A DNA stretch of 64,000 nt from Longitalea arenae (lineage in GTDB: Bacteria > Bacteroidota > Bacteroidia > Chitinophagales > Chitinophagaceae), in the NCBI RefSeq assembly GCF_016924755.1, contig NZ_JAFFJX010000001.1:372001-436000 (forward strand), in the 5' to 3' direction. Positions 1 through 64,000 of this stretch are shown piece after piece; position 1 is the first letter of the stretch; each line of letters starts with the position of its first letter. Both the position numbers and the translations under genes were made by a program. The notes under the pieces were generated by a model, which worked only from the letters and a program-made list of their open reading frames with translations, was not told where the DNA came from and ran no database searches.

Positions 1-245
1 GGTACCTGGTGGATGGTTATAACCGCAGCCTGCGCGAAGCCCGGCTCGAAGAGAAAGATTCCTTCAATGAGTTTCATATGGCATTCGCTGAAATAGAAAC
101 GGTTTTCCTGCAAAGCAAAAAGACCGGCCGCTGGTGGATGCAGTTACCCGATAAAAAATACATTGCCTGTTCGTATAAGGATTACCTGGTGGCCAGCAGC
201 AATGAGATCCCTGAACGGTGGATGAGGGCGCAGGAAAGGCAATGA
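1..245 (+). CDS. C-terminal end of an unrecognised protein (5' truncated by window edge)
   Basis: The reading frame is open from base 3 to a TGA at 243-245 and has no convincing start, so this is the last ~80 residues of a longer gene. The visible part is rich in charged and aromatic residues (GRWWMQLPDKKY, ERWMRAQERQ) with no signal peptide, membrane segment or motif that I recognise. A short GCTAATTGGCTGATGTGCC stretch of the gene-end repeat type follows the stop. No function is proposed. Confidence 0.5.
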   Translation, partial: YLVDGYNRSLREARLEEKDSFNEFHMAFAEIETVFLQSKKTGRWWMQLPDKKYIACSYKDYLVASSNEIPERWMRAQERQ

Positions 246-415
246 ATGCACATATGCTAATTGGCTGATGTGCCAATACGATAATGCCCGCTAATGCCGG
301 AACGAGTAGTGATAAGATTTGATTATCGAATACAATTCCGGAAAATTTCACATTAAAAGGTATTAATACTAACCATTAACGCTACTGCTTGTCAAAATAA
401 TCTTTAAATTTCAGC

Positions 416-1819
416 ATGAGCAAGAGCAGCAGATTCCCTTTTCACTTCAGTTCCATTTTACCTTCTATTCCTGTAAAGGGCTTTCGGCTGGTTGCTTACA
501 GCCTCATGCTGTTACTGGCTTCCTGTTCAACCCAGCGCCAGATCGGCAAAGCCGCCAATACAGATCTGTTCCTTGATTCCAGTGTGCAACATGCACATGT
601 AGGCATCAGCCTCTTCGATCCTTCCACTAAAAAATACCTGTATACCCATAACGCAAAAAAGTATTTTGTGCCCGCGTCTAATACCAAGCTCTTCAGCTGT
701 TACGCTGCCCTGAAATACCTGGGCGACAGTTTGCCGGGCATTCAGTACTGGGAAAATGATACGGCGCTATATCTGGTGGGAACCGGCGATCCCAGCCTGC
801 TGCATCCGGATTTTAAAAGGAATGCGGTCATCGATTTTCTGCAAAAGACAAATAAATCGATATATATAACAGACGTTAACTGGAAAGAGCATGCCCTGGG
901 TGCGGGTTGGTCATGGAACGACTACAATGATAACTACATGGTTGAGCGCAGCGCTTTACCTGTGTATGGTAATATCATTCACTGGGTGCAGGAAATGAGC
1001 GATAATGGCGGCAGTGCCGCTTTGCCTGATCAGCCGGCAACGCCGTTTATTTATTCCCTGCCTGAAATTAACTGGAAAGTGCGCTTTAATGCGGGCGTTA
1101 CCCGTAAGGCTTTTTTTGTACAGCGTAACCGCAATGAGAATGTGTTTGTGATCACTGAGGGAACCGAAAAAAAGAAAGAACAGGATGTGCCGTTCGTTAC
1201 TCATGGCATTCAATCGGCCATTGAATTGCTGCCGGATACGGTTGGAAAACAGATCACATATTTGCCGGAGTTAAAACAACTGCCTGCCCGGCTGAACACG
1301 ATCTTTTCACAGCCCACCGATTCGGTATTACAACCCATGATGTACCGCAGCGATAATTTTTTTGCTGAACAGGCGCTGTTAATGGTGAGCCAGATAAAAT
1401 TGGGCGAAATGAACAACCGCAGGATAATAGATACCCTGCTTAAAACCGATCTCCGCGATCTGCCGCAATTGCCCCGTTGGGCCGATGGGAGTGGCTTGAG
1501 CCGGTATAACCTGTTTACACCCAACGACTTTGTGGTGCTTTTGCAGAAAATGGAGCAAGAGTTTGGCATGAAAAGGCTACAGGTGATACTACCTACCGGT
1601 GGTAAGGGTACTTTAGGTAATTTGTACAAACAAGATAGTAATTATATATTTGCCAAGACCGGTACCTTGTCGGGCGTTGTTGCATTGAGCGGATATATTT
1701 ATACGAAGAAGAACAAGCTGCTGATTTTCTCGGTCCTTATCAATAATCACACAGGCAGCGCAGGAACCATCCGTAAAAGAGTTGAAGCATTCCTGAACGG
1801 CATCCGGAACCGGTATTAA
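416..1819 (+). CDS. dacB: D-alanyl-D-alanine carboxypeptidase/endopeptidase (PBP4, peptidase S13 family)
   Basis: 467 aa. The three penicillin-binding active-site motifs are present in order: SNTK (88-91, SxxK with the nucleophile Ser88), SDN (312-314, SxN) and KTG (414-416). The long spacing between SxxK and SxN is typical of the S13/PBP4 class, which cleaves the terminal D-Ala or the D-Ala-meso-DAP cross-link of peptidoglycan. The N-terminus has a hydrophobic stretch (23-36) ending LLLASC, a lipobox with Cys37, so it is probably a periplasm-facing lipoprotein. It is monocistronic: a sigma-factor gene on the same strand starts 167 bp downstream. Confidence 0.9.
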   Translation: MSKSSRFPFHFSSILPSIPVKGFRLVAYSLMLLLASCSTQRQIGKAANTDLFLDSSVQHAHVGISLFDPSTKKYLYTHNAKKYFVPASNTKLFSCYAALKYLGDSLPGIQYWENDTALYLVGTGDPSLLHPDFKRNAVIDFLQKTNKSIYITDVNWKEHALGAGWSWNDYNDNYMVERSALPVYGNIIHWVQEMSDNGGSAALPDQPATPFIYSLPEINWKVRFNAGVTRKAFFVQRNRNENVFVITEGTEKKKEQDVPFVTHGIQSAIELLPDTVGKQITYLPELKQLPARLNTIFSQPTDSVLQPMMYRSDNFFAEQALLMVSQIKLGEMNNRRIIDTLLKTDLRDLPQLPRWADGSGLSRYNLFTPNDFVVLLQKMEQEFGMKRLQVILPTGGKGTLGNLYKQDSNYIFAKTGTLSGVVALSGYIYTKKNKLLIFSVLINNHTGSAGTIRKRVEAFLNGIRNRY

Positions 1820-1986
1820 CAAAGTTTTTAAATTTTCTCTTTCACGCCCCAACCGTAGCGCTACCATACCCCGTATTATTACTAGCAACTGGCAATTGGC
1901 CATTAAACAAAGAGAAAATAAGCATTCAAAAGAAACAAGTCAGTTTATCAAGTTCGGCTACAGAATACCAAATAACATCGGCTTGA

Positions 1987-2529
1987 TTGTCCACCAATGC
2001 TACTGATATAGAACTCATAAACGGTTGTATAAATAACAGCCGCAAGGCCCAGGAACGCTTGTATAAGAAGTTTTATGGACCGATGGCATCTATTTGCCTG
2101 CGATACACCCGGAACCAGGAAGATGCAATAGAAGTATTGCATAATGGCTTTTTGAAGGTCTTCAAAAACATCCATACTTATGATATGGGCAAGGCATCCT
2201 TGTATACCTGGGTGAGAACCATCATCATCAATTCAGCCATAGATTTTATCAGACAGCGCAGCAAATTCCATACGCACATTGAACTGGAAAAAGTAGACGA
2301 ACCAGCCATTGATGCAGATGCGATACAACGAATGTCTTCCCATGAAGTTTTATTACTTGTACAGAAATTATCACCGGCTACCCAAACGGTGTTTAATCTG
2401 TATGTAGTTGAAGGATACAATCACCGGGAAATAGCTAACCTATTGGGAATTAGTGAGGGTACCAGCAAATGGCACCTGAGCGAAGCCCGTAAACAATTGC
2501 AAAAACTATTACAAACGTTGCAAGTGTAA
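1987..2529 (+). CDS. ECF RNA polymerase sigma factor
   Basis: 180 aa sigma-70 family protein of the extracytoplasmic-function type. Region 2 is seen at ~20-95 (LYKKFYGPMASICLRYTRNQEDA, then YTWVRTIIINSAIDFIR) and region 4 at ~115-175 (LSPATQTVFNLYVVEGYNHREIANLLG, then a second helix with EGTSKWHLSEARKQL). The start is a TTG at 1987; the preceding in-frame codon is a stop and no in-frame ATG lies near, so this start is well constrained. The next gene begins 5 bp after the stop, so the two are surely co-transcribed and the partner is likely its regulator. Confidence 0.9.
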   Translation: MSTNATDIELINGCINNSRKAQERLYKKFYGPMASICLRYTRNQEDAIEVLHNGFLKVFKNIHTYDMGKASLYTWVRTIIINSAIDFIRQRSKFHTHIELEKVDEPAIDADAIQRMSSHEVLLLVQKLSPATQTVFNLYVVEGYNHREIANLLGISEGTSKWHLSEARKQLQKLLQTLQV

Positions 2530-2534
2530 ATGAG

Positions 2535-4394
2535 ATGAATTTTAAACATCCATACGAAAAACACTTAGCGGAAAAACTGGTGCAGCTTCCGCCACCTGAC
2601 GACCCTGACCAAAACTGGCAGCATATGAAGGCGCTGCTCGACAAAAATATGCCCCGGGGTGGAGGCGGACCTGGCGGGCCATACCGCTGGTGGATCACGG
2701 GCACTGTATTGGTGGCCGTGGTAGTGGGAACATTTTTTGGCGGCAGACATCTGCTTACAAAGGAACAACCCAGCGATGCTGTTGCCGGTACTATAAAAAC
2801 CGTTAACAATAAAAAAGCACCTTCCGTTGCGTTAACCGAAAAAAATAATGGCCGGCCAAACGGTTCACCTGCGGCTGACAATCCTGCTGGTTCAACCACC
2901 GGATCAAAGAAAAAATGGCCTGGAGCCGAATATGCATCCAGCTCCAGCAAGCCGGCCAATAACAGAGCCGCTGCTGACAACGGACAACAGGGCGCCGGCA
3001 ACAATTCCGCTAAACAGCCAGCCAACCAGGCGCGGCACGATGTAGCCGTTACCAATAACACCGGTAAAAATGTAACTGTAGCTGAAAAGGCACGCGGCAG
3101 CGGAACTAATGAAACTGACAAGCGCTTGTTGCCAGGCAATAACAACAGCGCTGACCTCACAAAAAATTCACCCAACAATAATAACAAAACTTACCCCGAT
3201 CGAAGAAATATCTACACTCCTGAAACGAATAGAAACGGTAGAAGAACTGGTAATGATGGTGTCAACAGAGATCGCCATGTAGCAAATGATAAAAGGGCCA
3301 GCCATCAGCGGGAATCATTGGAAAATAATGCGGTTGTATCAAATGCCAGTAATGAGGCTAAAAATAGAAAAGGGAAAACGCCGGTAAATAAACAAACGGC
3401 CGATCCAAGCTCCTTAAACACGCGTGCAAAAGCAGCAGCGAACCGGCAGGGGTATACGCCGCAGCTCACTTTACCTTCCCAGCCGGCCAGAGGTTTCGAA
3501 TTAAAAGAGTCACCGGTTACTTATGACATTAATTATGCAGGTACCATAGTATCTCCTTCAGGTGTAGTGACCAGGGAATTTACATATTACACGCAGGCCG
3601 ATCTCTTCCCCGAAACAGCGGCTAAAAAGAAATCCAACAACCGCAAATCGAGCCGGTCGCCGTATGCTCAAGAGGACAAAACATTTGCTGTTGGCTTATC
3701 ATTGCCGCTGGGCTTTCCGGTTGGTGATCAGCAGGCCCTCGCTTACAACAGGAATGCCGGTGTAAATACCATCTCTGATTATATTCCGTCACCGCATTTT
3801 CAATATCATTTTAATAAAAAGACCTATGTGCAGGCCGGCTTTCAGTTTTCGGCCCCGCAGTTCATAAGGCCTGTATTATTATACCAGGACCGCAAACCTT
3901 ACCAGATAGGGCCCAATATGGCGGAACAGATCACCTCCATCCATGCCCGTAAATTATATTATTTTAATCTGCCGATTACTGTATACCATAGCCCGCTCAG
4001 GAACTTCTATATGGGAACGGGATTACAATACTCATCCCTCTTAAGCGGGGTGGCGCATTACGAGAAAATATTGAGGCGTCCCAACCCCGTGGGACCAGCA
4101 CAGCAGGAGATGATGAGCAACTATTTTACCCGGTTTAAGAATGATTCACTATCGAACCGGTTAAATGGCAATGAAGTGCGCCTGCTGCTCGATATGAGCT
4201 ATTACTGGAGCCGGTTTACCGTAGGTTTACAGTACAGCCAGGCCTTCAATAATTATGTAAGCTTTCAGGTAACGCCTTCTTCCCCTTATACCTTTGATAA
4301 AAACAAAAGCCTCCAGTTCTACCTGCGGTACAATATCTGGGAAGACAAAAAAAGGAAGCTGTCAAAAACACAATCAGTATTATCGCTTAAATAA
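2535..4394 (+). CDS. Sigma-factor-linked envelope protein: cytoplasmic segment, one TM helix, long linker, C-terminal beta-barrel-like domain
   Basis: 619 aa. Residues 1-50 are polar (anti-sigma-like position), 52-70 form a single hydrophobic helix, ~75-380 is a low-complexity Asn/Lys/Ala/Gly/Pro/Ser-rich linker, and ~383-619 has alternating aromatic/polar strands resembling the PorT-like outer-membrane barrel family (FAVGLSLPLGFPVG, FQYHFNKKTYVQAGFQF, FYMGTGLQYSSLLSG). It immediately follows an ECF sigma gene. By position it should be the sigma regulator. The combination of an inner-membrane helix and an outer-membrane-type barrel in one chain is odd; alternatively the C-terminus is a soluble periplasmic beta domain. 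Its end overlaps the convergent mutL end by 15 bp. Confidence 0.7.
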   Translation: MNFKHPYEKHLAEKLVQLPPPDDPDQNWQHMKALLDKNMPRGGGGPGGPYRWWITGTVLVAVVVGTFFGGRHLLTKEQPSDAVAGTIKTVNNKKAPSVALTEKNNGRPNGSPAADNPAGSTTGSKKKWPGAEYASSSSKPANNRAAADNGQQGAGNNSAKQPANQARHDVAVTNNTGKNVTVAEKARGSGTNETDKRLLPGNNNSADLTKNSPNNNNKTYPDRRNIYTPETNRNGRRTGNDGVNRDRHVANDKRASHQRESLENNAVVSNASNEAKNRKGKTPVNKQTADPSSLNTRAKAAANRQGYTPQLTLPSQPARGFELKESPVTYDINYAGTIVSPSGVVTREFTYYTQADLFPETAAKKKSNNRKSSRSPYAQEDKTFAVGLSLPLGFPVGDQQALAYNRNAGVNTISDYIPSPHFQYHFNKKTYVQAGFQFSAPQFIRPVLLYQDRKPYQIGPNMAEQITSIHARKLYYFNLPITVYHSPLRNFYMGTGLQYSSLLSGVAHYEKILRRPNPVGPAQQEMMSNYFTRFKNDSLSNRLNGNEVRLLLDMSYYWSRFTVGLQYSQAFNNYVSFQVTPSSPYTFDKNKSLQFYLRYNIWEDKKRKLSKTQSVLSLK

Positions 4395-6320
4395 TTGCTC
4401 GAGGTAATCTTTTTTGAATTCGATATATGTTGGATTGCCACCGGCTGTAACATTGGGCTGTGCGCATTTGAACAGGTCGGTGGTAAGGCCGCGCATTTCA
4501 TCGAGGCTCAGGAGGGTATTCGGCTTGATAGCCTGTTGCCAGGCCAGTGAGCGGATGAGCTTCTCCCGGCGGGAGAATTTAAGGTCGCTGCTGAAATGTT
4601 TGAACTGTTCCAGTAAACTTTCTATGGCCAGTTTTTCGTTGCCTGCAGAAACATCGGCGGGTGTGCCCTGTATTACGAAAGCATTGGCGCCAAAAGGTTC
4701 AATAAGGTAACCCAACTGGTTCAGGTCGGCTGTTAATTCCTGCAGCAATACGGCATCTGAAGCGGATAATTGCAGGGTGACCGGGAATAAACTGCGTTGG
4801 GCAGCAATGCTTTTACCGCCGGCTGCTGCCGCAAAACGTTCGTACAGGATACGCTCATGCGCCAGTTGCTGATGAATGAGCATAAAACCCCTCGATGTAG
4901 GCGCTACTATCCAGGTTCCATGCAACTGGAACAGCAGGGCATTATCATCTATAGAGAGAGGTAAATGGCGGGCGGCGGGTGGGGAAAAGCCCTCAGCCAT
5001 ATCACCTTTCTTTTTTAATTGGTCGATCAAAGACTCGAACTTCTCTTCTCTTTGGCCAATGTTACCGGCTGAGTGCTGCGACGAGCTTCCCATTGCCGGT
5101 TGCCCATTGCCCATTGCCGATTGATCATTGCCTGGTTCAAAAAAATCTTTCCAGTGCCTGAGTTCCGATTTATCGGTGGGCTGAATAAAATGGGCCTGTC
5201 CTTTTTGCGTAAAATTTTTATAGAGATCAGAAGAGCGGGCGGCTTCCTGTTTGTCTTCCGTAAAGGGTTTATTTACGGCATCCAGTTGCTGAATGGTGGG
5301 ATCAAGGTCAAACTCAAGTGTAGGCGTGATGCTGAACTGCGCCAGGGCATGTTTTACGGCAGCCTGCACAAAGGCATACACGATCTTTTCATCTTCGAAC
5401 TTGATCTCCTGTTTGGTAGGATGCACATTGATATCAACCTGGGTGGGGTCAAGGTCAATGAACAGGGCATATAATGGAAAGCTATCCGCCGGGATCATTT
5501 CCCTGAAGGCGCTCATTACTGCATGGTTTAAATAAGCGCTGCGGATGAACCGGTTGTTTACAAAGAAATACTGGTCACCCCTGGTTTTTTTAGCGGTATC
5601 AGGTTTGCCCACAAACCCGTAAATGTTCAGGTAGTCGGTCTTTTCCTGTACGGTAACCAGCCGGGCATTGTAATGCTGGCCCAGCACCTGTACAATACGT
5701 TGTTTAAGGCTCCCTTTTTCGAGGTGGAATATTTGTTGTCCGCCACTGGTAAGCGAGAAAAAGATACCGGGAAAGGAGAGGGCCACACGCATGAACTCAT
5801 CTACAATATGCCGCATTTCGGCGGCATTGCTTTTTAAAAAGTTGCGGCGGGCAGGCACATTGAAGAACAGGTTCTTCATGGCGATGCTGGTGCCATTGGC
5901 GGCGGCCACGGGCTCCTGTTTTTTCACCATACTGTTCTCTATTTCAATGCAGGTGCCTGTTTCGTCTTCGGCGCGTTTGGTTTTCAGCTCAACCTGGGCA
6001 ACAGCGGCAATGGAAGCCAGGGCTTCGCCCCGGAAACCCATGGTGCGAATATGGAACAGATCGTCGATATTCCGGATCTTGGAGGTAGCATGGCGTTCGA
6101 AACACATGCGGGCATCGGTTTCGCTCATGCCTTTGCCGTTATCAATTACCTGAACCAGCGATTTACCGGCATCCTGGATAATTAATTTTATTTCAGTGGC
6201 GCCGGCATCAACAGCATTTTCCAGCAGCTCCTTTACGGCGCTGGCTGGCCGCTGGATCACTTCACCGGCCGCTATCTGATTGGCAATGTTATCTGGTAAT
6301 AATTGAATGATATCCGCCAA
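4380..6320 (-). CDS. mutL: DNA mismatch repair protein MutL
   Basis: 646 aa. N-terminal GHKL ATPase domain with the MutL signatures IAAGEVIQRPASAVKELLEN (16-35, catalytic Glu and Mg-binding Asn), DNGKGM (60-65) and GFRGEALASI. The S5-like transducer domain follows, with the conserved FVNNRFIRS. The C-terminal dimerisation domain (~450-646) contains a QLAHERILYERF stretch. MutL couples MutS mismatch recognition to strand removal. The linker (~400-430) carries an unusual AMGNGQ/AMGNDQ-like repetitive stretch encoded by a short DNA repeat. Start ATG at 6320; a divergent 263-bp gap separates it from the GH3 gene. Confidence 0.97.
   Translation of the reverse strand: MADIIQLLPDNIANQIAAGEVIQRPASAVKELLENAVDAGATEIKLIIQDAGKSLVQVIDNGKGMSETDARMCFERHATSKIRNIDDLFHIRTMGFRGEALASIAAVAQVELKTKRAEDETGTCIEIENSMVKKQEPVAAANGTSIAMKNLFFNVPARRNFLKSNAAEMRHIVDEFMRVALSFPGIFFSLTSGGQQIFHLEKGSLKQRIVQVLGQHYNARLVTVQEKTDYLNIYGFVGKPDTAKKTRGDQYFFVNNRFIRSAYLNHAVMSAFREMIPADSFPLYALFIDLDPTQVDINVHPTKQEIKFEDEKIVYAFVQAAVKHALAQFSITPTLEFDLDPTIQQLDAVNKPFTEDKQEAARSSDLYKNFTQKGQAHFIQPTDKSELRHWKDFFEPGNDQSAMGNGQPAMGSSSQHSAGNIGQREEKFESLIDQLKKKGDMAEGFSPPAARHLPLSIDDNALLFQLHGTWIVAPTSRGFMLIHQQLAHERILYERFAAAAGGKSIAAQRSLFPVTLQLSASDAVLLQELTADLNQLGYLIEPFGANAFVIQGTPADVSAGNEKLAIESLLEQFKHFSSDLKFSRREKLIRSLAWQQAIKPNTLLSLDEMRGLTTDLFKCAQPNVTAGGNPTYIEFKKDYLEQLFKR
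5087..5133. repeat. CCCATTGCC-type short repeat inside the mutL linker
   Basis: The + strand reads several near-copies of CCCATTGCC / CCGATTGATCATTGCC in ~47 bp. On the coding strand it is read as a NDQSAMGNGQPAMG-like linker. The same word recurs in non-coding spacers at 45790-46049 and 46828-46868, so an intergenic repeat family appears to occupy a tolerant interdomain linker in frame. Confidence 0.7.
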
Positions 6321-6545
6321 AAGCTACTCCTGATTTTGAGTTGGCAAATGTAAGACTATTTGATTGCATATACCAGCACTCAAAAGCGTGCAAGAAAAGA
6401 AGGCGGGCGGGATAAAATGTTGCCGGCAAATTGAATGAAAATATATTCTAACGTGCAGTAAATACGAGGGTTACCGGGCTTTCACCAGCACAAAAACGCA
6501 TGCAATATTAGAAGATTTTTAATGCTTCAAACCCCTTATTAACAG

Positions 6546-6553
6546 TAAATTTG
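6546..6553 (+). promoter_or_regulatory. Candidate -7 element (TAnnTTTG) for the GH3 gene
   Basis: TAAATTTG lies 30 bp upstream of the start codon and matches the Bacteroidota -7 consensus TAnnTTTG. No clean TTG/TTTG -33 partner is present at 19-21 bp; a T-run lies at 6516-6520. Confidence 0.45.
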
Positions 6554-6583
6554 ATGTTCATTCTGCCTTATTAAAATCACTTC

Positions 6584-9526
6584 ATGTACATGAGGAATAT
6601 GTTAAAGACCTTCGGTTTTATTTTATTGGTTATTGTGGTTAACAGCCAGGTTCTAGCACAGCTATCATCCGGTAACCCAGCTGCCGATCATTGGGTCGAC
6701 AGTGTTTTCAGATCCTTATCAAAATCACAAAAAATAGCCCAGTTGATGGTGGTGCGGGTATCATCTATCGAAGCTGGTGGCAAGATCAGATTTTATGATA
6801 AAGAAGTTGCCGAAGCTATTCAAAAATACAATATTGGCGGACTTTGTCTTTTTCAGGGTGGTCCCGTGAAGCAGGCCACGATTCTCAACTATCTGCAGGC
6901 GATTGCCAAAACGCCCTTACTGGTGACCATCGATGCAGAAAATGGTGTTGGTATGCGCATGGACAGTGTGCTGGGCCTTCCCCGCCAAATGATGATGGGC
7001 GCCGTGCAGGACCAGTCATTGATCTACGAATATGGCCGGGTGGTAGGCGAACAATGTAAACGTATAGGCATCCAGGTAAACTATGCACCCGTAGTAGATG
7101 TAAATAATAACCCCAATAACCCGGTGATCAACGACCGGTCTTTCGGAGAAGATAAATACAAGGTCGCTGAATATGGTATTGCATACATGAAGGGTATGCA
7201 GGATGTAGGGGTAATGGCTTGTGCAAAACATTTTCCAGGCCATGGCGATGTAGATGTTGACTCGCATCTTGATCTGCCTGTTATCAATAAATCAAGGAAC
7301 CAGCTCGATTCACTCGAACTCTATCCTTTTAATCAAATTTTCAGGGCCGGTGTGGGCAGTGTAATGGTAGCGCATTTATCGGTGCCTGTAATTGACAATA
7401 CGGAACACAGGCCTACTTCCATCTCATATAACAACGTAACACAACTGCTGCGCAAGGAGCTTAATTATAACGGCCTCACTTTTACCGATGCATTGGAAAT
7501 GAAAGGCGTGGCTAAATACTTTCCCGATGGAGAGGCTTCGCGGGAAGCGTTGATCGCAGGTAACGATATGTTGTGTTTACCCGGCGATATTCCGGGAAGT
7601 ATTAAGAAAATAAGAAAGGCCATCAGAAAAGGTAAGCTTAGCTGGCGCGATATCAATGACCGGGTAAGAAAAGTTCTATACGCTAAGTATCAGTATGGCC
7701 TGGCCGACTGGAAACCGGTTGATACAACGAACATCGTGGCTGACCTCAACAGCAAAGTAGCTACCATGCGCCGTTCAATTGCCAAAAATGCGCTGACCCT
7801 GTTGCGCAATGAGGAGCCTGCTATTTTCCCCCTGTTCAAAGGACGGAGCGTTGCTTATGTGGGTGTGGGCTTATCACAAGACAATGTTTTTGCTGAACAT
7901 ATGCGCAGGGATTACAATGCAGGTGTGTTTTATTTCGACTATAAAAAAGACAGTAGCGAGATAGCGCCCATGCTGGAGCAGATAAAAAAGGAATATGACA
8001 TTGTGGTGATTGGTGTACACAAGATCTCGCGCTATCCGGCAAAAAATTTCGGGATCAGCAATGCGGCGATTGCATTGATAAACGGTTTACAGGCGCAGCA
8101 AAAAACGATCACTTTTGTATTTGGCAATCCTTATGCCATTAAGAACTTTTGCAGCTCACCGGTACTGGTGGCAGCTTATGATGATGACGATATTACGCAG
8201 GCTACCGCTTTCGACCTGCTGCATGGCCGTTTTCTGGCCAGCGGTAAATTGCCGGTAACGGTTTGTCCTTCTTTCAAATATGGCGATGGCGTTATAACAA
8301 GGAGATTATTACCGGCCATACCTGCCAGTCAGTTAGGTTTCAATCAGGCCAAACTGAATACTGCCATTGATTCTATCGTTAACGATGCTATTAAACAAAA
8401 AGCCATTCCGGGCGCGGTGGTACTGGTGGCTAAAGATGGAAAGATAGCTTACGAAAAAGCATTTGGCTATCTTACCTACGACAGTACAGCGCCGGTGTAT
8501 CCTGAAACGATCTACGATCTGGCTTCTGTTACGAAGATCATGGCCACCACCTTATCGGTTATGAAATTATACGATGAAGGCAAACTCGAATTGCAGAAAA
8601 CACTGGGTGATTACCTGCCTTTAGTGCGTGGCACCAATAAAGCGCCGTTGAAGTTGTGGGATATTTTATTACACCAGGCGGGACTGAAAGCCTTCATTCC
8701 TTTTTACCGCGAAACGCTGGATAATACAAACGGGAATCTGCCCCTTTCTGCCTTGTATAGAACATCGCCGGAAGAAAATTTCACGGTGCCGGTAGCTGCT
8801 AATCTATACATCCGCAACAATTGGGAAGATACCATGATGCGGCGCATACTAAAGAGTGAGCTGGGCCCGCAGGGGAAGTATATCTATAGCGACAATGATT
8901 ATATTTTTCTGGGTAAGATAGTGGAAGCTGTGACAAAGATGCCGCTCGATCAGTATGTGAAGAAAACATTTTATGATAAACTGAATCTTTCGGTTACCGG
9001 ATTTAATCCGGCATTTCGATTTCCGCTTGATTACATTGCACCTACAGAGCGGGAAAAAGAGTTCCGCAACCAATTAATTCACGGCTATGTACATGATCCC
9101 GGCGCCGCCATGTTTGGTGGTGTGGCCGGCCATGCCGGTTTGTTCAGCAATGCCTATGAAGTGGCGGTGCTGGCCCAGATGTTATTAAATGGAGGCGTAT
9201 TGAACGGACAGAACTTTTTTAGCCGTTCCACTGTCGATTACTTCAATCAATATCATAGCGCTATCAGCCGCCGGGGATTGGGTTTCGACAAACCTGAAAA
9301 GGACAATGCTACCCGTACGGAACCTTATCCCTGCGCTTCTGCCTCGCCGTTAACCTTTGGGCATACCGGTTTTACAGGTACCTGTTTCTGGGTTGATCCC
9401 AGGAATAATTTAATATTCGTGTTTCTGAGTAACCGCGTAAACAGTCCGGATGTAAATAAGTTCTTGCGCATGAGCATAAGGCCCAAAGTACATGAAGCCA
9501 TTTACCAGGCGCTGAAACCTTATTAG
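6584..9526 (+). CDS. Glycoside hydrolase family 3 (beta-N-acetylglucosaminidase type) fused to a beta-lactamase-like serine hydrolase
   Basis: 980 aa with an N-terminal signal peptide (hydrophobic 7-20, cleavage near VLAQ26). GH3 domain ~35-380: KHFPGHGDVDVDSH (215-228), the NagZ-type loop carrying the His/Asp acid-base dyad, and FTDALEMKG with likely nucleophile Asp302. A GH3 C-terminal-like segment spans ~390-575. The C-terminal beta-lactamase/class C-like domain (~585-975) has SVTK (648-651, SxxK), YSDN (768-771) and a late FGHTGFTG (KTG equivalent). Such fusions in Bacteroidota are thought to act on peptidoglycan-derived GlcNAc-MurNAc peptides in the periplasm. Single gene. Confidence 0.9.
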   Translation: MYMRNMLKTFGFILLVIVVNSQVLAQLSSGNPAADHWVDSVFRSLSKSQKIAQLMVVRVSSIEAGGKIRFYDKEVAEAIQKYNIGGLCLFQGGPVKQATILNYLQAIAKTPLLVTIDAENGVGMRMDSVLGLPRQMMMGAVQDQSLIYEYGRVVGEQCKRIGIQVNYAPVVDVNNNPNNPVINDRSFGEDKYKVAEYGIAYMKGMQDVGVMACAKHFPGHGDVDVDSHLDLPVINKSRNQLDSLELYPFNQIFRAGVGSVMVAHLSVPVIDNTEHRPTSISYNNVTQLLRKELNYNGLTFTDALEMKGVAKYFPDGEASREALIAGNDMLCLPGDIPGSIKKIRKAIRKGKLSWRDINDRVRKVLYAKYQYGLADWKPVDTTNIVADLNSKVATMRRSIAKNALTLLRNEEPAIFPLFKGRSVAYVGVGLSQDNVFAEHMRRDYNAGVFYFDYKKDSSEIAPMLEQIKKEYDIVVIGVHKISRYPAKNFGISNAAIALINGLQAQQKTITFVFGNPYAIKNFCSSPVLVAAYDDDDITQATAFDLLHGRFLASGKLPVTVCPSFKYGDGVITRRLLPAIPASQLGFNQAKLNTAIDSIVNDAIKQKAIPGAVVLVAKDGKIAYEKAFGYLTYDSTAPVYPETIYDLASVTKIMATTLSVMKLYDEGKLELQKTLGDYLPLVRGTNKAPLKLWDILLHQAGLKAFIPFYRETLDNTNGNLPLSALYRTSPEENFTVPVAANLYIRNNWEDTMMRRILKSELGPQGKYIYSDNDYIFLGKIVEAVTKMPLDQYVKKTFYDKLNLSVTGFNPAFRFPLDYIAPTEREKEFRNQLIHGYVHDPGAAMFGGVAGHAGLFSNAYEVAVLAQMLLNGGVLNGQNFFSRSTVDYFNQYHSAISRRGLGFDKPEKDNATRTEPYPCASASPLTFGHTGFTGTCFWVDPRNNLIFVFLSNRVNSPDVNKFLRMSIRPKVHEAIYQALKPY

Positions 9527-9630
9527 GTATTTCTGCGTTATATGAATATTGCCTGAATGTGTAAGGCGAAGGAAGAGGTAAGCATTTAGCGATTTAGATT
9601 TTTGGTTTGCACGGGTTCAAGCTTTGCATA

Positions 9631-9660
9631 AATCTTAAAATCTCAAAATCTCAAAATTTT
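9631..9660. repeat. AAATCTCAAAATCTC-type short repeat before the DinB-like gene
   Basis: Three tandem near-copies of AATCTCAAA lie within 15 bp of the ATG at 9673. A second occurrence of the same word is at 60754-60811, also in a spacer next to a DinB-family gene. Confidence 0.6.
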
Positions 9661-9672
9661 AAATTACAGATT

Positions 9673-10179
9673 ATGTCACCAGAAGTGTGGCTACGTGGGC
9701 CATTGGCCGGAATACCAGCATTGGTGCAACCTGTTGCCCATGCATTGATGCAGGCACAAGAGGAGATCCATGAAATGATGAAAGATTATCCCGATGCCTT
9801 GTTATGGCAAAGGCCTGCAGGGGTGGCTTCTCCCGGCTTTCATTTGAAGCATATACCAGGCGTGCTCGACCGTTTATTTAGCTATGCGGCTGGCAAAACG
9901 TTGACGCTGGAGCAACTGGCATACCTGAAAGCAGAAACGGAAACATCAGACAATGATACGGTCACTTCACTGTTGAACAAGCTGGATGCGCAGGTGACTG
10001 CTTCACTTGATGCATTAAGTTTGATTGACGAAACTTCATTAACCCAAGTAAGAGCGGTGGGCCGCCAGCAATTACCTTCCACCGTAATGGGTTTGTTATT
10101 TCATGCAGCTGAACACACGATGCGGCATACCGGCCAGCTGGTGGTAACGGTGCGGGTGGTAAGGCAAAAAGACCTGTAA
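9673..10179 (+). CDS. DinB-like four-helix-bundle protein
   Basis: 168 aa from the ATG at 9673. An upstream GTG-like start would read through the AATCTC repeat, so it is rejected. The protein is all-helical and shows the spaced histidines of the DinB/YfiT metal-binding family: FHLKHIPG near 56-60 and HAAEHTMRHTGQ near 143-154. Members bind a divalent metal and many act as thiol-dependent S-transferases, but the substrate cannot be read from sequence. Appears monocistronic. Confidence 0.75.
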   Translation: MSPEVWLRGPLAGIPALVQPVAHALMQAQEEIHEMMKDYPDALLWQRPAGVASPGFHLKHIPGVLDRLFSYAAGKTLTLEQLAYLKAETETSDNDTVTSLLNKLDAQVTASLDALSLIDETSLTQVRAVGRQQLPSTVMGLLFHAAEHTMRHTGQLVVTVRVVRQKDL

Positions 10180-10200
10180 GGTCTACGGGAAACGCCCTGC

Positions 10201-10470
10201 TTAGGCAAAGCGGGGGCAAGATCCTGCTGCGCACCTCACAGGTTCAATATGTTCCGCTGCACTATGTTTCACACCCGGATACTTGTTTGCGAGCACCAGC
10301 TCATATTCTTTCCTTCTTTTCAGAGTTTTGATCAGTTGGTGCAGTTCACAACTCTCATCGTTATATACCCGGTCCTGCGCCAGTACAACAGGCGCTCCGG
10401 CGTTCTTGTTTTGTTACATAAGAACAGGCTGTCGATCTCCTGCAGCAGTGATTCTGATCTGTATTTAAGC
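10201..10470 (-). pseudogene. Possible frameshifted coding remnant in the 640-bp gap before korA
   Basis: The gap 10180-10819 has no intact gene. On the minus strand a 71-codon open stretch (10414 down to a TAA at 10201) has coding-like composition (VVLAQDRVYNDESCELHQ, KRRKEYELVLANKYPG) but no start. Just upstream another frame reads LKYRSESLLQEIDSLFL. Together they look like pieces of one gene split by a frameshift. The family is not recognised, and no terminal repeats or transposase motif were seen. Chance open frames are the alternative. Confidence 0.25.
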
Positions 10471-10787
10471 GTGAACGTTTTGAGAGGTCGAAGGCGTAAA
10501 CTGAAGCCGAAGGCCTCAGCCTGTGATAGTAAGGGTGGCTAAGTAAAAGTTAATATTATTCGGGCCGGAGGTCATAAAACATGATGAAAAGCCCCAAAAT
10601 GACAATGCCAGCGAATAGTTTATGTCATAGAAATGCCAGAAAATCAAATTACTGCAGAAATTAAAGAGGCAGCCGGATGGCTTTAATAATTTGAAAACCC
10701 TTGCCAGCACGGCATTTCCCTGAACGCGGGCTTTCCAATAACGCCAAACGCCGGGCAATAAAGTCAACATTCTGTCTTAACTTATCC

Positions 10788-10795
10788 TAATTTTG
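10788..10795 (+). promoter_or_regulatory. Candidate -7 element (TAATTTTG) for korA
   Basis: Matches TAnnTTTG, 24 bp before the korA ATG. No good -33 TTG at the usual spacing. Confidence 0.45.
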
Positions 10796-10819
10796 CAAAT
10801 TAACTAGAACAACAGTCAA

Positions 10820-12676
10820 ATGATTCGTAAAGAACAGGTCCTGCAGGATGTAGTGATCAAATTTGCCGGTGATTCCGGAGACGGGATGCAGTTAACCGGT
10901 ACTCAGTTTACTAACAATACTGCATTGCTGGGCATAGACCTAGCCACTTTCCCTGATTTTCCGGCCGAAATACGTGCTCCCCAGGGTACCCTGCCTGGTG
11001 TGAGCGGTTACCAATTGCGCTTCTCGAGCGACCGGGTATTTACGCCCGGCGACGAATGTGATGTGCTGGTAGCTATGAACGCGGCCGCTTTAAAATCGAA
11101 CCTGAAAGCCCTGAAGAAGGGTGGCAAGATAATAGCCAATACGGATGGTTTTGATGCCAAGAACCTGCGGCTGGCCAATTACCCTGATGGTGTAAACCCG
11201 CTGGAAGACGGCAGCCTTGAGAACTATGAGGTCATTAAAATGGATGTAACCAAAATGACCCGCGAGGCGCTGAAAGATATTACCATGGGCACGAAGGAAA
11301 AGGACCGTGCCAAGAATATGTTCGTGCTGGGTTTCCTGTACTGGATGTATAACCGCGATATGGAGAACACCATCCAGTTCCTGAAAGATAAGTTCAGTAA
11401 GAAAGCGGAGATCCTTGATAGTAATGTGAAAGCCTTACAGGCCGGTTATAATTTTGGGGATACAACGGAAACGTTTACCACCCGCTATAAAGTAGATAAA
11501 GCCCGGATGGATGCTGGTGAATACCGTTCTATCATGGGTAACCAGGCGGTAGCATATGGGTTGATCGCCGCTTCTCAAAAAAGCGGTTTGCAATTGTTCC
11601 TGGGTACTTATCCCATTACACCTGCCTCAGACATTTTACATGAATTAAGCCGCCATAAGAACTTCGGCATAAAAACGTTCCAGGCCGAAGATGAGATCGC
11701 TGGTATTGCTTCTGCCATTGGTGCTGCTTATGGCGGTTCTTTGGGAGTTACCACTACTTCGGGCCCCGGTATGGCGCTGAAAGGCGAAGCAATGGGCCTG
11801 GCCGTGATGTTGGAAATTCCTTTATTGATCATCGATGTGCAACGTGGCGGTCCTTCAACCGGTTTGCCAACTAAAACGGAACAAAGCGACCTGTTACAGG
11901 CTTATTATGGCCGTAACGGCGAATGTCCCATGCCGATCGTATCGGCCAGCACCCCCAGTGATTGTTTCAGTGCTGTATATGAGGCCGTGCGTATCGCCGT
12001 TCAGCATATGACGCCGGTGATCTTCCTGAGCGATGGTTATATTGCCAATGGTGCTGAGCCCTGGCGATTTCCCAAAAGCGATGATCTGCCCCCGATCCTG
12101 GTGAAATTTAAAACTGAGTTAGGGCACGGTGAAGAAAAGTTCCAACCATACCTGCGTGATGAAAAACTCGTGCGCCCCTGGGCTATACCTGGTATACCCG
12201 GATTGGAACACCGTATTGGCGGTCTGGAAAAACAAAACAATACCGGTAATGTGAGCTATGATCCCGAGAACCATCAGCTGATGGTAAAGATCAGGCAGGA
12301 AAAGGTTGATAAAATAGCTGATTATATTCCTGAGCAAACGCTTGACAGTGGTCCCGAGACAGGAAAGATACTGGTGCTTGGCTGGGGTAGTACTTATGGG
12401 GCTATTAAAAGTGCGGTGGCCGAAATGCAGCAACAGGGATATGCAGTAAGCCATGCGCATTTACGCTATGTACGTCCTTTCCCGAAAAACCTGGGCGCTA
12501 TATTGAAGAACTTCGACCAGGTATTGATCCCCGAGATCAATAACGGGCAGCTGATCAAGATCATCCGCGACCAGTTTTTCGTTGATGCGAAAGGGTATAA
12601 CAAGATCATGGGTGTACCTATTACCAAAACAGAGTTGGTAATGAAGTTACAGGAAATGCTGGGCCGGGTAAACTGA
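10820..12676 (+). CDS. korA: 2-oxoacid:ferredoxin oxidoreductase, fused gamma-alpha subunit (KorA type)
   Basis: 618 aa. The N-terminal ~190 residues are the gamma domain (FAGDSGDGMQLTGTQF near 13-28). Residues ~215-618 are the alpha domain (MGNQAVAYGLIAASQKSG, GTYPITPASDILHELS, TTSGPGMALKGEAMGLA, QRGGPSTGLPTKTEQSDL). With a KorB subunit carrying TPP and an Fe-S cluster it would oxidise 2-oxoglutarate or another 2-oxoacid to the acyl-CoA, reducing ferredoxin. No korB follows: a strong terminator lies 24 bp after the stop and the next genes are on the other strand, so the beta subunit must be encoded elsewhere. Length is normal for the Bacteroidota fused subunit. Confidence 0.93.
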   Translation: MIRKEQVLQDVVIKFAGDSGDGMQLTGTQFTNNTALLGIDLATFPDFPAEIRAPQGTLPGVSGYQLRFSSDRVFTPGDECDVLVAMNAAALKSNLKALKKGGKIIANTDGFDAKNLRLANYPDGVNPLEDGSLENYEVIKMDVTKMTREALKDITMGTKEKDRAKNMFVLGFLYWMYNRDMENTIQFLKDKFSKKAEILDSNVKALQAGYNFGDTTETFTTRYKVDKARMDAGEYRSIMGNQAVAYGLIAASQKSGLQLFLGTYPITPASDILHELSRHKNFGIKTFQAEDEIAGIASAIGAAYGGSLGVTTTSGPGMALKGEAMGLAVMLEIPLLIIDVQRGGPSTGLPTKTEQSDLLQAYYGRNGECPMPIVSASTPSDCFSAVYEAVRIAVQHMTPVIFLSDGYIANGAEPWRFPKSDDLPPILVKFKTELGHGEEKFQPYLRDEKLVRPWAIPGIPGLEHRIGGLEKQNNTGNVSYDPENHQLMVKIRQEKVDKIADYIPEQTLDSGPETGKILVLGWGSTYGAIKSAVAEMQQQGYAVSHAHLRYVRPFPKNLGAILKNFDQVLIPEINNGQLIKIIRDQFFVDAKGYNKIMGVPITKTELVMKLQEMLGRVN

Positions 12677-12699
12677 TAATATAACTTCATTAAAAATAG

Positions 12700-12731
12700 A
12701 ATCCTCCCGACAATGCCGGGAGGATTTTTTA
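12700..12731 (+). terminator. Rho-independent terminator after korA (probably bidirectional)
   Basis: ATCCTCCCG (12701-12709) pairs perfectly with CGGGAGGAT (12717-12725), 7-nt loop, followed by a T-run (12725-12730). An A-rich left flank (12691-12698) would give a T-rich tail for the convergent lipoprotein gene at 12808. Confidence 0.9.
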
Positions 12732-12807
12732 TATAAACAAAACAAGATTGGCACCGGGATCAATTAGCAATAGACATTAAGCAATAGGCAATTCCTTTCG
12801 CGCGATG

Positions 12808-13350
12808 TTAGTCTTTTTTCATCTTTGTATCTTCTCCGGCTTCCTTTTTAAGCTTCATATCCTCCGTCTTCAGCTTTGATTCATCTTCATCTGATTTTAC
12901 TTTTACATCTCCATCCTTGATCTTCATTTCGCCATCTTCCATTTTAAACTTCTTATTCCCTTCTTTGATCTTAATTTCATCTCCATCGATCTTGATCTTC
13001 TTGTTGTCCAGTTTATATGTGCCATCTTCGGTTTTGACAATGTAACCGTTCACAACGTATCTGCCCTGACCATAAATGGTATCTCCGGTTGCCACGTTCA
13101 CGTACAGGTCAACAGGTTCGTTGGTACTTTCAGAATAGGTCCTTTTCTTTTTTGGGTTATAGTACAGATCAACCGGTTGTCCTGTTTTCAGGTCAACATA
13201 TTGTGTATTCGATTTGGGTGTGGTATCGGCTGCTGACTGTTCATTTGCCAGGGTATCTTCAGTAACATCACTTTGATTGTTAGCATCCTGGCAACTTACG
13301 ATGATCAGGGCACTGGCTGTAATTGCTAATAATTGTTCAAACTTTTTCAT
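12808..13350 (-). CDS. Lys/Asp/Glu-rich putative lipoprotein with short beta-repeat motifs
   Basis: 180 aa. The N-terminus (MKKFEQLLAITASALIIVSC) is a lipoprotein signal with Cys20. The middle has a YVDLKTGQPVDLYYNPKKK...TNEPVDLYV...GDTIYGQGRYVVNGY block, and residues ~110-180 are runs of K-I-K-x-D/E-G-D/E units suggesting repeated short strands. The gene 13522-14289 next door is a clear paralogue: same signal, QPVDLYY/QPVELYY block and KIKEG.KKFKME tail. Family not recognised; a surface or periplasmic structural role is only a guess. Located between terminators, hence monocistronic. Confidence 0.7.
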   Translation of the reverse strand: MKKFEQLLAITASALIIVSCQDANNQSDVTEDTLANEQSAADTTPKSNTQYVDLKTGQPVDLYYNPKKKRTYSESTNEPVDLYVNVATGDTIYGQGRYVVNGYIVKTEDGTYKLDNKKIKIDGDEIKIKEGNKKFKMEDGEMKIKDGDVKVKSDEDESKLKTEDMKLKKEAGEDTKMKKD

Positions 13351-13461
13351 ACTAGGATTTACATGACTATAAGCAATTATTGTGCGCTCTTGAACAATGG
13401 TTTAATCAATATTAATTCTGGGGAAAAACGACAACATCTGTGGTTATGCATAGTATTCCCT

Positions 13462-13495
13462 AAATAAAGATCCCTTCCGGTTTGCGGAAGGGATC
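13462..13495 (-). terminator. Rho-independent terminator after the repeat-rich lipoprotein gene
   Basis: GATCCCTTCCG (13469-13479) and CGGAAGGGATC (13485-13495) form a perfect 11-bp stem with a 5-nt loop. On the minus strand it is followed by CTTTATTT. Confidence 0.88.
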
Positions 13496-13521
13496 GGTAT
13501 ATGTAAACAAAACATGATTGA

Positions 13522-14289
13522 CTATTGATTCCTCATAGTATCAATACCCATTCTTGTTGTTGTATCTCTGCCTGATCTGGCCTTTTGACCCGCATCTTTG
13601 ATCTTCATCTTGCCTTGTTCCATTTTAAACTTTCTATCGCCTTCCTTGATCTTTATTTCATCTTTGCTGATCTTGATCCTGCTTTCATCCAGCTTGTAAG
13701 TGCCATCAGTACCTCTGATAAGATAATTGTTTACTATATACCTCCCGCGGCCATAGATAGTATCACGTGTTGCGGGGTTTACATAAAATTCAACCGGTTC
13801 ATTGGTAGCAGCGGAATAGGTTCTTCTTGTTTTTGCATCATAATATAATTCAACCGGCTGCCCTGTGCGAAGGTCAATATATCTGTTGTTGGATGCATCT
13901 GTTCTGCCCATTTGTGCATCTGAGCGCCGCATCGAAGTATCAGATCTGCGCCAGCTTGTATCAGAACCCGATCTGCGCATAGATGTATCGGAGCCAGATC
14001 TGCGCCAGCCTGTATCGGATCCAGACCTGCGCCAGCTTGTATCAGATCCGGATCTGCGCATAGATGTATCGGAGCCAGACCTGCGCCAGCCTGTATCAGA
14101 TCCTGACCTGCGCCAGCTCGTATCAGTTCTCCGCATGGATGTATCTGTTCTTTTAGGAACAGTATCAAGCGATGCTTCTTCTGCCACATTATTGAACGCG
14201 ATAACGCTTTCATTATTGGCATCCTGGCAACCTGCAATGACCAACAACACACTGCCAGTGATAGCGATTAAATATTTTATCTGGTTCAT
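13522..14289 (-). CDS. Putative lipoprotein with tandem nonapeptide (SDTSWRRSG-type) repeats
   Basis: 255 aa from ATG 14289. A start 27 bp upstream is possible, but the later one gives a clean lipoprotein signal MNQIKYLIAITGSVLLVIAGC with Cys21. After a short linker there are about nine units of the type SDT[SG][WM]RRSG (roughly residues 45-120), then the QPVELYYDAKTRRTYSAATNEPVEFYV block and the KIKEGDRKFKMEQGKMKIKD tail shared with the neighbour 12808-13350. The pair is a tandem duplication in which only this copy carries the Arg/Trp repeat. Function unknown; the repeat suggests a charged, flexible spacer above the anchored Cys. Confidence 0.7.
   Translation of the reverse strand: MNQIKYLIAITGSVLLVIAGCQDANNESVIAFNNVAEEASLDTVPKRTDTSMRRTDTSWRRSGSDTGWRRSGSDTSMRRSGSDTSWRRSGSDTGWRRSGSDTSMRRSGSDTSWRRSDTSMRRSDAQMGRTDASNNRYIDLRTGQPVELYYDAKTRRTYSAATNEPVEFYVNPATRDTIYGRGRYIVNNYLIRGTDGTYKLDESRIKISKDEIKIKEGDRKFKMEQGKMKIKDAGQKARSGRDTTTRMGIDTMRNQ
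13917..14145. repeat. 27-bp coding tandem repeat (81-bp higher-order unit) in the lipoprotein gene
   Basis: Nine-residue units follow the order SDTSWRRSG, SDTGWRRSG, SDTSMRRSG, and this three-unit block is repeated about 2.3 times. The higher-order period is therefore 81 bp. The near-identity of the DNA copies indicates recent unequal crossing-over or slippage. Copy number is probably variable between strains. Confidence 0.8.
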
Positions 14290-14388
14290 ATAATTTATTT
14301 CAAATATTAGACGCAATTTTTATGCGATGTTAAAATGGCAGGTTGTCACTAATGATGGGGAAAAACAGCAACAGCTTCGAGGCTGGAA

Positions 14389-15495
14389 TTAAAGCTTCAA
14401 TGCGTAGAGTTCCATGGCTGATTCCTTTCCTTTTAAGTCAACCAGGCCAAGACTGATCGGTTGCCAGTTCTTTAAATTGGTTTGTGCGTAAAAGTCTTTT
14501 GAAATGATCACTTTCTGGTTCAGTTCGCTGGTGGCCGAACGCAGGCGGGCGGCGGTGTTCATCGTATCGCCACTCATTGCCAGGTCTTTTTTTATGACAC
14601 CTATTTCACCAATGGTTATTTCGCCGGTATGAATGCCTGCCCTGAATTCAGGTACAATGCCATATTGTTTTTTGAAATAGTTTCTGTTCCGCTGTAACAT
14701 TCTTCTACAGTCAAGCAATGCCTGCAAACATTTTCGGTTGGCGTTTCGTTTCTTTACGATCCACGAAACCACTACTTCGTCGCCTACATATTGGTAGATC
14801 TGGCCATCGTTCTCCAGTAATGCTATGGAAATAAAATAAATGAAATCGCGAATGAACCTGAAATACTTTTTATGACCCAGCTGTTCAGCGATAGCAGTTG
14901 AATCAACCAGGTCGATGAACATAACGGTTCGTTTTTCAATCTTCGGCGTTATATAGCGGCCGGCGAGGATATCGAAGAATACGCCGGGGGAATATTTTTC
15001 ATTGACTTCAATCAATAAAATGGTGATCAGAAAAACGACCAGCCAGCGGAAGATCTGACTAACAAACAGCGAGGTCTGAAAGATCCTGTAGTAAGAAATA
15101 CCCAGCTCGGGCGTTAGCGTCTTTTTTTCAATTAACCAGATATAGGTGAAGTGCAGAATAAAATTAAGCAGAAAGGCGGCTGCTACCAGGATAACGCTTT
15201 TTATCAACAGGCCCAGCCATAAAGGAAGGTTCCTGATGAAATGCTTTAACTGGTAAATGAGCAAATAGGCCATGGCCAGGCAGATAAAAAAGATAAGGCC
15301 GAACCGCAATAGCAATACCACCCAGGCCTGCATGGCGAATGGCAGTTCTGCCTCGTCAATATGATCGCGGTAGAATCTGAACAAATACACTGCGGTATCT
15401 ATAAGCGTCCACAACAGAGCGATCACCAGCACCTGTTTCGTGCGGTATTTGCTAATAAAGCCCTGCCTGACATTTATGTGCTCAAACGGTTCCAT
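14389..15495 (-). CDS. Membrane-bound class III nucleotide cyclase
   Basis: 368 aa. Four to five hydrophobic segments (~21-40, 53-80, 93-122, 140-163) precede a class III cyclase homology domain (~185-368). Metal-binding aspartates are Asp195 (MFIDLVDST) and Asp239 (YVGDEVVVSW); transition-state Asn313 and Arg317 are in MNTAARL. The residues that usually select the base (Lys three before the GD motif; Asp/Thr three before the second G-D) are Gln235 and Ala306, so ATP specificity cannot be assumed. The start lies 4 bp after the stop of the HD/Pycsar-type effector gene, so the two are co-transcribed. It could be an ordinary adenylate cyclase or a pyrimidine or other cyclase of a Pycsar-like system. 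Confidence 0.88.
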   Translation of the reverse strand: MEPFEHINVRQGFISKYRTKQVLVIALLWTLIDTAVYLFRFYRDHIDEAELPFAMQAWVVLLLRFGLIFFICLAMAYLLIYQLKHFIRNLPLWLGLLIKSVILVAAAFLLNFILHFTYIWLIEKKTLTPELGISYYRIFQTSLFVSQIFRWLVVFLITILLIEVNEKYSPGVFFDILAGRYITPKIEKRTVMFIDLVDSTAIAEQLGHKKYFRFIRDFIYFISIALLENDGQIYQYVGDEVVVSWIVKKRNANRKCLQALLDCRRMLQRNRNYFKKQYGIVPEFRAGIHTGEITIGEIGVIKKDLAMSGDTMNTAARLRSATSELNQKVIISKDFYAQTNLKNWQPISLGLVDLKGKESAMELYALKL

Positions 15496-15499
15496 ATTA

Positions 15500-16747
15500 T
15501 CAGCTGTACGGCGAAACGTTCGAATTAATTACAGGTTGTTGCGGTTGATGTACCAGAATGGCGATCATAAAAGCAATAACTGAAATAAATAGTCCAATCA
15601 TAAATACGGTGTATGCCAGCCTGATCAGTTTGTATTTACGGGCCAGCACAACGCCCAGTTGGTGAATATCCATGATCAATGAACTGTACAAATAATCCGG
15701 GTCGCGCATCATGGTATTCATGGCCCACTGGTATTCATTCACTTTCGTTTTATAAAAATTGCCAAAGAATAAAAGATTGGTTGACTTGTTAAGAATATCT
15801 TCCCGGCTGAAATTGCCCTGCGATACTTTAGGGCGGGTGGCCATTATAGCAATAATAATGGTAGCCAGGGAAGAAGCGAGAAAAATAAATGTGGGCAGCG
15901 TCAAATGCGTATCCACTTCAATACGGCGCACGAGCACAGAAAGAATAACTGATATTATAATGGCATTTACACTGATGAGGATACTGGCTTTTCCGTCGGC
16001 CATATTGCTCAGCTCCACATGATTTTCTGACGTTAGGCGTAACATGGTTTGTATGCCTCTCGATACCAGGGAGTTTTTACGTTTAGCAGCAGCTTCGGCA
16101 TCTTCTCTACCGGGTACCAGCAAGGTTTCACTCACGTTCAAACCTTCGGTCTTGTTTATTTTCTTGTTCAGTCTTTTAATGTTCTTGTCTTTTCCTTTTT
16201 GCAATAAACCAATGCAATAAGTGGTGTAGAACTGGTGCTTTTCCAGCAGCTCAAGACTGTTCTTTTCCCAATCGAGCACCATGGTGTTCATATTGCGCAG
16301 CACCAATTCTTTCTTCATGGCTTTATTGGTCTGTTTGAAATCGGGCAAACCAAAATGATAGGTATCTGCATCGCAGATGATCATTTCCTGCAGTGTTTGT
16401 GGTGCTGGCGGAAAGCGGGTCATCCGGATGAGCGCGGCTATTTTGCTGATCAGTTCTTCATCATTTGCTTTATTACGCATGAATGCTTCCATCACGGCTA
16501 CGCTTTTTTCCTCATGATCTGCCGGGTCGGTCATCAGGTGCCCGGTATCGTGAAACCAGGCAGCCAATGTTAGTTCAAGCAGCTCTTTATCGGGTATTTT
16601 GTAATGCGATGCGATTTCATATACCCGTTCTACTACTTTTTCGGTATGCTCTAAATTATGAAATACGAGGTTTGCATTATGGTGCTGTTTAAACAATTCC
16701 TTTACATAACTTTCTGCATCAATCAGAAGGGCGTTGTAGGTTGACAT
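15500..16747 (-). CDS. HD-domain phosphohydrolase fused to a Pycsar-type TM effector domain (DUF5706-like)
   Basis: 415 aa. Residues ~1-185 are an HD domain with FHNLEHT (29-35), WFHDTGH (64-70) and CDAD (125-128), i.e. the H...HD...D metal ligands; the HNxxH and HDxxH spacing recalls cyclic-nucleotide phosphodiesterases. A linker (~186-240) leads to a membrane module, ENHVELSNMADGKASILISV (241-260), with hydrophobic helices ~254-273, 284-304 and 376-399. The LSNMADxKAxILISVNAII stretch is what I recognise as the Pycsar TM effector family (DUF5706). It lies between the 1213-aa phosphatase gene (10-bp gap) and the cyclase gene (4-bp gap). Inferred role: sense and/or hydrolyse the cyclase product and perturb the inner membrane. 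Confidence 0.8.
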   Translation of the reverse strand: MSTYNALLIDAESYVKELFKQHHNANLVFHNLEHTEKVVERVYEIASHYKIPDKELLELTLAAWFHDTGHLMTDPADHEEKSVAVMEAFMRNKANDEELISKIAALIRMTRFPPAPQTLQEMIICDADTYHFGLPDFKQTNKAMKKELVLRNMNTMVLDWEKNSLELLEKHQFYTTYCIGLLQKGKDKNIKRLNKKINKTEGLNVSETLLVPGREDAEAAAKRKNSLVSRGIQTMLRLTSENHVELSNMADGKASILISVNAIIISVILSVLVRRIEVDTHLTLPTFIFLASSLATIIIAIMATRPKVSQGNFSREDILNKSTNLLFFGNFYKTKVNEYQWAMNTMMRDPDYLYSSLIMDIHQLGVVLARKYKLIRLAYTVFMIGLFISVIAFMIAILVHQPQQPVINSNVSPYS

Positions 16748-16757
16748 ACCAACAGAA

Positions 16758-19700
16758 TTAAAATGTTAAGTTCAATTTAGTGCCCAGGGTAAAATTCACC
16801 AGGCTTTCTTCACGCGATAAGGCAACAGTGGCAGATACAAGCACCATGTTATAAGGTACATAATAGAAGCCACCACCATAGGCATAATGCCATTTACGGC
16901 TGCTTTCCCCTTTTAACCAAACCCGGCCTATATCATTAAATGCGACCAAACCAACCTGGCCCGGAAAAACATATGATTTACTATCGAACAGCTTTACCCG
17001 AAATTCAAGACTGGCATACGCCAGGCCATGTCCGGCAAAGCGATTTTTCCTGAATCCCCGTAAATAATTATTTGCCCCCAGGGTCAAAGCCTGAAAATAT
17101 TCGAGGCTGTCGCTGAAGATGCGGCCCGCACCGACTCTTAAAACGGTCACCCATCTTGCCGGAAAGCTCATGCTGGCATATACCTGCATATCTGATTCCA
17201 GTTTTGTCAATGGGTGGCTGTTATCGCTGAGTCCCTGTAAATGGGTGAAGGTGGTCAGCCAGCTGATGCCACGGGTAGGAAAGAGTTCGTCGTTCACATT
17301 GTTGATCCAAATGCCTGCTTTACCGCCTGCATAGGATTTTACCGAGTAAACTGCATTTGAATCCAATCCTATCAATGAGGGTTTGCCGAGAATATAATCT
17401 TTGTTATTCACCGGTTTATTCCAGTAGCGGTAATAGGATGGGCCTGCAAATACACTTAACACACCGGCCAGCTTTTTTCTGAACAGCACGTCTGCTTCCA
17501 CGTTCTTGAACCGGGCCCTGTAGTACCGGATGGTTGAATCTTCGTTGATCTTCGTTTCATTACCAAAGCCAAAGAAATTATTCAAAGCAGGGTCTTTCAG
17601 TTCTGCATTGATGGCTAAATCTATTCTTGGAAATACATCGACAAACAATCCACGATACCTGAACTGATAAGCACGTTGTGCTGCTGCAAACAAGGCAGAA
17701 AAGCGTTGTTCGGATGAATATGGATTCTTACGCCAGCCATACCGGCGGTACCATAATCCGAAACCAAACATAAATCCATCATCGGCATTCCAGCCTAGGT
17801 TTATACGGGGAAAATGGAAGATATTGAACTTGTATTCGTCAAAGTCGTAATCGTTCACCTTTGTATCGGTGCTGAACCGGGGCTTGGTATTTTTGCCCCT
17901 GGTCAGAAAATTCTTTTCTGTGCTGAGGTCATATACATAGCTTTTCATATTGCCCTGTACGTTAAAAGTATCGGCCCCCTTACCACCAATGATTCTTAGA
18001 AACGACTTGCCGGGCTTATTGGCCGAAATGTCGAACTTGTCATTGCCCCGGAAACCGAATAACCTGATCTCTTTTGTTTGTTTCGGATCGAACAGGCGAT
18101 CGTACATTACAAATCCGGAATCCTTTCCTTCATTCGTCAATACCTGCACGCGGAGGCTATCGCCCTGGTTATATACTTTGAACAATTCCGTTTTATTACT
18201 ACCCAGTACGGTTACCTGCTTAGCCAGGAAATCATAATATTTCAGGGATTGTTTTTGCAGCAGGTTGCGGCGACTGATCAACTTGTCGATGGTTTTCTGG
18301 CCATTGATGGCATAGATCTCGGGTGGCATTTGTTTAACGGCCTTTACAATGGCTGTATCGGGCAATTGCTTTCTGAAAACGGTGGTTATGGAATCCCACT
18401 CTTTTCTGTCGAGATCGTTTAAGAACAACCGGTCAAAATCTTTTGAAACAACTGATAAGTGGTTTACATCGGGAATTCTATATTTCAAACCTTTTAAAAA
18501 GGGCAGCCGTTTGCGGGAAATATAGGTGATCAGCAGGCCATCTGCTTTAAAAAAGGCCTGGTCACGGTCTTTTGGAATAGGATAATACAATTTGCCGCGG
18601 CCGGTATCACGTACGCCCCATTTCCATTGGTCCATGTGGCGGTCCCAGTCGGCAATCAGGATGTCGAGCAGGCGTGCTTTCAGCACTTCTTTTTGTAATA
18701 CACGTTTATCATTGTCTTCAATCAATTCGTTGAATACCTTGATGGAACTTTTGGTATCGGTTCCATCCCAAGAGGCGTCTTTTTCCTCCAGCATACAAAC
18801 TTTATTGGCGAAAACGGTACGGTACTGGCCAAAGTCAAGATCATCGGGCACCAGGTAAAATGTAGGGCTTGGATGAGGGATCTTAAGCGATGTTGCCATG
18901 GAGGCAACAGCCAAGGGTGCATAGGGATGGGCTGCCGAGATCATATCCTGTACAATTTCAGAGGCCATGGTGTTGCGCAGGTTCTCGGGTAATGCCAGTT
19001 CCGGGTCTTTGTCGATGGTGCGTAAAGTCCATTGCTTTCCGTTCTTGTCTTCCAGCGTCAATGATTTGGTTTGTTTACCCCCACCCATACTTTTGATCGT
19101 AAAACCGCCGTGTTCTTCTTTGAGGCGGAATACTTTCAGGTTCACCGGGGTTGACCAAATGTTACGGTAATTGTTGCCCAGGATCAGCCGCTTTAATCTT
19201 GAAGCATCCTTGTACCGGTTACTTGCCGGGGAAACATGGTAATCGGTATAGGGCGGGATCTTTACTTTGGCAGTGTCTTCGGCCAGTTCAGGCAGCTTTG
19301 TGAGGTCGATGATGTTTTTCGAATAAGCCTCTCTTGCAATTGCCGAATCAACATTTACAGTATAGAATTTGGCACGTACATTTTTATTTTTTGAAACCTC
19401 AAGAACGGCAAAACCCAGTTCGGCTGCGGTGAACAACGAGTTCTTGCTGTCTTCTACCCGGCTGGTTTGACAACCCGATCCGCTCACAATATAATAGTGG
19501 TTGGTATCTTTGAGCAATTGCAGGCTATGGTCATGACCGGCTGCATAAATTACATTGGGATATAGTTTGGTTTCTGCCCGTATGCTATTCACCATATTTG
19601 TGTAGGTAGGATGGCTGATATCCTGCGGACTGCCGAAAACGCTTCGGCTGATAGGATAAATTGATCCTATAACAGGCAGGGGTATGTATAACTTTTTTCG

Positions 19701-20399
19701 CAGATCGGTGAAAGGAAAAATATGTTGCTTGATACCGAAGTAGCCGCCATGGATACCATTGCTCATAAAAGGGTGGTGGCAGGCCATGATTACAAGTTTA
19801 CTCCTGTTCTTGTTCAGCAGTTCTGACAGCTGGATCTTGAACTCGCTTTCTGTTTTACACTCACAGTCCCATTCAATGCCGGGTTTTTCATGCGGGTGTA
19901 AGAACCACTGGCTGTCGAAAACGATCATTACCACATCATCGCTGATGGGCACCTCTACAGGGCCGGGACAACCTTCGCTGGGAACAAAGGCAACTTTGTT
20001 CTCTTTCATAAGGTTTACATAGGCTTCCTGGCGCAACAGGCTTTCCCAGCCATCTGCACTGCCATTGGCCCAGTCGTGGTTGCCGGGAACCATGTAAACC
20101 TGCGCCGGGGTATTGGCAGCTACTGCCATTTGCGAGTCGAGCACTGTTCTTGACAGTACATAGTCTACAGCTCCTTCATCGGGCAGGCCATGCCGGTATA
20201 AATTATCACCCAGGTAAACGATGGTGGTTTTTTTATCAGGGAACAAGTGATTTTTCACTGCTGAGGCAACAGGGTGTTTGCCATTGGCCAAAGCGCCGCC
20301 ATCGCCAATTAAAATGATCCGTGCAGTCACTGAATCGTCGGTTTGGGCAAATAATACGTGGCTGGCAAATAGCATATATAGAGCAAACAGGTACTTCAT
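16758..20399 (-). CDS. Secreted calcineurin-like metallophosphatase with a central unknown domain and C-terminal BamA/TamA-type outer-membrane barrel
   Basis: 1213 aa. Signal peptide 1-18 (cleavage near LFAQ). Metallophosphoesterase domain ~25-370 with the metal motifs GDGG (32-35), GDN (64-66), GNHDW (106-110) and a later GHDH (~290). The central region (~400-780) is unassigned but contains ADWDRHMDQWKWG (~586-600) and PKDRDQAFF (~608-616), which look like acidic/His catalytic or nucleotide-binding motifs of secreted kinase-like folds; this is a tentative reading. The C-terminal ~370 residues form an Omp85-type barrel with LRGFRKNRFAG (~1115) and a final ...LNLTF. The start overlaps the upstream gene by ATGA. 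It probably displays a phosphatase at the outer membrane. Confidence 0.85.
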   Translation of the reverse strand: MKYLFALYMLFASHVLFAQTDDSVTARIILIGDGGALANGKHPVASAVKNHLFPDKKTTIVYLGDNLYRHGLPDEGAVDYVLSRTVLDSQMAVAANTPAQVYMVPGNHDWANGSADGWESLLRQEAYVNLMKENKVAFVPSEGCPGPVEVPISDDVVMIVFDSQWFLHPHEKPGIEWDCECKTESEFKIQLSELLNKNRSKLVIMACHHPFMSNGIHGGYFGIKQHIFPFTDLRKKLYIPLPVIGSIYPISRSVFGSPQDISHPTYTNMVNSIRAETKLYPNVIYAAGHDHSLQLLKDTNHYYIVSGSGCQTSRVEDSKNSLFTAAELGFAVLEVSKNKNVRAKFYTVNVDSAIAREAYSKNIIDLTKLPELAEDTAKVKIPPYTDYHVSPASNRYKDASRLKRLILGNNYRNIWSTPVNLKVFRLKEEHGGFTIKSMGGGKQTKSLTLEDKNGKQWTLRTIDKDPELALPENLRNTMASEIVQDMISAAHPYAPLAVASMATSLKIPHPSPTFYLVPDDLDFGQYRTVFANKVCMLEEKDASWDGTDTKSSIKVFNELIEDNDKRVLQKEVLKARLLDILIADWDRHMDQWKWGVRDTGRGKLYYPIPKDRDQAFFKADGLLITYISRKRLPFLKGLKYRIPDVNHLSVVSKDFDRLFLNDLDRKEWDSITTVFRKQLPDTAIVKAVKQMPPEIYAINGQKTIDKLISRRNLLQKQSLKYYDFLAKQVTVLGSNKTELFKVYNQGDSLRVQVLTNEGKDSGFVMYDRLFDPKQTKEIRLFGFRGNDKFDISANKPGKSFLRIIGGKGADTFNVQGNMKSYVYDLSTEKNFLTRGKNTKPRFSTDTKVNDYDFDEYKFNIFHFPRINLGWNADDGFMFGFGLWYRRYGWRKNPYSSEQRFSALFAAAQRAYQFRYRGLFVDVFPRIDLAINAELKDPALNNFFGFGNETKINEDSTIRYYRARFKNVEADVLFRKKLAGVLSVFAGPSYYRYWNKPVNNKDYILGKPSLIGLDSNAVYSVKSYAGGKAGIWINNVNDELFPTRGISWLTTFTHLQGLSDNSHPLTKLESDMQVYASMSFPARWVTVLRVGAGRIFSDSLEYFQALTLGANNYLRGFRKNRFAGHGLAYASLEFRVKLFDSKSYVFPGQVGLVAFNDIGRVWLKGESSRKWHYAYGGGFYYVPYNMVLVSATVALSREESLVNFTLGTKLNLTF

Positions 20400-21253
20400 G
20401 GTTTCACTTTCTTGTTATATTTAAAAAATAGGAGGTTTGCTACGCCGCGGTCAGCCGCTTCATTGGAGATGATCATGTCTCCTTCCGGCGTAAAAGTAAT
20501 TCCTTCCGGTTGTTTGAAAAGAGCGGCATCAAGATGATATGTTTGTTTCACCTGGCCTTTACGGTCGGTTATTACCAGTAGTTTATTTACTGATGATACA
20601 ATGAACAGTTCATTGGTAACAGGGTGAATGGCTGCGGCAGAGGGTTTAAATTTTATTTTTTTTTCTCCTATCATGTTGGCAATGGCCGTTACATTGATCG
20701 AAGAAGAGTCATCGAGCCGCTTATAAAGCAGGTTAAAATAATAAGCGGTAAGGGCTTTCTTTTTATCTGTTTCACAGTCCTTGCAGATCAGAATAAGTTT
20801 GAACAGCCGCGGGTCATAGTACAGGATCTCAAATTCATTACCTGAAGCCGGGAACTCCTGGTTCTGGGTGAGGATCTGGTTATGATCATCAAAAGTAAAA
20901 GCCGTTATATTACCATTGCTTTGCAACACATAAAACACTTTATCAACCATCACCAGGTCTTCATAATCGCCCTGGTTTGAAAATTTCCATTTCTGAATGG
21001 GTTTATTGCCTGTCAAAGGAATTTTGTACAACCAGCCGAATTCGTCGCCAATGGCAAATAGGCTCGTATCGCGTGCATAGAAGGCCACGCCCGAAATTTC
21101 GTCCAGCTCTACAGGTAATTTCAATAAGAAAGGTTTGTTCAGGTTGTAGCCATCAGGACTTTTAAACGCAGGATTGTTATCGGCTGACGTAGAACAGCGG
21201 CTAAAGAAAATAACAATGAACAGGCATATGATGCACAGGTGTCTGTAAAGCAT
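20396..21253 (-). CDS. SdiA-regulated/YjiK-like beta-propeller lipoprotein
   Basis: 285 aa. N-terminal hydrophobic segment ending FFSRC (Cys20), a plausible but non-ideal lipobox. The rest reads as propeller blades: DEISGVAFYARDTSLFAIGDE, GDYEDLVMVDKVFYVLQSNG, HPVTNELFIVSSVNKLLVI, QPEGITFTPEGDMIISNEA, matching the SdiA-regulated family pattern. First gene of the four-gene minus-strand operon ending with the cyclase; its stop overlaps the next start by 4 bp. Family members are extracytoplasmic and of unknown ligand. Confidence 0.78.
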   Translation of the reverse strand: MLYRHLCIICLFIVIFFSRCSTSADNNPAFKSPDGYNLNKPFLLKLPVELDEISGVAFYARDTSLFAIGDEFGWLYKIPLTGNKPIQKWKFSNQGDYEDLVMVDKVFYVLQSNGNITAFTFDDHNQILTQNQEFPASGNEFEILYYDPRLFKLILICKDCETDKKKALTAYYFNLLYKRLDDSSSINVTAIANMIGEKKIKFKPSAAAIHPVTNELFIVSSVNKLLVITDRKGQVKQTYHLDAALFKQPEGITFTPEGDMIISNEAADRGVANLLFFKYNKKVKP

Positions 21254-21517
21254 AAAAAATCGAATGGCTCATAAGTTATATGTCAAAATCTGGTGCCATG
21301 GGCGGCCACTAATTGCATAACAATAGATGTTTTAGAATAGTGTAGAAATTCGTCTACAGTAGACCTTGTTGGCAGGAGAATAACTGATGGTTAATATGGT
21401 GCTTAAACTGGTTGCCTAAGCAGCAACATTCCTGGCTGTTCGCAAACAGAGCCATTGCTTATGAGCTTATCATCCCAATAATCTTTCAATTGACTTAGAC
21501 TGGTAAACGCGTACCCT

Positions 21518-22162
21518 CTATTTGCTCTTCAATTTTTGAAAGTATTTGCAGGCTGGCTTAATGCCGCAAATGTCGCATTTGGGATTGCGGGCAACACAAA
21601 TATAGCGGCCATGTAATATGAGCCAGTGATGAGCGATATGGATCAATTCGCGGGGAATGTGTTGAATGAGCTGTTTTTCAGTGGCCAATGGAGTTTTGGC
21701 CCCTATGGTTAATCCGATGCGGGCCGATACCCTGAAAACATGGGTGTCAACCGCCATATTCGGTTGCTGATCAACTACCGAGGTAATGACATTAGCGGTT
21801 TTCCTGCCTACGCCGGGCAGGGTCACCAGTTCTTCTACCGTCAGGGGAACCTGGCCATTGAACTGCTCCTGCAGCATTTTGGCCATCCCGATCAGATGTT
21901 TTGTTTTGTTGTTGGGGTATGAGATGCTCTTGATTAATGGGAACAGCTCATCAAAACTGGCTTTTGATAAACTGTTCGCATCCGGATATTTTTCAAAAAT
22001 AGCCGGTGTAGTCATGTTAACCCGCTTGTCGGTACATTGTGCCGACAGGATCACCGCCACCAATAGCTGGTAGGGGTTATCATACAGCAATTCGGTTTCC
22101 GCATCGGGTGCATGATGCAAAAAATAGTCAATTACAAACTGGTAACGTTGTTTTCTGGTCAT
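21518..22162 (-). CDS. nth: Endonuclease III (DNA glycosylase/AP lyase)
   Basis: 214 aa, the usual length. The helix-hairpin-helix LPGVGRKTANV (115-125) carries catalytic Lys121, and AVDTHVFRV holds catalytic Asp139. The C-terminal [4Fe-4S] cysteines are Cys189, 196, 199 and 205 (C-x6-C-x2-C-x5-C). It removes oxidised pyrimidines in base-excision repair. Stands alone with ~95 bp before the next gene. Confidence 0.97.
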   Translation of the reverse strand: MTRKQRYQFVIDYFLHHAPDAETELLYDNPYQLLVAVILSAQCTDKRVNMTTPAIFEKYPDANSLSKASFDELFPLIKSISYPNNKTKHLIGMAKMLQEQFNGQVPLTVEELVTLPGVGRKTANVITSVVDQQPNMAVDTHVFRVSARIGLTIGAKTPLATEKQLIQHIPRELIHIAHHWLILHGRYICVARNPKCDICGIKPACKYFQKLKSK

Positions 22163-22256
22163 TCCTTCACGTAGAATGACTGCGAAATTAAGGGAGTGGA
22201 TTAATGTAGCCCAATGATTATTACATTATTGTGAGCTACCGGTTCTGCCTGAAGCT

Positions 22257-22496
22257 TTAAGCAGTTGCAATAGCCGATTCGCGGGCGTATTGCAAAACGT
22301 TCATAATAACTTCTGTTCTGGGAGATTCAACGATCTTATCCAGGTTACGGGCAGAGGCTTTTAATACTTCTAATTTTTCGCGAAGCGTCCAGTCTTCCTC
22401 CAATGCAGCTTCGATAGCGGCATTCATTGCCGGCGAGGTTTCTTTGTACAAATAGCGTAAAAGGTCCTCCGGTGTAAAGAGAATAGTCATAGGCAA
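22257..22496 (-). CDS. Small conserved-looking helical protein, unknown function
   Basis: 79 aa (or 77 from the second Met). Predicted to be fully helical and acidic (LFTPEDLLRYLYKETSP, AAIEAALEEDWTLREKLEVL, SPRTEVIMNVLQYARES). No cysteines or membrane segment. The composition and the clean start with downstream spacing support a real gene. No family recognised; a small adaptor or anti-sigma-like role cannot be shown. Confidence 0.6.
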   Translation of the reverse strand: MPMTILFTPEDLLRYLYKETSPAMNAAIEAALEEDWTLREKLEVLKASARNLDKIVESPRTEVIMNVLQYARESAIATA

Positions 22497-22664
22497 ACCA
22501 TTTATGTCCTTTAAAATTCCGAAAGAGTCAATTTCGGAGTCCGTCCGTGTTTAAAACGATATTTAGGTTTCTCTTATTGTGCAGGAAATTGGATGGGAGA
22601 TTGCTAATTCGGTGGAAAGATAAAAAAAGACGGTGAATGATGCAATAGAAGGCATCAAAACAAC

Positions 22665-22961
22665 TTATTCAGGTAATATGAACAAATCTTCATTGTCTTT
22701 CTTCATCCAGTATTTTTCGCGGGCATATTTTTCCAGCATCTCCGCATTCTGTTTCAGGTCGTCCAGCTCCTTTTGGGTGGTGTCGATCTGTTGAAGGTAG
22801 TAATCCCGGCTTTTTTCCAACTGCCTGAGTTCGTGGCGGTGTTTAAAGTGGGTGGTAATAATATCGCGGTCGTCAAAGAACAGCAACCATACCGAGAATA
22901 CCAGCAGGGTGAGGAAGTACTTGTTCTTAAGCCAGGATGGTATGTTTTTGAAAAGTTTCAA
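22665..22961 (-). CDS. Septum formation initiator FtsB/DivIC family protein
   Basis: 98 aa: short cytoplasmic N-terminus, TM helix ~14-30 (YFLTLLVFSVWLLFF), then a coiled coil (~38-80, HELRQLEKSRDYYLQQIDTTQ) and the conserved ...AREKYWMKKDNEDLFILPE end typical of FtsB/DivIC divisome proteins. It lies downstream of eno on the same strand, the arrangement also seen in many bacteria. The start is odd: the only usable codon is TTG at 22961 because an in-frame TAA lies six codons upstream, and this TTG is part of the AAGTTACAAG repeat. Confidence 0.85.
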   Translation of the reverse strand: MKLFKNIPSWLKNKYFLTLLVFSVWLLFFDDRDIITTHFKHRHELRQLEKSRDYYLQQIDTTQKELDDLKQNAEMLEKYAREKYWMKKDNEDLFILPE

Positions 22962-23085
22962 GTTACAAGTTTCAGGTTACAAGGGCACAATGATCAGCGT
23001 CCCCGATTACGGCTTACAGGTCCCCAGGTTACAAGTTATTAGGAATGTTTTGATTCCCTGTAACTTGTAACCTGTAACCTGCAAC
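22957..23085. repeat. AAGTTACAAG/CAGGTTACAAG-type repeat with inverted copies between eno and ftsB
   Basis: Left part (22957-22983) has direct near-copies of AAGTTACAAG and CAGGTTACAAG. The middle has one more (23026-23037). The right part (23057-23085) has the same word inverted (CTGTAACTTGTAACCTGTAACC). The arms can pair over ~20 bp. It fills nearly the whole eno-ftsB spacer and provides the ftsB start codon. A related word occurs at 33721-33748. Confidence 0.7.
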
Positions 23086-23091
23086 TATTCG

Positions 23092-24492
<1,401 letters not shown>

Positions 24493-25416
24493 TTACAATC
24501 CCTGTGTTGCGGTTAAACTTCTGAATACATCTTCCAAACTTTGTCCGCCCGATTGCAGCGAAACGATGTTGAGGTTATGTTGCAGGGCAAGTTCCAGCAG
24601 TTGCCTTTTGGCTTCGGTAGCGTCATGGCAAAGCAGCTCCCATTCATAGGTGCTGATCTTGCTGGCCGATTGTATGCTGCTCAATCTTTCGAGCCAGGCG
24701 GCCTCCAGGGGTTCTTTGAAGGTTACCCGCAGCAGGTTATTGCTGTCGACCTGCTGGCGCAGATTGCTTAATTTATCGTTGGCCACCAGTTTGCCGCGGT
24801 TAATGATGATCACACGGTCGCAAATTGCTTCCACTTCCTGTAAGATGTGCGAAGAAAATAATACCGTTTTATTTTGCCCCAGCGATTTTATTACTTCCCT
24901 GATCTCAATGATCTGGTTGGGGTCTAAGCCGGTAGTAGGTTCATCAAGGATCAATACTTCGGGATCATGAATGAGGGCGGCTGCCAGCCCTACCCGCTGT
25001 TTATATCCTTTCGACAGCTGGCCGATCTTCTTTTTACTTTCCAGGCTCAATCCAACGGTCTGGATCACGCCTTCGATGCGTTCTTTTTTTGTTTTTGGGG
25101 ATAGTTTATGCACATCTGCCACAAAATCGAGGTATTCACGAACATACTGATCGTAATACAGCGGATTGGCTTCGGGCAAATAGCCGATGGTGGTTTTGGC
25201 TTTCAACGGTTCCTGTTTCACTGGGATGCCCGATACAACAGCTTCACCTTCATCTGGCTGCAGATAGCCGGTGATGATCTTCATAGTCGTGGATTTACCG
25301 GCGCCATTGGGCCCCAAAAAGCCAACGATCTCCCCTTTATTTACAGTGAAGGTTATGTTATCGATCGCTTTTTGCTCACCATATAGTTTGGTAAGATTTT
25401 TTACTTCAATTGACAT
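24493..25416 (-). CDS. gldA: ABC transporter ATP-binding subunit, GldA type
   Basis: 307 aa from ATG 25416 (MSIEVKNLTKLYGEQ); the longer in-frame extension is not conserved-looking. Walker A GPNGAGKST (35-43), signature LSKGYKQRVGLA, Walker B LILDEPTTGLDP, then a C-terminal ~70-residue domain. The sequence matches the GldA gliding-motility ATPase group rather than generic multidrug ATPases (GYLPEANPLYYDQYVREYLDF). The gldF/gldG permease genes are not adjacent, which is also common when gldA is unlinked. Assignment as gldA rather than a close paralogue is likely, not certain. Confidence 0.8.
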   Translation of the reverse strand: MSIEVKNLTKLYGEQKAIDNITFTVNKGEIVGFLGPNGAGKSTTMKIITGYLQPDEGEAVVSGIPVKQEPLKAKTTIGYLPEANPLYYDQYVREYLDFVADVHKLSPKTKKERIEGVIQTVGLSLESKKKIGQLSKGYKQRVGLAAALIHDPEVLILDEPTTGLDPNQIIEIREVIKSLGQNKTVLFSSHILQEVEAICDRVIIINRGKLVANDKLSNLRQQVDSNNLLRVTFKEPLEAAWLERLSSIQSASKISTYEWELLCHDATEAKRQLLELALQHNLNIVSLQSGGQSLEDVFRSLTATQGL

Positions 25417-25499
25417 AGTATGAGTGCTAATACCGGTAGCGGCCAGGCAAATTGTAGCAAGCCGAAAGACCAGGCAGGTACAAATATAGGGCACATTGG

Positions 25500-26696
25500 C
25501 TAATTGGCTAATTGGCAAACAGCTATTTTGGAGTCGGCCGTGCCGTAATATAACAGCCATTTATTGTTGAAATGCACCAGGCCTTCTACAAAACAAACCC
25601 TGTTTACCTGTCCGCTCACTTCGTAGGGTTTATCTGGTTGAATGAACCAGCTTTCCATGCGTTGTACAACCTGGGTGGGGTCATTTTTATGTAGCAGGAC
25701 CTGCGAAGCTGCATAGGTGCCTTCCGGTAAGCTGCTGTCGCCTATAGCAGGAATGTTACGGCTATTGTACAGGAGAAGAATGCCTTTGTCTGTTAGCATG
25801 GCCGGTGGGCCGGGTTCTACCAGGTCGCTGTCAAATTTTTTAGGTCTGGGGCCAAATACGGTTTTTATTTCGGGTATGTCCTTGGCGTAATGGCGCAGTG
25901 GAATAGTCGCTTTTTCTCCCGGTGAATATAAAACCGGTTCCCAATTCCGGAGGTCATTCGAAGTGGCTGCCCAAATGTTTACATCACCCCAATACATCCA
26001 GTATTTACCCTTGATCTTTTGGGCAATGATATTTCCATTTTCATATTTAGAAACGATGGCTCCTGACTTTGACCAGGTATTGAGGTATTTGCCATTAAAG
26101 GCCCTGGCAAATGCGGGCCCGTGTTTGGTCCATCGCAGCAAGTCTTTGGAAGAGGCCACCATTAAGCGCGCGGTTTTCCCGTCATAAGCGGTGTATGTCA
26201 TAAAATAAGTGCCGCTGCTGTCCTGCACCACCCGTGGATCTTCACAGCCCCCTTCCCACTCATATTTTTGCTGTTCATCGGGCGCGGGGTAAAGAACCGG
26301 TTGGGCAAAACGGGTGAAATGCAGCCCGTCGGTGCTTTCGGCAAGTCCTATGCGGGAAGTGCCGGCAAATTTGCCAATAGCGTCTTCGGCGCGGTAGAGC
26401 AGGAATACTTTCCCGTCTTTTACAATGGCGGCAGGATTGAATACATCTTTTGCTTCCCATTTTATGGATCGCCTGCGCACAGGACAGATAAACGTTCCAT
26501 TACCGGGTTGAAGGATGGGATTAACAGCGTCTGTTTTTACAAATGGCAGTAGCATCCAGCTGCTGTCTGCAGCCGATCTGGTGGTTGATAGATCCTGTTG
26601 TTTGGAGGCTGGTGGCTGGCAGGCGAGCAGGCAGCTCAATAAAACCAGCTGGCTGAATGCGATCGTAATTCTTATGGGCAGCGTTAGCATGAGCAT
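25500..26696 (-). CDS. GH130-type glycoside phosphorylase/hydrolase, lipoprotein
   Basis: 398 aa. Signal with lipobox LSCLLAC (Cys ~26), so it probably lies in the periplasm or at the cell surface. Five-bladed propeller features of GH130: NPAAIVKDGKVFLLYRAED, GLAESTDGLHF, the EGGCEDPRV motif with the general-acid Asp, and a late CFVEGLVHFNNKWLLYYGTADSKI. GH130 enzymes act on beta-mannosides, mostly by phosphorolysis; a secreted member more likely hydrolyses. The last residues QLAN and the TAG stop are encoded by a GGCTAATTGGCTAATTGG repeat. Confidence 0.85.
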   Translation of the reverse strand: MLMLTLPIRITIAFSQLVLLSCLLACQPPASKQQDLSTTRSAADSSWMLLPFVKTDAVNPILQPGNGTFICPVRRRSIKWEAKDVFNPAAIVKDGKVFLLYRAEDAIGKFAGTSRIGLAESTDGLHFTRFAQPVLYPAPDEQQKYEWEGGCEDPRVVQDSSGTYFMTYTAYDGKTARLMVASSKDLLRWTKHGPAFARAFNGKYLNTWSKSGAIVSKYENGNIIAQKIKGKYWMYWGDVNIWAATSNDLRNWEPVLYSPGEKATIPLRHYAKDIPEIKTVFGPRPKKFDSDLVEPGPPAMLTDKGILLLYNSRNIPAIGDSSLPEGTYAASQVLLHKNDPTQVVQRMESWFIQPDKPYEVSGQVNRVCFVEGLVHFNNKWLLYYGTADSKIAVCQLAN

Positions 26697-26843
26697 CTTG
26701 TTATGGTGAAGGTGGCAAGGGTAGACCCGTATGTAATTTACGTTTTTCGCATGTATAAGCTGTCGGGCTAATTACCCGCTATTTCTTACACAATGGGTTC
26801 CATATCCGGCTTAGTTGTTTATATTTAAGAGAGTTCTTATTTA

Positions 26844-27134
26844 ATGCGATTGTTTCTGGTCATAGCTACGCTATTGCTCTTTGCTGCTTACAGTAATCTG
26901 ATCCAGTTAGCTGATCTAACTGAGGTGGCTACCTTTGTGTTGTGTGAGGAACCCGAACCGGAAGAAGACAAATCGGAAAAAGAGTACAAGAAATATAAGT
27001 TCGATAAACATTCCAACGCCTTCGACTGTCCGTTCCTGTTGACTTACCTCTCCAATCAAATAAAATACTTTCACAGATCGGGCCTTTGTCTCAAAGGCCA
27101 TTGCGCACTTATTGACCAGCCTCCCGAAGTGTAA
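26844..27134 (+). CDS. Small secreted or membrane-anchored acidic protein upstream of a SulP gene
   Basis: 96 aa. Hydrophobic N-terminus (1-22), then a Glu/Asp/Lys cluster (CEEPEPEEDKSEKEYKKYKF) and scattered Cys/His (DCPFLLTYL, CLKGHCALI). It ends 62 bp before the SulP gene 27197. No family recognised. A similar small gene with a TM helix, acid-rich and Cys/His segments (31287-31661) sits upstream of the second SulP gene. Confidence 0.55.
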   Translation: MRLFLVIATLLLFAAYSNLIQLADLTEVATFVLCEEPEPEEDKSEKEYKKYKFDKHSNAFDCPFLLTYLSNQIKYFHRSGLCLKGHCALIDQPPEV

Positions 27135-27196
27135 GTGGAACATACGCTCCTTTTTCTTCATCAATTGTTTCACTGCAATAATTAATTAGTGTTATT

Positions 27197-28690
27197 ATGA
27201 AGCATTATAATTGGGAGTGGCGCCAGCCTGCTGCGCCGGGAAAAAATGTGCGCAGTGACAGCGGCCCCGCCATTTCACTTCCGCCAACCGTTGAACCAAA
27301 ACCCACAAGAAAAACAATAACGGGATCTGAGGGGATATTCAGCCGCATTGCATTTTATATGAACCCATTCGATGGCCGGTATGAAGACCTGTTAGAAGGA
27401 AATAAAAAACTGAATATTGTTAAAGATCTCACGGCAGGGTTAATAGTTGCTATGGTAGCGATACCGCTGGCAATGGGCTTTGCCATGGCTTCCGGCCTGC
27501 GGCCAGAACAGGGAATTGTTGGCGGGGCGGTGGCCGGATTGCTGGGGGCATTGTTTGGCGGTTCAAAATACCAGGTATATGGCCCTACCGCTGCTTTTAT
27601 TCCTGTGATCGGCGGCTTGATGGCTACTTATAATCACAGTTTCCTGGTGCTGGTATCTATTTTGGCAGGCGCATTACTGGCGGTCTGCGGGCTTGTTAAA
27701 TTCGGCCGAATAGTAACCCTGGTGCCGCACTCTATTGTCGTAGGCTTTACGATTGGTATTTCCATTGTAATCGCATTTTCGCAGCTGGGGGAGATCTTCG
27801 GGTTTAAAGAGAGAGTGGGTTATGGTCTTTTGCAGCAGGTTCAAAAGACGATAGCCTACCTGCCAAATGCCAACTGGTACGCTTTTGCTCTGGCCGCATT
27901 CACATTTGCGTTGTGCAGAACCTTAATAAAGTTCTCCGCTTTTATTCCCGCTCCTTTGATCGCTTTGGGTATGGGATGGCTGGTCAGCTCCACATTGTGG
28001 AAGAGCGAGGGCCTTATTCTTATCAAGGATAAATATGGCGCTATACCAACCGATTTTTTAGTGATCACCACACCGCAATTACCCGCTATGACTGCGCAGG
28101 TAATGTATGACCTGGTGTATTATGTGCTGGCGGTATTCATCGTAGCGGCTATTGAAAGTTTATTATGTTCCCGGATGGCCGACAGGCTTGCAAACAATAC
28201 CGGCATACCCTATAATCCCGATAAAGAATTATGGGGGCAGGGTATGGTGAATATGGTAACGCCTTTGTTCAATGGCTTTCCCCATACAGGCGCCCTGGCA
28301 AGAACCGCTGTAAATATTAAAGTGGGGGCTGTATCTCCCCTGGCAGGCATTGCGAAGTTCACTTTCAAGTTACTGATGGCGGCTTTCCTGGCCACTTACC
28401 TGGAGCAGGTACCGATGGCCTGCATTGGCGGCATTCTCTTCTATGTTGCCAACGGAATGGTGAAGAGAAAGGAGGTGCGTGAAGTGATCGGTTCCCGGAA
28501 TCCCTATCATATTGGGCTGATGATCTATACAGCAGCAGCGGTACCATTGTGGGGTTTTATGCCCGCCGTCTTGTCTGCCATTGTAATCTTTGCACTTATG
28601 GTGCTCTTTCGGTTGGTAAAAAAGCCCGTGCAGCAGGAAGTGTCCAGGCCCGCGCAATTAACGGGGCTGCGCATAATGGGGCGCGTATAA
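27197..28690 (+). CDS. SulP-family anion transporter lacking a STAS domain
   Basis: 497 aa. An ~55-residue polar N-terminus, then about 11-12 hydrophobic segments with SulP landmarks: DLTAGLIVAMVAIPLAMGFAMASGLRPEQG, GLFGGSKYQVYGPTAAFI-like region, and a late PCHTGALART-type segment (FPHTGALARTAVN). It ends ~15 residues after the last helix, so the usual C-terminal STAS regulatory domain is missing. Transports inorganic anions, possibly sulfate or bicarbonate; the nearby carbonic anhydrase favours bicarbonate by context only. Convergent with the carbonic anhydrase gene across a shared terminator. Confidence 0.88.
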   Translation: MKHYNWEWRQPAAPGKNVRSDSGPAISLPPTVEPKPTRKTITGSEGIFSRIAFYMNPFDGRYEDLLEGNKKLNIVKDLTAGLIVAMVAIPLAMGFAMASGLRPEQGIVGGAVAGLLGALFGGSKYQVYGPTAAFIPVIGGLMATYNHSFLVLVSILAGALLAVCGLVKFGRIVTLVPHSIVVGFTIGISIVIAFSQLGEIFGFKERVGYGLLQQVQKTIAYLPNANWYAFALAAFTFALCRTLIKFSAFIPAPLIALGMGWLVSSTLWKSEGLILIKDKYGAIPTDFLVITTPQLPAMTAQVMYDLVYYVLAVFIVAAIESLLCSRMADRLANNTGIPYNPDKELWGQGMVNMVTPLFNGFPHTGALARTAVNIKVGAVSPLAGIAKFTFKLLMAAFLATYLEQVPMACIGGILFYVANGMVKRKEVREVIGSRNPYHIGLMIYTAAAVPLWGFMPAVLSAIVIFALMVLFRLVKKPVQQEVSRPAQLTGLRIMGRV

Positions 28691-28694
28691 ACAA

Positions 28695-28721
28695 AAGAGT
28701 TCCACCGGGGGCGGAACTCTT
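28695..28721. terminator. Shared terminator hairpin between convergent SulP and carbonic anhydrase genes
   Basis: AAGAGTTCC (28695-28703) pairs with GGAACTCTT (28713-28721) around a 9-nt GC-rich loop. The minus-strand side has TCTTTTGT after it, so termination is likely stronger for the carbonic anhydrase transcript. Confidence 0.75.
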
Positions 28722-28752
28722 CAGCGTTATCTGTTAATGGTGAGCACGATGT

Positions 28753-29388
28753 TTATAAACTATCGAACTCATACAAGGGATCAATATGGGTACCGGCCTT
28801 CATTTCAAAAACCGGTTTAATAATGCCGTCTTTTAAACCGTATACCCACCCGTGCAGGTCTGGCTGGTTATTTTCTTTCCAGGCACGTTGAATGATGGAT
28901 GTTTTAGCCAGGTTATTTACCTGTTCACGAACATTCAGTTCTACGAGCCTGTCGATACGTTTTTCAGTCTCCTTAATTGCATCCAGTTCTTCGCGGTGCA
29001 GGCGGTATACGTCTTTGATATTGCGCAGCCACATATTCAATACAGGTTTGAAATCGCTTTGAGTAGTAGCTGCTTTAACGCCGCCACAGCCATAATGGCC
29101 GCAAACGATCACGTGTTTTACCTTAAGGTGATTGACAGCATAGTCGAGCACGCTCAGCAAATTCACATCTGTGTTCACCACCATATTGGCGACATTGCGG
29201 TGCACGAAGATCTCGCCTGGTTGTGTGCCTGTAATTTCATTGGCCGGTACGCGGCTGTCGCTACAACCGATCCATAAAAATTCAGGTGTTTGAATGTCGG
29301 CCAGCCGCCTGAAATATTCAGGATCTTCGCTGACTTTCTCTGATGCCCAGGCTTTATTCTCCAGTAATAATTTTTCGTATGATTGCAT
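28753..29388 (-). CDS. Beta-class carbonic anhydrase
   Basis: 211 aa from ATG 29388 (MQSYEKLLLENKAWASEK); an ATG 33 bp upstream is possible but less typical. Zinc ligands are Cys42, His98 and Cys101 (CSDSRVPANE and GHYGCGGV), with the Asp44/Arg46 dyad. Interconverts CO2 and bicarbonate in the cytosol. It lies 99 bp downstream of a SulP gene on the same strand, the arrangement known for SulP bicarbonate uptake modules. Confidence 0.95.
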   Translation of the reverse strand: MQSYEKLLLENKAWASEKVSEDPEYFRRLADIQTPEFLWIGCSDSRVPANEITGTQPGEIFVHRNVANMVVNTDVNLLSVLDYAVNHLKVKHVIVCGHYGCGGVKAATTQSDFKPVLNMWLRNIKDVYRLHREELDAIKETEKRIDRLVELNVREQVNNLAKTSIIQRAWKENNQPDLHGWVYGLKDGIIKPVFEMKAGTHIDPLYEFDSL

Positions 29389-29487
29389 GATCGATCTTTT
29401 TGACTTAATAAAATTAAACAACCTTTTTTTAATGGCGTCGGTTGAAATCGAATTTCAGCACGCGGGTTGCAAATTACCGGCGTTGCA

Positions 29488-31104
29488 TTATACTTCCGCC
29501 ATCTCTTGTTCTGCAACTACAGGTTTCGGGTGTGCTACAATGTTAGTACCATTTCCTGTAAAACCCTGATCCCTGTGATTACTTTTTCTCAATTCAACCG
29601 AAATGCCTTTCAAAGGAGCGTGTTTTAAAAAGTCTTCAATAACCTCAATGATGTCGCGGTCAATAAAATCGGCCCTTGTTGCATCAATAAGCACTGATGA
29701 ATTCTCCGGTACTTTTTCGAGCCGGTTCTTAATGATCGGTTTATTTAAAAAAGATACATCCTTACGTAAACGGAATAAATATCTGTTGGCGTCATTTACC
29801 ACCAGTACTGCCGATTTGAAGTTACTGCGGATAACAAAGAACATACCTACAACGCAACCAACTAAAATACCTTTCAACAGGTCGGTAAGCAGGATGGCCA
29901 CGATGGTAATGGCAAAGGGTAAGAACACATCCCATCCTTTTTTATAAAAGCTTATGAACAGCGAAGGCTTAGCCAGCTTGAAACCTGTATAGATCAGGAT
30001 GGCTGCCAGTGCCGACAACGGTATAAGGTTAAGCAGGGAGGGGATGAAGGCTACAGATCCCAACAGGAAAAAACCATGGAAAATGGTAGACATTTTGGTT
30101 TTTGCGCCGGAATTGATATTGGCCGATGTACGCACCACCACAGAAGTAAGTGGTAAACCGCCAATAAAGCCTGATACCATATTACCAGCGCCCTGGGCCA
30201 TCAATTCCCGGTTCGTTGGGGTAACGCGTTGATAGGGATCCAGGTCGTCTGCTGCTTCAATGTTCAATAAGGTTTCCAGACTGGCCACAATGGCAAGGGT
30301 TAATGCGGTAGTCCATACCACCGGATTCGTAATATGGCTGAAATCGGGAAATGTAAAGAACGACAGAAATCCTTCCACAGAATCAGCCACCGGAATTTTC
30401 ACGAGGTGTGAATCTTTGATCACCAGGTCAGGCGCCGATGTTCTTAATGTTTCATTCAGGATAACAGCAACCACTACCACGATCAGCGGGGCCGGCATCA
30501 GTTGCAGGAACCTGGCTTTGGGAGCAACATATTTTTCCCAAACAACCATGATCACCAGCGAAACCAACCCAATAACGAGGGCTGCCGGTATTAAATGACT
30601 AAATGCCCCAAACAAGCTGCTGAAGGTGTTTTGGCCATCGGCCTGCTGAAAACTTTCATCCCCGGTATAGTCGGCGTCGTAGCCCACCAGGTGCGGGAGT
30701 TGTTTCAGGATCAGGATCAGCCCTATGGCCGCCAGCATCCCTTTAATTACACTGGAAGGAATATAATCACCGAGAATACCGGCTTTTATGATGCCTAAAA
30801 TAATTTGAAAAACGCCGCCCAGCACAACGGCCAGCAGGAATGCTTCGAACACCTGCAGTTTGCCAATAGCTACTATTACAATGGCTGTTAAACCGGCTGC
30901 TGGTCCGCTCACACTCAGTTGCGACCCACTCAGGGCACCGATAACAATACCGCCCACCATACCGGCAATAATGCCCGAGAACAACGGAGCCCCCGATGCC
31001 AGGGCAATACCCAAACAGAGGGGGAGCGCTACAAGAAATACTACTACAGATGAAGGCAAATCATTTTTTAACGCGCCTGCGTATTGTTTTACTTTTTGAA
31101 CCAT
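29488..31104 (-). CDS. SulP-family anion (probably bicarbonate) transporter with C-terminal STAS domain
   Basis: 538 aa from the ATG at 31104 (MVQKVKQYAGALKNDLPSS). The membrane domain carries SulP motifs (LPLCLGIALASGAPLFSGIIAG, SGPAAGLTAIV, GGLPLTSVVVRTSANINSG) and about 11 helices. The STAS domain is ~450-520 (SSVLIDATRADFIDRDIIEV). Followed by a beta-carbonic anhydrase gene, which supports bicarbonate as substrate; sulfate is the alternative. An in-frame 29-residue extension was rejected as non-family-like. Confidence 0.9.
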   Translation of the reverse strand: MVQKVKQYAGALKNDLPSSVVVFLVALPLCLGIALASGAPLFSGIIAGMVGGIVIGALSGSQLSVSGPAAGLTAIVIVAIGKLQVFEAFLLAVVLGGVFQIILGIIKAGILGDYIPSSVIKGMLAAIGLILILKQLPHLVGYDADYTGDESFQQADGQNTFSSLFGAFSHLIPAALVIGLVSLVIMVVWEKYVAPKARFLQLMPAPLIVVVVAVILNETLRTSAPDLVIKDSHLVKIPVADSVEGFLSFFTFPDFSHITNPVVWTTALTLAIVASLETLLNIEAADDLDPYQRVTPTNRELMAQGAGNMVSGFIGGLPLTSVVVRTSANINSGAKTKMSTIFHGFFLLGSVAFIPSLLNLIPLSALAAILIYTGFKLAKPSLFISFYKKGWDVFLPFAITIVAILLTDLLKGILVGCVVGMFFVIRSNFKSAVLVVNDANRYLFRLRKDVSFLNKPIIKNRLEKVPENSSVLIDATRADFIDRDIIEVIEDFLKHAPLKGISVELRKSNHRDQGFTGNGTNIVAHPKPVVAEQEMAEV

Positions 31105-31286
31105 ATTTAATAACGTTTTATGAGAAGCACATGGCTTGCCCGGTTTGACAATAAGATACCCGGTTGAATTCAAGGATGCACCTGGAAACAAATGCTTTTA
31201 GCCAGATGTACATTTCATATCAACAAAGCAATCGTATTCCCGCATTGCAGGAAGAATAAAAAGGATGATCAGAAATGGGAAAATTG

Positions 31287-31661
31287 TCAGGCTTCCGGAG
31301 GAGGTGAAAAAGATTCCGGATGATAAATGCAGAGTTTTTCTGTTTCGTGAACCTTATGTTCATACAGCCAATTGATCCAATCGGGATTAACCGGACTGTG
31401 ATGTGGATGTAAAAATTCTTCAGAGAAGGTTACCGGCGCATCGGGCGATTTTTCGTCGGGACCGGCAGGGTTGGTCTTGCAATCACCCCTGGTCTCTTCA
31501 TCACCGTCTGCATCGATACAGGTGATGAGCGCTGCACTCGTTTCTTTCGACATATACAAAAAGTTGATACCGGTGATCCAGAGCAATAAAAGCATCATGA
31601 CAATGGCCACGATCCTTTTCGCAACAGATACAGTATATTCTTTTTGTATTGCTTTATCCAT
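31287..31661 (-). CDS. Small single-TM protein with Cys/His/acid-rich exterior, upstream of SulP
   Basis: 124 aa. Basic N-terminus, TM helix ~15-34 (RIVAIVMMLLLLWITGINFLY), then an Asp/Glu/Pro-rich stretch with Cys (ALITCIDADGDEETRGDC) and His pairs (HPHHSP, HKVHETEKLCIYH) that could bind a metal. It is preceded by a good promoter (31679-31710) and lies 182 bp upstream of the SulP gene. Function unknown. Confidence 0.6.
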   Translation of the reverse strand: MDKAIQKEYTVSVAKRIVAIVMMLLLLWITGINFLYMSKETSAALITCIDADGDEETRGDCKTNPAGPDEKSPDAPVTFSEEFLHPHHSPVNPDWINWLYEHKVHETEKLCIYHPESFSPPPEA

Positions 31662-31678
31662 GATAATGAGTAACGATG

Positions 31679-31710
31679 CAAAAATAAGGGTTCAATGCTC
31701 AGGTGACAAA
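31679..31710 (-). promoter_or_regulatory. Bacteroidota-type promoter for the small TM protein
   Basis: Minus strand reads TTTG (31710-31707), 20 bp spacer, TATTTTTG (31686-31679), close to TTTG-N19-21-TAnnTTTG. It ends 17 bp before the start codon. Confidence 0.7.
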
Positions 31711-31806
31711 CGTTAAATTTCCTTAACAATTGCCATTTAGTCCACAAAAATTATGCAATAAATGCCAATAAACAAAACCGTTTATATATCTAAGTGCAAA
31801 CTATAT

Positions 31807-31843
31807 AAGGCCTGCCTGCACGAAATGTTTTACAAGCAGGCTT
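31807..31843 (-). terminator. Candidate terminator after the MHS transporter/small membrane protein pair
   Basis: AAGGCCTGC (31807-31815) and GCAGGCTT (31836-31843) pair with one bulged base. It is ~26 bp after the stop of the 79-aa protein gene. The downstream T-tract on the minus strand is weak. Confidence 0.45.
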
Positions 31844-31868
31844 GAATATTGTTGACTATTAATATTCT

Positions 31869-32108
31869 TTATATTTCTTTGGAATTTTCCGGCAGGCGGT
31901 CGTATTCTCCCTTAAGGGCATAATAGCCGAAAATAACCATGCCAATAGCGATCGGGATAAATATGATAATAAATACAGCCCATTGAATCTTAGTGTCTAA
32001 AACCGGTTTTTTATTTATTTCTTCAGCAGCTGTTTTAATGAGGTAATAAATGGTAACAGGGCCCAGGATGATCCACACAATGCCCAGCCATCTTTTTAAC
32101 TGATTCAT
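31869..32108 (-). CDS. Small two-TM membrane protein paired with the MHS transporter
   Basis: 79 aa with two hydrophobic helices (~8-25 and ~42-66) and polar ends. It starts 20 bp after the MFS transporter stop and is clearly co-transcribed. I have seen small proteins of this kind annotated beside MHS-family transporters in Bacteroidota (DUF6814-like); the name is tentative. A role as an accessory subunit is inferred from position only. Confidence 0.65.
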   Translation of the reverse strand: MNQLKRWLGIVWIILGPVTIYYLIKTAAEEINKKPVLDTKIQWAVFIIIFIPIAIGMVIFGYYALKGEYDRLPENSKEI

Positions 32109-32128
32109 GTTGTTCTTTTTAATATTAT

Positions 32129-33679
32129 TTAATCGTTAACATCGGGGTCAATCCGGTTTGAAATATAAATAGCACCAATAAATAAACATACAGCGGCAAC
32201 GATAATGGTATACCACAACCCCGATAATTTATCCGTCACATAAATGGTGGTCAGCAAAGTGGCAATAAACGGTGTTAAACCCCCGAACACGCCATTGCCG
32301 ATATGGTAGGGAAGCGACATAGACGTGTACCGGATGCGGGTCGGGAAAAGCTCTACCAGGAAGGCGGCAATTGGACCATACACCATGGTCACATACAGTA
32401 TTAACACGAAGATGAGCGCCACCAGCTTGCGGTAACTCGCCGTATCCAGTTTTTTGTCTTTATATTTTATTGACGTATGGGCAGCCCCGGCCAATGCTGC
32501 ATTGGCAAACAGGGTATCTGCTTTTATTTCTTTAAATACAGCGCCGTCGCTGTAACGAACTTCCGAAGTAACCAGGCGAACCGAATCGGCCGGGTTTTTA
32601 TCACTCACAACCGTTTTTTGTTCCAGTAACTTTCTATGTTCGGTCAGTTCGGTTTTCCCGCCTGGCTCGGTAAGGGCTATGAATTGTTTAAAAATGGGTT
32701 GATAGGTACAAATGGCCAGCAGCATGCCAATCAGCATGATCCATTTACGGCCTATTTTATCACTCCACCCGCCGAAGACCACAAAAAACGGCGTGGCCAG
32801 TAATATGCCCCAGATAAGGATGGTGCGCGACTGGTCGAAATCAATATTGCATACGTTTTCGAGGAAAGACTGTGCATAAAACTGGCCGGTGTACCAAACA
32901 ACGCCCTGGCCCATGGTTGCGCCAAACAAAGCGAGCAAAACCATTTTCAGATTGGTCTTATTACCGAAGCTTTCTTTTAGCGGATTTACGGATGTTTTGC
33001 CTTCTGTTTTTAGTTTGGCGAAGAGCGGTGATTCGTTCATCCGTAAACGTATATATATAGATACGCCTACCAGTAATATAGATACCCAGAACGGGATGCG
33101 CCATCCCCAATCGTTAAAACGTTGAATGGAAGTGTTCAGGTCAGGCGCGAGGTAATGACGCGTAATTAATATTACTCCCAACGAAAGGAATAGGCCCAGG
33201 GTAGCGGTGGTTTGTATCCAGCTGGTATAATAACCACGTTTATTGGCCGGTGCATGCTCTGCCACATAGGTAGCGGCGCCGCCATATTCACCACCAAGTG
33301 CAAGGCCCTGCAATAAACGGAGCAGCAATACCAGCAGGGGCGCTGCAAAGCCGATCGTTGCATAACCTGGTACCAGGCCAATGGCGAATGTAGAACCGCC
33401 CATAAGGATCAGCGTCAGCAGGAAAGTGTATTTCCTGCCAATGAGATCACCTAAACGGCCAAATACCAATGCACCAAAAGGGCGAACAATGAACCCTGCT
33501 GCAAAGGTTGCCAGTGTAGACAGAAGGGCTGCTGTGGGATTTGTTTTTGGAAAGAACTGGCTTGCGATCACAGTGGCCAGGCTGCCGAAAATGTAAAAGT
33601 CATACCATTCAATTAAGGTTCCTACCGAAGAGGCAGCGATTACCTGCCAGATAGTTTTGGAGCTCGAAGCTTTGGTCAT
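32129..33679 (-). CDS. MFS transporter, metabolite:H+ symporter (MHS/ProP-like) family
   Basis: 516 aa with ~12 helices. The N-terminal IWQVIAASSVGTLIEWYDFYIFGSLA and the GRLGDLIGRKYTFLLTL loop 2-3 motif are typical of MHS permeases such as ProP, ShiA and KgtP. A polar insertion (~335-395, rich in K/E/D) separates helices in the second half, longer than in the enterobacterial proteins. The substrate is probably a small carboxylate or zwitterion. It is divergent from acs, which hints at organic acid use. Confidence 0.88.
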   Translation of the reverse strand: MTKASSSKTIWQVIAASSVGTLIEWYDFYIFGSLATVIASQFFPKTNPTAALLSTLATFAAGFIVRPFGALVFGRLGDLIGRKYTFLLTLILMGGSTFAIGLVPGYATIGFAAPLLVLLLRLLQGLALGGEYGGAATYVAEHAPANKRGYYTSWIQTTATLGLFLSLGVILITRHYLAPDLNTSIQRFNDWGWRIPFWVSILLVGVSIYIRLRMNESPLFAKLKTEGKTSVNPLKESFGNKTNLKMVLLALFGATMGQGVVWYTGQFYAQSFLENVCNIDFDQSRTILIWGILLATPFFVVFGGWSDKIGRKWIMLIGMLLAICTYQPIFKQFIALTEPGGKTELTEHRKLLEQKTVVSDKNPADSVRLVTSEVRYSDGAVFKEIKADTLFANAALAGAAHTSIKYKDKKLDTASYRKLVALIFVLILYVTMVYGPIAAFLVELFPTRIRYTSMSLPYHIGNGVFGGLTPFIATLLTTIYVTDKLSGLWYTIIVAAVCLFIGAIYISNRIDPDVND

Positions 33680-33720
33680 ATGGGAAGCCGGTTTTCTCGT
33701 TGTTTAAGCTATAAATATAA

Positions 33721-33748
33721 GGCACAAGTTTCAAGGTACAAGGCACAC
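33721..33748. repeat. Short AAGTTTCAAGGTACAAGG repeat in the MFS-acs spacer
   Basis: Single degenerate occurrence of the AAGTTTCAAG/GGTACAAGG word seen in the eno-ftsB spacer. It lies in the divergent 214-bp gap; no clear promoter elements were found there. Confidence 0.45.
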
Positions 33749-33893
33749 GATAGAAGTTTCCGATTTCAATATTGATTGTGCAAACGAATGCATGATCAAC
33801 TAACAAGTGTAAGGTGTTTCCATTCTTGTTGCTTGTCGCCATTTCTTCGTATTTTAACGGCCCAAAATAAAAAAGGGAGTTAAACTGATTGTT

Positions 33894-35807
33894 ATGTCAT
33901 ATCCTTATCAGATAAGATCAGCAGACCAATACAAGGCCGCGTATGAAAAAAGCGTTAATGAGCCGGAGGAATTCTGGGGCGCTGTAGCTTCAACCTTTCA
34001 CTGGAGAAAAAAATGGGATAAAGTACTGGAATGGGATTTTAAAAAGCCAACCATTAAGTGGTTTGCCGGCGGTAAACTGAATATAACCGAGAACTGTCTC
34101 GATCGGCACCTCGAAACGCTGGGCAATACGCCTGCTATCATATGGGAGTCGAATGATCCTGAAGAACATCACCGCATTTTAACCTACCGCGATCTGCACG
34201 CTAAAGTATGCCAGTTTGCCAATGTGCTTAAAAATAACGGCGTAAAAAAGGGCGATCGTGTTTGTATTTATATGGGCATGGTGCCTGAACTGGCTATTGC
34301 CGTACTTGCCTGTGCCCGCATTGGTGCCATTCATTCTGTCGTATTTGGCGGATTCAGCGCACAAAGCATTGCCGACCGCCTGCAGGATGCCAAAGCGGAA
34401 TTTGTAGTTACCTGCGATGGCGCCTTCCGCGGTAATAAAGAAATTCCGTTGAAAAGTGTAATTGACGATGCCCTGGTACAATGCCCCTTTGTTAAACGGG
34501 TGATCGTATTGACCAGGACCCGCACGCCGGTATCTATGATCAAGGGCCGTGATGTGTGGTGGGAAGATGAGATCAGGATCGTTGAAACACAAGGCAACCC
34601 CGATTGTACCGCCGAAGAAATGGATGCGGAAGACATGTTGTTCATTTTATACACCTCCGGCTCAACCGGTAAACCGAAAGGCGTGGTACATACCTGCGGC
34701 GGCTACATGGTGTACACAAACTATAGTTTTGTAAACGCCTTCCAGTACCAGCCGGGTGACGTGCATTTTTGCACGGCTGATATCGGCTGGATAACCGGTC
34801 ACAGCTATATCGTGTATGGCCCATTAAGTGCCGGCGCCACTTCCCTGATGTTTGAAGGCATTCCTACATGGCCCAATGCTGGCCGGTTTTGGGATATAGT
34901 AGACAAATACAAAGTAAATGTGCTGTATACCGCGCCAACCGCCATCCGGTCGCTGATGGGCTTCGGTCTGGATCCTGTAAAAGGGCATAGCCTTGATTCT
35001 TTGAAAGTGCTGGGTACCGTAGGTGAACCCATTAATGAAGAAGCATGGCATTGGTACGATGAACATATCGGTAAGAAAAGATGTCCGATCGTAGATACCT
35101 GGTGGCAAACGGAGACAGGAGGTATCCTCATTTCCAATTTGGCGGGTGTAACGCCAGCCAAGCCGGCGCATGCCACCCTGCCTTTACCGGGTATTCAGCC
35201 GGTACTGGTTGATGAGAATGGTAAAGAAATTACCGGCAATTCGGTGAGCGGCAACCTGTGTATTAAATTTCCCTGGCCCGGTATGCTGCGTACTACATAT
35301 GGCGACCATGAACGTTGCCGCCTGAACTATTTCGCCACCTATGAAAATTTATATTTTACCGGTGATGGTTGCCTGCGCGATGAAGTGGGTAATTATCGTA
35401 TTACCGGCCGGGTTGATGACGTACTGAACGTAAGCGGCCACCGCATTGGGACGGCTGAAGTGGAAAATGCCATTAACATGCACGCAGGTGTAGTGGAAAG
35501 CGCCGTGGTAGGTTATCCGCACGATATTAAAGGGCAGGGCATTTATGCGTTTGTGATCTACCAGGGAACGCATGGTGATGAAGAGTTGGCCCGCAAGGAT
35601 ATTACACAAACTGTTTCGCGCATCATAGGGGCCATTGCAAAACCGGATAAAATTCAATTCGTGAGCGGCCTGCCAAAAACCAGAAGCGGCAAGATCATGC
35701 GCAGGATCTTGCGAAAGATCGCAGAAGGCGAGATTGACAAACTGGGAGATACCACCACCTTGCTGGATCCTGGCGTGGTTGATGAAATTTCCAGGGGAAG
35801 ATTGTAA
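33894..35807 (+). CDS. acs: Acetyl-CoA synthetase
   Basis: 637 aa, normal length. Adenylate-forming motifs: YTSGSTGKPKGVVHT (P-loop-like, ~250-265), DTWWQTETGG (~400-410), the YFTGDGCLRDEVGNYRITGRVDD hinge region and the C-terminal GKIMRRILRKIA with the acetylatable catalytic Lys. Converts acetate, ATP and CoA to acetyl-CoA. A strong terminator follows. Confidence 0.97.
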   Translation: MSYPYQIRSADQYKAAYEKSVNEPEEFWGAVASTFHWRKKWDKVLEWDFKKPTIKWFAGGKLNITENCLDRHLETLGNTPAIIWESNDPEEHHRILTYRDLHAKVCQFANVLKNNGVKKGDRVCIYMGMVPELAIAVLACARIGAIHSVVFGGFSAQSIADRLQDAKAEFVVTCDGAFRGNKEIPLKSVIDDALVQCPFVKRVIVLTRTRTPVSMIKGRDVWWEDEIRIVETQGNPDCTAEEMDAEDMLFILYTSGSTGKPKGVVHTCGGYMVYTNYSFVNAFQYQPGDVHFCTADIGWITGHSYIVYGPLSAGATSLMFEGIPTWPNAGRFWDIVDKYKVNVLYTAPTAIRSLMGFGLDPVKGHSLDSLKVLGTVGEPINEEAWHWYDEHIGKKRCPIVDTWWQTETGGILISNLAGVTPAKPAHATLPLPGIQPVLVDENGKEITGNSVSGNLCIKFPWPGMLRTTYGDHERCRLNYFATYENLYFTGDGCLRDEVGNYRITGRVDDVLNVSGHRIGTAEVENAINMHAGVVESAVVGYPHDIKGQGIYAFVIYQGTHGDEELARKDITQTVSRIIGAIAKPDKIQFVSGLPKTRSGKIMRRILRKIAEGEIDKLGDTTTLLDPGVVDEISRGRL

Positions 35808-35835
35808 CAGAATGATAATTATATAATATTTTATG

Positions 35836-35867
35836 GCCCGTGCCGGCTCAGCCGGCACGGGCTTTTT
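35836..35867 (+). terminator. Strong rho-independent terminator after acs
   Basis: Perfect 12-bp stem GCCCGTGCCGGC / GCCGGCACGGGC with a TCA loop, then TTTTT (35863-35867). Confidence 0.95.
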
Positions 35868-35942
35868 AATTTATAGATGCCTGATCCTGCCCGGTTTATC
35901 CCAAATGGTGACTAATACAGACAAAATACCTTTTTACTGCTA

Positions 35943-35973
35943 TTGCAGGTGCAACGCGTGAATGATACTTTTG
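35943..35973 (+). promoter_or_regulatory. Candidate promoter for the FAS1-SusD gene
   Basis: TTG (35943-35945), 20-bp spacer, TACTTTTG (35966-35973), matching the Bacteroidota pattern. The start codon lies 132 bp downstream, which would give a long leader. Confidence 0.55.
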
Positions 35974-36105
35974 TGCCTGCCATGAACCCTTATCAAAACA
36001 CCACTTCATTGCCTGCCTGCAGATATGAAATGATCTTGCTCAGAGTCCCACAGACAATGCTTACATAATCTATTACCAAGAACCAATAAATAACAATTCG
36101 AACCT

Positions 36106-37668
36106 ATGTTAAAAAATCAGCTCCTTGCACTAAGCACCTTATTCATGCTGGTGGCAGCCTGTTCAAAAAAAGATAAGAATGGGGATGATGCACCGCCCGC
36201 ACATGCGAACGTAAAAGCCGTTCAGGATTATTTGTTGCAAACAGACAGTGTAAAAGCTTTTGGCCAGGCTTTTCAAGCAGTAACTTTTGCCGACGCTGAT
36301 GTCAGCAGCGGCATAACTGTCTTTGCCCCGGTAAACAGCGCTGTTGTCAGCTATGATCGCAATGCCCGGGTAACAGAAGCGATGGTATTAACTTCAGATG
36401 AGGTAAAAGATCATATTGTAAAAGGTATTGTTAACAAGCCCGATCTTAGCCATGGCAAAAGGCTAACTGCCTTAAGTGGCAAAGAACTGGTAGTTACCAT
36501 TGATGGTGATAAGATCATGATCAATGGAGTTGCGATATTGAGCATTAGTACAGACGCTTCCAAGCCTGCTATTTATACAGTGGCCAATGTGCTTTCTAAA
36601 AAGGTGGCCGCTGAAGACAGCTTTACCAGTAAAGCAGAAGCACAGGCATTCCTTGACACTGCATACACATATATAGGCAAATGGCATCACCAGCAAATCA
36701 CTACCGACGCGGTATTAAGCGACGATGCAGTTTGTGGTAATTTAACCGCTCTCTGCGACCTGGATAATTTTAATATTACGGGGGTAAATGGTCATCTCAT
36801 CTCTTTTTGGTACCCGGCTTATACATATATCACAAGGTTGAACCGGTTGATCCTGCATGTGCCTGCATTGAACCTGCCTTTGGCCGAATCAAATAACCTG
36901 ATTGCACAGGCGAAGGGCTTGCGCGGCTTTCTGTACCTGCAGTTGGCAACCTACTATGGCGAGTTGCCATTACAAACGAGCCTAACAAACGAAAACCTGT
37001 CGCGCTCTTCATTGACGGAGACCTATACCTTTATTAAAAATGATCTCACGGAAGCGATGGGGCTGTTACCCGCCCGCTTTACAGGCGCCGATCATCGCCG
37101 CATCAGTGCAGATGCCTGCAAATTGTTACTGGCCAGGGTAGCCATGGCGCAGGGCGATTATATAAAAGCAAAACAATTGACCAGCGAATTGATCCAAAGC
37201 AATACTTACTCGCTGGTTGCTGCCAATACCATTTTTGTAAGTGATGAAAATGCAGAAACTATCTGGAATATACATCCCGGTATTAATGCGAATTATGCGT
37301 CGGTAATCAATGAAGGCGGAACAAAAAGTTTTATTCCGGCGCTGCGTTACGCGGAGGTTCTGCTGATCAACAGCGAAGCCCGGGTAAACCTGGGTGAGCT
37401 GGATGCAAATGGTATCAACCAGTTACTTGCTCGCCGCAATCAGCCAACTGTAACCTTTACAGACCAGAATCAGGCAAGGGAGCTTGTGCAATCAACCTGG
37501 AAGACGGAACTGTATCGCGAAGGGCAGCGTTTTGCCAAGCTGGTGAAGTGGGGCAGGGCTATGGAGGTACTGGCGGCCAAAGGTTTTAAGGAGCATAACA
37601 AATTAATGCCAATTCCTCAACCGCTGTTAGATACGAATCCGAATGTATATCAGAATCCTGGGTATTAA
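36106..37668 (+). CDS. Lipoprotein with N-terminal fasciclin (FAS1) domain and SusD/RagB-like C-terminus
   Basis: 520 aa. Lipobox LVAACS (Cys19). Residues ~35-166 resemble a FAS1 domain (GITVFAPVNSAV, VKDHIVKGIV, GDKIMINGVAILS, IYTVANVLSKK). From ~175 the sequence is SusD-like: an early TPR-type helical section (LRGFLYLQLATYYGELPLQT, RISADACKLLLARVAMAQGDYIKA) and the C-terminal ALRYAEVLLINSEARVNLGE, LYREGQRFAKLVKWGRA, HNKLMPIPQPLLDTNPN. SusD proteins bind glycans or other nutrients above a TonB-dependent SusC porin, but no SusC gene is beside it and both flanks are closed by terminators. Confidence 0.8.
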   Translation: MLKNQLLALSTLFMLVAACSKKDKNGDDAPPAHANVKAVQDYLLQTDSVKAFGQAFQAVTFADADVSSGITVFAPVNSAVVSYDRNARVTEAMVLTSDEVKDHIVKGIVNKPDLSHGKRLTALSGKELVVTIDGDKIMINGVAILSISTDASKPAIYTVANVLSKKVAAEDSFTSKAEAQAFLDTAYTYIGKWHHQQITTDAVLSDDAVCGNLTALCDLDNFNITGVNGHLISFWYPAYTYITRLNRLILHVPALNLPLAESNNLIAQAKGLRGFLYLQLATYYGELPLQTSLTNENLSRSSLTETYTFIKNDLTEAMGLLPARFTGADHRRISADACKLLLARVAMAQGDYIKAKQLTSELIQSNTYSLVAANTIFVSDENAETIWNIHPGINANYASVINEGGTKSFIPALRYAEVLLINSEARVNLGELDANGINQLLARRNQPTVTFTDQNQARELVQSTWKTELYREGQRFAKLVKWGRAMEVLAAKGFKEHNKLMPIPQPLLDTNPNVYQNPGY

Positions 37669-37694
37669 CAGAGACTCACAAACTATTCATACGG

Positions 37695-37726
37695 ATGGCC
37701 GGTCGCCTGACCGGCCATACTTTTTT
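37695..37726 (+). terminator. Rho-independent terminator after the FAS1-SusD gene
   Basis: Perfect 10-bp stem ATGGCCGGTC / GACCGGCCAT, 4-nt loop, then AC and TTTTTT (37721-37726). Confidence 0.93.
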
Positions 37727-38119
37727 ATTGTAGAAGATTTGAAACAGGAATTAAAAGAGAAAACCCCACTGGCTGGAGATTGTGGGGTCTTCATAGAGAC
37801 GGATACATTGACCGTTTTCTAAAGCCAATGTACTTGTATGGATTGTTATGTCTCACATGTTTGAATGCCGCCATGCGGGCGCCCACAATGCGGACTTACA
37901 CTCATGCAATATACGCTTCAAATTGTAAACAGGTTGGTGAAGCCTGTTAATAAATATTAACAAGACAAATAAAGGTTCCCGAACGTTGCTGCATGCTGAA
38001 AAATACAGCATAAGTCAGTAATAGTACTAGTAGGTACTACGTAAAAATCCTTAACTGGTTTGCCAGGCATCACCTCCCTGAGGGCGAATGCGACATTGGT
38101 GTGGTAAAGAGAAGTGCGT
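37727..38119. other. Gene-free spacer (about 390 bp)
   Basis: No open frame with coding character on either strand. One small hairpin is visible (CCCCAC ... GTGGGG near 37763-37786). No tRNA-like or repeat structure was found. Confidence 0.5.
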
Positions 38120-38677
38120 TTATCGTTTTATGGTAACCCTGGAGCCAACCGGTAATATGTCATCCAGTTCGTCGAGGTCTTCATTTTTTAATGAAACACA
38201 ACCATTGGTCCAATTGGTATAATCATCAACCACCAGGTTATCATTTGGCCAGGTGCCGTGAATAGCAATACCACCGCCGATCTTGGCACTGGCTGGTATC
38301 AAGCCCCTGGCTTTACGTTCTTTAAATTTGCTCCAGCTTTCCTGGGTGGGAAAGTCGAGCATCAGCATCTTATGCCATTTCTGATGAGGTTTTTTGTAGA
38401 TGATCTTGAAGGTGCCTTCAGGCGTGCGGCGATCTCCTTCCATGAGTTTATCAGAAAGGTCCTTGCTGCCAAATACAACGGGATAAGTAGCATACCATCC
38501 TTCTGCATCAAATACCTGCAGCTCGTAATCGGATTTATCTACCACCACATATACGTCGCCTACCGGCTTCGTTCTGAATAAATTCTTTTTGACTACCCGC
38601 CGTTCAATGGTTTTAAAGGCCGCTAATCCTGTAACAGACATCATTATAAGGCCTGCAAAGAGCCACTTCAATTTCAT
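38120..38677 (-). CDS. L,D-transpeptidase (YkuD family)
   Basis: 185 aa. N-terminal signal/TM (residues ~3-20). YkuD domain with the catalytic HGTWPN (His140) and NGCVSLKN (Cys160) motifs. It forms or edits 3-3 peptidoglycan cross-links or attaches proteins in the periplasm. Preceded by a gap and followed by an open spacer, so it is monocistronic. Confidence 0.92.
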   Translation of the reverse strand: MKLKWLFAGLIMMSVTGLAAFKTIERRVVKKNLFRTKPVGDVYVVVDKSDYELQVFDAEGWYATYPVVFGSKDLSDKLMEGDRRTPEGTFKIIYKKPHQKWHKMLMLDFPTQESWSKFKERKARGLIPASAKIGGGIAIHGTWPNDNLVVDDYTNWTNGCVSLKNEDLDELDDILPVGSRVTIKR

Positions 38678-38978
38678 AAGTAAACCTGGTTTTAAGCGTA
38701 AAGACCAAGCAAGTGATTAATGGGTTTAAAATTAAGAACAAAAAATGTTTAGTCTTTCAAATGTGGATAATGGAAGTAGTCCACATAAAAGAACGTTGCC
38801 GGCCCTGATTTATTTTTTTGGGAAAAGGCTTTAACAATTTTTTGCTCACCGATTCGAAACGCAAAAAAAATGCCATTGAAAACGAAGTGAACCCCTTTGA
38901 TCGTTAAACATTCATAAAATAAATAAACCGGCATACTATGATACCGGTTTACATTCATGGCTATGTATATTATTACTG
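38678..38978. other. Spacer with a terminator; doubtful 69-codon minus-strand frame
   Basis: The 301-bp gap between the L,D-transpeptidase and the barrel gene holds a hairpin (38924-38951). It also holds an AT-rich minus-strand open frame of 69 codons (38749-38958). That frame begins inside the hairpin and lacks a recognisable family, so I do not call it a gene. Confidence 0.4.
38912..38951 (-). terminator. Terminator after the sigma/anti-sigma/barrel operon
   Basis: TAAACCGG (38924-38931) pairs with CCGGTTTA (38944-38951). Read on the minus strand the hairpin is followed by TTTATTTTATG, a T-rich tail. It lies 28 bp beyond the stop of the barrel gene. Confidence 0.7.
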
Positions 38979-39806
38979 CTACCAGTTGCTTAAGCGTAAT
39001 CCTAAATTGTAAGGTCTTTGATCAGGGCCTCTTTCAAACATGCTTTTAGCCGCGTATGATCCGTATAATTTTACTGGTCCCAGGTTCAATTCTCCAATGT
39101 ACGACAGTTTCCAGGGGCGCAGGTCAAAATCATCGCGTTCTTTATGCTTGCCGTCGGTGTTGGTAACGGTTTTCTGCCGGCTCGAATAAAGGTACCCGCC
39201 GCTGGCGCCTACGCTTACGCCAAAACCTCTTTTACGGTGCGGGGTGAAATTGAAGTTCAGCATGAGAGGAACGGTTACATAATCGGCGGCCAGCTTATTT
39301 TTTTCGTAACTGCGAGAAAGGTCATAGGTTACTCTCGTAGGGTTGGTCGAAAATAAGATCGGTTCGCGGTAGCGATAATTATTCAGTTCAATACCTAAAC
39401 CGTATTTAAGATTTACTACCCCTTTTATCATATTCAGCTTTTGCATGAATGCCCAGATGTTCACGTTCACCGATTTGCCGGTGCGCAATTTGAAATCATC
39501 TTTATCGAGGCCGGGGGCAAAACCATCATTTGAGTTTTGTATGGCGGCGCTTTTATAATCTGTTTGATCATTATAATTGGCGAAACCTAGGTCAACGATC
39601 CACCAGTTGGTGCTTATGCGCGAGGGTTTACCTTTGCGGTGGTATGTTTTTGCTTCGTTGTCTTTGTTTTTATCGCGATCCCGTTTTTTGATAATGATCA
39701 TGCCGCCTACGCGAATGGTATCGCTGGTGGTTTCGGTGGAATCGGTTTGCGCCAGGCCGGTTACAGACATACTAATCCCGATCAGGAGTATAATTACCTG
39801 TTTCAT
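38979..39806 (-). CDS. PorT-like outer-membrane beta-barrel protein
   Basis: 275 aa. Signal peptide 1-19 (cleavage near GLAQ), then an Arg/Lys/Asp-rich stretch (KKRDRDKNKDNEAK) and alternating beta-strand pattern to a C-terminal aromatic (LGLRLSNW), typical of PorT/outer-membrane barrel proteins. Third gene of an operon with an ECF sigma factor and a TM anti-sigma-like protein; 27 bp after the latter. It may be the sensor or a target of the module. Confidence 0.75.
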   Translation of the reverse strand: MKQVIILLIGISMSVTGLAQTDSTETTSDTIRVGGMIIIKKRDRDKNKDNEAKTYHRKGKPSRISTNWWIVDLGFANYNDQTDYKSAAIQNSNDGFAPGLDKDDFKLRTGKSVNVNIWAFMQKLNMIKGVVNLKYGLGIELNNYRYREPILFSTNPTRVTYDLSRSYEKNKLAADYVTVPLMLNFNFTPHRKRGFGVSVGASGGYLYSSRQKTVTNTDGKHKERDDFDLRPWKLSYIGELNLGPVKLYGSYAAKSMFERGPDQRPYNLGLRLSNW

Positions 39807-39833
39807 TGTACTTGTTTTAACTATTTACTGGTA

Positions 39834-41015
39834 TTATTGTAATGCTATTTCAAGGTTGGCAATGCGTATACCGCCTTTGCCATCGTTTTCGGGGTTGGTG
39901 ACTTTGTCAACCACCCGTGATACTTTACGGAAGAAGCCGCGCAGCGGTGTTTTATTTATAGACGTATTCAATACATACGTTGTTGACTGATCAGTTTCTT
40001 CAATGGGTTTTTCTGTAAGGCTATTGACCGCTATTGGTTCACTGATCGTGCGTTTGATTATTCCCGTTTTTACGGCTGGCTGTTCATCCGTATTGTCGAT
40101 AGCTACATCAACCGGTTTTGCCTGTAAGGCGATATCGATATTTTCAGGATCCTTCACCGGTTGCTGTGTGCTTACCTGTTGTACGTATGATGGTTGCTGA
40201 ATGTTACTGCGATCAGGATTATTTTTTAAAATGCTCTTGGGTATCTCTTTATGTTCATCAGGTTGCATATTGGCCATAGTAGCAGGATCAATATCTTTTT
40301 CCTGCCCAAGCGGTCCCTGGTCGAATGCAATGGGCGTTGAGTCTGCAGATGAGATCTCACTGGCATTAGGCAGCATTACCTTCTTTGATGATTTCGTTCC
40401 TTGCTCGCTCCTGGCTATTTCGCTATTGTTAGGCCGGGTTGAGATATACCAGGCGAGGCTGCCCATAATCAATAAGGCAATGGCTGCTGCGGCCATTCGC
40501 CACCAGGGCATAAAAACTGCTTTTCGATCTTCTTTTTCCGACCGGTAGAGAAACGTTTTATCTGGAAAGCTGAGTGTTTTATCGGGCACCAGCTTCACCT
40601 GTTGTATCAATTCAAAATCAGCCTGGTATTGAGGATGTTTATATACGAATTGTTCCACCAGGTCTTTTTCTTCATTGCTTAATTCATCATCACCATACAG
40701 CACAAAAAATTCTTCATGGTTCTCCTCGTTCACCAATCCCCCGGCCGCGGAATTTTTAAACAGCTTTTCTTTCTCATCGAACACAATATGCTCTTCGGCC
40801 CGTAAAACAGATCGCTGTAACATCACCAGCTCTTCTTCAAGATCGGGGTTTTGTTGTACGAAGTTGTCTACCGCCATCCGGTCGGCTGCATTCAGCTCGT
40901 CATCTATATACATCACAAACCAGGCCTCATAGTTATCACGCGTGATACCTTCTCCCTGGCCGCCGCCATAGACCGCAAAATCATCGGTTCTGATATAATA
41001 ACAGTTAAATGACAT
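39834..41015 (-). CDS. Anti-sigma-factor-like single-TM protein with duplicated N-terminal module
   Basis: 393 aa. Two similar cytoplasmic modules, residues 29-66 (EAWFVMYIDDELNAADRMAV) and 100-138 (EEFFVLYGDDELSNEEKDLV), then one TM helix (172-190) and a periplasmic Ser/Pro/Gln-rich tail with paired basic segments. The start codon overlaps the sigma gene's end by 11 bp, which indicates translational coupling. The modules look like zinc-free anti-sigma helical domains. Named from context and topology. Confidence 0.7.
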   Translation of the reverse strand: MSFNCYYIRTDDFAVYGGGQGEGITRDNYEAWFVMYIDDELNAADRMAVDNFVQQNPDLEEELVMLQRSVLRAEEHIVFDEKEKLFKNSAAGGLVNEENHEEFFVLYGDDELSNEEKDLVEQFVYKHPQYQADFELIQQVKLVPDKTLSFPDKTFLYRSEKEDRKAVFMPWWRMAAAAIALLIMGSLAWYISTRPNNSEIARSEQGTKSSKKVMLPNASEISSADSTPIAFDQGPLGQEKDIDPATMANMQPDEHKEIPKSILKNNPDRSNIQQPSYVQQVSTQQPVKDPENIDIALQAKPVDVAIDNTDEQPAVKTGIIKRTISEPIAVNSLTEKPIEETDQSTTYVLNTSINKTPLRGFFRKVSRVVDKVTNPENDGKGGIRIANLEIALQ

Positions 41016-41490
41016 TTTCAGGTTTTACCAGATAGTTTTTTAATTGAATGCGGGCCCGGTGAAGATACACTTTTACCTGGCTTTCATTAAGGCCGGTAAT
41101 TTGTCCGATCTCTTCATACGAATAGCCCTCATAATCTTTCAATAACACCAGTGCGCGTTGGGTTTCGTTTAGCCGGCTCAATGCTTCTTCCAGTATTTTC
41201 CGGGTATTGTACACCGGTTTATCGTACACCTGCGCTTCTTCTTTGAATTCATCGCGTAAATGTATCCGTTTGACTTTACGCAGATGATCTATCATTTGGT
41301 TGTATGCAACTGTAAACAGGTAACTTTTGCATTTGGCATTTTCTACATCCGATCTGTTCCGCCACATTTTTTCAAATGCCGCCTGAACAACATCCCGGGC
41401 ATCCTCTTCATGGCGAAGGTTTTTAAGGATGAACCGGTATACGTTGTCCGCATACTCAGCTACGCATAAATTATATTCTTTTTCGGTCAT
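41005..41490 (-). CDS. ECF RNA polymerase sigma factor
   Basis: 161 aa from the ATG at 41490 (MTEKEYNLCVAEYADNVYRF); the in-frame extension to 41565 includes no family-like sequence. Sigma region 2 spans ~10-75 (ARDVVQAAFEKMWRNRSDV) and region 4 ~105-155 (ALVLLKDYEGYSYEEIGQIT, LNESQVKVYLHRARIQL). It heads the operon with an anti-sigma-like gene and a barrel gene. Confidence 0.92.
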   Translation of the reverse strand: MTEKEYNLCVAEYADNVYRFILKNLRHEEDARDVVQAAFEKMWRNRSDVENAKCKSYLFTVAYNQMIDHLRKVKRIHLRDEFKEEAQVYDKPVYNTRKILEEALSRLNETQRALVLLKDYEGYSYEEIGQITGLNESQVKVYLHRARIQLKNYLVKPENVI

Positions 41491-41561
41491 AAGCAGAACC
41501 TGTCTGTTATACTGTTTGTGGTAGTGGTACGATCCAGCCGCTAAAAAAGTTACAATGAATT

Positions 41562-41600
41562 TCAATAAAAATAAAAAGAGGCCATTAAATGACCTCTTTT
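41562..41600 (-). terminator. Terminator between the small exported protein gene and the sigma operon
   Basis: AAAAGAGG (41574-41581) pairs with CCTCTTTT (41593-41600), with an inner CATT/AATG extension. The minus-strand tail is TATTTTTATTG. Confidence 0.8.
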
Positions 41601-41624
41601 ATATAAAAGTGTTGATCGTCATAT

Positions 41625-41849
41625 TTAAAATTGGGCATTGGCCGCTATGGCCCGGCTGAGCGACTCCCAGATAATAAAATCGCTCTGGAACTGGTTGTTG
41701 TTATTATTGCTGTTACAGCATTCTTTGGTCGAAGGCAAACACTCCTGGTTAACCGGTTTTTTTGAAGTATGGGTTGTGGCAAAAACAAATATACCAGCCA
41801 AAGCCACCAATAGTATTAGGGTTGAACGGATAAAGTTTTTCTTCCACAT
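41625..41849 (-). CDS. Small exported Asn/Cys-rich protein, unknown function
   Basis: 74 aa from ATG 41849 (MWKKNFIRSTLILLVALAGIF); a longer in-frame start is less likely. Basic N-terminus and hydrophobic 6-25, then CLPSTKECCNSNNNNNQ and a short helix SLSRAIAAN. Lies upstream of the sigma operon but is separated from it by a terminator. No family recognised. Confidence 0.55.
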   Translation of the reverse strand: MWKKNFIRSTLILLVALAGIFVFATTHTSKKPVNQECLPSTKECCNSNNNNNQFQSDFIIWESLSRAIAANAQF

Positions 41850-42181
41850 AACGTATCGTTTTGTATTATAAGACGAAGTTATTGGGAATTTGTTACAGTT
41901 TTTAAAATAAAAAGTTAGAATTGATGGGTGGTCGTATTTGATTTTTAGCAAATGCGAAAATTAAGTAATACGATATGAACAGGTTATACTCTTGCTGTTT
42001 GAACAAGGACTGATCCGGGGTTGAAAAATAAATAGACGGGCGCGGAAAAACACCGGATGAAACGGTTAATAGGTTGCTGGTATCGGGCTATGGGTTTATG
42101 TTCATGATGCTGCATGATGCCTGGTCCTCGGCGATGTTAGCTGCCATTATCACATTATCGAATTATCACATTGACTATTAT
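41850..42181. other. Divergent spacer before kbl
   Basis: About 330 bp with no gene. Near the kbl end it contains ATTATCACATTATCGAATTATCACATTG, a short direct repeat of ATTATCACATT-like words resembling the gene-boundary repeats. A -7-like element follows. Confidence 0.45.
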
Positions 42182-42189
42182 TACATTTG
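42182..42189 (+). promoter_or_regulatory. Candidate -7 element (TACATTTG) for kbl
   Basis: Matches TAnnTTTG, 26 bp upstream of the ATG at 42216. No good -33 TTG at the usual distance. Confidence 0.45.
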
Positions 42190-42215
42190 TGGCATTAAAA
42201 AAAACTACATGCTCC

Positions 42216-43418
42216 ATGAATGAAAAATTAGTAAAACGCCTGGCCGCTGAACTGGCTGAGATCAGAGCTGCCGGTTTATTTAAAACAGAACGCATTATTG
42301 AATCGCCGCAAGGCGCCGAGATCACGGTGAATGGCAAAACGGTGCTTAATTTCTGTGCCAATAATTACCTGGGCCTGTCCTCGCATCCTAAAGTAATTGA
42401 AGCTGCTAAAAAATATGTCGACTTCCGGGGTTATGGCATGAGCAGTGTGCGGTTCATTTGCGGTACCCAGGATATTCATAAAGAACTGGAGGAAAAGATA
42501 TCTGCCTTTTTGGGTACTGAAGACACTATCTTGTATGTAGCTGCCTTTGATGCCAATGGCGGGGTGTTTGAACCTTTGTATAACGAGCAGGATGCTATAA
42601 TTTCCGATGAACTGAACCATGCCTCTATCATCGATGGGGTTCGTTTATGTAAAGCCCAGCGGTTCCGTTACAAGCATAACAATATGACCGACCTGGAAGA
42701 GAAACTGAAAGAATCGCAATCGGCCCGCAGCCGCATTATTGTTACCGATGGTTCCTTCAGTATGGATGGAACCATTGCCCAACTGGATGCCATTGTTGCG
42801 CTCGCCGAAAAATACGATGCCGCTATCATGATCGATGAAAGCCATTCAAGCGGCTTTTTAGGCAGAACCGGACGGGGTACACATGAGTACCGGGGTGTAA
42901 TGGGTAAAATTGATATTATCACCGGAACCCTGGGTAAAGCCCTGGGCGGTGCATCAGGTGGTTTCACCAGCGGACGAAAAGAGGTGATCGACATGTTACG
43001 CCAGCGCTCGCGGCCTTATTTATTCTCCAATACCCTGGCGCCGGGCATTGTAGGCGCTTCCATTGCAGTGCTCGACCTGCTGAGCGAAACGACTGAACTG
43101 CGCGATAAGCTCGAATACAATACGAAATACTTCCGTAGTAAAATGACGGAAGCCGGCTTCGATATTAAACCCGGTGATCATCCCATAGTGCCTATAATGC
43201 TCTATGATGCGGTTGTAGCGCAAAATTTTGCTGCCCGCCTGCTGGAAGAAGGCATTTATGTGATCGGCTTCTTTTATCCCGTGGTGGCCAAAGGACAGGC
43301 CCGCATCAGGGTGCAACTGAGTGCTGCGCATGAACAACACCATCTGGATAAAGCCATTGCTGCTTTTGCCAAAATTGGTAAGGAACTGGGGGTACTGAAT
43401 GGACAATTGGCCAACTGA
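42216..43418 (+). CDS. kbl: Glycine C-acetyltransferase (2-amino-3-ketobutyrate CoA ligase)
   Basis: 400 aa from ATG 42216 ([21 protein letters not shown]); the upstream in-frame start is atypical. Alpha-oxoamine synthase fold with [39 protein letters not shown] and the PLP-binding Lys in [13 protein letters not shown]. Cleaves 2-amino-3-oxobutyrate to glycine and acetyl-CoA in threonine catabolism; no tdh gene is adjacent. The C-terminal QLAN and stop are written in a CAATTGGCCAACTGA repeat-like word. A strong terminator follows. Confidence 0.93.
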
Positions 43419-43447
43419 TCATTTAGCAGGTTAACGCGAAAATATGA

Positions 43448-43486
43448 GTCCGGGGATGCTTCGCCAGAGGCGTCCCCGGACTTTTT
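43448..43486 (+). terminator. Rho-independent terminator after kbl
   Basis: GTCCGGGGATGC (43448-43459) pairs with GCGTCCCCGGAC (43470-43481) with one G-T pair, followed by TTTTT (43482-43486). Confidence 0.93.
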
Positions 43487-43547
43487 AATGGGGCCTGTTG
43501 TATGGTTGAAGTTTAAGTTTTATTTTGGCGGCAAATCCGTGTTCCTT

Positions 43548-44602
43548 ATGGAAGACACCCAACAAACTGAGCAGCCCGGCTCGCAAGAATCAACCGCTCC
43601 GGCAGGATGTGCTAATTGCAACAATGTCAATGTAGTTCCTGGTTATTCTACTCCGCTTTGTGCCCATTGCCGGCAGGTATTTATCAAATCCCCCTTTCCG
43701 TTACCTGTTAAATTATTTGCTATTGGGGTAGGACTGGTTTTGGTCTTTGCCTTGTTCTCACTGCCGAAAAATCTATCATTGGGTATACATCTGGAAAGAG
43801 GAAAGCGATTTGAGGAAAAGAAGCAGTTTATGAGTGCACAACGGGAATTCAATGCGGTAGTAAAAACCGTACCCGATAATCTGGAAGCCAATATCCATTT
43901 GACGATAACAGCATTTTATAATCTGGATTTTGTAACGTTATATACAGCGATGGAAAAGATCTCCGGTAAGCGTTACGAAAATAATGAATTGCTGGGCCGC
44001 GTAAATGTGATAATAAAAGAGGCGGAAGATCTTATTCCCGATAGTTCACTTTCGAAAATCATCAGCAGCTACCCCGAGCAAAACGGCGGAGTGCCTGACT
44101 CAGCCTAGGTTAGTTACTTAAAGCAATATCCGGATAATTTGTATGGACGTCTTGCTTATACAAACTCCTTGTATGATAAGGCCGGTATAAAAGCTGTGAC
44201 AGTGTGCTTAGGCGGTTGTTCAAGATAAACGTCTCCTGCCTGCCAGCCTTACAATTACAAGCGGCTGTTCAGCGGAAGCTGGGCAATTGGGACGAATCAA
44301 TAAAAGCCTGCGAGCATATTCTGGACATCAACCGGGAGGCTTGCTATGCATATTCCTCTATGGCACGCACCCGTCTAAAGCAAAAAAAGAACCAATTGGG
44401 CTTAGAACTGGCGATGCAGGGGATGTCGATAGATAGTTCGGATGCATATAGCATGGCAACATTGGCTTTAGCCTGCCATATTAATAATTTGCCGGCAAAA
44501 CGGGATGCATTGTTAAAGGCACTGCAGGCAAAAGGCGATTCAAGCGCTCTGCATTACCGGCAACGTGCTTTAGACATTATTGAACAAAAAGAATCACTCT
44601 GA
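43548..44602 (+). pseudogene. Broken TPR protein with N-terminal zinc ribbon and TM helix
   Basis: First part 43548-44108 (~186 aa): zinc-ribbon-like CANC...CAHC near 21-41, TM helix ~55-75 (LFAIGVGLVLVFALFSL), then TPR-like helices. It ends at an in-frame TAG (44106-44108). The same frame continues with coding character (YLKQYPDNLYGRLAYTNSLY), then a frameshift near 44185-44205 moves into the frame of 44204-44602, which has clear TPR sequence (NWDESIKACEHILDINREAC, YAYSSMARTRLKQKK). So one nonsense and one frameshift separate what looks like one gene. Two real shorter genes, or sequencing error, are the alternatives. Confidence 0.6.
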
Positions 44603-44612
44603 AAACAAAAAT

Positions 44613-45143
44613 ATGTTTGTACCTGGATTTGTCATCAGCGCAGTAACCTTTCCTGGCGTCATCGTTCATGAAATGGCCCACCAGCTTTTTTGCCGGCTTT
44701 ATAAAGTGCCTGTTTTCAAGGTGGTTTATTTTCAATTCGGCAACCCGGCGGGCTATGTTTTACATGAAGCGCCTGCCAGGAAATGGCAAAGCATCATGAT
44801 CAGCATAGGACCATTCTTCCTGAATACAATTGTGGGTACTTTAATTGCCCTGCCGGCAGCACTGCCGGTATTTACATTTGATAATGGCAGTTTTATCGAC
44901 TATTTATTGATTTATCTGGGTGTATCCATTGCCATGCATGCATTTCCCAGCACGGGCGACGCCAATTCCATCTGGCAGTCATTAAAAGAAAAAGACACCA
45001 ATCTGTTGGTGAAACTGATAGGCTACCCGGTAGTTGGGTTAATTTATCTGGGTGCAGTGGGTAGTTTTTTCTGGCTCGACCTGTTATATGGCGTAGGTGT
45101 AGCCATTGGATTGCCTAAACTGATCATGTCGTTGTATCTTTAA
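44613..45143 (+). CDS. Membrane zinc metalloprotease-like protein (M50/DUF3267-like)
   Basis: 176 aa from ATG 44613. HEMAH (19-23) is an HExxH zinc site inside a hydrophobic segment, and ~4 further hydrophobic segments follow (SIMISIGPFFLNTIVGTLIALP, DYLLIYLGVSIAMHAFPSTGD, LIGYPVVGLIYLGAVGSFFW). The FPSTGDAN motif after a TM is a plausible third zinc ligand region, as in site-2-type proteases. Starts 10 bp after the broken TPR gene, so they were probably one unit. Confidence 0.7.
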   Translation: MFVPGFVISAVTFPGVIVHEMAHQLFCRLYKVPVFKVVYFQFGNPAGYVLHEAPARKWQSIMISIGPFFLNTIVGTLIALPAALPVFTFDNGSFIDYLLIYLGVSIAMHAFPSTGDANSIWQSLKEKDTNLLVKLIGYPVVGLIYLGAVGSFFWLDLLYGVGVAIGLPKLIMSLYL

Positions 45144-45165
45144 ACTGATTGAAAATGATTGAAGT

Positions 45166-45206
45166 CAAATAAGTCAAAGGGTTGCTTCACCCGTTTGACT
45201 TATTTG
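45166..45206. terminator. Convergent hairpin built from GTCAAA words
   Basis: CAAATAAGTCAAAGGG (45166-45181) pairs with CCCGTTTGACTTATTTG (45190-45206); 13 bp perfect plus GGG/CCC after a 1-nt bulge. Sits between the convergent protease and ridA genes, so it can end both transcripts. Confidence 0.75.
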
Positions 45207-45227
45207 TATACATGGAAAGCAAAACGG

Positions 45228-45608
45228 CTACTTGGCCGCGATCATGCTTATTTCAACATTCACATTCCTTGGCAGCCCTTTTACGGCAACTGTTTCCCGG
45301 GCCGGGTAATTGCCGGTAAAAAATTTACCGTATACTTCATTAACGGCATTGAACAGCGACATATCGCTGAGAAAAATAGTGGTTTTTACAACGTGGCTGA
45401 AATCATAACCTGCCTGGGTGAGTACCGCATGCAGGTTTTTCATTACCTGCTCGGTTTCTCCGGCTACATCAGTAGCCTCTACAGTGCCTGTAGCGGGGTT
45501 AATGGGTACCTGGCCGGAGATAAATAATATATTGCCGGCCTGTACAGCCTGGCTATAAGGGCCAATAGGTGCTGGCGCCTGGTTGGTAGTGATTATGGTC
45601 TTTTGCAT
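45228..45608 (-). CDS. ridA: RidA family reactive intermediate deaminase
   Basis: 126 aa from ATG 45608 (MQKTIITTNQAPAPIGPYSQA). Motifs typical of the YjgF/YER057c/UK114 fold: GPYSQAVQAGNILFISGQ, VGETEQ-type region, and YPARETVAVKGLPRN with the catalytic Arg. Hydrolyses reactive enamines/imines such as 2-aminoacrylate. A longer in-frame start would translate the AGGCAAA repeat and is rejected. A -7-like TATCTTTG lies only 4 bp before the start. Confidence 0.95.
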   Translation of the reverse strand: MQKTIITTNQAPAPIGPYSQAVQAGNILFISGQVPINPATGTVEATDVAGETEQVMKNLHAVLTQAGYDFSHVVKTTIFLSDMSLFNAVNEVYGKFFTGNYPARETVAVKGLPRNVNVEISMIAAK

Positions 45609-45612
45609 GATC

Positions 45613-45620
45613 CAAAGATA
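45613..45620 (-). promoter_or_regulatory. Candidate -7 element (TATCTTTG) for ridA
   Basis: Minus-strand TATCTTTG ends 4 bp before the ATG. If used, the transcript would start at or next to the start codon (leaderless). No -33 TTG sits at the standard spacing, although the adjacent repeat supplies many TTTG words. Confidence 0.35.
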
Positions 45621-45715
45621 AATTAATAGACAAAAGGCAAAAAGGCAAAGAGGCAAAGAGGGCCAAAAAGGCAAAAAGGCAAAGAAGGCCAAAAGGCAAC
45701 GAGGCATAAAGGCCA
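45621..45715. repeat. AGGCAAA-type tandem repeat (copy A) upstream of ridA
   Basis: About ten near-copies of (A)AGGCAAA with a phrase AATTAATAGACAAA at one end and GGCAACGAGGCATAAAGG at the other. The 51691-51750 element has the same two end phrases in opposite orientation, so these are two members of one dispersed family rather than independent low-complexity runs. Confidence 0.75.
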
Positions 45716-45807
45716 TAGCGCCGGGTAAAATCCGGGAGGCTTTAGTGCTGTTATTAATTTAAAATTTGGCAGCCACTCACCACTGATCATTCACCATTGC
45801 CCGTTAA

Positions 45808-46049
45808 CCATTCACCACGCCCATGCTATCGCCATGGGCGGGCAAGCATACTCTATTGACCGTTGACCATTCACCACGCACTTGCTATGCCACGGGGCGG
45901 GCAAGCATACTCCATTGCCGTTGACCATTCACCACGCCCTTGCTATCGCCAAGGGCGGGCAAGCATACTCCATTGCCCGTTGGCCATTCACCACGCCCTT
46001 GCCATGCCACGGGGCGGGCAAGCATACTCCATTGACCATTGCCCATTCA
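45808..46049. repeat. Tandem array of four ~59-bp units between ridA and the next gene
   Basis: Units start at 45808 (59 bp), 45867 (58 bp), 45925 (59 bp) and 45984 (59 bp), plus 7 bp of a fifth. Each begins CCATTCACCACGC and contains GGGCGGGCAAGCATACTC. Within units 1 and 3 the arms GCCCATG/CATGGGC and GCCCTTG/CAAGGGC differ by paired, compensating changes. The flanks (45775-45807, 46043-46057) contain further CATTGCC/CATTCAC words. Confidence 0.85.
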
Positions 46050-46088
46050 GGATAATAGGTTTTCTTTGCGGATAAATTCAGAAAGCCC

Positions 46089-46724
46089 ATGACAGTGGCC
46101 ATTTTAGCCGATGACGTATTAAAAGAGGAAATACTTGTCCGCAAACCGCCAGAGACCGTGAACCTGGTATGGGTCGATTCCATGCGCGCCCTCACGATCG
46201 TGGAAGCGGATATATACATTGACCTGTTATTTGAGCTGAATGCAGAAAGAACGCAGCATTTAAAAAGACTGTTGCCCAAACCGGTGCTGGTAAATGCAGT
46301 AAGCTGGTCTACAAAAAAGATCGGGGCTGATCTCATTCGAATTAATGCCTGGCCCGGACTGCTACAACGGACTGTAACCGAAATCGCCATTCCCTCCACG
46401 ATGACGGAAGCGCATGTCAAAGACATTTTCGATCAGCTGCAATGGAAATATATCCTGGCGCCTGATATTCCGGGGATGATCACAGCGCGGGTATTGGCTG
46501 CCATTATCAATGAAGCTTATTATACATTGGAAGGAGAAGTGAGCACCCGCGAAGAGATAGATATTGCCATGAAGCTGGGTACAGGTTACCCATACGGACC
46601 CTTTGAATGGAGTAATAAGATAGGGTTATCCCGGGTTGCCGAACTGTTAACGGAGTTAAGCCTTGCTGATAAACGTTATACTCCGGCAGCTTTGTTGCTG
46701 CAGGAGGCGGGCAGTAGCAGTTGA
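46089..46724 (+). CDS. Reduced 3-hydroxyacyl-CoA dehydrogenase-like protein
   Basis: 211 aa. The C-terminal ~95 residues match the 3-hydroxyacyl-CoA dehydrogenase C-terminal domain (IPGMITARVLAAIINEAYYT, EIDIAMKLGTGYPYGPFEW). The N-terminal part is short and has no GxGxxG nucleotide motif, and the usual catalytic-His region reads IRINAWPG without His. It is probably not a standard dehydrogenase. The start at 46089 follows the tandem-repeat spacer. Confidence 0.65.
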   Translation: MTVAILADDVLKEEILVRKPPETVNLVWVDSMRALTIVEADIYIDLLFELNAERTQHLKRLLPKPVLVNAVSWSTKKIGADLIRINAWPGLLQRTVTEIAIPSTMTEAHVKDIFDQLQWKYILAPDIPGMITARVLAAIINEAYYTLEGEVSTREEIDIAMKLGTGYPYGPFEWSNKIGLSRVAELLTELSLADKRYTPAALLLQEAGSSS

Positions 46725-46827
46725 CCAATTAATAAGGTTGATAGTATTGAATCGGTAAACAGCATTGCGTTCATTCAAGCCAAATGGACATTAATCAGCA
46801 TAAGCAGGAAGGTTTGCCGCCGCACCT

Positions 46828-46868
46828 TTGCCAATTGCCAGTGCCCATTGCAAATTGCCGATGCCGCC
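46828..46868. repeat. TTGCCAATTGCCAGTGCCCATTG-type short repeat before tsaB
   Basis: Several degenerate copies of (C)CATTGCC / AATTGCC over ~41 bp in the 196-bp spacer, the same word family as in the mutL linker. Confidence 0.6.
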
Positions 46869-46920
46869 ATTCAGATCAAACACACAAAACTTCTAACAAA
46901 ACAAAAGAGCGACGAGAATC

Positions 46921-47610
46921 ATGATCTTATGTATTGACACCGCTACTGACCAGGCCTGTGTATGTTTATCGAAAGAGGGTGAGGTGGTTAGTGTACTTGA
47001 AAATGATAACCAGAAGGACCATGCGGCCTGGATACAAACGGCAATAAACAGCTTACTACAAAAGCAGGGCGTAAGCATGCAGCACTTGCAGGCCGTGGCT
47101 GTTACCGCCGGACCCGGCTCCTATACGGGCTTGCGCGTAGGCATGGCTAGTGCAAAAGGCTTGTGTTTTGCTTTACAAATACCACTCATAACAATTAATA
47201 CATTACAGGTAATGGCACACGCAGCCATCAACCAACTGGGTAATATTGTAGCGCAAATGTCGAAACCGCTGTGTTATTGCCCAATGATAGATGCCCGTCG
47301 CATGGAAGTATTCACCGCTGTGTATGATGAGTTCCTGCAGGAGATCATTGCACCTAAAGCCATGATACTTGATGAATTGTCCTTCACCGCTGAGTTGAAT
47401 GAGCGTTCTTTGATATGCTTTGGAAATGGCAGCAATAAATGGAAAAATGTAAGCAGGTATCCTAACGTTCTGTTTATTGATGAAAAATTAGATATTGCTA
47501 AATCTCTTGCTAAATTGGCTTCCAGCTTGCATTTAAGCCAGAATTTTGCCAACTTGGCGTACGCTGAACCCGTTTATCTAAAAGAATTTTACACTTATAT
47601 CAAAAAATGA
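46921..47610 (+). CDS. tsaB: tRNA threonylcarbamoyladenosine biosynthesis protein TsaB
   Basis: 229 aa of the ASKHA/YeaZ type: N-terminal MILCIDTATDQACVCL, the conserved AVTAGPGSYTGLRVGMASAKG and a C-terminal YAEPVYLKEF. Works with TsaD and TsaE to make t6A37 in ANN-decoding tRNAs. No other tsa gene is in the window. Confidence 0.93.
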   Translation: MILCIDTATDQACVCLSKEGEVVSVLENDNQKDHAAWIQTAINSLLQKQGVSMQHLQAVAVTAGPGSYTGLRVGMASAKGLCFALQIPLITINTLQVMAHAAINQLGNIVAQMSKPLCYCPMIDARRMEVFTAVYDEFLQEIIAPKAMILDELSFTAELNERSLICFGNGSNKWKNVSRYPNVLFIDEKLDIAKSLAKLASSLHLSQNFANLAYAEPVYLKEFYTYIKK

Positions 47611-47660
47611 CCAAATGAAACTTTTATCCTCCTTTCATCCCTAGCATATCAATTTTCTTG

Positions 47661-47668
47661 TAAATTTG
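47661..47668 (+). promoter_or_regulatory. Candidate -7 element (TAAATTTG) for the ArsR gene
   Basis: Exact TAnnTTTG match 45 bp upstream of the chosen start at 47714. It overlaps an in-frame ATT-like upstream codon region, which supports the later start. Confidence 0.45.
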
Positions 47669-47713
47669 ATCTTTAGCGTTATCCTATTAAATATTAAAAG
47701 CTCTGATGTGCAC

Positions 47714-48061
47714 ATGAACGTAACAACCAATTACTCCATGGTCTTAAATGCAGATGGTGGGGATGGTGAATCGGTAAAAGTTGACTTCCTGAACCTGAAA
47801 AAGGCAGCGATGATACTTCGCGCCTTGAACCACAAGCTGCGTCAACAGATCGTCAAACTGATCGATGAGAACAAACGTCTTACCGTGACGGAGATCTATG
47901 TACGTCTGCGGTTGGAACAGTCCGTTGCATCCCAACACCTCGCCATTTTACGTAGAGCAGGCATCGTGAAAACTGACCGCGATGGTAAATTTATTTACTA
48001 TTCCGTCAACAGTTCACGGGTGGCTCACATAATGAAATGCGTGGACGACCTCAACATCTGA
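47714..48061 (+). CDS. ArsR-family transcriptional regulator
   Basis: 115 aa from ATG 47714. Winged helix-turn-helix with ALNHKLRQQIVKLIDEN, LTVTEIYVRLRLEQSVASQH and LAILRRAGIVKTDRDGKFIYY, typical of ArsR/SmtB members. No CxC metal motif is present, so it is probably not a metal sensor; a redox- or sulfide-type sensor is possible given the sulfur enzyme immediately downstream. Confidence 0.85.
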   Translation: MNVTTNYSMVLNADGGDGESVKVDFLNLKKAAMILRALNHKLRQQIVKLIDENKRLTVTEIYVRLRLEQSVASQHLAILRRAGIVKTDRDGKFIYYSVNSSRVAHIMKCVDDLNI

Positions 48062-48092
48062 TAAGACGGAGACGACACAAATTGTTTAAACG

Positions 48093-48125
48093 GTTAACCT
48101 GTAGCTATATTGGCTACGGGTTAAC
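48093..48125. promoter_or_regulatory. 13-bp inverted repeat between the ArsR and MBL/rhodanese genes
   Basis: GTTAACCTGTAGC (48093-48105) and GCTACGGGTTAAC (48113-48125) are complementary except for one base, with a 7-bp spacer. It sits in the 100-bp gap between the ArsR stop and the MBL start, just upstream of TACTTTTG. It may be an ArsR operator or a terminator hairpin; the lack of a T-run favours an operator. Confidence 0.55.
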
Positions 48126-48136
48126 TTGTTATGGCG

Positions 48137-48144
48137 TACTTTTG
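48137..48144 (+). promoter_or_regulatory. Candidate -7 element (TACTTTTG) for the MBL/rhodanese gene
   Basis: Match to TAnnTTTG 17 bp upstream of the ATG at 48162. It directly follows the inverted repeat 48093-48125, so a bound repressor would block it. The nearest TTG is 24 bp upstream, slightly too far. Confidence 0.5.
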
Positions 48145-48161
48145 CCTGAAATTCAGACTAC

Positions 48162-49568
48162 ATGTTTATTAAGCAATTGTACACCGGCTGCTTGAGTGAA
48201 GCAGCCTATTATATTGAAAGTGATGGAGTTGCAGCTATTGTGGACCCTCTCAGGGATATAGACAGTTACGTACAGCTCGCCACCGAACGGAATGCTGCCA
48301 TCAAATATATCTTCGAAACCCATTTTCACGCCGATTTCGTAAGCGGCCACCTCGATCTGCAAAAGGCTACCGGGGCTCCCATTGTGTACGGGCCAAACAC
48401 CGAAACAAATTTTCCCATTCACCTGGCTAAAGACGGAGAAAACTTTCCATTAGGTAAAGCTTCCATTGAAGTCATTCATACACCGGGACATACCATCGAA
48501 AGCACCTGCTACCTGCTTCGCGACGATACAGGTAAAGCACATGCGGTGTTTACCGGCGATACGCTGTTTGTGGGTGAAGTGGGCAGGCCCGACCTCAGCA
48601 GTGGCGACCTGGCCAAGGAAGAACTGGCTTCTTTGTTATATGATTCTTTAAACAATAAGCTAGCTACCCTGCCCGATGACGTTATCGTATACCCGGCCCA
48701 TGGCCCTGGCAGTAACTGCGGCAAGAACCTGGGGCCTGGCACCAGCAGCACCATTGGTGAAGAAAAGCAGCATAACTACGCCCTGCAGCCCCAAGAGCGA
48801 TCGGCGTTTATAAAGGCCGTTACAAGCGATCTGCCGGCTGCTCCTACTTATTTCCCCATCAATGCAAGGATCAATAAAGAAGGCTATGACAGCCTGGAAA
48901 AGATAATGGAGACAGCGCTAACACCTTTGAGCGTAGCTGATTTTAAAAAATGGATGGAAGGGGATGATACCATCATCCTTGATACCCGAAAAGCAGGTGA
49001 TTTTACCAAACAGTTTGTACCAGGTTCTATAAGTGTTGGTCTCGAAGGCCGCTTTGCCGAATGGGCCGGTAGTTTGTTACCATTTGATAAACCCATCATC
49101 CTCGTAACGGAAGCCGGTGAAGAAAGAGAAAGTGTGATCCGGTTGGCCCGTGTAGGTTTTTCCCGAATACATGGTTACCTGGCCGGTGGCATAGAAGCCT
49201 GGCGCCAGGCCGGTGAAGAGATCGACCTGATCATTGATGTAGAAGTTGATGAGCTGGCAATGGACCTGCCTTATGACGATCACCTCGTGGCGGTTGACGT
49301 ACGGCGCGAAGCTGAATTTGCCGACGGGCATGTACGCGGCGCAGTAAATATTCCCTTAAATGAAATGACCGATCCCGGCTCCATGGCCAATATTGAAGAA
49401 CACCAGAACCTGTACCTGTACTGCGGCAGCGGTTATCGCAGTGTGATCGCAGCTTCCTTAATGAAACGGCAGGGCATCCATAACCTGCGCAATGTACTGG
49501 GAGGTTTTAATGCCATCCGGGTACAGGAAGGTATTGAGATCGTGAAAGATAGCAGCGTTTTAAATTAG
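48162..49568 (+). CDS. MBL-fold hydrolase with two rhodanese domains (persulfide dioxygenase-like)
   Basis: 468 aa. The N-terminal ~240 residues are an MBL domain of the ETHE1/persulfide dioxygenase group: ETHFHADFVSGH (metal site), HTPGHTIESTCYLL, FTGDTLFVGEVGRPDL, YPAHGPGS. Two rhodanese domains follow: ~255-350 without an active-site Cys, and ~360-465 with active Cys in LYLYCGSGYRS. It likely oxidises glutathione- or protein-bound persulfide and transfers sulfur. An ArsR gene with an inverted repeat between them suggests sulfide- or persulfide-responsive control. Confidence 0.88.
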   Translation: MFIKQLYTGCLSEAAYYIESDGVAAIVDPLRDIDSYVQLATERNAAIKYIFETHFHADFVSGHLDLQKATGAPIVYGPNTETNFPIHLAKDGENFPLGKASIEVIHTPGHTIESTCYLLRDDTGKAHAVFTGDTLFVGEVGRPDLSSGDLAKEELASLLYDSLNNKLATLPDDVIVYPAHGPGSNCGKNLGPGTSSTIGEEKQHNYALQPQERSAFIKAVTSDLPAAPTYFPINARINKEGYDSLEKIMETALTPLSVADFKKWMEGDDTIILDTRKAGDFTKQFVPGSISVGLEGRFAEWAGSLLPFDKPIILVTEAGEERESVIRLARVGFSRIHGYLAGGIEAWRQAGEEIDLIIDVEVDELAMDLPYDDHLVAVDVRREAEFADGHVRGAVNIPLNEMTDPGSMANIEEHQNLYLYCGSGYRSVIAASLMKRQGIHNLRNVLGGFNAIRVQEGIEIVKDSSVLN

Positions 49569-49571
49569 TGA

Positions 49572-49693
49572 GACCAGTCAAATGTGTCAAAAGCAGTCAA
49601 AGGAGTCAAACAATTAGCCCGACCCAAGTTAGCAAACCAGGTAACGCTTATGGCTTCTTTGACTCTTTTTTTCTTATGACTTTTCTGACCTTC
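49572..49693. repeat. Inverted GTCAAA repeat in a convergent spacer
   Basis: Left block (49572-49611) contains four GTCAAA words. Right block (49653-49693) contains the reverse-complement words TTTGACT, TATGACTT and TCTGACC. Transcripts from either side could fold. It is located between the convergent MBL/rhodanese and response regulator genes, as is the similar 45166-45206 hairpin. Confidence 0.65.
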
Positions 49694-49701
49694 TGATCCT
49701 G

Positions 49702-50364
49702 TTACACATTCACTATATTATTCCTGATAGCAAAAAGAACAAGGCCAACCCTGCTTTTTACATTCAGCTTTTCAAACAAAGCATCGCGATAGCCATCGAT
49801 CGTGCGGGCGCTGAGAAACATTTTTTCTGCTATTTCCTTATAAGTCATTTCAGTGCAAACCAGTTTCAGGAATTCTATCTCACGTACATTCAATGGAACA
49901 AGGCATTTCATGGGATCGCCCGGTTCTTCTAACTGGCTAACAGCACGAATAAGTTTGCCGGTGATCAGTTCCGAATAAAAGTATCCTTTGCGCATCAGGT
50001 GATCAAGGGCACGACGGAACTCAGATGGGTCAATGTCTTTCAGCACATAACCTTTAGCGCCATTCTTCATCATGCGAATTATAGAGCTCTCGTTATCGTA
50101 CACAGAAAGCGCGAGGATCTTAATGCCCGGGTAATTACGTTTAAGCCACAGAGCTGTTTCATATCCATCCAGCTCGGGCCTGTTGATCTCGTTCAGCACG
50201 GCATCGGGCAAATACCTGGGTAGTAATCGTTTGATCAGATCTTTTCCATTACTGGCGTCAAATAGAATGGCATACGTTTCGAGCCCCCGGAGAAGATTGG
50301 CGAGTCCGTTGCGCAGCAGAATGTGGTCGTCTACAATCGCCACGCTGGCATTAGTTGTAAGCAT
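49702..50364 (-). CDS. NarL/FixJ-type response regulator with Glu at the phosphoacceptor site
   Basis: 220 aa. Receiver domain ~8-125 with acidic pocket Asp12/Asp13, the switch Ser/Thr and GYVLKDID (Lys). The C-terminal LuxR-type HTH is ~155-215 (REIEFLKLVCTEMTYKEIAEK, ARTIDGYRDALFEKL). In the LPDAVLNEINRPELDG stretch the position of the phosphoacceptor Asp (normally ...L-x-D-I) is Glu59. Glu often mimics phosphorylation, so the protein may be constitutively active or phosphorylation-independent. No histidine kinase is adjacent. It has a good promoter at 50493-50523. Confidence 0.88.
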   Translation of the reverse strand: MLTTNASVAIVDDHILLRNGLANLLRGLETYAILFDASNGKDLIKRLLPRYLPDAVLNEINRPELDGYETALWLKRNYPGIKILALSVYDNESSIIRMMKNGAKGYVLKDIDPSEFRRALDHLMRKGYFYSELITGKLIRAVSQLEEPGDPMKCLVPLNVREIEFLKLVCTEMTYKEIAEKMFLSARTIDGYRDALFEKLNVKSRVGLVLFAIRNNIVNV

Positions 50365-50759
50365 AATGGTTAAGGGTTTTATGGTGAGGAAAGGGTAGGG
50401 TAAGACTACTGTAGTTCCTATTCGGGGGATACTGGTAAGGTTGATTAGTGTACCGGCTAAGTGGGTCTGGTGCTGCTTTTCCGGCCCTTATTCAAAATTA
50501 GGATTTTCATTTATATCCTGCAACCGTAATAGTTCATTTGGGCTTGCCCGTTATAGTTATTGTAATAACTTTAGGCAAGAAATTGATTTCGATTAAGTCT
50601 TTATTGATGGGGCGGCCAGCAACAGGGCCTTGCCTGTACATCAAACATGAATGTGTGAACACTGTTTGGTACGGTATAAGGGTCTGTTGCCGTTATAATG
50701 GGCAAAAGATAAACCGGTTTATTCAGGAATCTATGCTAATGAGGAGGTAGTATGTGTAC
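50365..50759. other. 395-bp spacer upstream of the response regulator
   Basis: Contains the response regulator promoter; otherwise no coding signal was found on either strand. One 70-codon + frame (50538-50750) lacks coding character. Confidence 0.45.
50493..50523 (-). promoter_or_regulatory. Promoter for the response regulator
   Basis: On the minus strand TTG (50523-50521), 20-bp spacer, TAATTTTG (50500-50493). The start codon is 129 bp downstream. Confidence 0.6.
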
Positions 50760-51644
50760 TTATTCACCTATCCAAAGGCTTATGTATTCTTCTTTCCAGG
50801 CACGCTTCCAGCGGCGGTGACTCCATAACCACATATCCGGCTGCTGCCTGATCACCTTTTCCAGATAACGTGCATAACGCAGGGTGAGTTCACCCCGGTC
50901 AAGCGCACCCGGCTCCATTTCAGCCAATGTAAAATCAACTTTATAATAACCGCGGCGGGGCTTTTCAATATTGGCAAATACAACCGGTATATTACCAGCG
51001 CGGGCGCCGGTCTCCGGACCGGTAACAAAAGGGGTTGGTTTCCCAAAGAAGTTGAGCCAGAAGCTTTTCTCGGGATTTGCCGGCGCCTGATCGGCTACCA
51101 GGCCAATGCAGTATTGCCGGTTACGCCAGGGGATCATGGCTTTGCGCATATCGGTTGCAGGCAATAATACTGAACCTGATTTAGAACGAAGCTTTCTGAA
51201 TAACCGGTCGAATATCTTGTTCTTGATAGGCATGTAAACGCCCAGGAAGGTGTAATGCATTTCTTTGGCGCCCGCCAGGTTGGCCCATTCCCAGTTAAAG
51301 GTATGGCCCAGATGGATCTGGCAGCTGCGGCCGGTTTTATACAGGTCGTTCAATACTTCCCAGTTGCCGCTCACCCGTTTTTGAATATAGGCATCACTGG
51401 CGGAAACCATTTTTAAGCTTTCAATGATCGAATCGATAAAATTGCGGTAGAAGCGTGACGCGATCTTTTTACGTTCAGCCAGTGTTTTTTCCGGAAACAC
51501 CAACTCCAGGTTGCCGAGCACCACCTTCCGGCGATAGCCCAAAATGCGATATACGAGTACATGAAAGGCGTCGGACAAAACATACAACACGCGCAGGGGC
51601 AGTAAAGAAACGAGGTACAATAAACCGTAAACAATGTAATACAT
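50760..51644 (-). CDS. LpxL/HtrB-type lysophospholipid (lipid A) acyltransferase
   Basis: 294 aa from ATG 51644 (MYYIVYGLLYLVSLLPL). A longer in-frame start would translate the AGGCACAAAGG repeat and is rejected. Hydrophobic N-terminus, then RSCQIHLGHTFNWEWANL, the H-x4-E acyltransferase motif, and MRKAMIPWRNRQYCIG, APANPEKSFWLNFFGKPTPFVTGPE. Adds a secondary acyl chain to lipid A at the inner membrane. Located 95 bp downstream of the AmgK-RapZ gene on the same strand. Confidence 0.88.
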   Translation of the reverse strand: MYYIVYGLLYLVSLLPLRVLYVLSDAFHVLVYRILGYRRKVVLGNLELVFPEKTLAERKKIASRFYRNFIDSIIESLKMVSASDAYIQKRVSGNWEVLNDLYKTGRSCQIHLGHTFNWEWANLAGAKEMHYTFLGVYMPIKNKIFDRLFRKLRSKSGSVLLPATDMRKAMIPWRNRQYCIGLVADQAPANPEKSFWLNFFGKPTPFVTGPETGARAGNIPVVFANIEKPRRGYYKVDFTLAEMEPGALDRGELTLRYARYLEKVIRQQPDMWLWSHRRWKRAWKEEYISLWIGE

Positions 51645-51690
51645 GGGCAGCAAAGATAGCGCTAAGTTGCCAGTTAGCGGTTTCCCAGGC

Positions 51691-51750
51691 CTCCCTTTAT
51701 GCCTCGTTGCCTCTTTGCCTTTGTGCCTCTTTGCTTTGTCTATTGATTTA
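51691..51750. repeat. AGGCAAA-type repeat (copy B), opposite orientation, at the AmgK-RapZ stop
   Basis: The + strand reads CTTTATGCCTCGTTGCCTCTTTGCC...TGTCTATTGATT; its complement carries AATCAATAGACAAAG and GGCAACGAGGCATAAAG, the same end phrases as 45621-45715. The TAG stop of the upstream gene (51740-51742) lies inside it. Confidence 0.75.
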
Positions 51751-53191
51751 TCCAGTTCTTCGATTCCTGCTCTACATGTTTCAGCTCTACCTTCACTTTG
51801 AACTTGTTGCGCAGGTGGCGCGCCAGGGCATCGGCTGCATAAACGCTGCGGTGCTGGCCCCCGGTGCATCCAAAACTTACGCTCAGGCTTTCGAAGCCAC
51901 GGCGGATATAATCTTCGACAGAAATGTCTACAATGTCAAATACGCTGTTCAGGAACTCTGCCATGCGGGTTTGCTGCTCCAGGAAATCTTTTACCCCTTT
52001 ATCACGGCCGGTTTGCGATTTAAAATGTTCCAGCCGGCCCGGGTTTAAAATACCCCGGCAGTCAAACACATAACCGCCCCCGTTGCCGGAAGGGTCGGCC
52101 GGTATGCCTTTCTTAAAAGAAAAACTTTGCACCTTTACCACCAGCGGCGTTTCCTCATCGGCGGTCAATGGTGTGAAGCGGTCGATGATCTCGTCACTTA
52201 CACACACCTGTAACACCTTATTGAACTCCGGCACTGCAATGCCCAGGTTATGGTCGCTGATGAAGGCCCGCAGGTTCTTAAGCGCTTGCGGAATGCTGGT
52301 AAGGAACTGGGCTTTGCGCTCGAACAAGCCGCGGAAGCCATAAGCACCCAGCACCTGTAACAAGCGGATGAGCACATAGCCGTTATACTGGCTTTTGAAC
52401 AGGTCGCGGTTAACCTGTTCGTTCATGATCTGTTCAAAAGAATCTATATAATCGTTCAGCAGCTTGTCCTTCCAGTCATCGGGCAGGTTGGCGCGTGCCT
52501 GCCAGATCATACTGGCCACATCGTATTGCGGGGCTCCCTGCATGCCACCCTGGTAATCGATAAAATGAACCGTATTATCCGGCGATACCAGGATGTTGCG
52601 GCTTTGGAAGTCGCGGAACATGAAGTATTTATACTCAGTGTGCGTAAGGTAGGTGCTCAATGCCTCGAAATCATCGATCAGCTTTTGTTTGTCGTATGGT
52701 TTACGCAATGCATCGAGGAAATAATATTTGAAGTACAGGAGGTCGGCCATAATCGCCTGTTTGCCAAATTCCTGGTTGGTGAGGCAGCGGGTATAATCGA
52801 GCCCTATATGGCCTTTTATCTGCAATAAAGCCAGCTGGTGCAGGCTCCTCTTAAAGAGATCATATATATTATCAGTAAAACCTTCTGCCTCAAGGCGGTT
52901 CAAAAGCGATACATCGCCCAGGTCTTCCTGCAGGTAAATGGTTTTATCTTCGCCCAGCGCAAAGATCTCCGGCACCGGAAGCCGCTGGTTATAAAAGTGT
53001 TGGGAGAAGTAAATAAAGGTTTCGTTTTCAGGCACGTTGTGGCCATGGGTGGCAATACAGGTCCCTTTTTTATCGTGGATCCGAAAATACCGTCTGTCTG
53101 ACCCCGATTGTGGCAGGATCTCAATTCTTTCACAGGCTGAACCGCTCCACTCGGTGTACAGTTTATTGATTCCGTCGATGATTGATTGCAT
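51740..53191 (-). CDS. AmgK-like sugar kinase fused to a RapZ C-terminal domain
   Basis: 483 aa. Residues ~1-335 are an aminoglycoside-phosphotransferase-like kinase of the AmgK type (LPQSGSDRRYFRI, EDLGDVSLL, the catalytic RDFQSRNI at 193-200, IDYQGGMQGAPQYDVASMIW). Residues ~340-483 are a RapZ C-terminal domain (VKVQSFSFKKGIPADPSG, FDCRGILNPGR, FGCTGGQHRSVYAADALARH). AmgK phosphorylates anomeric MurNAc/GlcNAc for peptidoglycan recycling, and RapZ-CTD binds glucosamine-6-phosphate in E. coli. A MurU-like nucleotidyltransferase gene lies 1.3 kb upstream on the same strand, consistent with a MurNAc salvage route. Confidence 0.8.
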   Translation of the reverse strand: MQSIIDGINKLYTEWSGSACERIEILPQSGSDRRYFRIHDKKGTCIATHGHNVPENETFIYFSQHFYNQRLPVPEIFALGEDKTIYLQEDLGDVSLLNRLEAEGFTDNIYDLFKRSLHQLALLQIKGHIGLDYTRCLTNQEFGKQAIMADLLYFKYYFLDALRKPYDKQKLIDDFEALSTYLTHTEYKYFMFRDFQSRNILVSPDNTVHFIDYQGGMQGAPQYDVASMIWQARANLPDDWKDKLLNDYIDSFEQIMNEQVNRDLFKSQYNGYVLIRLLQVLGAYGFRGLFERKAQFLTSIPQALKNLRAFISDHNLGIAVPEFNKVLQVCVSDEIIDRFTPLTADEETPLVVKVQSFSFKKGIPADPSGNGGGYVFDCRGILNPGRLEHFKSQTGRDKGVKDFLEQQTRMAEFLNSVFDIVDISVEDYIRRGFESLSVSFGCTGGQHRSVYAADALARHLRNKFKVKVELKHVEQESKNWINQ

Positions 53192-53380
53192 AGTGTTATA
53201 TAGGTCAGTAAAAATAACGTAATAAACTCATGCCGGAATGCAAAAAAACGCAGTTAAATTTTCCCCACCGGCAATTGAGGATGAGAAGCAACAATTATCC
53301 CGGCCGGTACCAGCGCTGGGACCGGCCATCCCGGTTTTTAAATTGTACCTTAGCGCCTTTGGCAAACGAACCGCAACACC

Positions 53381-53953
53381 ATGGAAGCGCTTTTGCGATA
53401 CATCCGGTCACTAACGTCTTTTTCAACCGAAAACTGGGCATTGTTACAGCCTGCACTCACTCAAAAGACATTCCGGAAAAAAGAATTTTTGCTAAAGGAA
53501 GGAACCGTATGCCGTTCGCTTTTCTTTATCGTGAAAGGCTATTGCAAAAGCTATTATGAAATAGACGGTATTGTAAAGAACACCGGTTTTTTCTTCGAAA
53601 ATGAAATAGCCACTAACGTAAGCAGTTTTGGCAGCGGGCAGAAAAGTGAATTCAATATTGCTGCCTGCGAGCCGCTAACCGCTATCATCATTGATAAAGA
53701 GAAACTTTTTGAGGCTGCAAAGAATTCAATTGAAATAGAAACCTTAGGCAGGCATTGCATCCGTTTATTTGCCACAAAGCAGGAGGAATTTGCCAATCTG
53801 TTCCAACTTTATACGCCGCAGGAACGCCTTGAATATATTGAGGCCCGGTATCCCGCCCTGCTGCAACGGGTGTCCCTCTCCCAGTTAGCCTCATTTCTCG
53901 GCGTAACAAGGGAAACATTAAGCCGCATCAGAAAACGGCGATCCCAGGTATGA
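53381..53953 (+). CDS. Crp/Fnr family transcriptional regulator
   Basis: 190 aa. Cyclic-nucleotide-binding-like domain ~15-125 (FLLKEGTVCRSLFFIVKGYCKSYYE) and C-terminal HTH 162-188 (VSLSQLASFLGVTRETLSRI). The recognition helix has Arg177, Glu178 and Arg182 in the spacing of the E. coli CRP RETVGR helix that reads TGTGA. The PFAST-type phosphate-binding motif is not clear, so cAMP binding is uncertain. A perfect TGTGA-N6-TCACA site follows its stop by 3 bp. Confidence 0.88.
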   Translation: MEALLRYIRSLTSFSTENWALLQPALTQKTFRKKEFLLKEGTVCRSLFFIVKGYCKSYYEIDGIVKNTGFFFENEIATNVSSFGSGQKSEFNIAACEPLTAIIIDKEKLFEAAKNSIEIETLGRHCIRLFATKQEEFANLFQLYTPQERLEYIEARYPALLQRVSLSQLASFLGVTRETLSRIRKRRSQV

Positions 53954-53956
53954 TTT

Positions 53957-53972
53957 TGTGACGATCGTCACA
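53957..53972. promoter_or_regulatory. Perfect CRP-type palindrome TGTGACGATCGTCACA
   Basis: 16-bp perfect inverted repeat with TGTGA/TCACA half-sites and a 6-bp spacer, the CRP consensus. It lies 3 bp after the stop of a Crp/Fnr gene and 45 bp before the VOC start, so it probably mediates control of the VOC gene and/or the regulator. Confidence 0.75.
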
Positions 53973-54017
53973 GGACAAAGTCCTGCCGCGGTCAGAATTT
54001 TGCAGAAACAATTCATT

Positions 54018-54428
54018 ATGCAAATGCTTAAGAAGATCGATGAATCAACTAATGTTATTACCTGGTTTGAAATTCCGGTAACGGATATACACAGGGCAAA
54101 AACTTTTTATGAGACCATCCTCGATATTAGAATGATCAGGCGGACAGATGGCGATGATGAAGCTGTTTTCTTTCCGCATGATCCGAATGTGATACAGGCA
54201 ACATCGGGCCGCGTAACCGGTGTGTTGTCGAAGACAGCCAGGAACAGGCCCTGTGATCACGGTACTATGATCTATATAAATGCAAGTCCCGACCTGCAAA
54301 CGGTGGTTGATAAGGTAGAAAAAGCAGGTGGAAAGATCATTGTGCCCCGGATGGCTATTCCGGCAGGCTTTATTGCCGTTATCATCGATTCGGAAGGAAA
54401 CAAAATTGGCTTACATGCCGAAAAGTGA
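54018..54428 (+). CDS. VOC (glyoxalase/bleomycin-resistance) family protein
   Basis: 136 aa from ATG 54018 (MQMLKKIDESTNVITWFEIP). A GTG 60 bp upstream would start inside the CRP palindrome and is rejected. Two beta-alpha-beta-beta-beta modules: VTDIHRAKTFYETILDIRM, then GTMIYINASPDLQTVVDKV and AGFIAVIIDSEGNKIGLHA. One metal site may be intact. Probably expressed with or under the upstream Crp/Fnr protein. Confidence 0.8.
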   Translation: MQMLKKIDESTNVITWFEIPVTDIHRAKTFYETILDIRMIRRTDGDDEAVFFPHDPNVIQATSGRVTGVLSKTARNRPCDHGTMIYINASPDLQTVVDKVEKAGGKIIVPRMAIPAGFIAVIIDSEGNKIGLHAEK

Positions 54429-54439
54429 TGGCTTTTGCT

Positions 54440-54459
54440 GACGCCGGGCGCCCAGCGTC
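54440..54459. terminator. Convergent hairpin after VOC and murU-like genes
   Basis: GACGC-C-GGG pairs with CCC-A-GCGTC (one mismatch) in the 33-bp gap between convergent genes. The T-tract is weak. Confidence 0.5.
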
Positions 54460-54461
54460 TA

Positions 54462-55235
54462 TTAAGCAAATAATAATTCCGCCTGAGCCACAGAATCGGG
54501 TTTGCCCACATCAATAAAACGGGAACCGCTGTGGTCAAAGCCCTTGATGGTATGATTGGCGGCCAGTTCGAGGTAGGTATCTACAATAGAGAATTTGCCC
54601 TGATGCCGGATCAGTGATAAGAGCTTCTTACTTATCACATGAATGCCGCTGAATGCCCTGGGAAGATAAGTGGTAGCAGGCCGGGCGATCCTTTCTTCAC
54701 CGGTTTTGGTATTGCGCCAGCCGCAGAGCGTATCGCTGCCATCGAATAGGAAGTACCGTGAGGTCATTCGATCTGTTATGGCAATGGTTGATAATGGCCG
54801 TTCTTGCTCATGAAACGCAATCACTTTTCCCAGGTCGAGATCGGTGAGGATATCAACATTGATCACAACAATGGTATCTGCTGTAAAAAGCGGTTCCGCT
54901 TTTTTGAGACCGCCGCCGGTTTCAAGCACCATATCGGTTTCATCGCTGATGCTTATATGGCTGCCCCAGCCTTTGTTTTGCTGCAAGGCGTCAACGATCT
55001 GATCGGCGAAATGATGCACATTCACTACCACATTGGTAATGCCGTATTGCTGCAGGAATTCAATATTACGTTGTAACAAACTTTTACCATTAACAACAGC
55101 CAGTGCTTTGGGATGTTTATCCGTCCATGGTTTAAACCGTGTGCCCAGTCCGGCGGCGAAGATCATGCCCTGCACTGCTCTCTTTCCACTGAAAGGGGCC
55201 TTGTCGGCAGAAATATGTTTGTTATCGGTCATCAT
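54462..55235 (-). CDS. MurU-like sugar nucleotidyltransferase
   Basis: 257 aa. NTP-transferase fold with GMIFAAGLGTRFKPWTDKHP (23-42; nucleotide-binding loop) and the metal/activating Asp region VVINVDILTDLDL. The overall sequence fits MurNAc-alpha-1-phosphate uridylyltransferase (MurU) better than glucose-1-phosphate transferases. With the AmgK-like kinase (51740-53191) it would return recovered MurNAc to UDP-MurNAc. Confidence 0.75.
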   Translation of the reverse strand: MMTDNKHISADKAPFSGKRAVQGMIFAAGLGTRFKPWTDKHPKALAVVNGKSLLQRNIEFLQQYGITNVVVNVHHFADQIVDALQQNKGWGSHISISDETDMVLETGGGLKKAEPLFTADTIVVINVDILTDLDLGKVIAFHEQERPLSTIAITDRMTSRYFLFDGSDTLCGWRNTKTGEERIARPATTYLPRAFSGIHVISKKLLSLIRHQGKFSIVDTYLELAANHTIKGFDHSGSRFIDVGKPDSVAQAELLFA

Positions 55236-55297
55236 CAGAAAAACACATTTTATGAGCTGCTTCGCTGTTCGTTCCTTTGCATTTCTTTCCTTTAGTT

Positions 55298-56902
55298 CTA
55301 CAACACTATATTCTGCACGAGCGTGCTCTTGTACGGGTAATCGGTATTAAAATGTAATCCACGGCTTTCCTTGCGGAACTGGGCGCATTTGACGATCAGG
55401 TAACCAACGGTGATCATATTACGCAGTTCGCAGAGCTGGGGCGATACCGCTGTTGTTTGATACAGGGCCTCCGTTTCTTCCCATAACAGATCGAGGCGTT
55501 TAGCCGCCCGTTCCAACCTGATATTGGTTCGCACAATGCCCACATAATCACTCATCACCTGTTGCAGTTCTTTCAGGCTCTGGGTAATGAGGATCATTTC
55601 TTTCGGCTGGGTGGTTCCGGTAGCCTTCCAGTCGGGCACAAGCCCGGCTTCAACAGGAATATGCGCCTTTATCTTTTCTGCTGCATCCACAAAACACCGG
55701 TGTGCAAAAACCATCGCCTCCAGCAGGGAGTTGCTGGCCAGGCGATTGGCGCCATGTAAACCGGTGCTGGCGCATTCACCGGCAGCATATAAATGTTTTA
55801 TCGAAGTGCGACCCCATTCATCGGTCTTAATGCCGCCACAACTATAATGAGCGGCAGGTGCTACGGGTATATACTGGGTGGCTACATCAATCCCAATAGA
55901 CCGGCATTTTTCATAAATATTCGGAAAATGCTCAATGAACTTGTCGGTGGGAATATGGGTAACGTCGAGGTACACATGCTCGGTACCGGTGATCTTCATT
56001 TCACTATCAATGGCGCGGGCCACAATATCGCGCGGCGCCAGGTCTTTGCGGGCGTCGTACCGTTCCATGAACGCTTCACCGTTCTTGTTGCGCAGGATGC
56101 CGCCATCGCCCCGCACGGCTTCGGAGATCAAAAATGATTGCCCGCGTACACCCGGCTCATATAATGCCGTTGGATGAAACTGGATAAACTCCATGTTCTC
56201 GATACGGCCTTTGGCGCGGTACACCATGGCAATACCATCGCCTGTAGCAATATTGGGGTTGGTGGTAGAGCGGTAAACCTGGCCATTACCGCCGCTGGCC
56301 AGCACCGTTATTTTAGCCAGGATCTTTTCTATCTGGTTATTCTCCCGGTTCAGCACATACACCCCATAACATTCAATATGGGGCGTTGATTTGGTAACCA
56401 GGTAACCCAGATGGTGCTGCGTTAACAGATCAACTACAAAACAATGTTTTACGATCTCGATATTGGGAAAGCTGTGGGCTGCTTCCAGCAGGGCCCTTTC
56501 CATTTCTTTGCCGGTAATATCTTTATGATGTAAAATGCGGAATTCGCTGTGGCCGCCTTCCTTGCCGAGTTTATAATCGCCATCCGATTCCTTATCGAAC
56601 CGGGCGCCCCACTCAATTAATTCCTGGATGCGGTCAACGCCTTCTTTCACCACAATTTCAACTACCTGTTTATTGCACAGGCCGTCGCCGGCGATCAGCG
56701 TGTCTTCAATATGTTTGTCGAAGCTGTCTTTTTCAAAATCAATAACGCCCGCAATGCCACCCTGGGCATATTTGGTATTGGTTTCATCAGCCTGCGTTTT
56801 CGTGATCACCAGTACTTTCTTATCTGGAAAACGTTGAGCAGCCTTGAGTGCGAAAGTCAATCCGGCAATACCGGAGCCGATAACAAGAAAATCAGTTTGC
56901 AT
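55298..56902 (-). CDS. nadB: L-aspartate oxidase
   Basis: 534 aa. FAD-binding Rossmann start (LVIGSGIAGLTFALKAA), TKYAQGGIAGV, HRGEYHSEFR-type region (GGHSEFRILHHKDITG), and the ...GGIKTDEWGRTSIKHLYAAGECASTGLHGANRLASNSLLEA segment of the succinate dehydrogenase/aspartate oxidase family. Makes iminoaspartate for NAD synthesis. The neighbouring nadA/nadC are not in the window. Confidence 0.95.
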   Translation of the reverse strand: MQTDFLVIGSGIAGLTFALKAAQRFPDKKVLVITKTQADETNTKYAQGGIAGVIDFEKDSFDKHIEDTLIAGDGLCNKQVVEIVVKEGVDRIQELIEWGARFDKESDGDYKLGKEGGHSEFRILHHKDITGKEMERALLEAAHSFPNIEIVKHCFVVDLLTQHHLGYLVTKSTPHIECYGVYVLNRENNQIEKILAKITVLASGGNGQVYRSTTNPNIATGDGIAMVYRAKGRIENMEFIQFHPTALYEPGVRGQSFLISEAVRGDGGILRNKNGEAFMERYDARKDLAPRDIVARAIDSEMKITGTEHVYLDVTHIPTDKFIEHFPNIYEKCRSIGIDVATQYIPVAPAAHYSCGGIKTDEWGRTSIKHLYAAGECASTGLHGANRLASNSLLEAMVFAHRCFVDAAEKIKAHIPVEAGLVPDWKATGTTQPKEMILITQSLKELQQVMSDYVGIVRTNIRLERAAKRLDLLWEETEALYQTTAVSPQLCELRNMITVGYLIVKCAQFRKESRGLHFNTDYPYKSTLVQNIVL

Positions 56903-56922
56903 ATTATTGGGTTCCGAAACCT

Positions 56923-56954
56923 CAAACCTAGTTAAAAATGCTTATTAATCCAAT
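56923..56954 (-). promoter_or_regulatory. Candidate promoter for nadB
   Basis: On the minus strand TTG (56954-56952), 21-bp spacer, TAGGTTTG (56930-56923), 20 bp upstream of the start. Confidence 0.6.
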
Positions 56955-56968
56955 GTAATGCCGCTTGC

Positions 56969-57748
56969 TTAATATTGTATCGTATAAGCGAATTTCTCGG
57001 GTGTTTCCAGCAACTCAAGCAGGTTGTACTTCATGGTCACTGTTTTTTTATCATCAGATAATTTGATGATGGGGTTATCGGTCTTTTTAGCAGCGCGCGG
57101 TAATTTGATGGTCGTAGTGTATAGGATCTCCATACCTGAGCTGGTCACCTGTTTTAACTGTGCCATTTCAGGACGTTCTTTAAACGCTTTGAATTTTTCA
57201 GCATTTACCTTTTTTTCGATAAAGCCATTTTTTATAGTAACATCATAAATGCTTGCGATATCGCTCATATCAGGGCTCTTGGGGGCTCCCTGATCTTCTT
57301 CACCGTCTTTTTTACCGAACATATTCTTCAATGCATTGCTCATACCTGCTCCGCTGCCGCCTTTACCCGCCATTAACTGTTGCAGGCTGTTCAGGTCTTT
57401 ATAGGGGAAATTCATATCCATTTTAAAGATCTTTTCCTTGATATTCATCTGCATTTTCATTTTGGCATCTTTCAGCAACGCCTTTTGTTCTGCAGTAACA
57501 TCTTTGGCCGAATCGAGCAAGGATCTGAATAGGATAGTGGTGTCGAGCACCCGGTCAAGCCCGTCTTTTTTCAATTCTTCTTCTCCGGCAAAGGTTTGCA
57601 TCATTTCGATCAGCTGACCCATATCCATTTTGGTAACATAGGTGCCACTGCCATCTGCCTTGATCTCGATCTCTTCATTCACTTCGTAACAGCTGATAAA
57701 AAAAATGCTGATCGCTACAGTCAGGACATACTTAAAATACTTCTTCAT
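56969..57748 (-). CDS. Putative lipoprotein of unknown function
   Basis: 259 aa. Lipoprotein signal MKKYFKYVLTVAISIFFISC with Cys20. A mixed alpha/beta body has a charged repeat-like middle (KDAKMKMQMNIKEKIFKMDM) and a Gly/Met-rich insertion (MAGKGGSGAGMSNALKNMFG). The early EVNEEIEIKADGSGTY looks like the start of a beta sandwich. No family recognised. It lies 20 bp upstream of galM's end on the same strand, so it may be co-transcribed after galM. Confidence 0.65.
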   Translation of the reverse strand: MKKYFKYVLTVAISIFFISCYEVNEEIEIKADGSGTYVTKMDMGQLIEMMQTFAGEEELKKDGLDRVLDTTILFRSLLDSAKDVTAEQKALLKDAKMKMQMNIKEKIFKMDMNFPYKDLNSLQQLMAGKGGSGAGMSNALKNMFGKKDGEEDQGAPKSPDMSDIASIYDVTIKNGFIEKKVNAEKFKAFKERPEMAQLKQVTSSGMEILYTTTIKLPRAAKKTDNPIIKLSDDKKTVTMKYNLLELLETPEKFAYTIQY

Positions 57749-57768
57749 TACGGGTTATTTTAGGCAAG

Positions 57769-58731
57769 TTAATCGTTTTCAGCCACTCCGGCCTGATACC
57801 AAACCGTAAAAGTTTGTGAGCGGCTTGGCTCCAGTATGAGCAGTCCCATTCCATTATTAAAACAGTCGGGCGCGCCACTGAGATTCTCAATGGCAATGCT
57901 TTTTCGGTCGGCCGGTGTGTAAACCTGTAAATAGGGGTAGGAATTGTTAGTGTAGAGGGCAACGAACGCATTGTTTGCCGGGTTCAGCAGTACAGCACAG
58001 GGCCGTTGTTCAATTGGTTTAACCACAAAACAGTTATCGATTAAGCGATCGCCAATGAGGGCCCCTTCATAGAAGCTGTTATCGGGGATCAGCTTTCCCG
58101 TAGGAATAAGGTCTTTGTCAAACGCTACCATGGTGTCGGCGCTGAGCTGCAATTCATAGCCGGTAACATCTCCGCCCAGTTGAAAATACGGGTGCCAGCC
58201 GTCTGCCAGAGGAATAGACAACATATCCATATTGAGGATCGTAGTCTCTATCTGTAATACCTGCTGCGGCAGCAGCGTATACCGCACTTCACACATATAC
58301 TCATAGGGGTAACCCGGATCTTCGCGCCGGAAATGGTACCGCAGGGTAACATTCGCCTGCATATCGTCGGCAAAATCATTGGTTATTTTGAAAGGTCTGT
58401 TGTACAATAATCCGTGAATAGCATTGCCATCGCTGAATTTTCCGGGAAATTCAAAATCCTCGCCGTCGAAGCTGTATTTCCCGTTCCGCAAACGGCAAAC
58501 GAATGGCGACAGTTTACTGCCTTTGTAGGAGATCGCCAGCTCCCGTTCCAATCGTTCGCGGGTAGCATAATTATCAATGATGTTCAGCTGCTCACCATTT
58601 ACAGGGATCTCAAACCCGTGTAAGAGGGCGCCGTGTTCAGGCAGAATGGTGATGATTGTATTTGTTGCATTATCTTGCAGCCTGACCAATGACAACCCGT
58701 TTTGGGTACTGCGGGAAACACTAAAACTCAT
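57769..58731 (-). CDS. Aldose 1-epimerase family protein
   Basis: 320 aa. Galactose mutarotase-like fold with conserved HGLLYNRPFK (catalytic His ~108), ADGWHPYFQLGG (second His) and YLQVYTPADRKSIAIE...GAPDCFNNGMGLLILEPS (catalytic Glu). Probably galM (anomer interconversion). Divergent from galK across a ~58-bp shared promoter region, giving a Leloir-type pair. Confidence 0.85.
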   Translation of the reverse strand: MSFSVSRSTQNGLSLVRLQDNATNTIITILPEHGALLHGFEIPVNGEQLNIIDNYATRERLERELAISYKGSKLSPFVCRLRNGKYSFDGEDFEFPGKFSDGNAIHGLLYNRPFKITNDFADDMQANVTLRYHFRREDPGYPYEYMCEVRYTLLPQQVLQIETTILNMDMLSIPLADGWHPYFQLGGDVTGYELQLSADTMVAFDKDLIPTGKLIPDNSFYEGALIGDRLIDNCFVVKPIEQRPCAVLLNPANNAFVALYTNNSYPYLQVYTPADRKSIAIENLSGAPDCFNNGMGLLILEPSRSQTFTVWYQAGVAEND

Positions 58732-58789
58732 AGTTTCAATTTAGGTACAAAGAAAATTTTTTAAAATTAATTTATCTAACGATAGTAGC

Positions 58790-59935
58790 ATGATCAAAAA
58801 ACTGCAACAGGCTTTCCGGGAACGCTTTAACAAAGAACCGATGATCGTTGGTGCGCCGGGACGGGTGAACCTTATTGGCGAACATACCGATTATAATAAT
58901 GGCTTTGTTTTACCCGGCGCCGTAGATAAAAAGATCTACGTGGCCATTGCCCCGAACGATACCGACACTATTAATGTTTACGCCAACCAGTTCAATGAAT
59001 CATATTCATTTTCTATACATGTGACCGAACCACATAAGGGGTGGATGAACTATTTGCTGGGGGTCACTTATCATATTCAACAGCGCGGGAAAAAAGTGGG
59101 CGGGGTAGATGTGGTCATCGATGGAGATATTCCGGTAGGCGCCGGCATGAGCTCTTCGGCTGCTTTATGCTCAGGCTTCGGGTTTGCCCTGAATGAATTG
59201 TTCGGGCTTGCACTGAGCCGGATGGACCTGGCTTTTATCGGTCAGAAAACCGAACATACGTTTGTTGGTCTGCAATGCGGTATCATGGATCAATTCGCCA
59301 GTTTGCACGGCAAACAAGGTCATGTGATGAAGCTCGATTGCCGCAGCCTCGAATATGAATATATTCCGTTTGATTTTCCTGCTTATAAAATTGTGTTGGT
59401 GAACAGCATGGTGAGCCACTCACTGGCCAGCAGCGAATACAATGTTCGCCGCCAGCAATGTGAAGAAGGAATTGCCATTCTGAAAAAACACTATCCTGAG
59501 ATCAGTTCCCTGCGGGATGTGGAACCGGCGCAGTTGCTGCAACACCAGCATGAATTACCGCCTGTTGTATTTGACCGTTGCTCTTATGTAGTGTATGAGA
59601 AAGAAAGGCTGCTTAAAGGTTGCGAGGCGCTGTCGAATAAAGATCTGACCACCTTTGGAAAAATGATGTTTGCTACCCATGAAGGGTTAAGCAAAAAGTA
59701 TGCGGTTAGCTGTACCGAGCTGGACTTCCTGGTTGAATGCGCCCAGCATATTACCGGCGTGGCAGGCGCCCGGATGATGGGCGGCGGATTTGGCGGTTGT
59801 ACGATCAATGTTGTACAGGCAGATGCCGTAGAAACCTTTACACAGAAGATCCAAGCGGCCTTTAACGGATTATTTAAAAAAACACCAGAGGTATATGTTA
59901 CGCAAATTGAAGATGGCGTGAAGATAATCAGCTAA
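58790..59935 (+). CDS. galK: Galactokinase
   Basis: 381 aa. GHMP kinase motifs: VGAPGRVNLIGEHTDYNNGFVLP (galactokinase signature), GDIPVGAGMSSSAALCSGFGFAL (ATP loop) and GARMMGGGFGGCTINVV. Converts galactose to galactose-1-phosphate. Divergent from the aldose epimerase and followed by a strong terminator. Confidence 0.95.
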   Translation: MIKKLQQAFRERFNKEPMIVGAPGRVNLIGEHTDYNNGFVLPGAVDKKIYVAIAPNDTDTINVYANQFNESYSFSIHVTEPHKGWMNYLLGVTYHIQQRGKKVGGVDVVIDGDIPVGAGMSSSAALCSGFGFALNELFGLALSRMDLAFIGQKTEHTFVGLQCGIMDQFASLHGKQGHVMKLDCRSLEYEYIPFDFPAYKIVLVNSMVSHSLASSEYNVRRQQCEEGIAILKKHYPEISSLRDVEPAQLLQHQHELPPVVFDRCSYVVYEKERLLKGCEALSNKDLTTFGKMMFATHEGLSKKYAVSCTELDFLVECAQHITGVAGARMMGGGFGGCTINVVQADAVETFTQKIQAAFNGLFKKTPEVYVTQIEDGVKIIS

Positions 59936-60002
59936 TGTGAAAACCAGTTAGTGGGATAATAGCTGATGTGACAATGGAATACCAGATACAAACGGCTTAA
60001 AA

Positions 60003-60044
60003 CAGAATGCTCAACGCAATAATTGGATTGCGCTGAGCATTCTG
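60003..60044. terminator. Terminator between convergent galK and GyrI-like genes
   Basis: CAGAATGCTCAACGCAAT and ATTGCGCTGAGCATTCTG form an 18-bp stem with one mismatch, 6-nt loop; CGTTTT follows on the + side. Confidence 0.9.
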
Positions 60045-60060
60045 CGTTTTGCATTATACT

Positions 60061-60561
60061 TTAGATGTAAACCGGTACCAAACGCTTCTTTTGCGCCGGT
60101 TTGTTTGCTGTCTTTCCTGGCAATACTCCTATCTGAATTTCCGTCATATTTTTTTCAGGCTCAGCAAAGTTGATATTCCTGAACACCTCCCGGCATTCGT
60201 TGGATATAGGTATATTATGTTCGCCCAGCCTTTCCATGATCTGGGCATGACTGCCGGGCAATAATTCCCAGGGACCTTCATGCGGAAAAGTAATGGCTTT
60301 AAAAAAGCCCAGTTCCCGCACCTCGAATTTGGTGGATTGTATCACCTTCCTGATCGGAATAGCGATCTCCAGTGTGAATTCGGTATCGGGATTCCCATCC
60401 ATTCCGTAATAGATCCAGTGCAGCGGGCCATTGATAAAGCTCTTACGGCCAGCCACTGCATATAATTCTGCCATAACCGGTCCAAACCGATGAAGTTCAG
60501 CAATAGTGGTTTTATGTATACTGCTCAAAACCCTTAACGGCGGAAAAGTTTTTATGTGCAT
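60061..60561 (-). CDS. GyrI-like small-molecule binding domain protein
   Basis: 166 aa from ATG 60561 (MHIKTFPPLRVLSSIHKTTI). Two SHS2-type halves (YYGMDGNPDTEFTLEIAIPI and ITFPHEGPWELLPGSHAQIM) typical of GyrI-like/effector-binding domains without a DNA-binding part. May bind a hydrophobic ligand or act as a hydrolase. Convergent with galK. Confidence 0.7.
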   Translation of the reverse strand: MHIKTFPPLRVLSSIHKTTIAELHRFGPVMAELYAVAGRKSFINGPLHWIYYGMDGNPDTEFTLEIAIPIRKVIQSTKFEVRELGFFKAITFPHEGPWELLPGSHAQIMERLGEHNIPISNECREVFRNINFAEPEKNMTEIQIGVLPGKTANKPAQKKRLVPVYI

Positions 60562-60753
60562 ACAAATTACTTTTAAAGTGAATAAATGACCACGCTGTAC
60601 ATGAATAGTAACGATTGGCAACGGATCTTAAGGACACAAAAAATATGAACCTGGATATTAGGGGTATGAAGTAAGAAGTAGCAGGTATGAAAACAATTTC
60701 TGATCGTACGATTTAGGGATTTTGTGATTTGCCCAGCCTTGAACTTTCCGATA

Positions 60754-60811
60754 AATCTCCAAATTTCAAAATCCCGAAATCTCAAAATCAAGAAATCCCC
60801 CAATCCCTGAA
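60754..60811. repeat. AATCTCCAAATTTCAAAATC-type short repeat
   Basis: Tandem degenerate AAATC(TC/CC) words over ~58 bp, matching the 9631-9660 repeat, in a 295-bp spacer before a DinB-family gene. Confidence 0.6.
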
Positions 60812-60856
60812 TTCTTACCAGCACAACGATCTTACTTTTAGGCACTTAGCCCCACG

Positions 60857-61345
60857 CTACGGCAACGGCACTTCTCCCCATGCTTCCCATTCTTCCCTGG
60901 TAGGACCATAAACACCGGGCACTGTCAGGCCGGCCATGCGCATCAGTACCGTCATTTGCGCACGGTGGTGGGCCTGATGGATCAACAAGATCCAAAGCGA
61001 AAACCCGTTCTTCCAGGGATCGCCGTAGAGATTGTTCTCATCCGTAAGATCGCTGTCGTCCCAGTTGCTTATGATAACACCTACGAGTTGATCGGCGTAT
61101 TTTTTATAATTTGTTACCAGCTCCTGTACAGTACTGTAGCCGGCATGTACTTCCTCAATGGGTAAACCCAGTTTGCCGGGCAGCTCTGTCACTGTCTCGG
61201 TAATGTGATTGGCGAGCCGGCCCAGGGTGCGGCCGCCGGGAATAGCCACCTGCAGCGATTCATCGGTAAGGCTTTTAAAGATCTTCAGCGTGGCTTCGGT
61301 CTCTTCTTTCCAACGGTCCAGAAAATCGTGAATGGTGCGTATCAT
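60857..61345 (-). CDS. DinB-family protein
   Basis: 162 aa four-helix bundle with spaced His ligands (NHITETVTELP, LLIHQAHHRAQMTVLMRMAG) of the DinB/YfiT family. Precedes the WYL regulator gene on the same strand by 184 bp (the regulator lies upstream). The substrate is unknown. Confidence 0.75.
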   Translation of the reverse strand: MIRTIHDFLDRWKEETEATLKIFKSLTDESLQVAIPGGRTLGRLANHITETVTELPGKLGLPIEEVHAGYSTVQELVTNYKKYADQLVGVIISNWDDSDLTDENNLYGDPWKNGFSLWILLIHQAHHRAQMTVLMRMAGLTVPGVYGPTREEWEAWGEVPLP

Positions 61346-61529
61346 TTGCTTATAATTTGAATGAAGATTATAAGACCAAAGTAACAGGCGGGGTGTGACA
61401 ACAGTATGTCAGCAGGAGGGAAGAAAAACTGAAAAAAATTTGCTAAAAAGGCGGAAGGCGGGGCAGAACCCGGAAAGCCGCAGCCGGAAGGCAATCCTGA
61501 GTGACGGAAATTAGCGTTAGGCCTTTATT

Positions 61530-62483
61530 TTAGGCATTTACGGGCAGATAATGCTGCCTGATCTCTTCGGTGAGGTCTTTCATAATAGTGACCAAAGCTT
61601 CCGGGGTTTCAATGCTCACATAATGCGTGTACATCAACAGCCAGCGGCCAAAGTATTCGAGGTGAGCGGTAACGAAGAACATGCGCACAAAATCTTCTGT
61701 GACCTCTTCCCGCACAAAGCCGTAATAATATTTCTGATTGCCCAGGTAACGCGCGACGGTCTTATCGAACCGGATCACCACTTCCTGCAGTTCGGAACTG
61801 TTGATCATCGTTTCGAGGTATTCCCTCAAAGAAGGATGGGTATCAGGTTCAAACGTATTATCCAGAATTTGCAGTTGTTGTATGCGGCTAACCCGGAAAT
61901 CGCGGTAATTATTGCGCAGCTTACACCAGCCGATCAGGTGCCAGGCCTGGCCATAATGGCATAAGCCGATAGGTTCTATGTTCCGCTCGGTCAATGCATC
62001 CTTACCCGACTGATAACGGATGCGGATCTCTCTTTTATCACCCAGCGCTTTTTGCAGGTCCATCAGGTAACGGCCTGCAGAGTCATCTGCCGGCAGGCGC
62101 GACAAAACCGCAATATTATCATTCAGCTGGTCCATATGCTCCTTGTCGGAACTGCGGAGCACCGCTTTGATCTTATACAGTGCGGCGTTGAAATGTTTTT
62201 TTATGGATTCATCTGCCAGGTGTTCGGTGAGTTTGGCGCCCATGAGCAGGGCGGAAGCTTCTTCCTGCGTGAACATGACCGGCGGCAGGCGGTACCCTTC
62301 CATAATGGTATAACCGCTACCGGCTTCGCCGATGACCGGCACGCCGCTTTCTTCCAATGCCTTAACATCGCGGTATACGGTACGCAAGCTGATGTTAAAA
62401 CGATCGGCCACCTCCTGCGCAGTAACTCTTTTTTTACTTTGCAGGTGGGTTAAAATAGCGTGGAGTCTATCGATGCGGTTCAA
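61530..62483 (-). CDS. YafY-type regulator with HTH and WYL domain
   Basis: 317 aa. N-terminal HTH (MNRIDRLHAILTHLQSKKRV, QEVADRFNISLRTVYRDVKA), WYL domain ~140-215 (REIRIRYQSG, LCHYGQAWHLIGWCKLRNNYRDFRVSRI) and a C-terminal extension. WYL regulators often sense nucleic-acid-type ligands; many in this position control neighbouring DinB or VOC genes. Confidence 0.85.
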   Translation of the reverse strand: MNRIDRLHAILTHLQSKKRVTAQEVADRFNISLRTVYRDVKALEESGVPVIGEAGSGYTIMEGYRLPPVMFTQEEASALLMGAKLTEHLADESIKKHFNAALYKIKAVLRSSDKEHMDQLNDNIAVLSRLPADDSAGRYLMDLQKALGDKREIRIRYQSGKDALTERNIEPIGLCHYGQAWHLIGWCKLRNNYRDFRVSRIQQLQILDNTFEPDTHPSLREYLETMINSSELQEVVIRFDKTVARYLGNQKYYYGFVREEVTEDFVRMFFVTAHLEYFGRWLLMYTHYVSIETPEALVTIMKDLTEEIRQHYLPVNA

Positions 62484-62594
62484 GTTGGATTAATTTGTAT
62501 GCTGTATGTATTAGATATGTTCAATCCCGAATCTGCAATCAGCAATGGTGTATCCTGTCTTTCGGGCCAGTTAGCACATTAACTGATCAGCAAA

Positions 62595-64000
62595 TCAGCT
62601 AATTGGCTTTTCAACCCATGCGTTGTTTTCCTTCAACAAATTAATCAATTCTTCCACAGCAATGGCGCTGTCGACATTGCGTTTCACAATTTCTTTTCCT
62701 TTATATAAGGTGATCTTGCCCACACCGCTGCCTACATAGCCAAAATCGGCATCGGCCATTTCGCCGGGCCCATTCACAATACAACCCATGATAGCGATCT
62801 TGACACCTTTCAGGTGATGGGTCACCGAACGGATCTTTGCCGTGGTCTCCTGCAGATCGAACAGGGTTCTTCCGCACGATGGACAGGAAATATATTCCGT
62901 TTTTGAAATACGGGTACGCGTAGCCTGTAATATGGAGAACGAGGTATTGTTGATGAACTGGTGATTGTTCTTTGTTTCCAGGTAAGTACGGCCACTTACT
63001 TTCTGGTTCAGGAGCTTCGTTGGTTCATTCATCAGCCAGATGCCATCGCCCATACCATCGAGCAGCAGGGCGCCGCTGTCGGTTGAGAAATGGATCAGTT
63101 GTTCATCGATGGTAGTGTCATGGCTTTCTACGGCGAGGATCACCGGGCAGTTGATGCCCTGGTTCATCAGTTCAATAATATATCGCCGTACAGCGGGCAT
63201 GGCATGCGGGTTGGAAGCATACAAACAGAGTACTACGGTACGATCTGTGCGGATCTTCTGTAAGAGTTCAAGCGATGCTGGTTCATCTACATCTGCGGCA
63301 ACAAAGTTCAGGATGCCTGAATGATCGGTTCCTTTCAGGTATTCAGTAGATTGAAATAATGGATAATACTTTTCTTTGTCCGGCGCCTGTAACCAGGTAT
63401 TAAAATCGCAGATCACTTTCAGGGTGCCCGGTAAGGCAAAGTCAAGTATTTTTTTACCGGTGTACAAATAATCTGCAGCGGCGTCGGCAATGGTGAATTT
63501 ATCAGTTTCAGTATTGTACGTGTAGCCAATGGCCTGCAGGTCTTCATGATGAATAGCGGCCGCTTTCATAAAATCAGCCACGACCACAGGTACCTGTTTA
63601 CCGCCGATATTGGAAACAGTATTTGTGTTTCGTCTTGTATATTCGAAAGGAGAATAGGGAATTTTGTTGATGGCCGGAATGATCGATGGTTTATGCGCTG
63701 TAGCCGATTGTCTGTTGGTATAGCGCTTAACCAGGTCACGGCAAACCGGAATCTCGAACTCGGGGTCTTCGGTGAGTGATACGCGAATGGTATCGCCCAG
63801 GCCATCTTCCAGCAAAGAACCAATGCCGATGGCTGATTTTATTCTTCCATCTTCGCCATCTCCGGCTTCTGTTACACCCAGGTGCAGGGGATAACATTCG
63901 CCAAACTCATCCATCATTACGTGCACCAGCAAGCGGTAAGCCTGCACCATTACCTGCGGATTGCTGGCTTTCATGCTCAATACAATATTATGATAGCTTT
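62595..64000 (-). CDS. ispG: 4-hydroxy-3-methylbut-2-enyl diphosphate synthase, large (insert-containing) type, 5' end beyond window
   Basis: At least ~468 aa visible. The frame stays open to the window end (codons ...SYHNIVLSMKASN), so the N-terminus lies outside; the apparent start at 63980 is not real. IspG signatures: SMKASNPQVMVQAYRLLV, PLHLGVTEAGDG, an inserted domain, and the Fe-S motif CPSCGRTLFD...MGCIVNGPGEMADADFGYVG. Acts in the MEP isoprenoid pathway. The last codons, PIS and TGA, are written in a GCCAATTAGCTGA repeat-like word. Confidence 0.95.
   Translation of the reverse strand, partial: SYHNIVLSMKASNPQVMVQAYRLLVHVMMDEFGECYPLHLGVTEAGDGEDGRIKSAIGIGSLLEDGLGDTIRVSLTEDPEFEIPVCRDLVKRYTNRQSATAHKPSIIPAINKIPYSPFEYTRRNTNTVSNIGGKQVPVVVADFMKAAAIHHEDLQAIGYTYNTETDKFTIADAAADYLYTGKKILDFALPGTLKVICDFNTWLQAPDKEKYYPLFQSTEYLKGTDHSGILNFVAADVDEPASLELLQKIRTDRTVVLCLYASNPHAMPAVRRYIIELMNQGINCPVILAVESHDTTIDEQLIHFSTDSGALLLDGMGDGIWLMNEPTKLLNQKVSGRTYLETKNNHQFINNTSFSILQATRTRISKTEYISCPSCGRTLFDLQETTAKIRSVTHHLKGVKIAIMGCIVNGPGEMADADFGYVGSGVGKITLYKGKEIVKRNVDSAIAVEELINLLKENNAWVEKPIS

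Follow-up and report, generated by a model that had tools for sequence, protein, structure and literature searches.

The closest described relatives of the system considered here lie within the Crp/Fnr superfamily. HcpR is a member that often adjoins its target and whose palindromes, of CRP or FNR type, follow the identity of residues 180 and 181; the correlation of these residues (R180/E181) with operator type in HcpR and its relatives was reported by Rodionov et al. (PMC1274295). HcpR belongs to a different protein group from the regulator treated here, and its targets are hcp genes and nitrogen-oxide metabolism. The closest solved sequence relative of our regulator is 3DN7 of Cytophaga hutchinsonii (phmmer 4e-19), which shares its fold and short form but not the R-E arginine (the helix reads T-P-E-Y-L-S-E); the function given in its entry is that of a regulator, and nothing further.

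The regulator, the palindrome and the VOC gene

The window is a 64,000-nucleotide stretch of the Longitalea arenae genome, and the features of interest occupy about one kilobase of it:

53381..53953, + strand: Crp/Fnr-superfamily regulator of 190 amino acids, a short form that ends directly after the recognition helix (PF00027, partial HTH_Crp_2)
53909..53944, + strand: recognition helix codons, residues 177-188, with Arg177, Glu178 and Arg182 (helix in the model; R-E-R conservation)
53957..53972, no strand: predicted operator TGTGACGATCGTCACA, a perfect 16-bp palindrome (sequence; at most one mismatch across 30/30 regulator-VOC loci)
53995..54002, + strand: likely -7 promoter element GAATTTTG, consensus TAnnTTTG (constant offset in all 38 tabulated operator sites)
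54018..54428, + strand: VOC-family protein of 136 amino acids, the predicted target gene (PF00903; similar proteins 3' of orthologous regulators)

The first-pass annotation had noted a palindrome matching TGTGA-N6-TCACA between the two genes, and its position (53957-53972) and distances are confirmed: it begins 3 bp 3' of the regulator stop and ends 45 bp 5' of the VOC ATG at 54018. An alternative start, the GTG at 53958, would if used carry the VOC frame into the palindrome; the orthologous proteins start at the Met of 54018.

The N-terminal part of the regulator is a beta-roll of the cNMP-binding type (PF00027, 1e-8, 35.4 bits against a cut-off of 27.5). The match to HTH_Crp_2 is partial (20.5 bits, under the cut-off of 27, spanning 21 of 70 positions), and the structure model (pLDDT 91.8) contains the C-terminal Crp-type helix-turn-helix as helices 166-173 and 177-188, with the wing absent. 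Fold matches of the model are CRP, FNR and 3DN7, with FNR of Aliivibrio fischeri at the top in Foldseek. Arg177, Glu178 and Arg182 correspond to CRP positions 180, 181 and 185; their CRP spacing, remarked upon at first pass, is indeed present, and the three are at least 98% conserved among 43 orthologues. The two-fold symmetric TGTGA-N6-TCACA is a predicted operator that fits these helix residues. In the VOC protein the VOC/glyoxalase domain is recognized by PF00903 (1.3e-10, 42.1 bits). With respect to the glyoxalase I metal ligands (His5, Glu56, His74 and Glu122), the profile comparison with E. coli GloA, a weak match (57.5%), sets Gly131 of the VOC protein at Glu122, and the other positions align poorly.

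Conservation of the operator and its promoter spacing

A search of genome contigs returned 45 closely related regulators (65-83% identity) from Niastella, Pedobacter, Flavobacterium, Chryseobacterium, Sphingobacterium and others, with a patchy distribution (4/395 sampled Bacteroidota genomes). Regulator and VOC gene are paired in 30 loci, the window included, where the operator is exact in 28 and has one mismatch in 2; the VOC proteins 3' of orthologous regulators are 58-81% identical. Put differently, the palindrome is present 5' of the orthologous VOC genes in 29/29 other loci (at most one mismatch), a test that had been proposed with the first-pass annotation. Its claim of direct binding within a regulator-target pair is supported by this retention of the operator, with binding itself a prediction. 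The palindrome in front of the VOC gene is not a product of chance.

Further regularity is seen downstream. The TTTG of GAATTTTG begins 26 nt after the operator, and the same palindrome-to-TTTG offset recurs in 38/38 tabulated sites (the 30 regulator-VOC loci plus the first eight of the SnoaL sites described below), with TTTA or TTCG replacing TTTG in five. Across these sites the arms are constant as TGTGA/TCACA, without compensatory change, and the centre varies. TAnnTTTG, the -7 element of Bacteroidetes, ends in TTTG (PMC7366714). Given the fixed offset and the usual distance from -7 element to start, the operator centre would fall near -41.5 of an inferred transcription start, as expected for a class II activator. 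What the computation shows is that the site is conserved, that its distance from the -7 element is constant and that the parts occur together. Regulator, docking site and most likely target make up a conserved three-part unit in Bacteroidota.

The unit also appears in cassette-like settings. At L045:2820-4280, L049, L050, L051, L052 and, in part, L046, regulator, operator and VOC gene lie within attC-like borders in an integron-cassette-like arrangement; the borders are imperfect GCTAAC...GTTAGC hairpins, of which the 5' one is GTTAGCGGTCATTGTAACGGAC. Three of these loci from three genera (L045, L049 and L052) are 96-98% identical across 1.05 kb, and the transferred units of about this length contain just the regulator, operator and VOC gene. 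A copy in Parapedobacter koreensis (L084:3001-3740) is apparently broken: its regulator match is split in two and its VOC gene is reduced to the C-terminal end, and the operator is intact.

When up to one mismatch is allowed, TGTGA-N6-TCACA still occurs nowhere in the window except at TGTGACGATCGTCACA. The genome-wide search for further copies, a check proposed earlier, yielded 7 exact sites in 7.28 Mb, which is about the chance expectation, and a broad CRP-like regulon was rejected on that ground. Yet three of the 7 lie within 60 nt 3' of the stop of a cNMP-domain gene, of which the genome has 26 (expected 0.0015, P ~6e-10), so the signal is a local one. Inspection by eye revealed no conserved site 5' of the regulator of the kind that would suggest autoregulation.

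An apparent SnoaL-like target and the sister regulators

Fifteen Chryseobacterium relatives carry the regulator with neither an adjoining VOC gene nor an adjacent site, and no VOC relative was found elsewhere at E 1e-20 in the 14 such genomes searched. Operator-like sites do occur elsewhere in all 14; the common one lies 5' of an unlinked SnoaL-like gene (PF12680), with exact operator and 26-nt spacing in 14/14. This gene is present in 14/14 regulator-without-VOC genomes versus 0/21 searched genomes with the VOC pair. Among 98 sampled Chryseobacterium genomes the regulator is found in 24 (21 with SnoaL, 3 with an adjacent site), and SnoaL accompanies it in 21/21 regulator-without-VOC genomes versus 8/74 regulator-less ones, counts that are uncorrected for kinship. 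A strict tie of SnoaL to the regulator was rejected on account of these 8 exceptions, which have SnoaL and no close regulator orthologue. Operator and 26-nt spacing are both intact in 21/21 genomes with the regulator versus 3/8 without (P 5e-4 by a Fisher test, which treats kindred genomes as independent), and this is read as partial decay after regulator loss. The operator alone is exact in 7/8 of the exceptions; given this persistence, either a sister regulator may use, and bind, the SnoaL operator too or the losses are recent. The "simple regulator-target pair" of the first-pass annotation is therefore supported for the linked VOC gene and needs amending for Chryseobacterium, where the apparent target is unlinked and the operator is perhaps shared with other regulators. 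The data suggest one regulator whose operator geometry is constant although its target differs between lineages, the two targets being unrelated.

Sister regulators with different helices have different palindromes 3' of their stops. In 69 paralogue loci with a readable helix (from the L. arenae genome and from loci taken from relatives), R-E helices pair with TGTGA-type sites (7/15 members; 3/4 sequence clusters versus 0/20, P 0.002), P/A-E-T-L/I-S-R helices with TTGA-N6-TCAA sites (9/10), Q-x-S-L-S-R helices with TTTACC/TTTGCC types (5/6) and P/A-Q/P-S-L-S-R helices with TTAACC types (7/13), motif classes that were noticed and counted in the same data and hence are a description and not an independent test. 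Just 7 of the 15 R-E-helix paralogues have a matching site within 80 nt. The CRP-like reading of the recognition helix offered at first pass is backed by these pairs and by the R180/E181 correlations (PMC1274295). Several paralogues in the L. arenae genome itself have R-E-x-x-S-R helices and near-identical palindromes.

Distances from palindrome centre to TTTG in the sister units cluster at 37-38 and 60-61, and the neighbours include DoxX, aldo-keto reductase, short-chain dehydrogenase, flavodoxin-fold reductase, carboxymuconolactone decarboxylase, YceI and VOC families. Another Chryseobacterium Crp/Fnr paralogue (L183, L186, L188, L191, L196) is followed by a TGTGA-type palindrome and then a DJ-1/PfpI gene, a like layout with a different target. 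It is conceivable, though on balance doubtful, that the short Crp/Fnr regulators of Bacteroidota include a large family of autonomous modules, each made up of the regulator gene, a palindrome of its own 3' of the stop codon and then a detoxification or redox target. In such modules the recognition helix would encode the palindrome, sensing would be by cysteines or other non-cyclic-nucleotide means, and the modules would move as cassettes and exchange targets. With so many sister units, a single genome supplies a ready-made set of helix-operator pairs on which a recognition code could be tested, and local transcription control has been little studied in this group.

Proposed mode of action, possible signal and relation to known systems

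In the proposed mechanism, a dimer of the regulator would read TGTGAC-N4-GTCACA through Arg177, Glu178 and Arg182, binding just 3' of its own gene at a palindrome with its centre near -41.5 in the VOC promoter, and would recruit RNA polymerase to the -7-element promoter (class II activation). The VOC gene would be the linked target, replaced in one Chryseobacterium group by the unlinked SnoaL-like gene. Binding, activation (and not repression), the transcription start and the signal are the parts that we infer. Taken whole, with SnoaL as the alternative target and a signal other than a cyclic nucleotide, this is the best explanation and a probable one.

The regulator could instead bind the site and repress the VOC gene until a signal releases it. 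The likely promoter begins right next to the site, and repressors are common among local regulators of detoxification genes; however, the invariant 26-nt offset and the two distance classes of the sister units fit contact with polymerase, and the stretch from the operator to offset 17 holds no TTTG. The position expected for a -33 element is hence empty, a hint that the promoter depends on assistance. Repression is accordingly judged rather unlikely. Somewhat less likely again is that the site serves mainly another Crp/Fnr paralogue with an identical Arg-Glu-Arg helix and that adjacency to this regulator is incidental. The abundance of cNMP-domain genes, the R-E-x-x-S-R paralogues with their near-identical palindromes and the operators retained before SnoaL in regulator-less genomes would suit such a reading, but site, spacing and regulator travel together across genera, including in the short transferred units, and operator with spacing is better preserved where the regulator is present. 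That the palindrome, self-complementary and placed between co-directional genes, acts as an RNA hairpin or terminator is scarcely credible: no T-run follows it, its arms are fixed without compensatory change as the centre varies, and the identical sequence stands before the unlinked SnoaL gene at equal promoter distance.

As to the signal for the favored activator, the first-pass annotation had raised a cyclic nucleotide and a link to a cyclase at 14.4 kb. The cyclase is real (a class III nucleotide cyclase domain protein, PF00211, window 14389-15495 on the - strand, beside an HD-domain-like protein by eye at 15500-16747), the regulator does have the PF00027 domain, and its Ser89, the counterpart of CRP Ser83, shows 98% conservation. 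Against this, the position of the phosphate-binding Arg82 of CRP (loop aligned by eye) holds Lys in 56% of the orthologues and Pro in 23%, so that a cyclic-nucleotide ligand is not supported, and 38 kb separate the cyclase from the pair, to which nothing connects it. Some other kind of signal is probable, and a cyclic-nucleotide-responsive CRP-like activator tied to this cyclase is very improbable. All 43 orthologues have Cys44, Cys96 and Cys126, and 95% have Cys55; of the four, Cys55, Cys96 and Cys126 are rare in paralogues; in two loci a thioredoxin-fold gene lies inside the operon, between operator and VOC gene. The conservation of the four cysteines, together with this gene, hints at thiol-based sensing as a lead, and we tentatively suggest that thiol, electrophile or redox sensing via Cys44, 55, 96 and 126 may be coupled to a small VOC or SnoaL protein that handles the offending compound.

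The literature searched (including papers on HcpR, PgRsp and Bacteroides promoters, with subscription papers mostly outside its coverage) held no description of the regulator-operator-VOC unit, which is weak evidence of novelty. The unit is real, its proposed mechanism ordinary and its parts of known types, and it is apparently undescribed; an uncharacterised regulator thereby gains a testable operator and target assignment. Compared with FNR, its top structural match, the regulator has no N-terminal cysteine trio for a 4Fe-4S cluster (no Cys precedes residue 44) and carries its cysteines at 44, 55, 96 and 126, while FNR-like TTGAY palindromes adjoin those sister regulators with P-E-T-L-S-R helices. 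With E. coli CRP it shares the Arg-Glu-Arg helix spacing, the TGTGA-N6-TCACA operator, the inferred centre near -41.5 and the overall fold; it differs from CRP in the lack of a conserved phosphate-binding Arg, the absence of a wing after the recognition helix, its near-invariant cysteines and a target that is local and not global.
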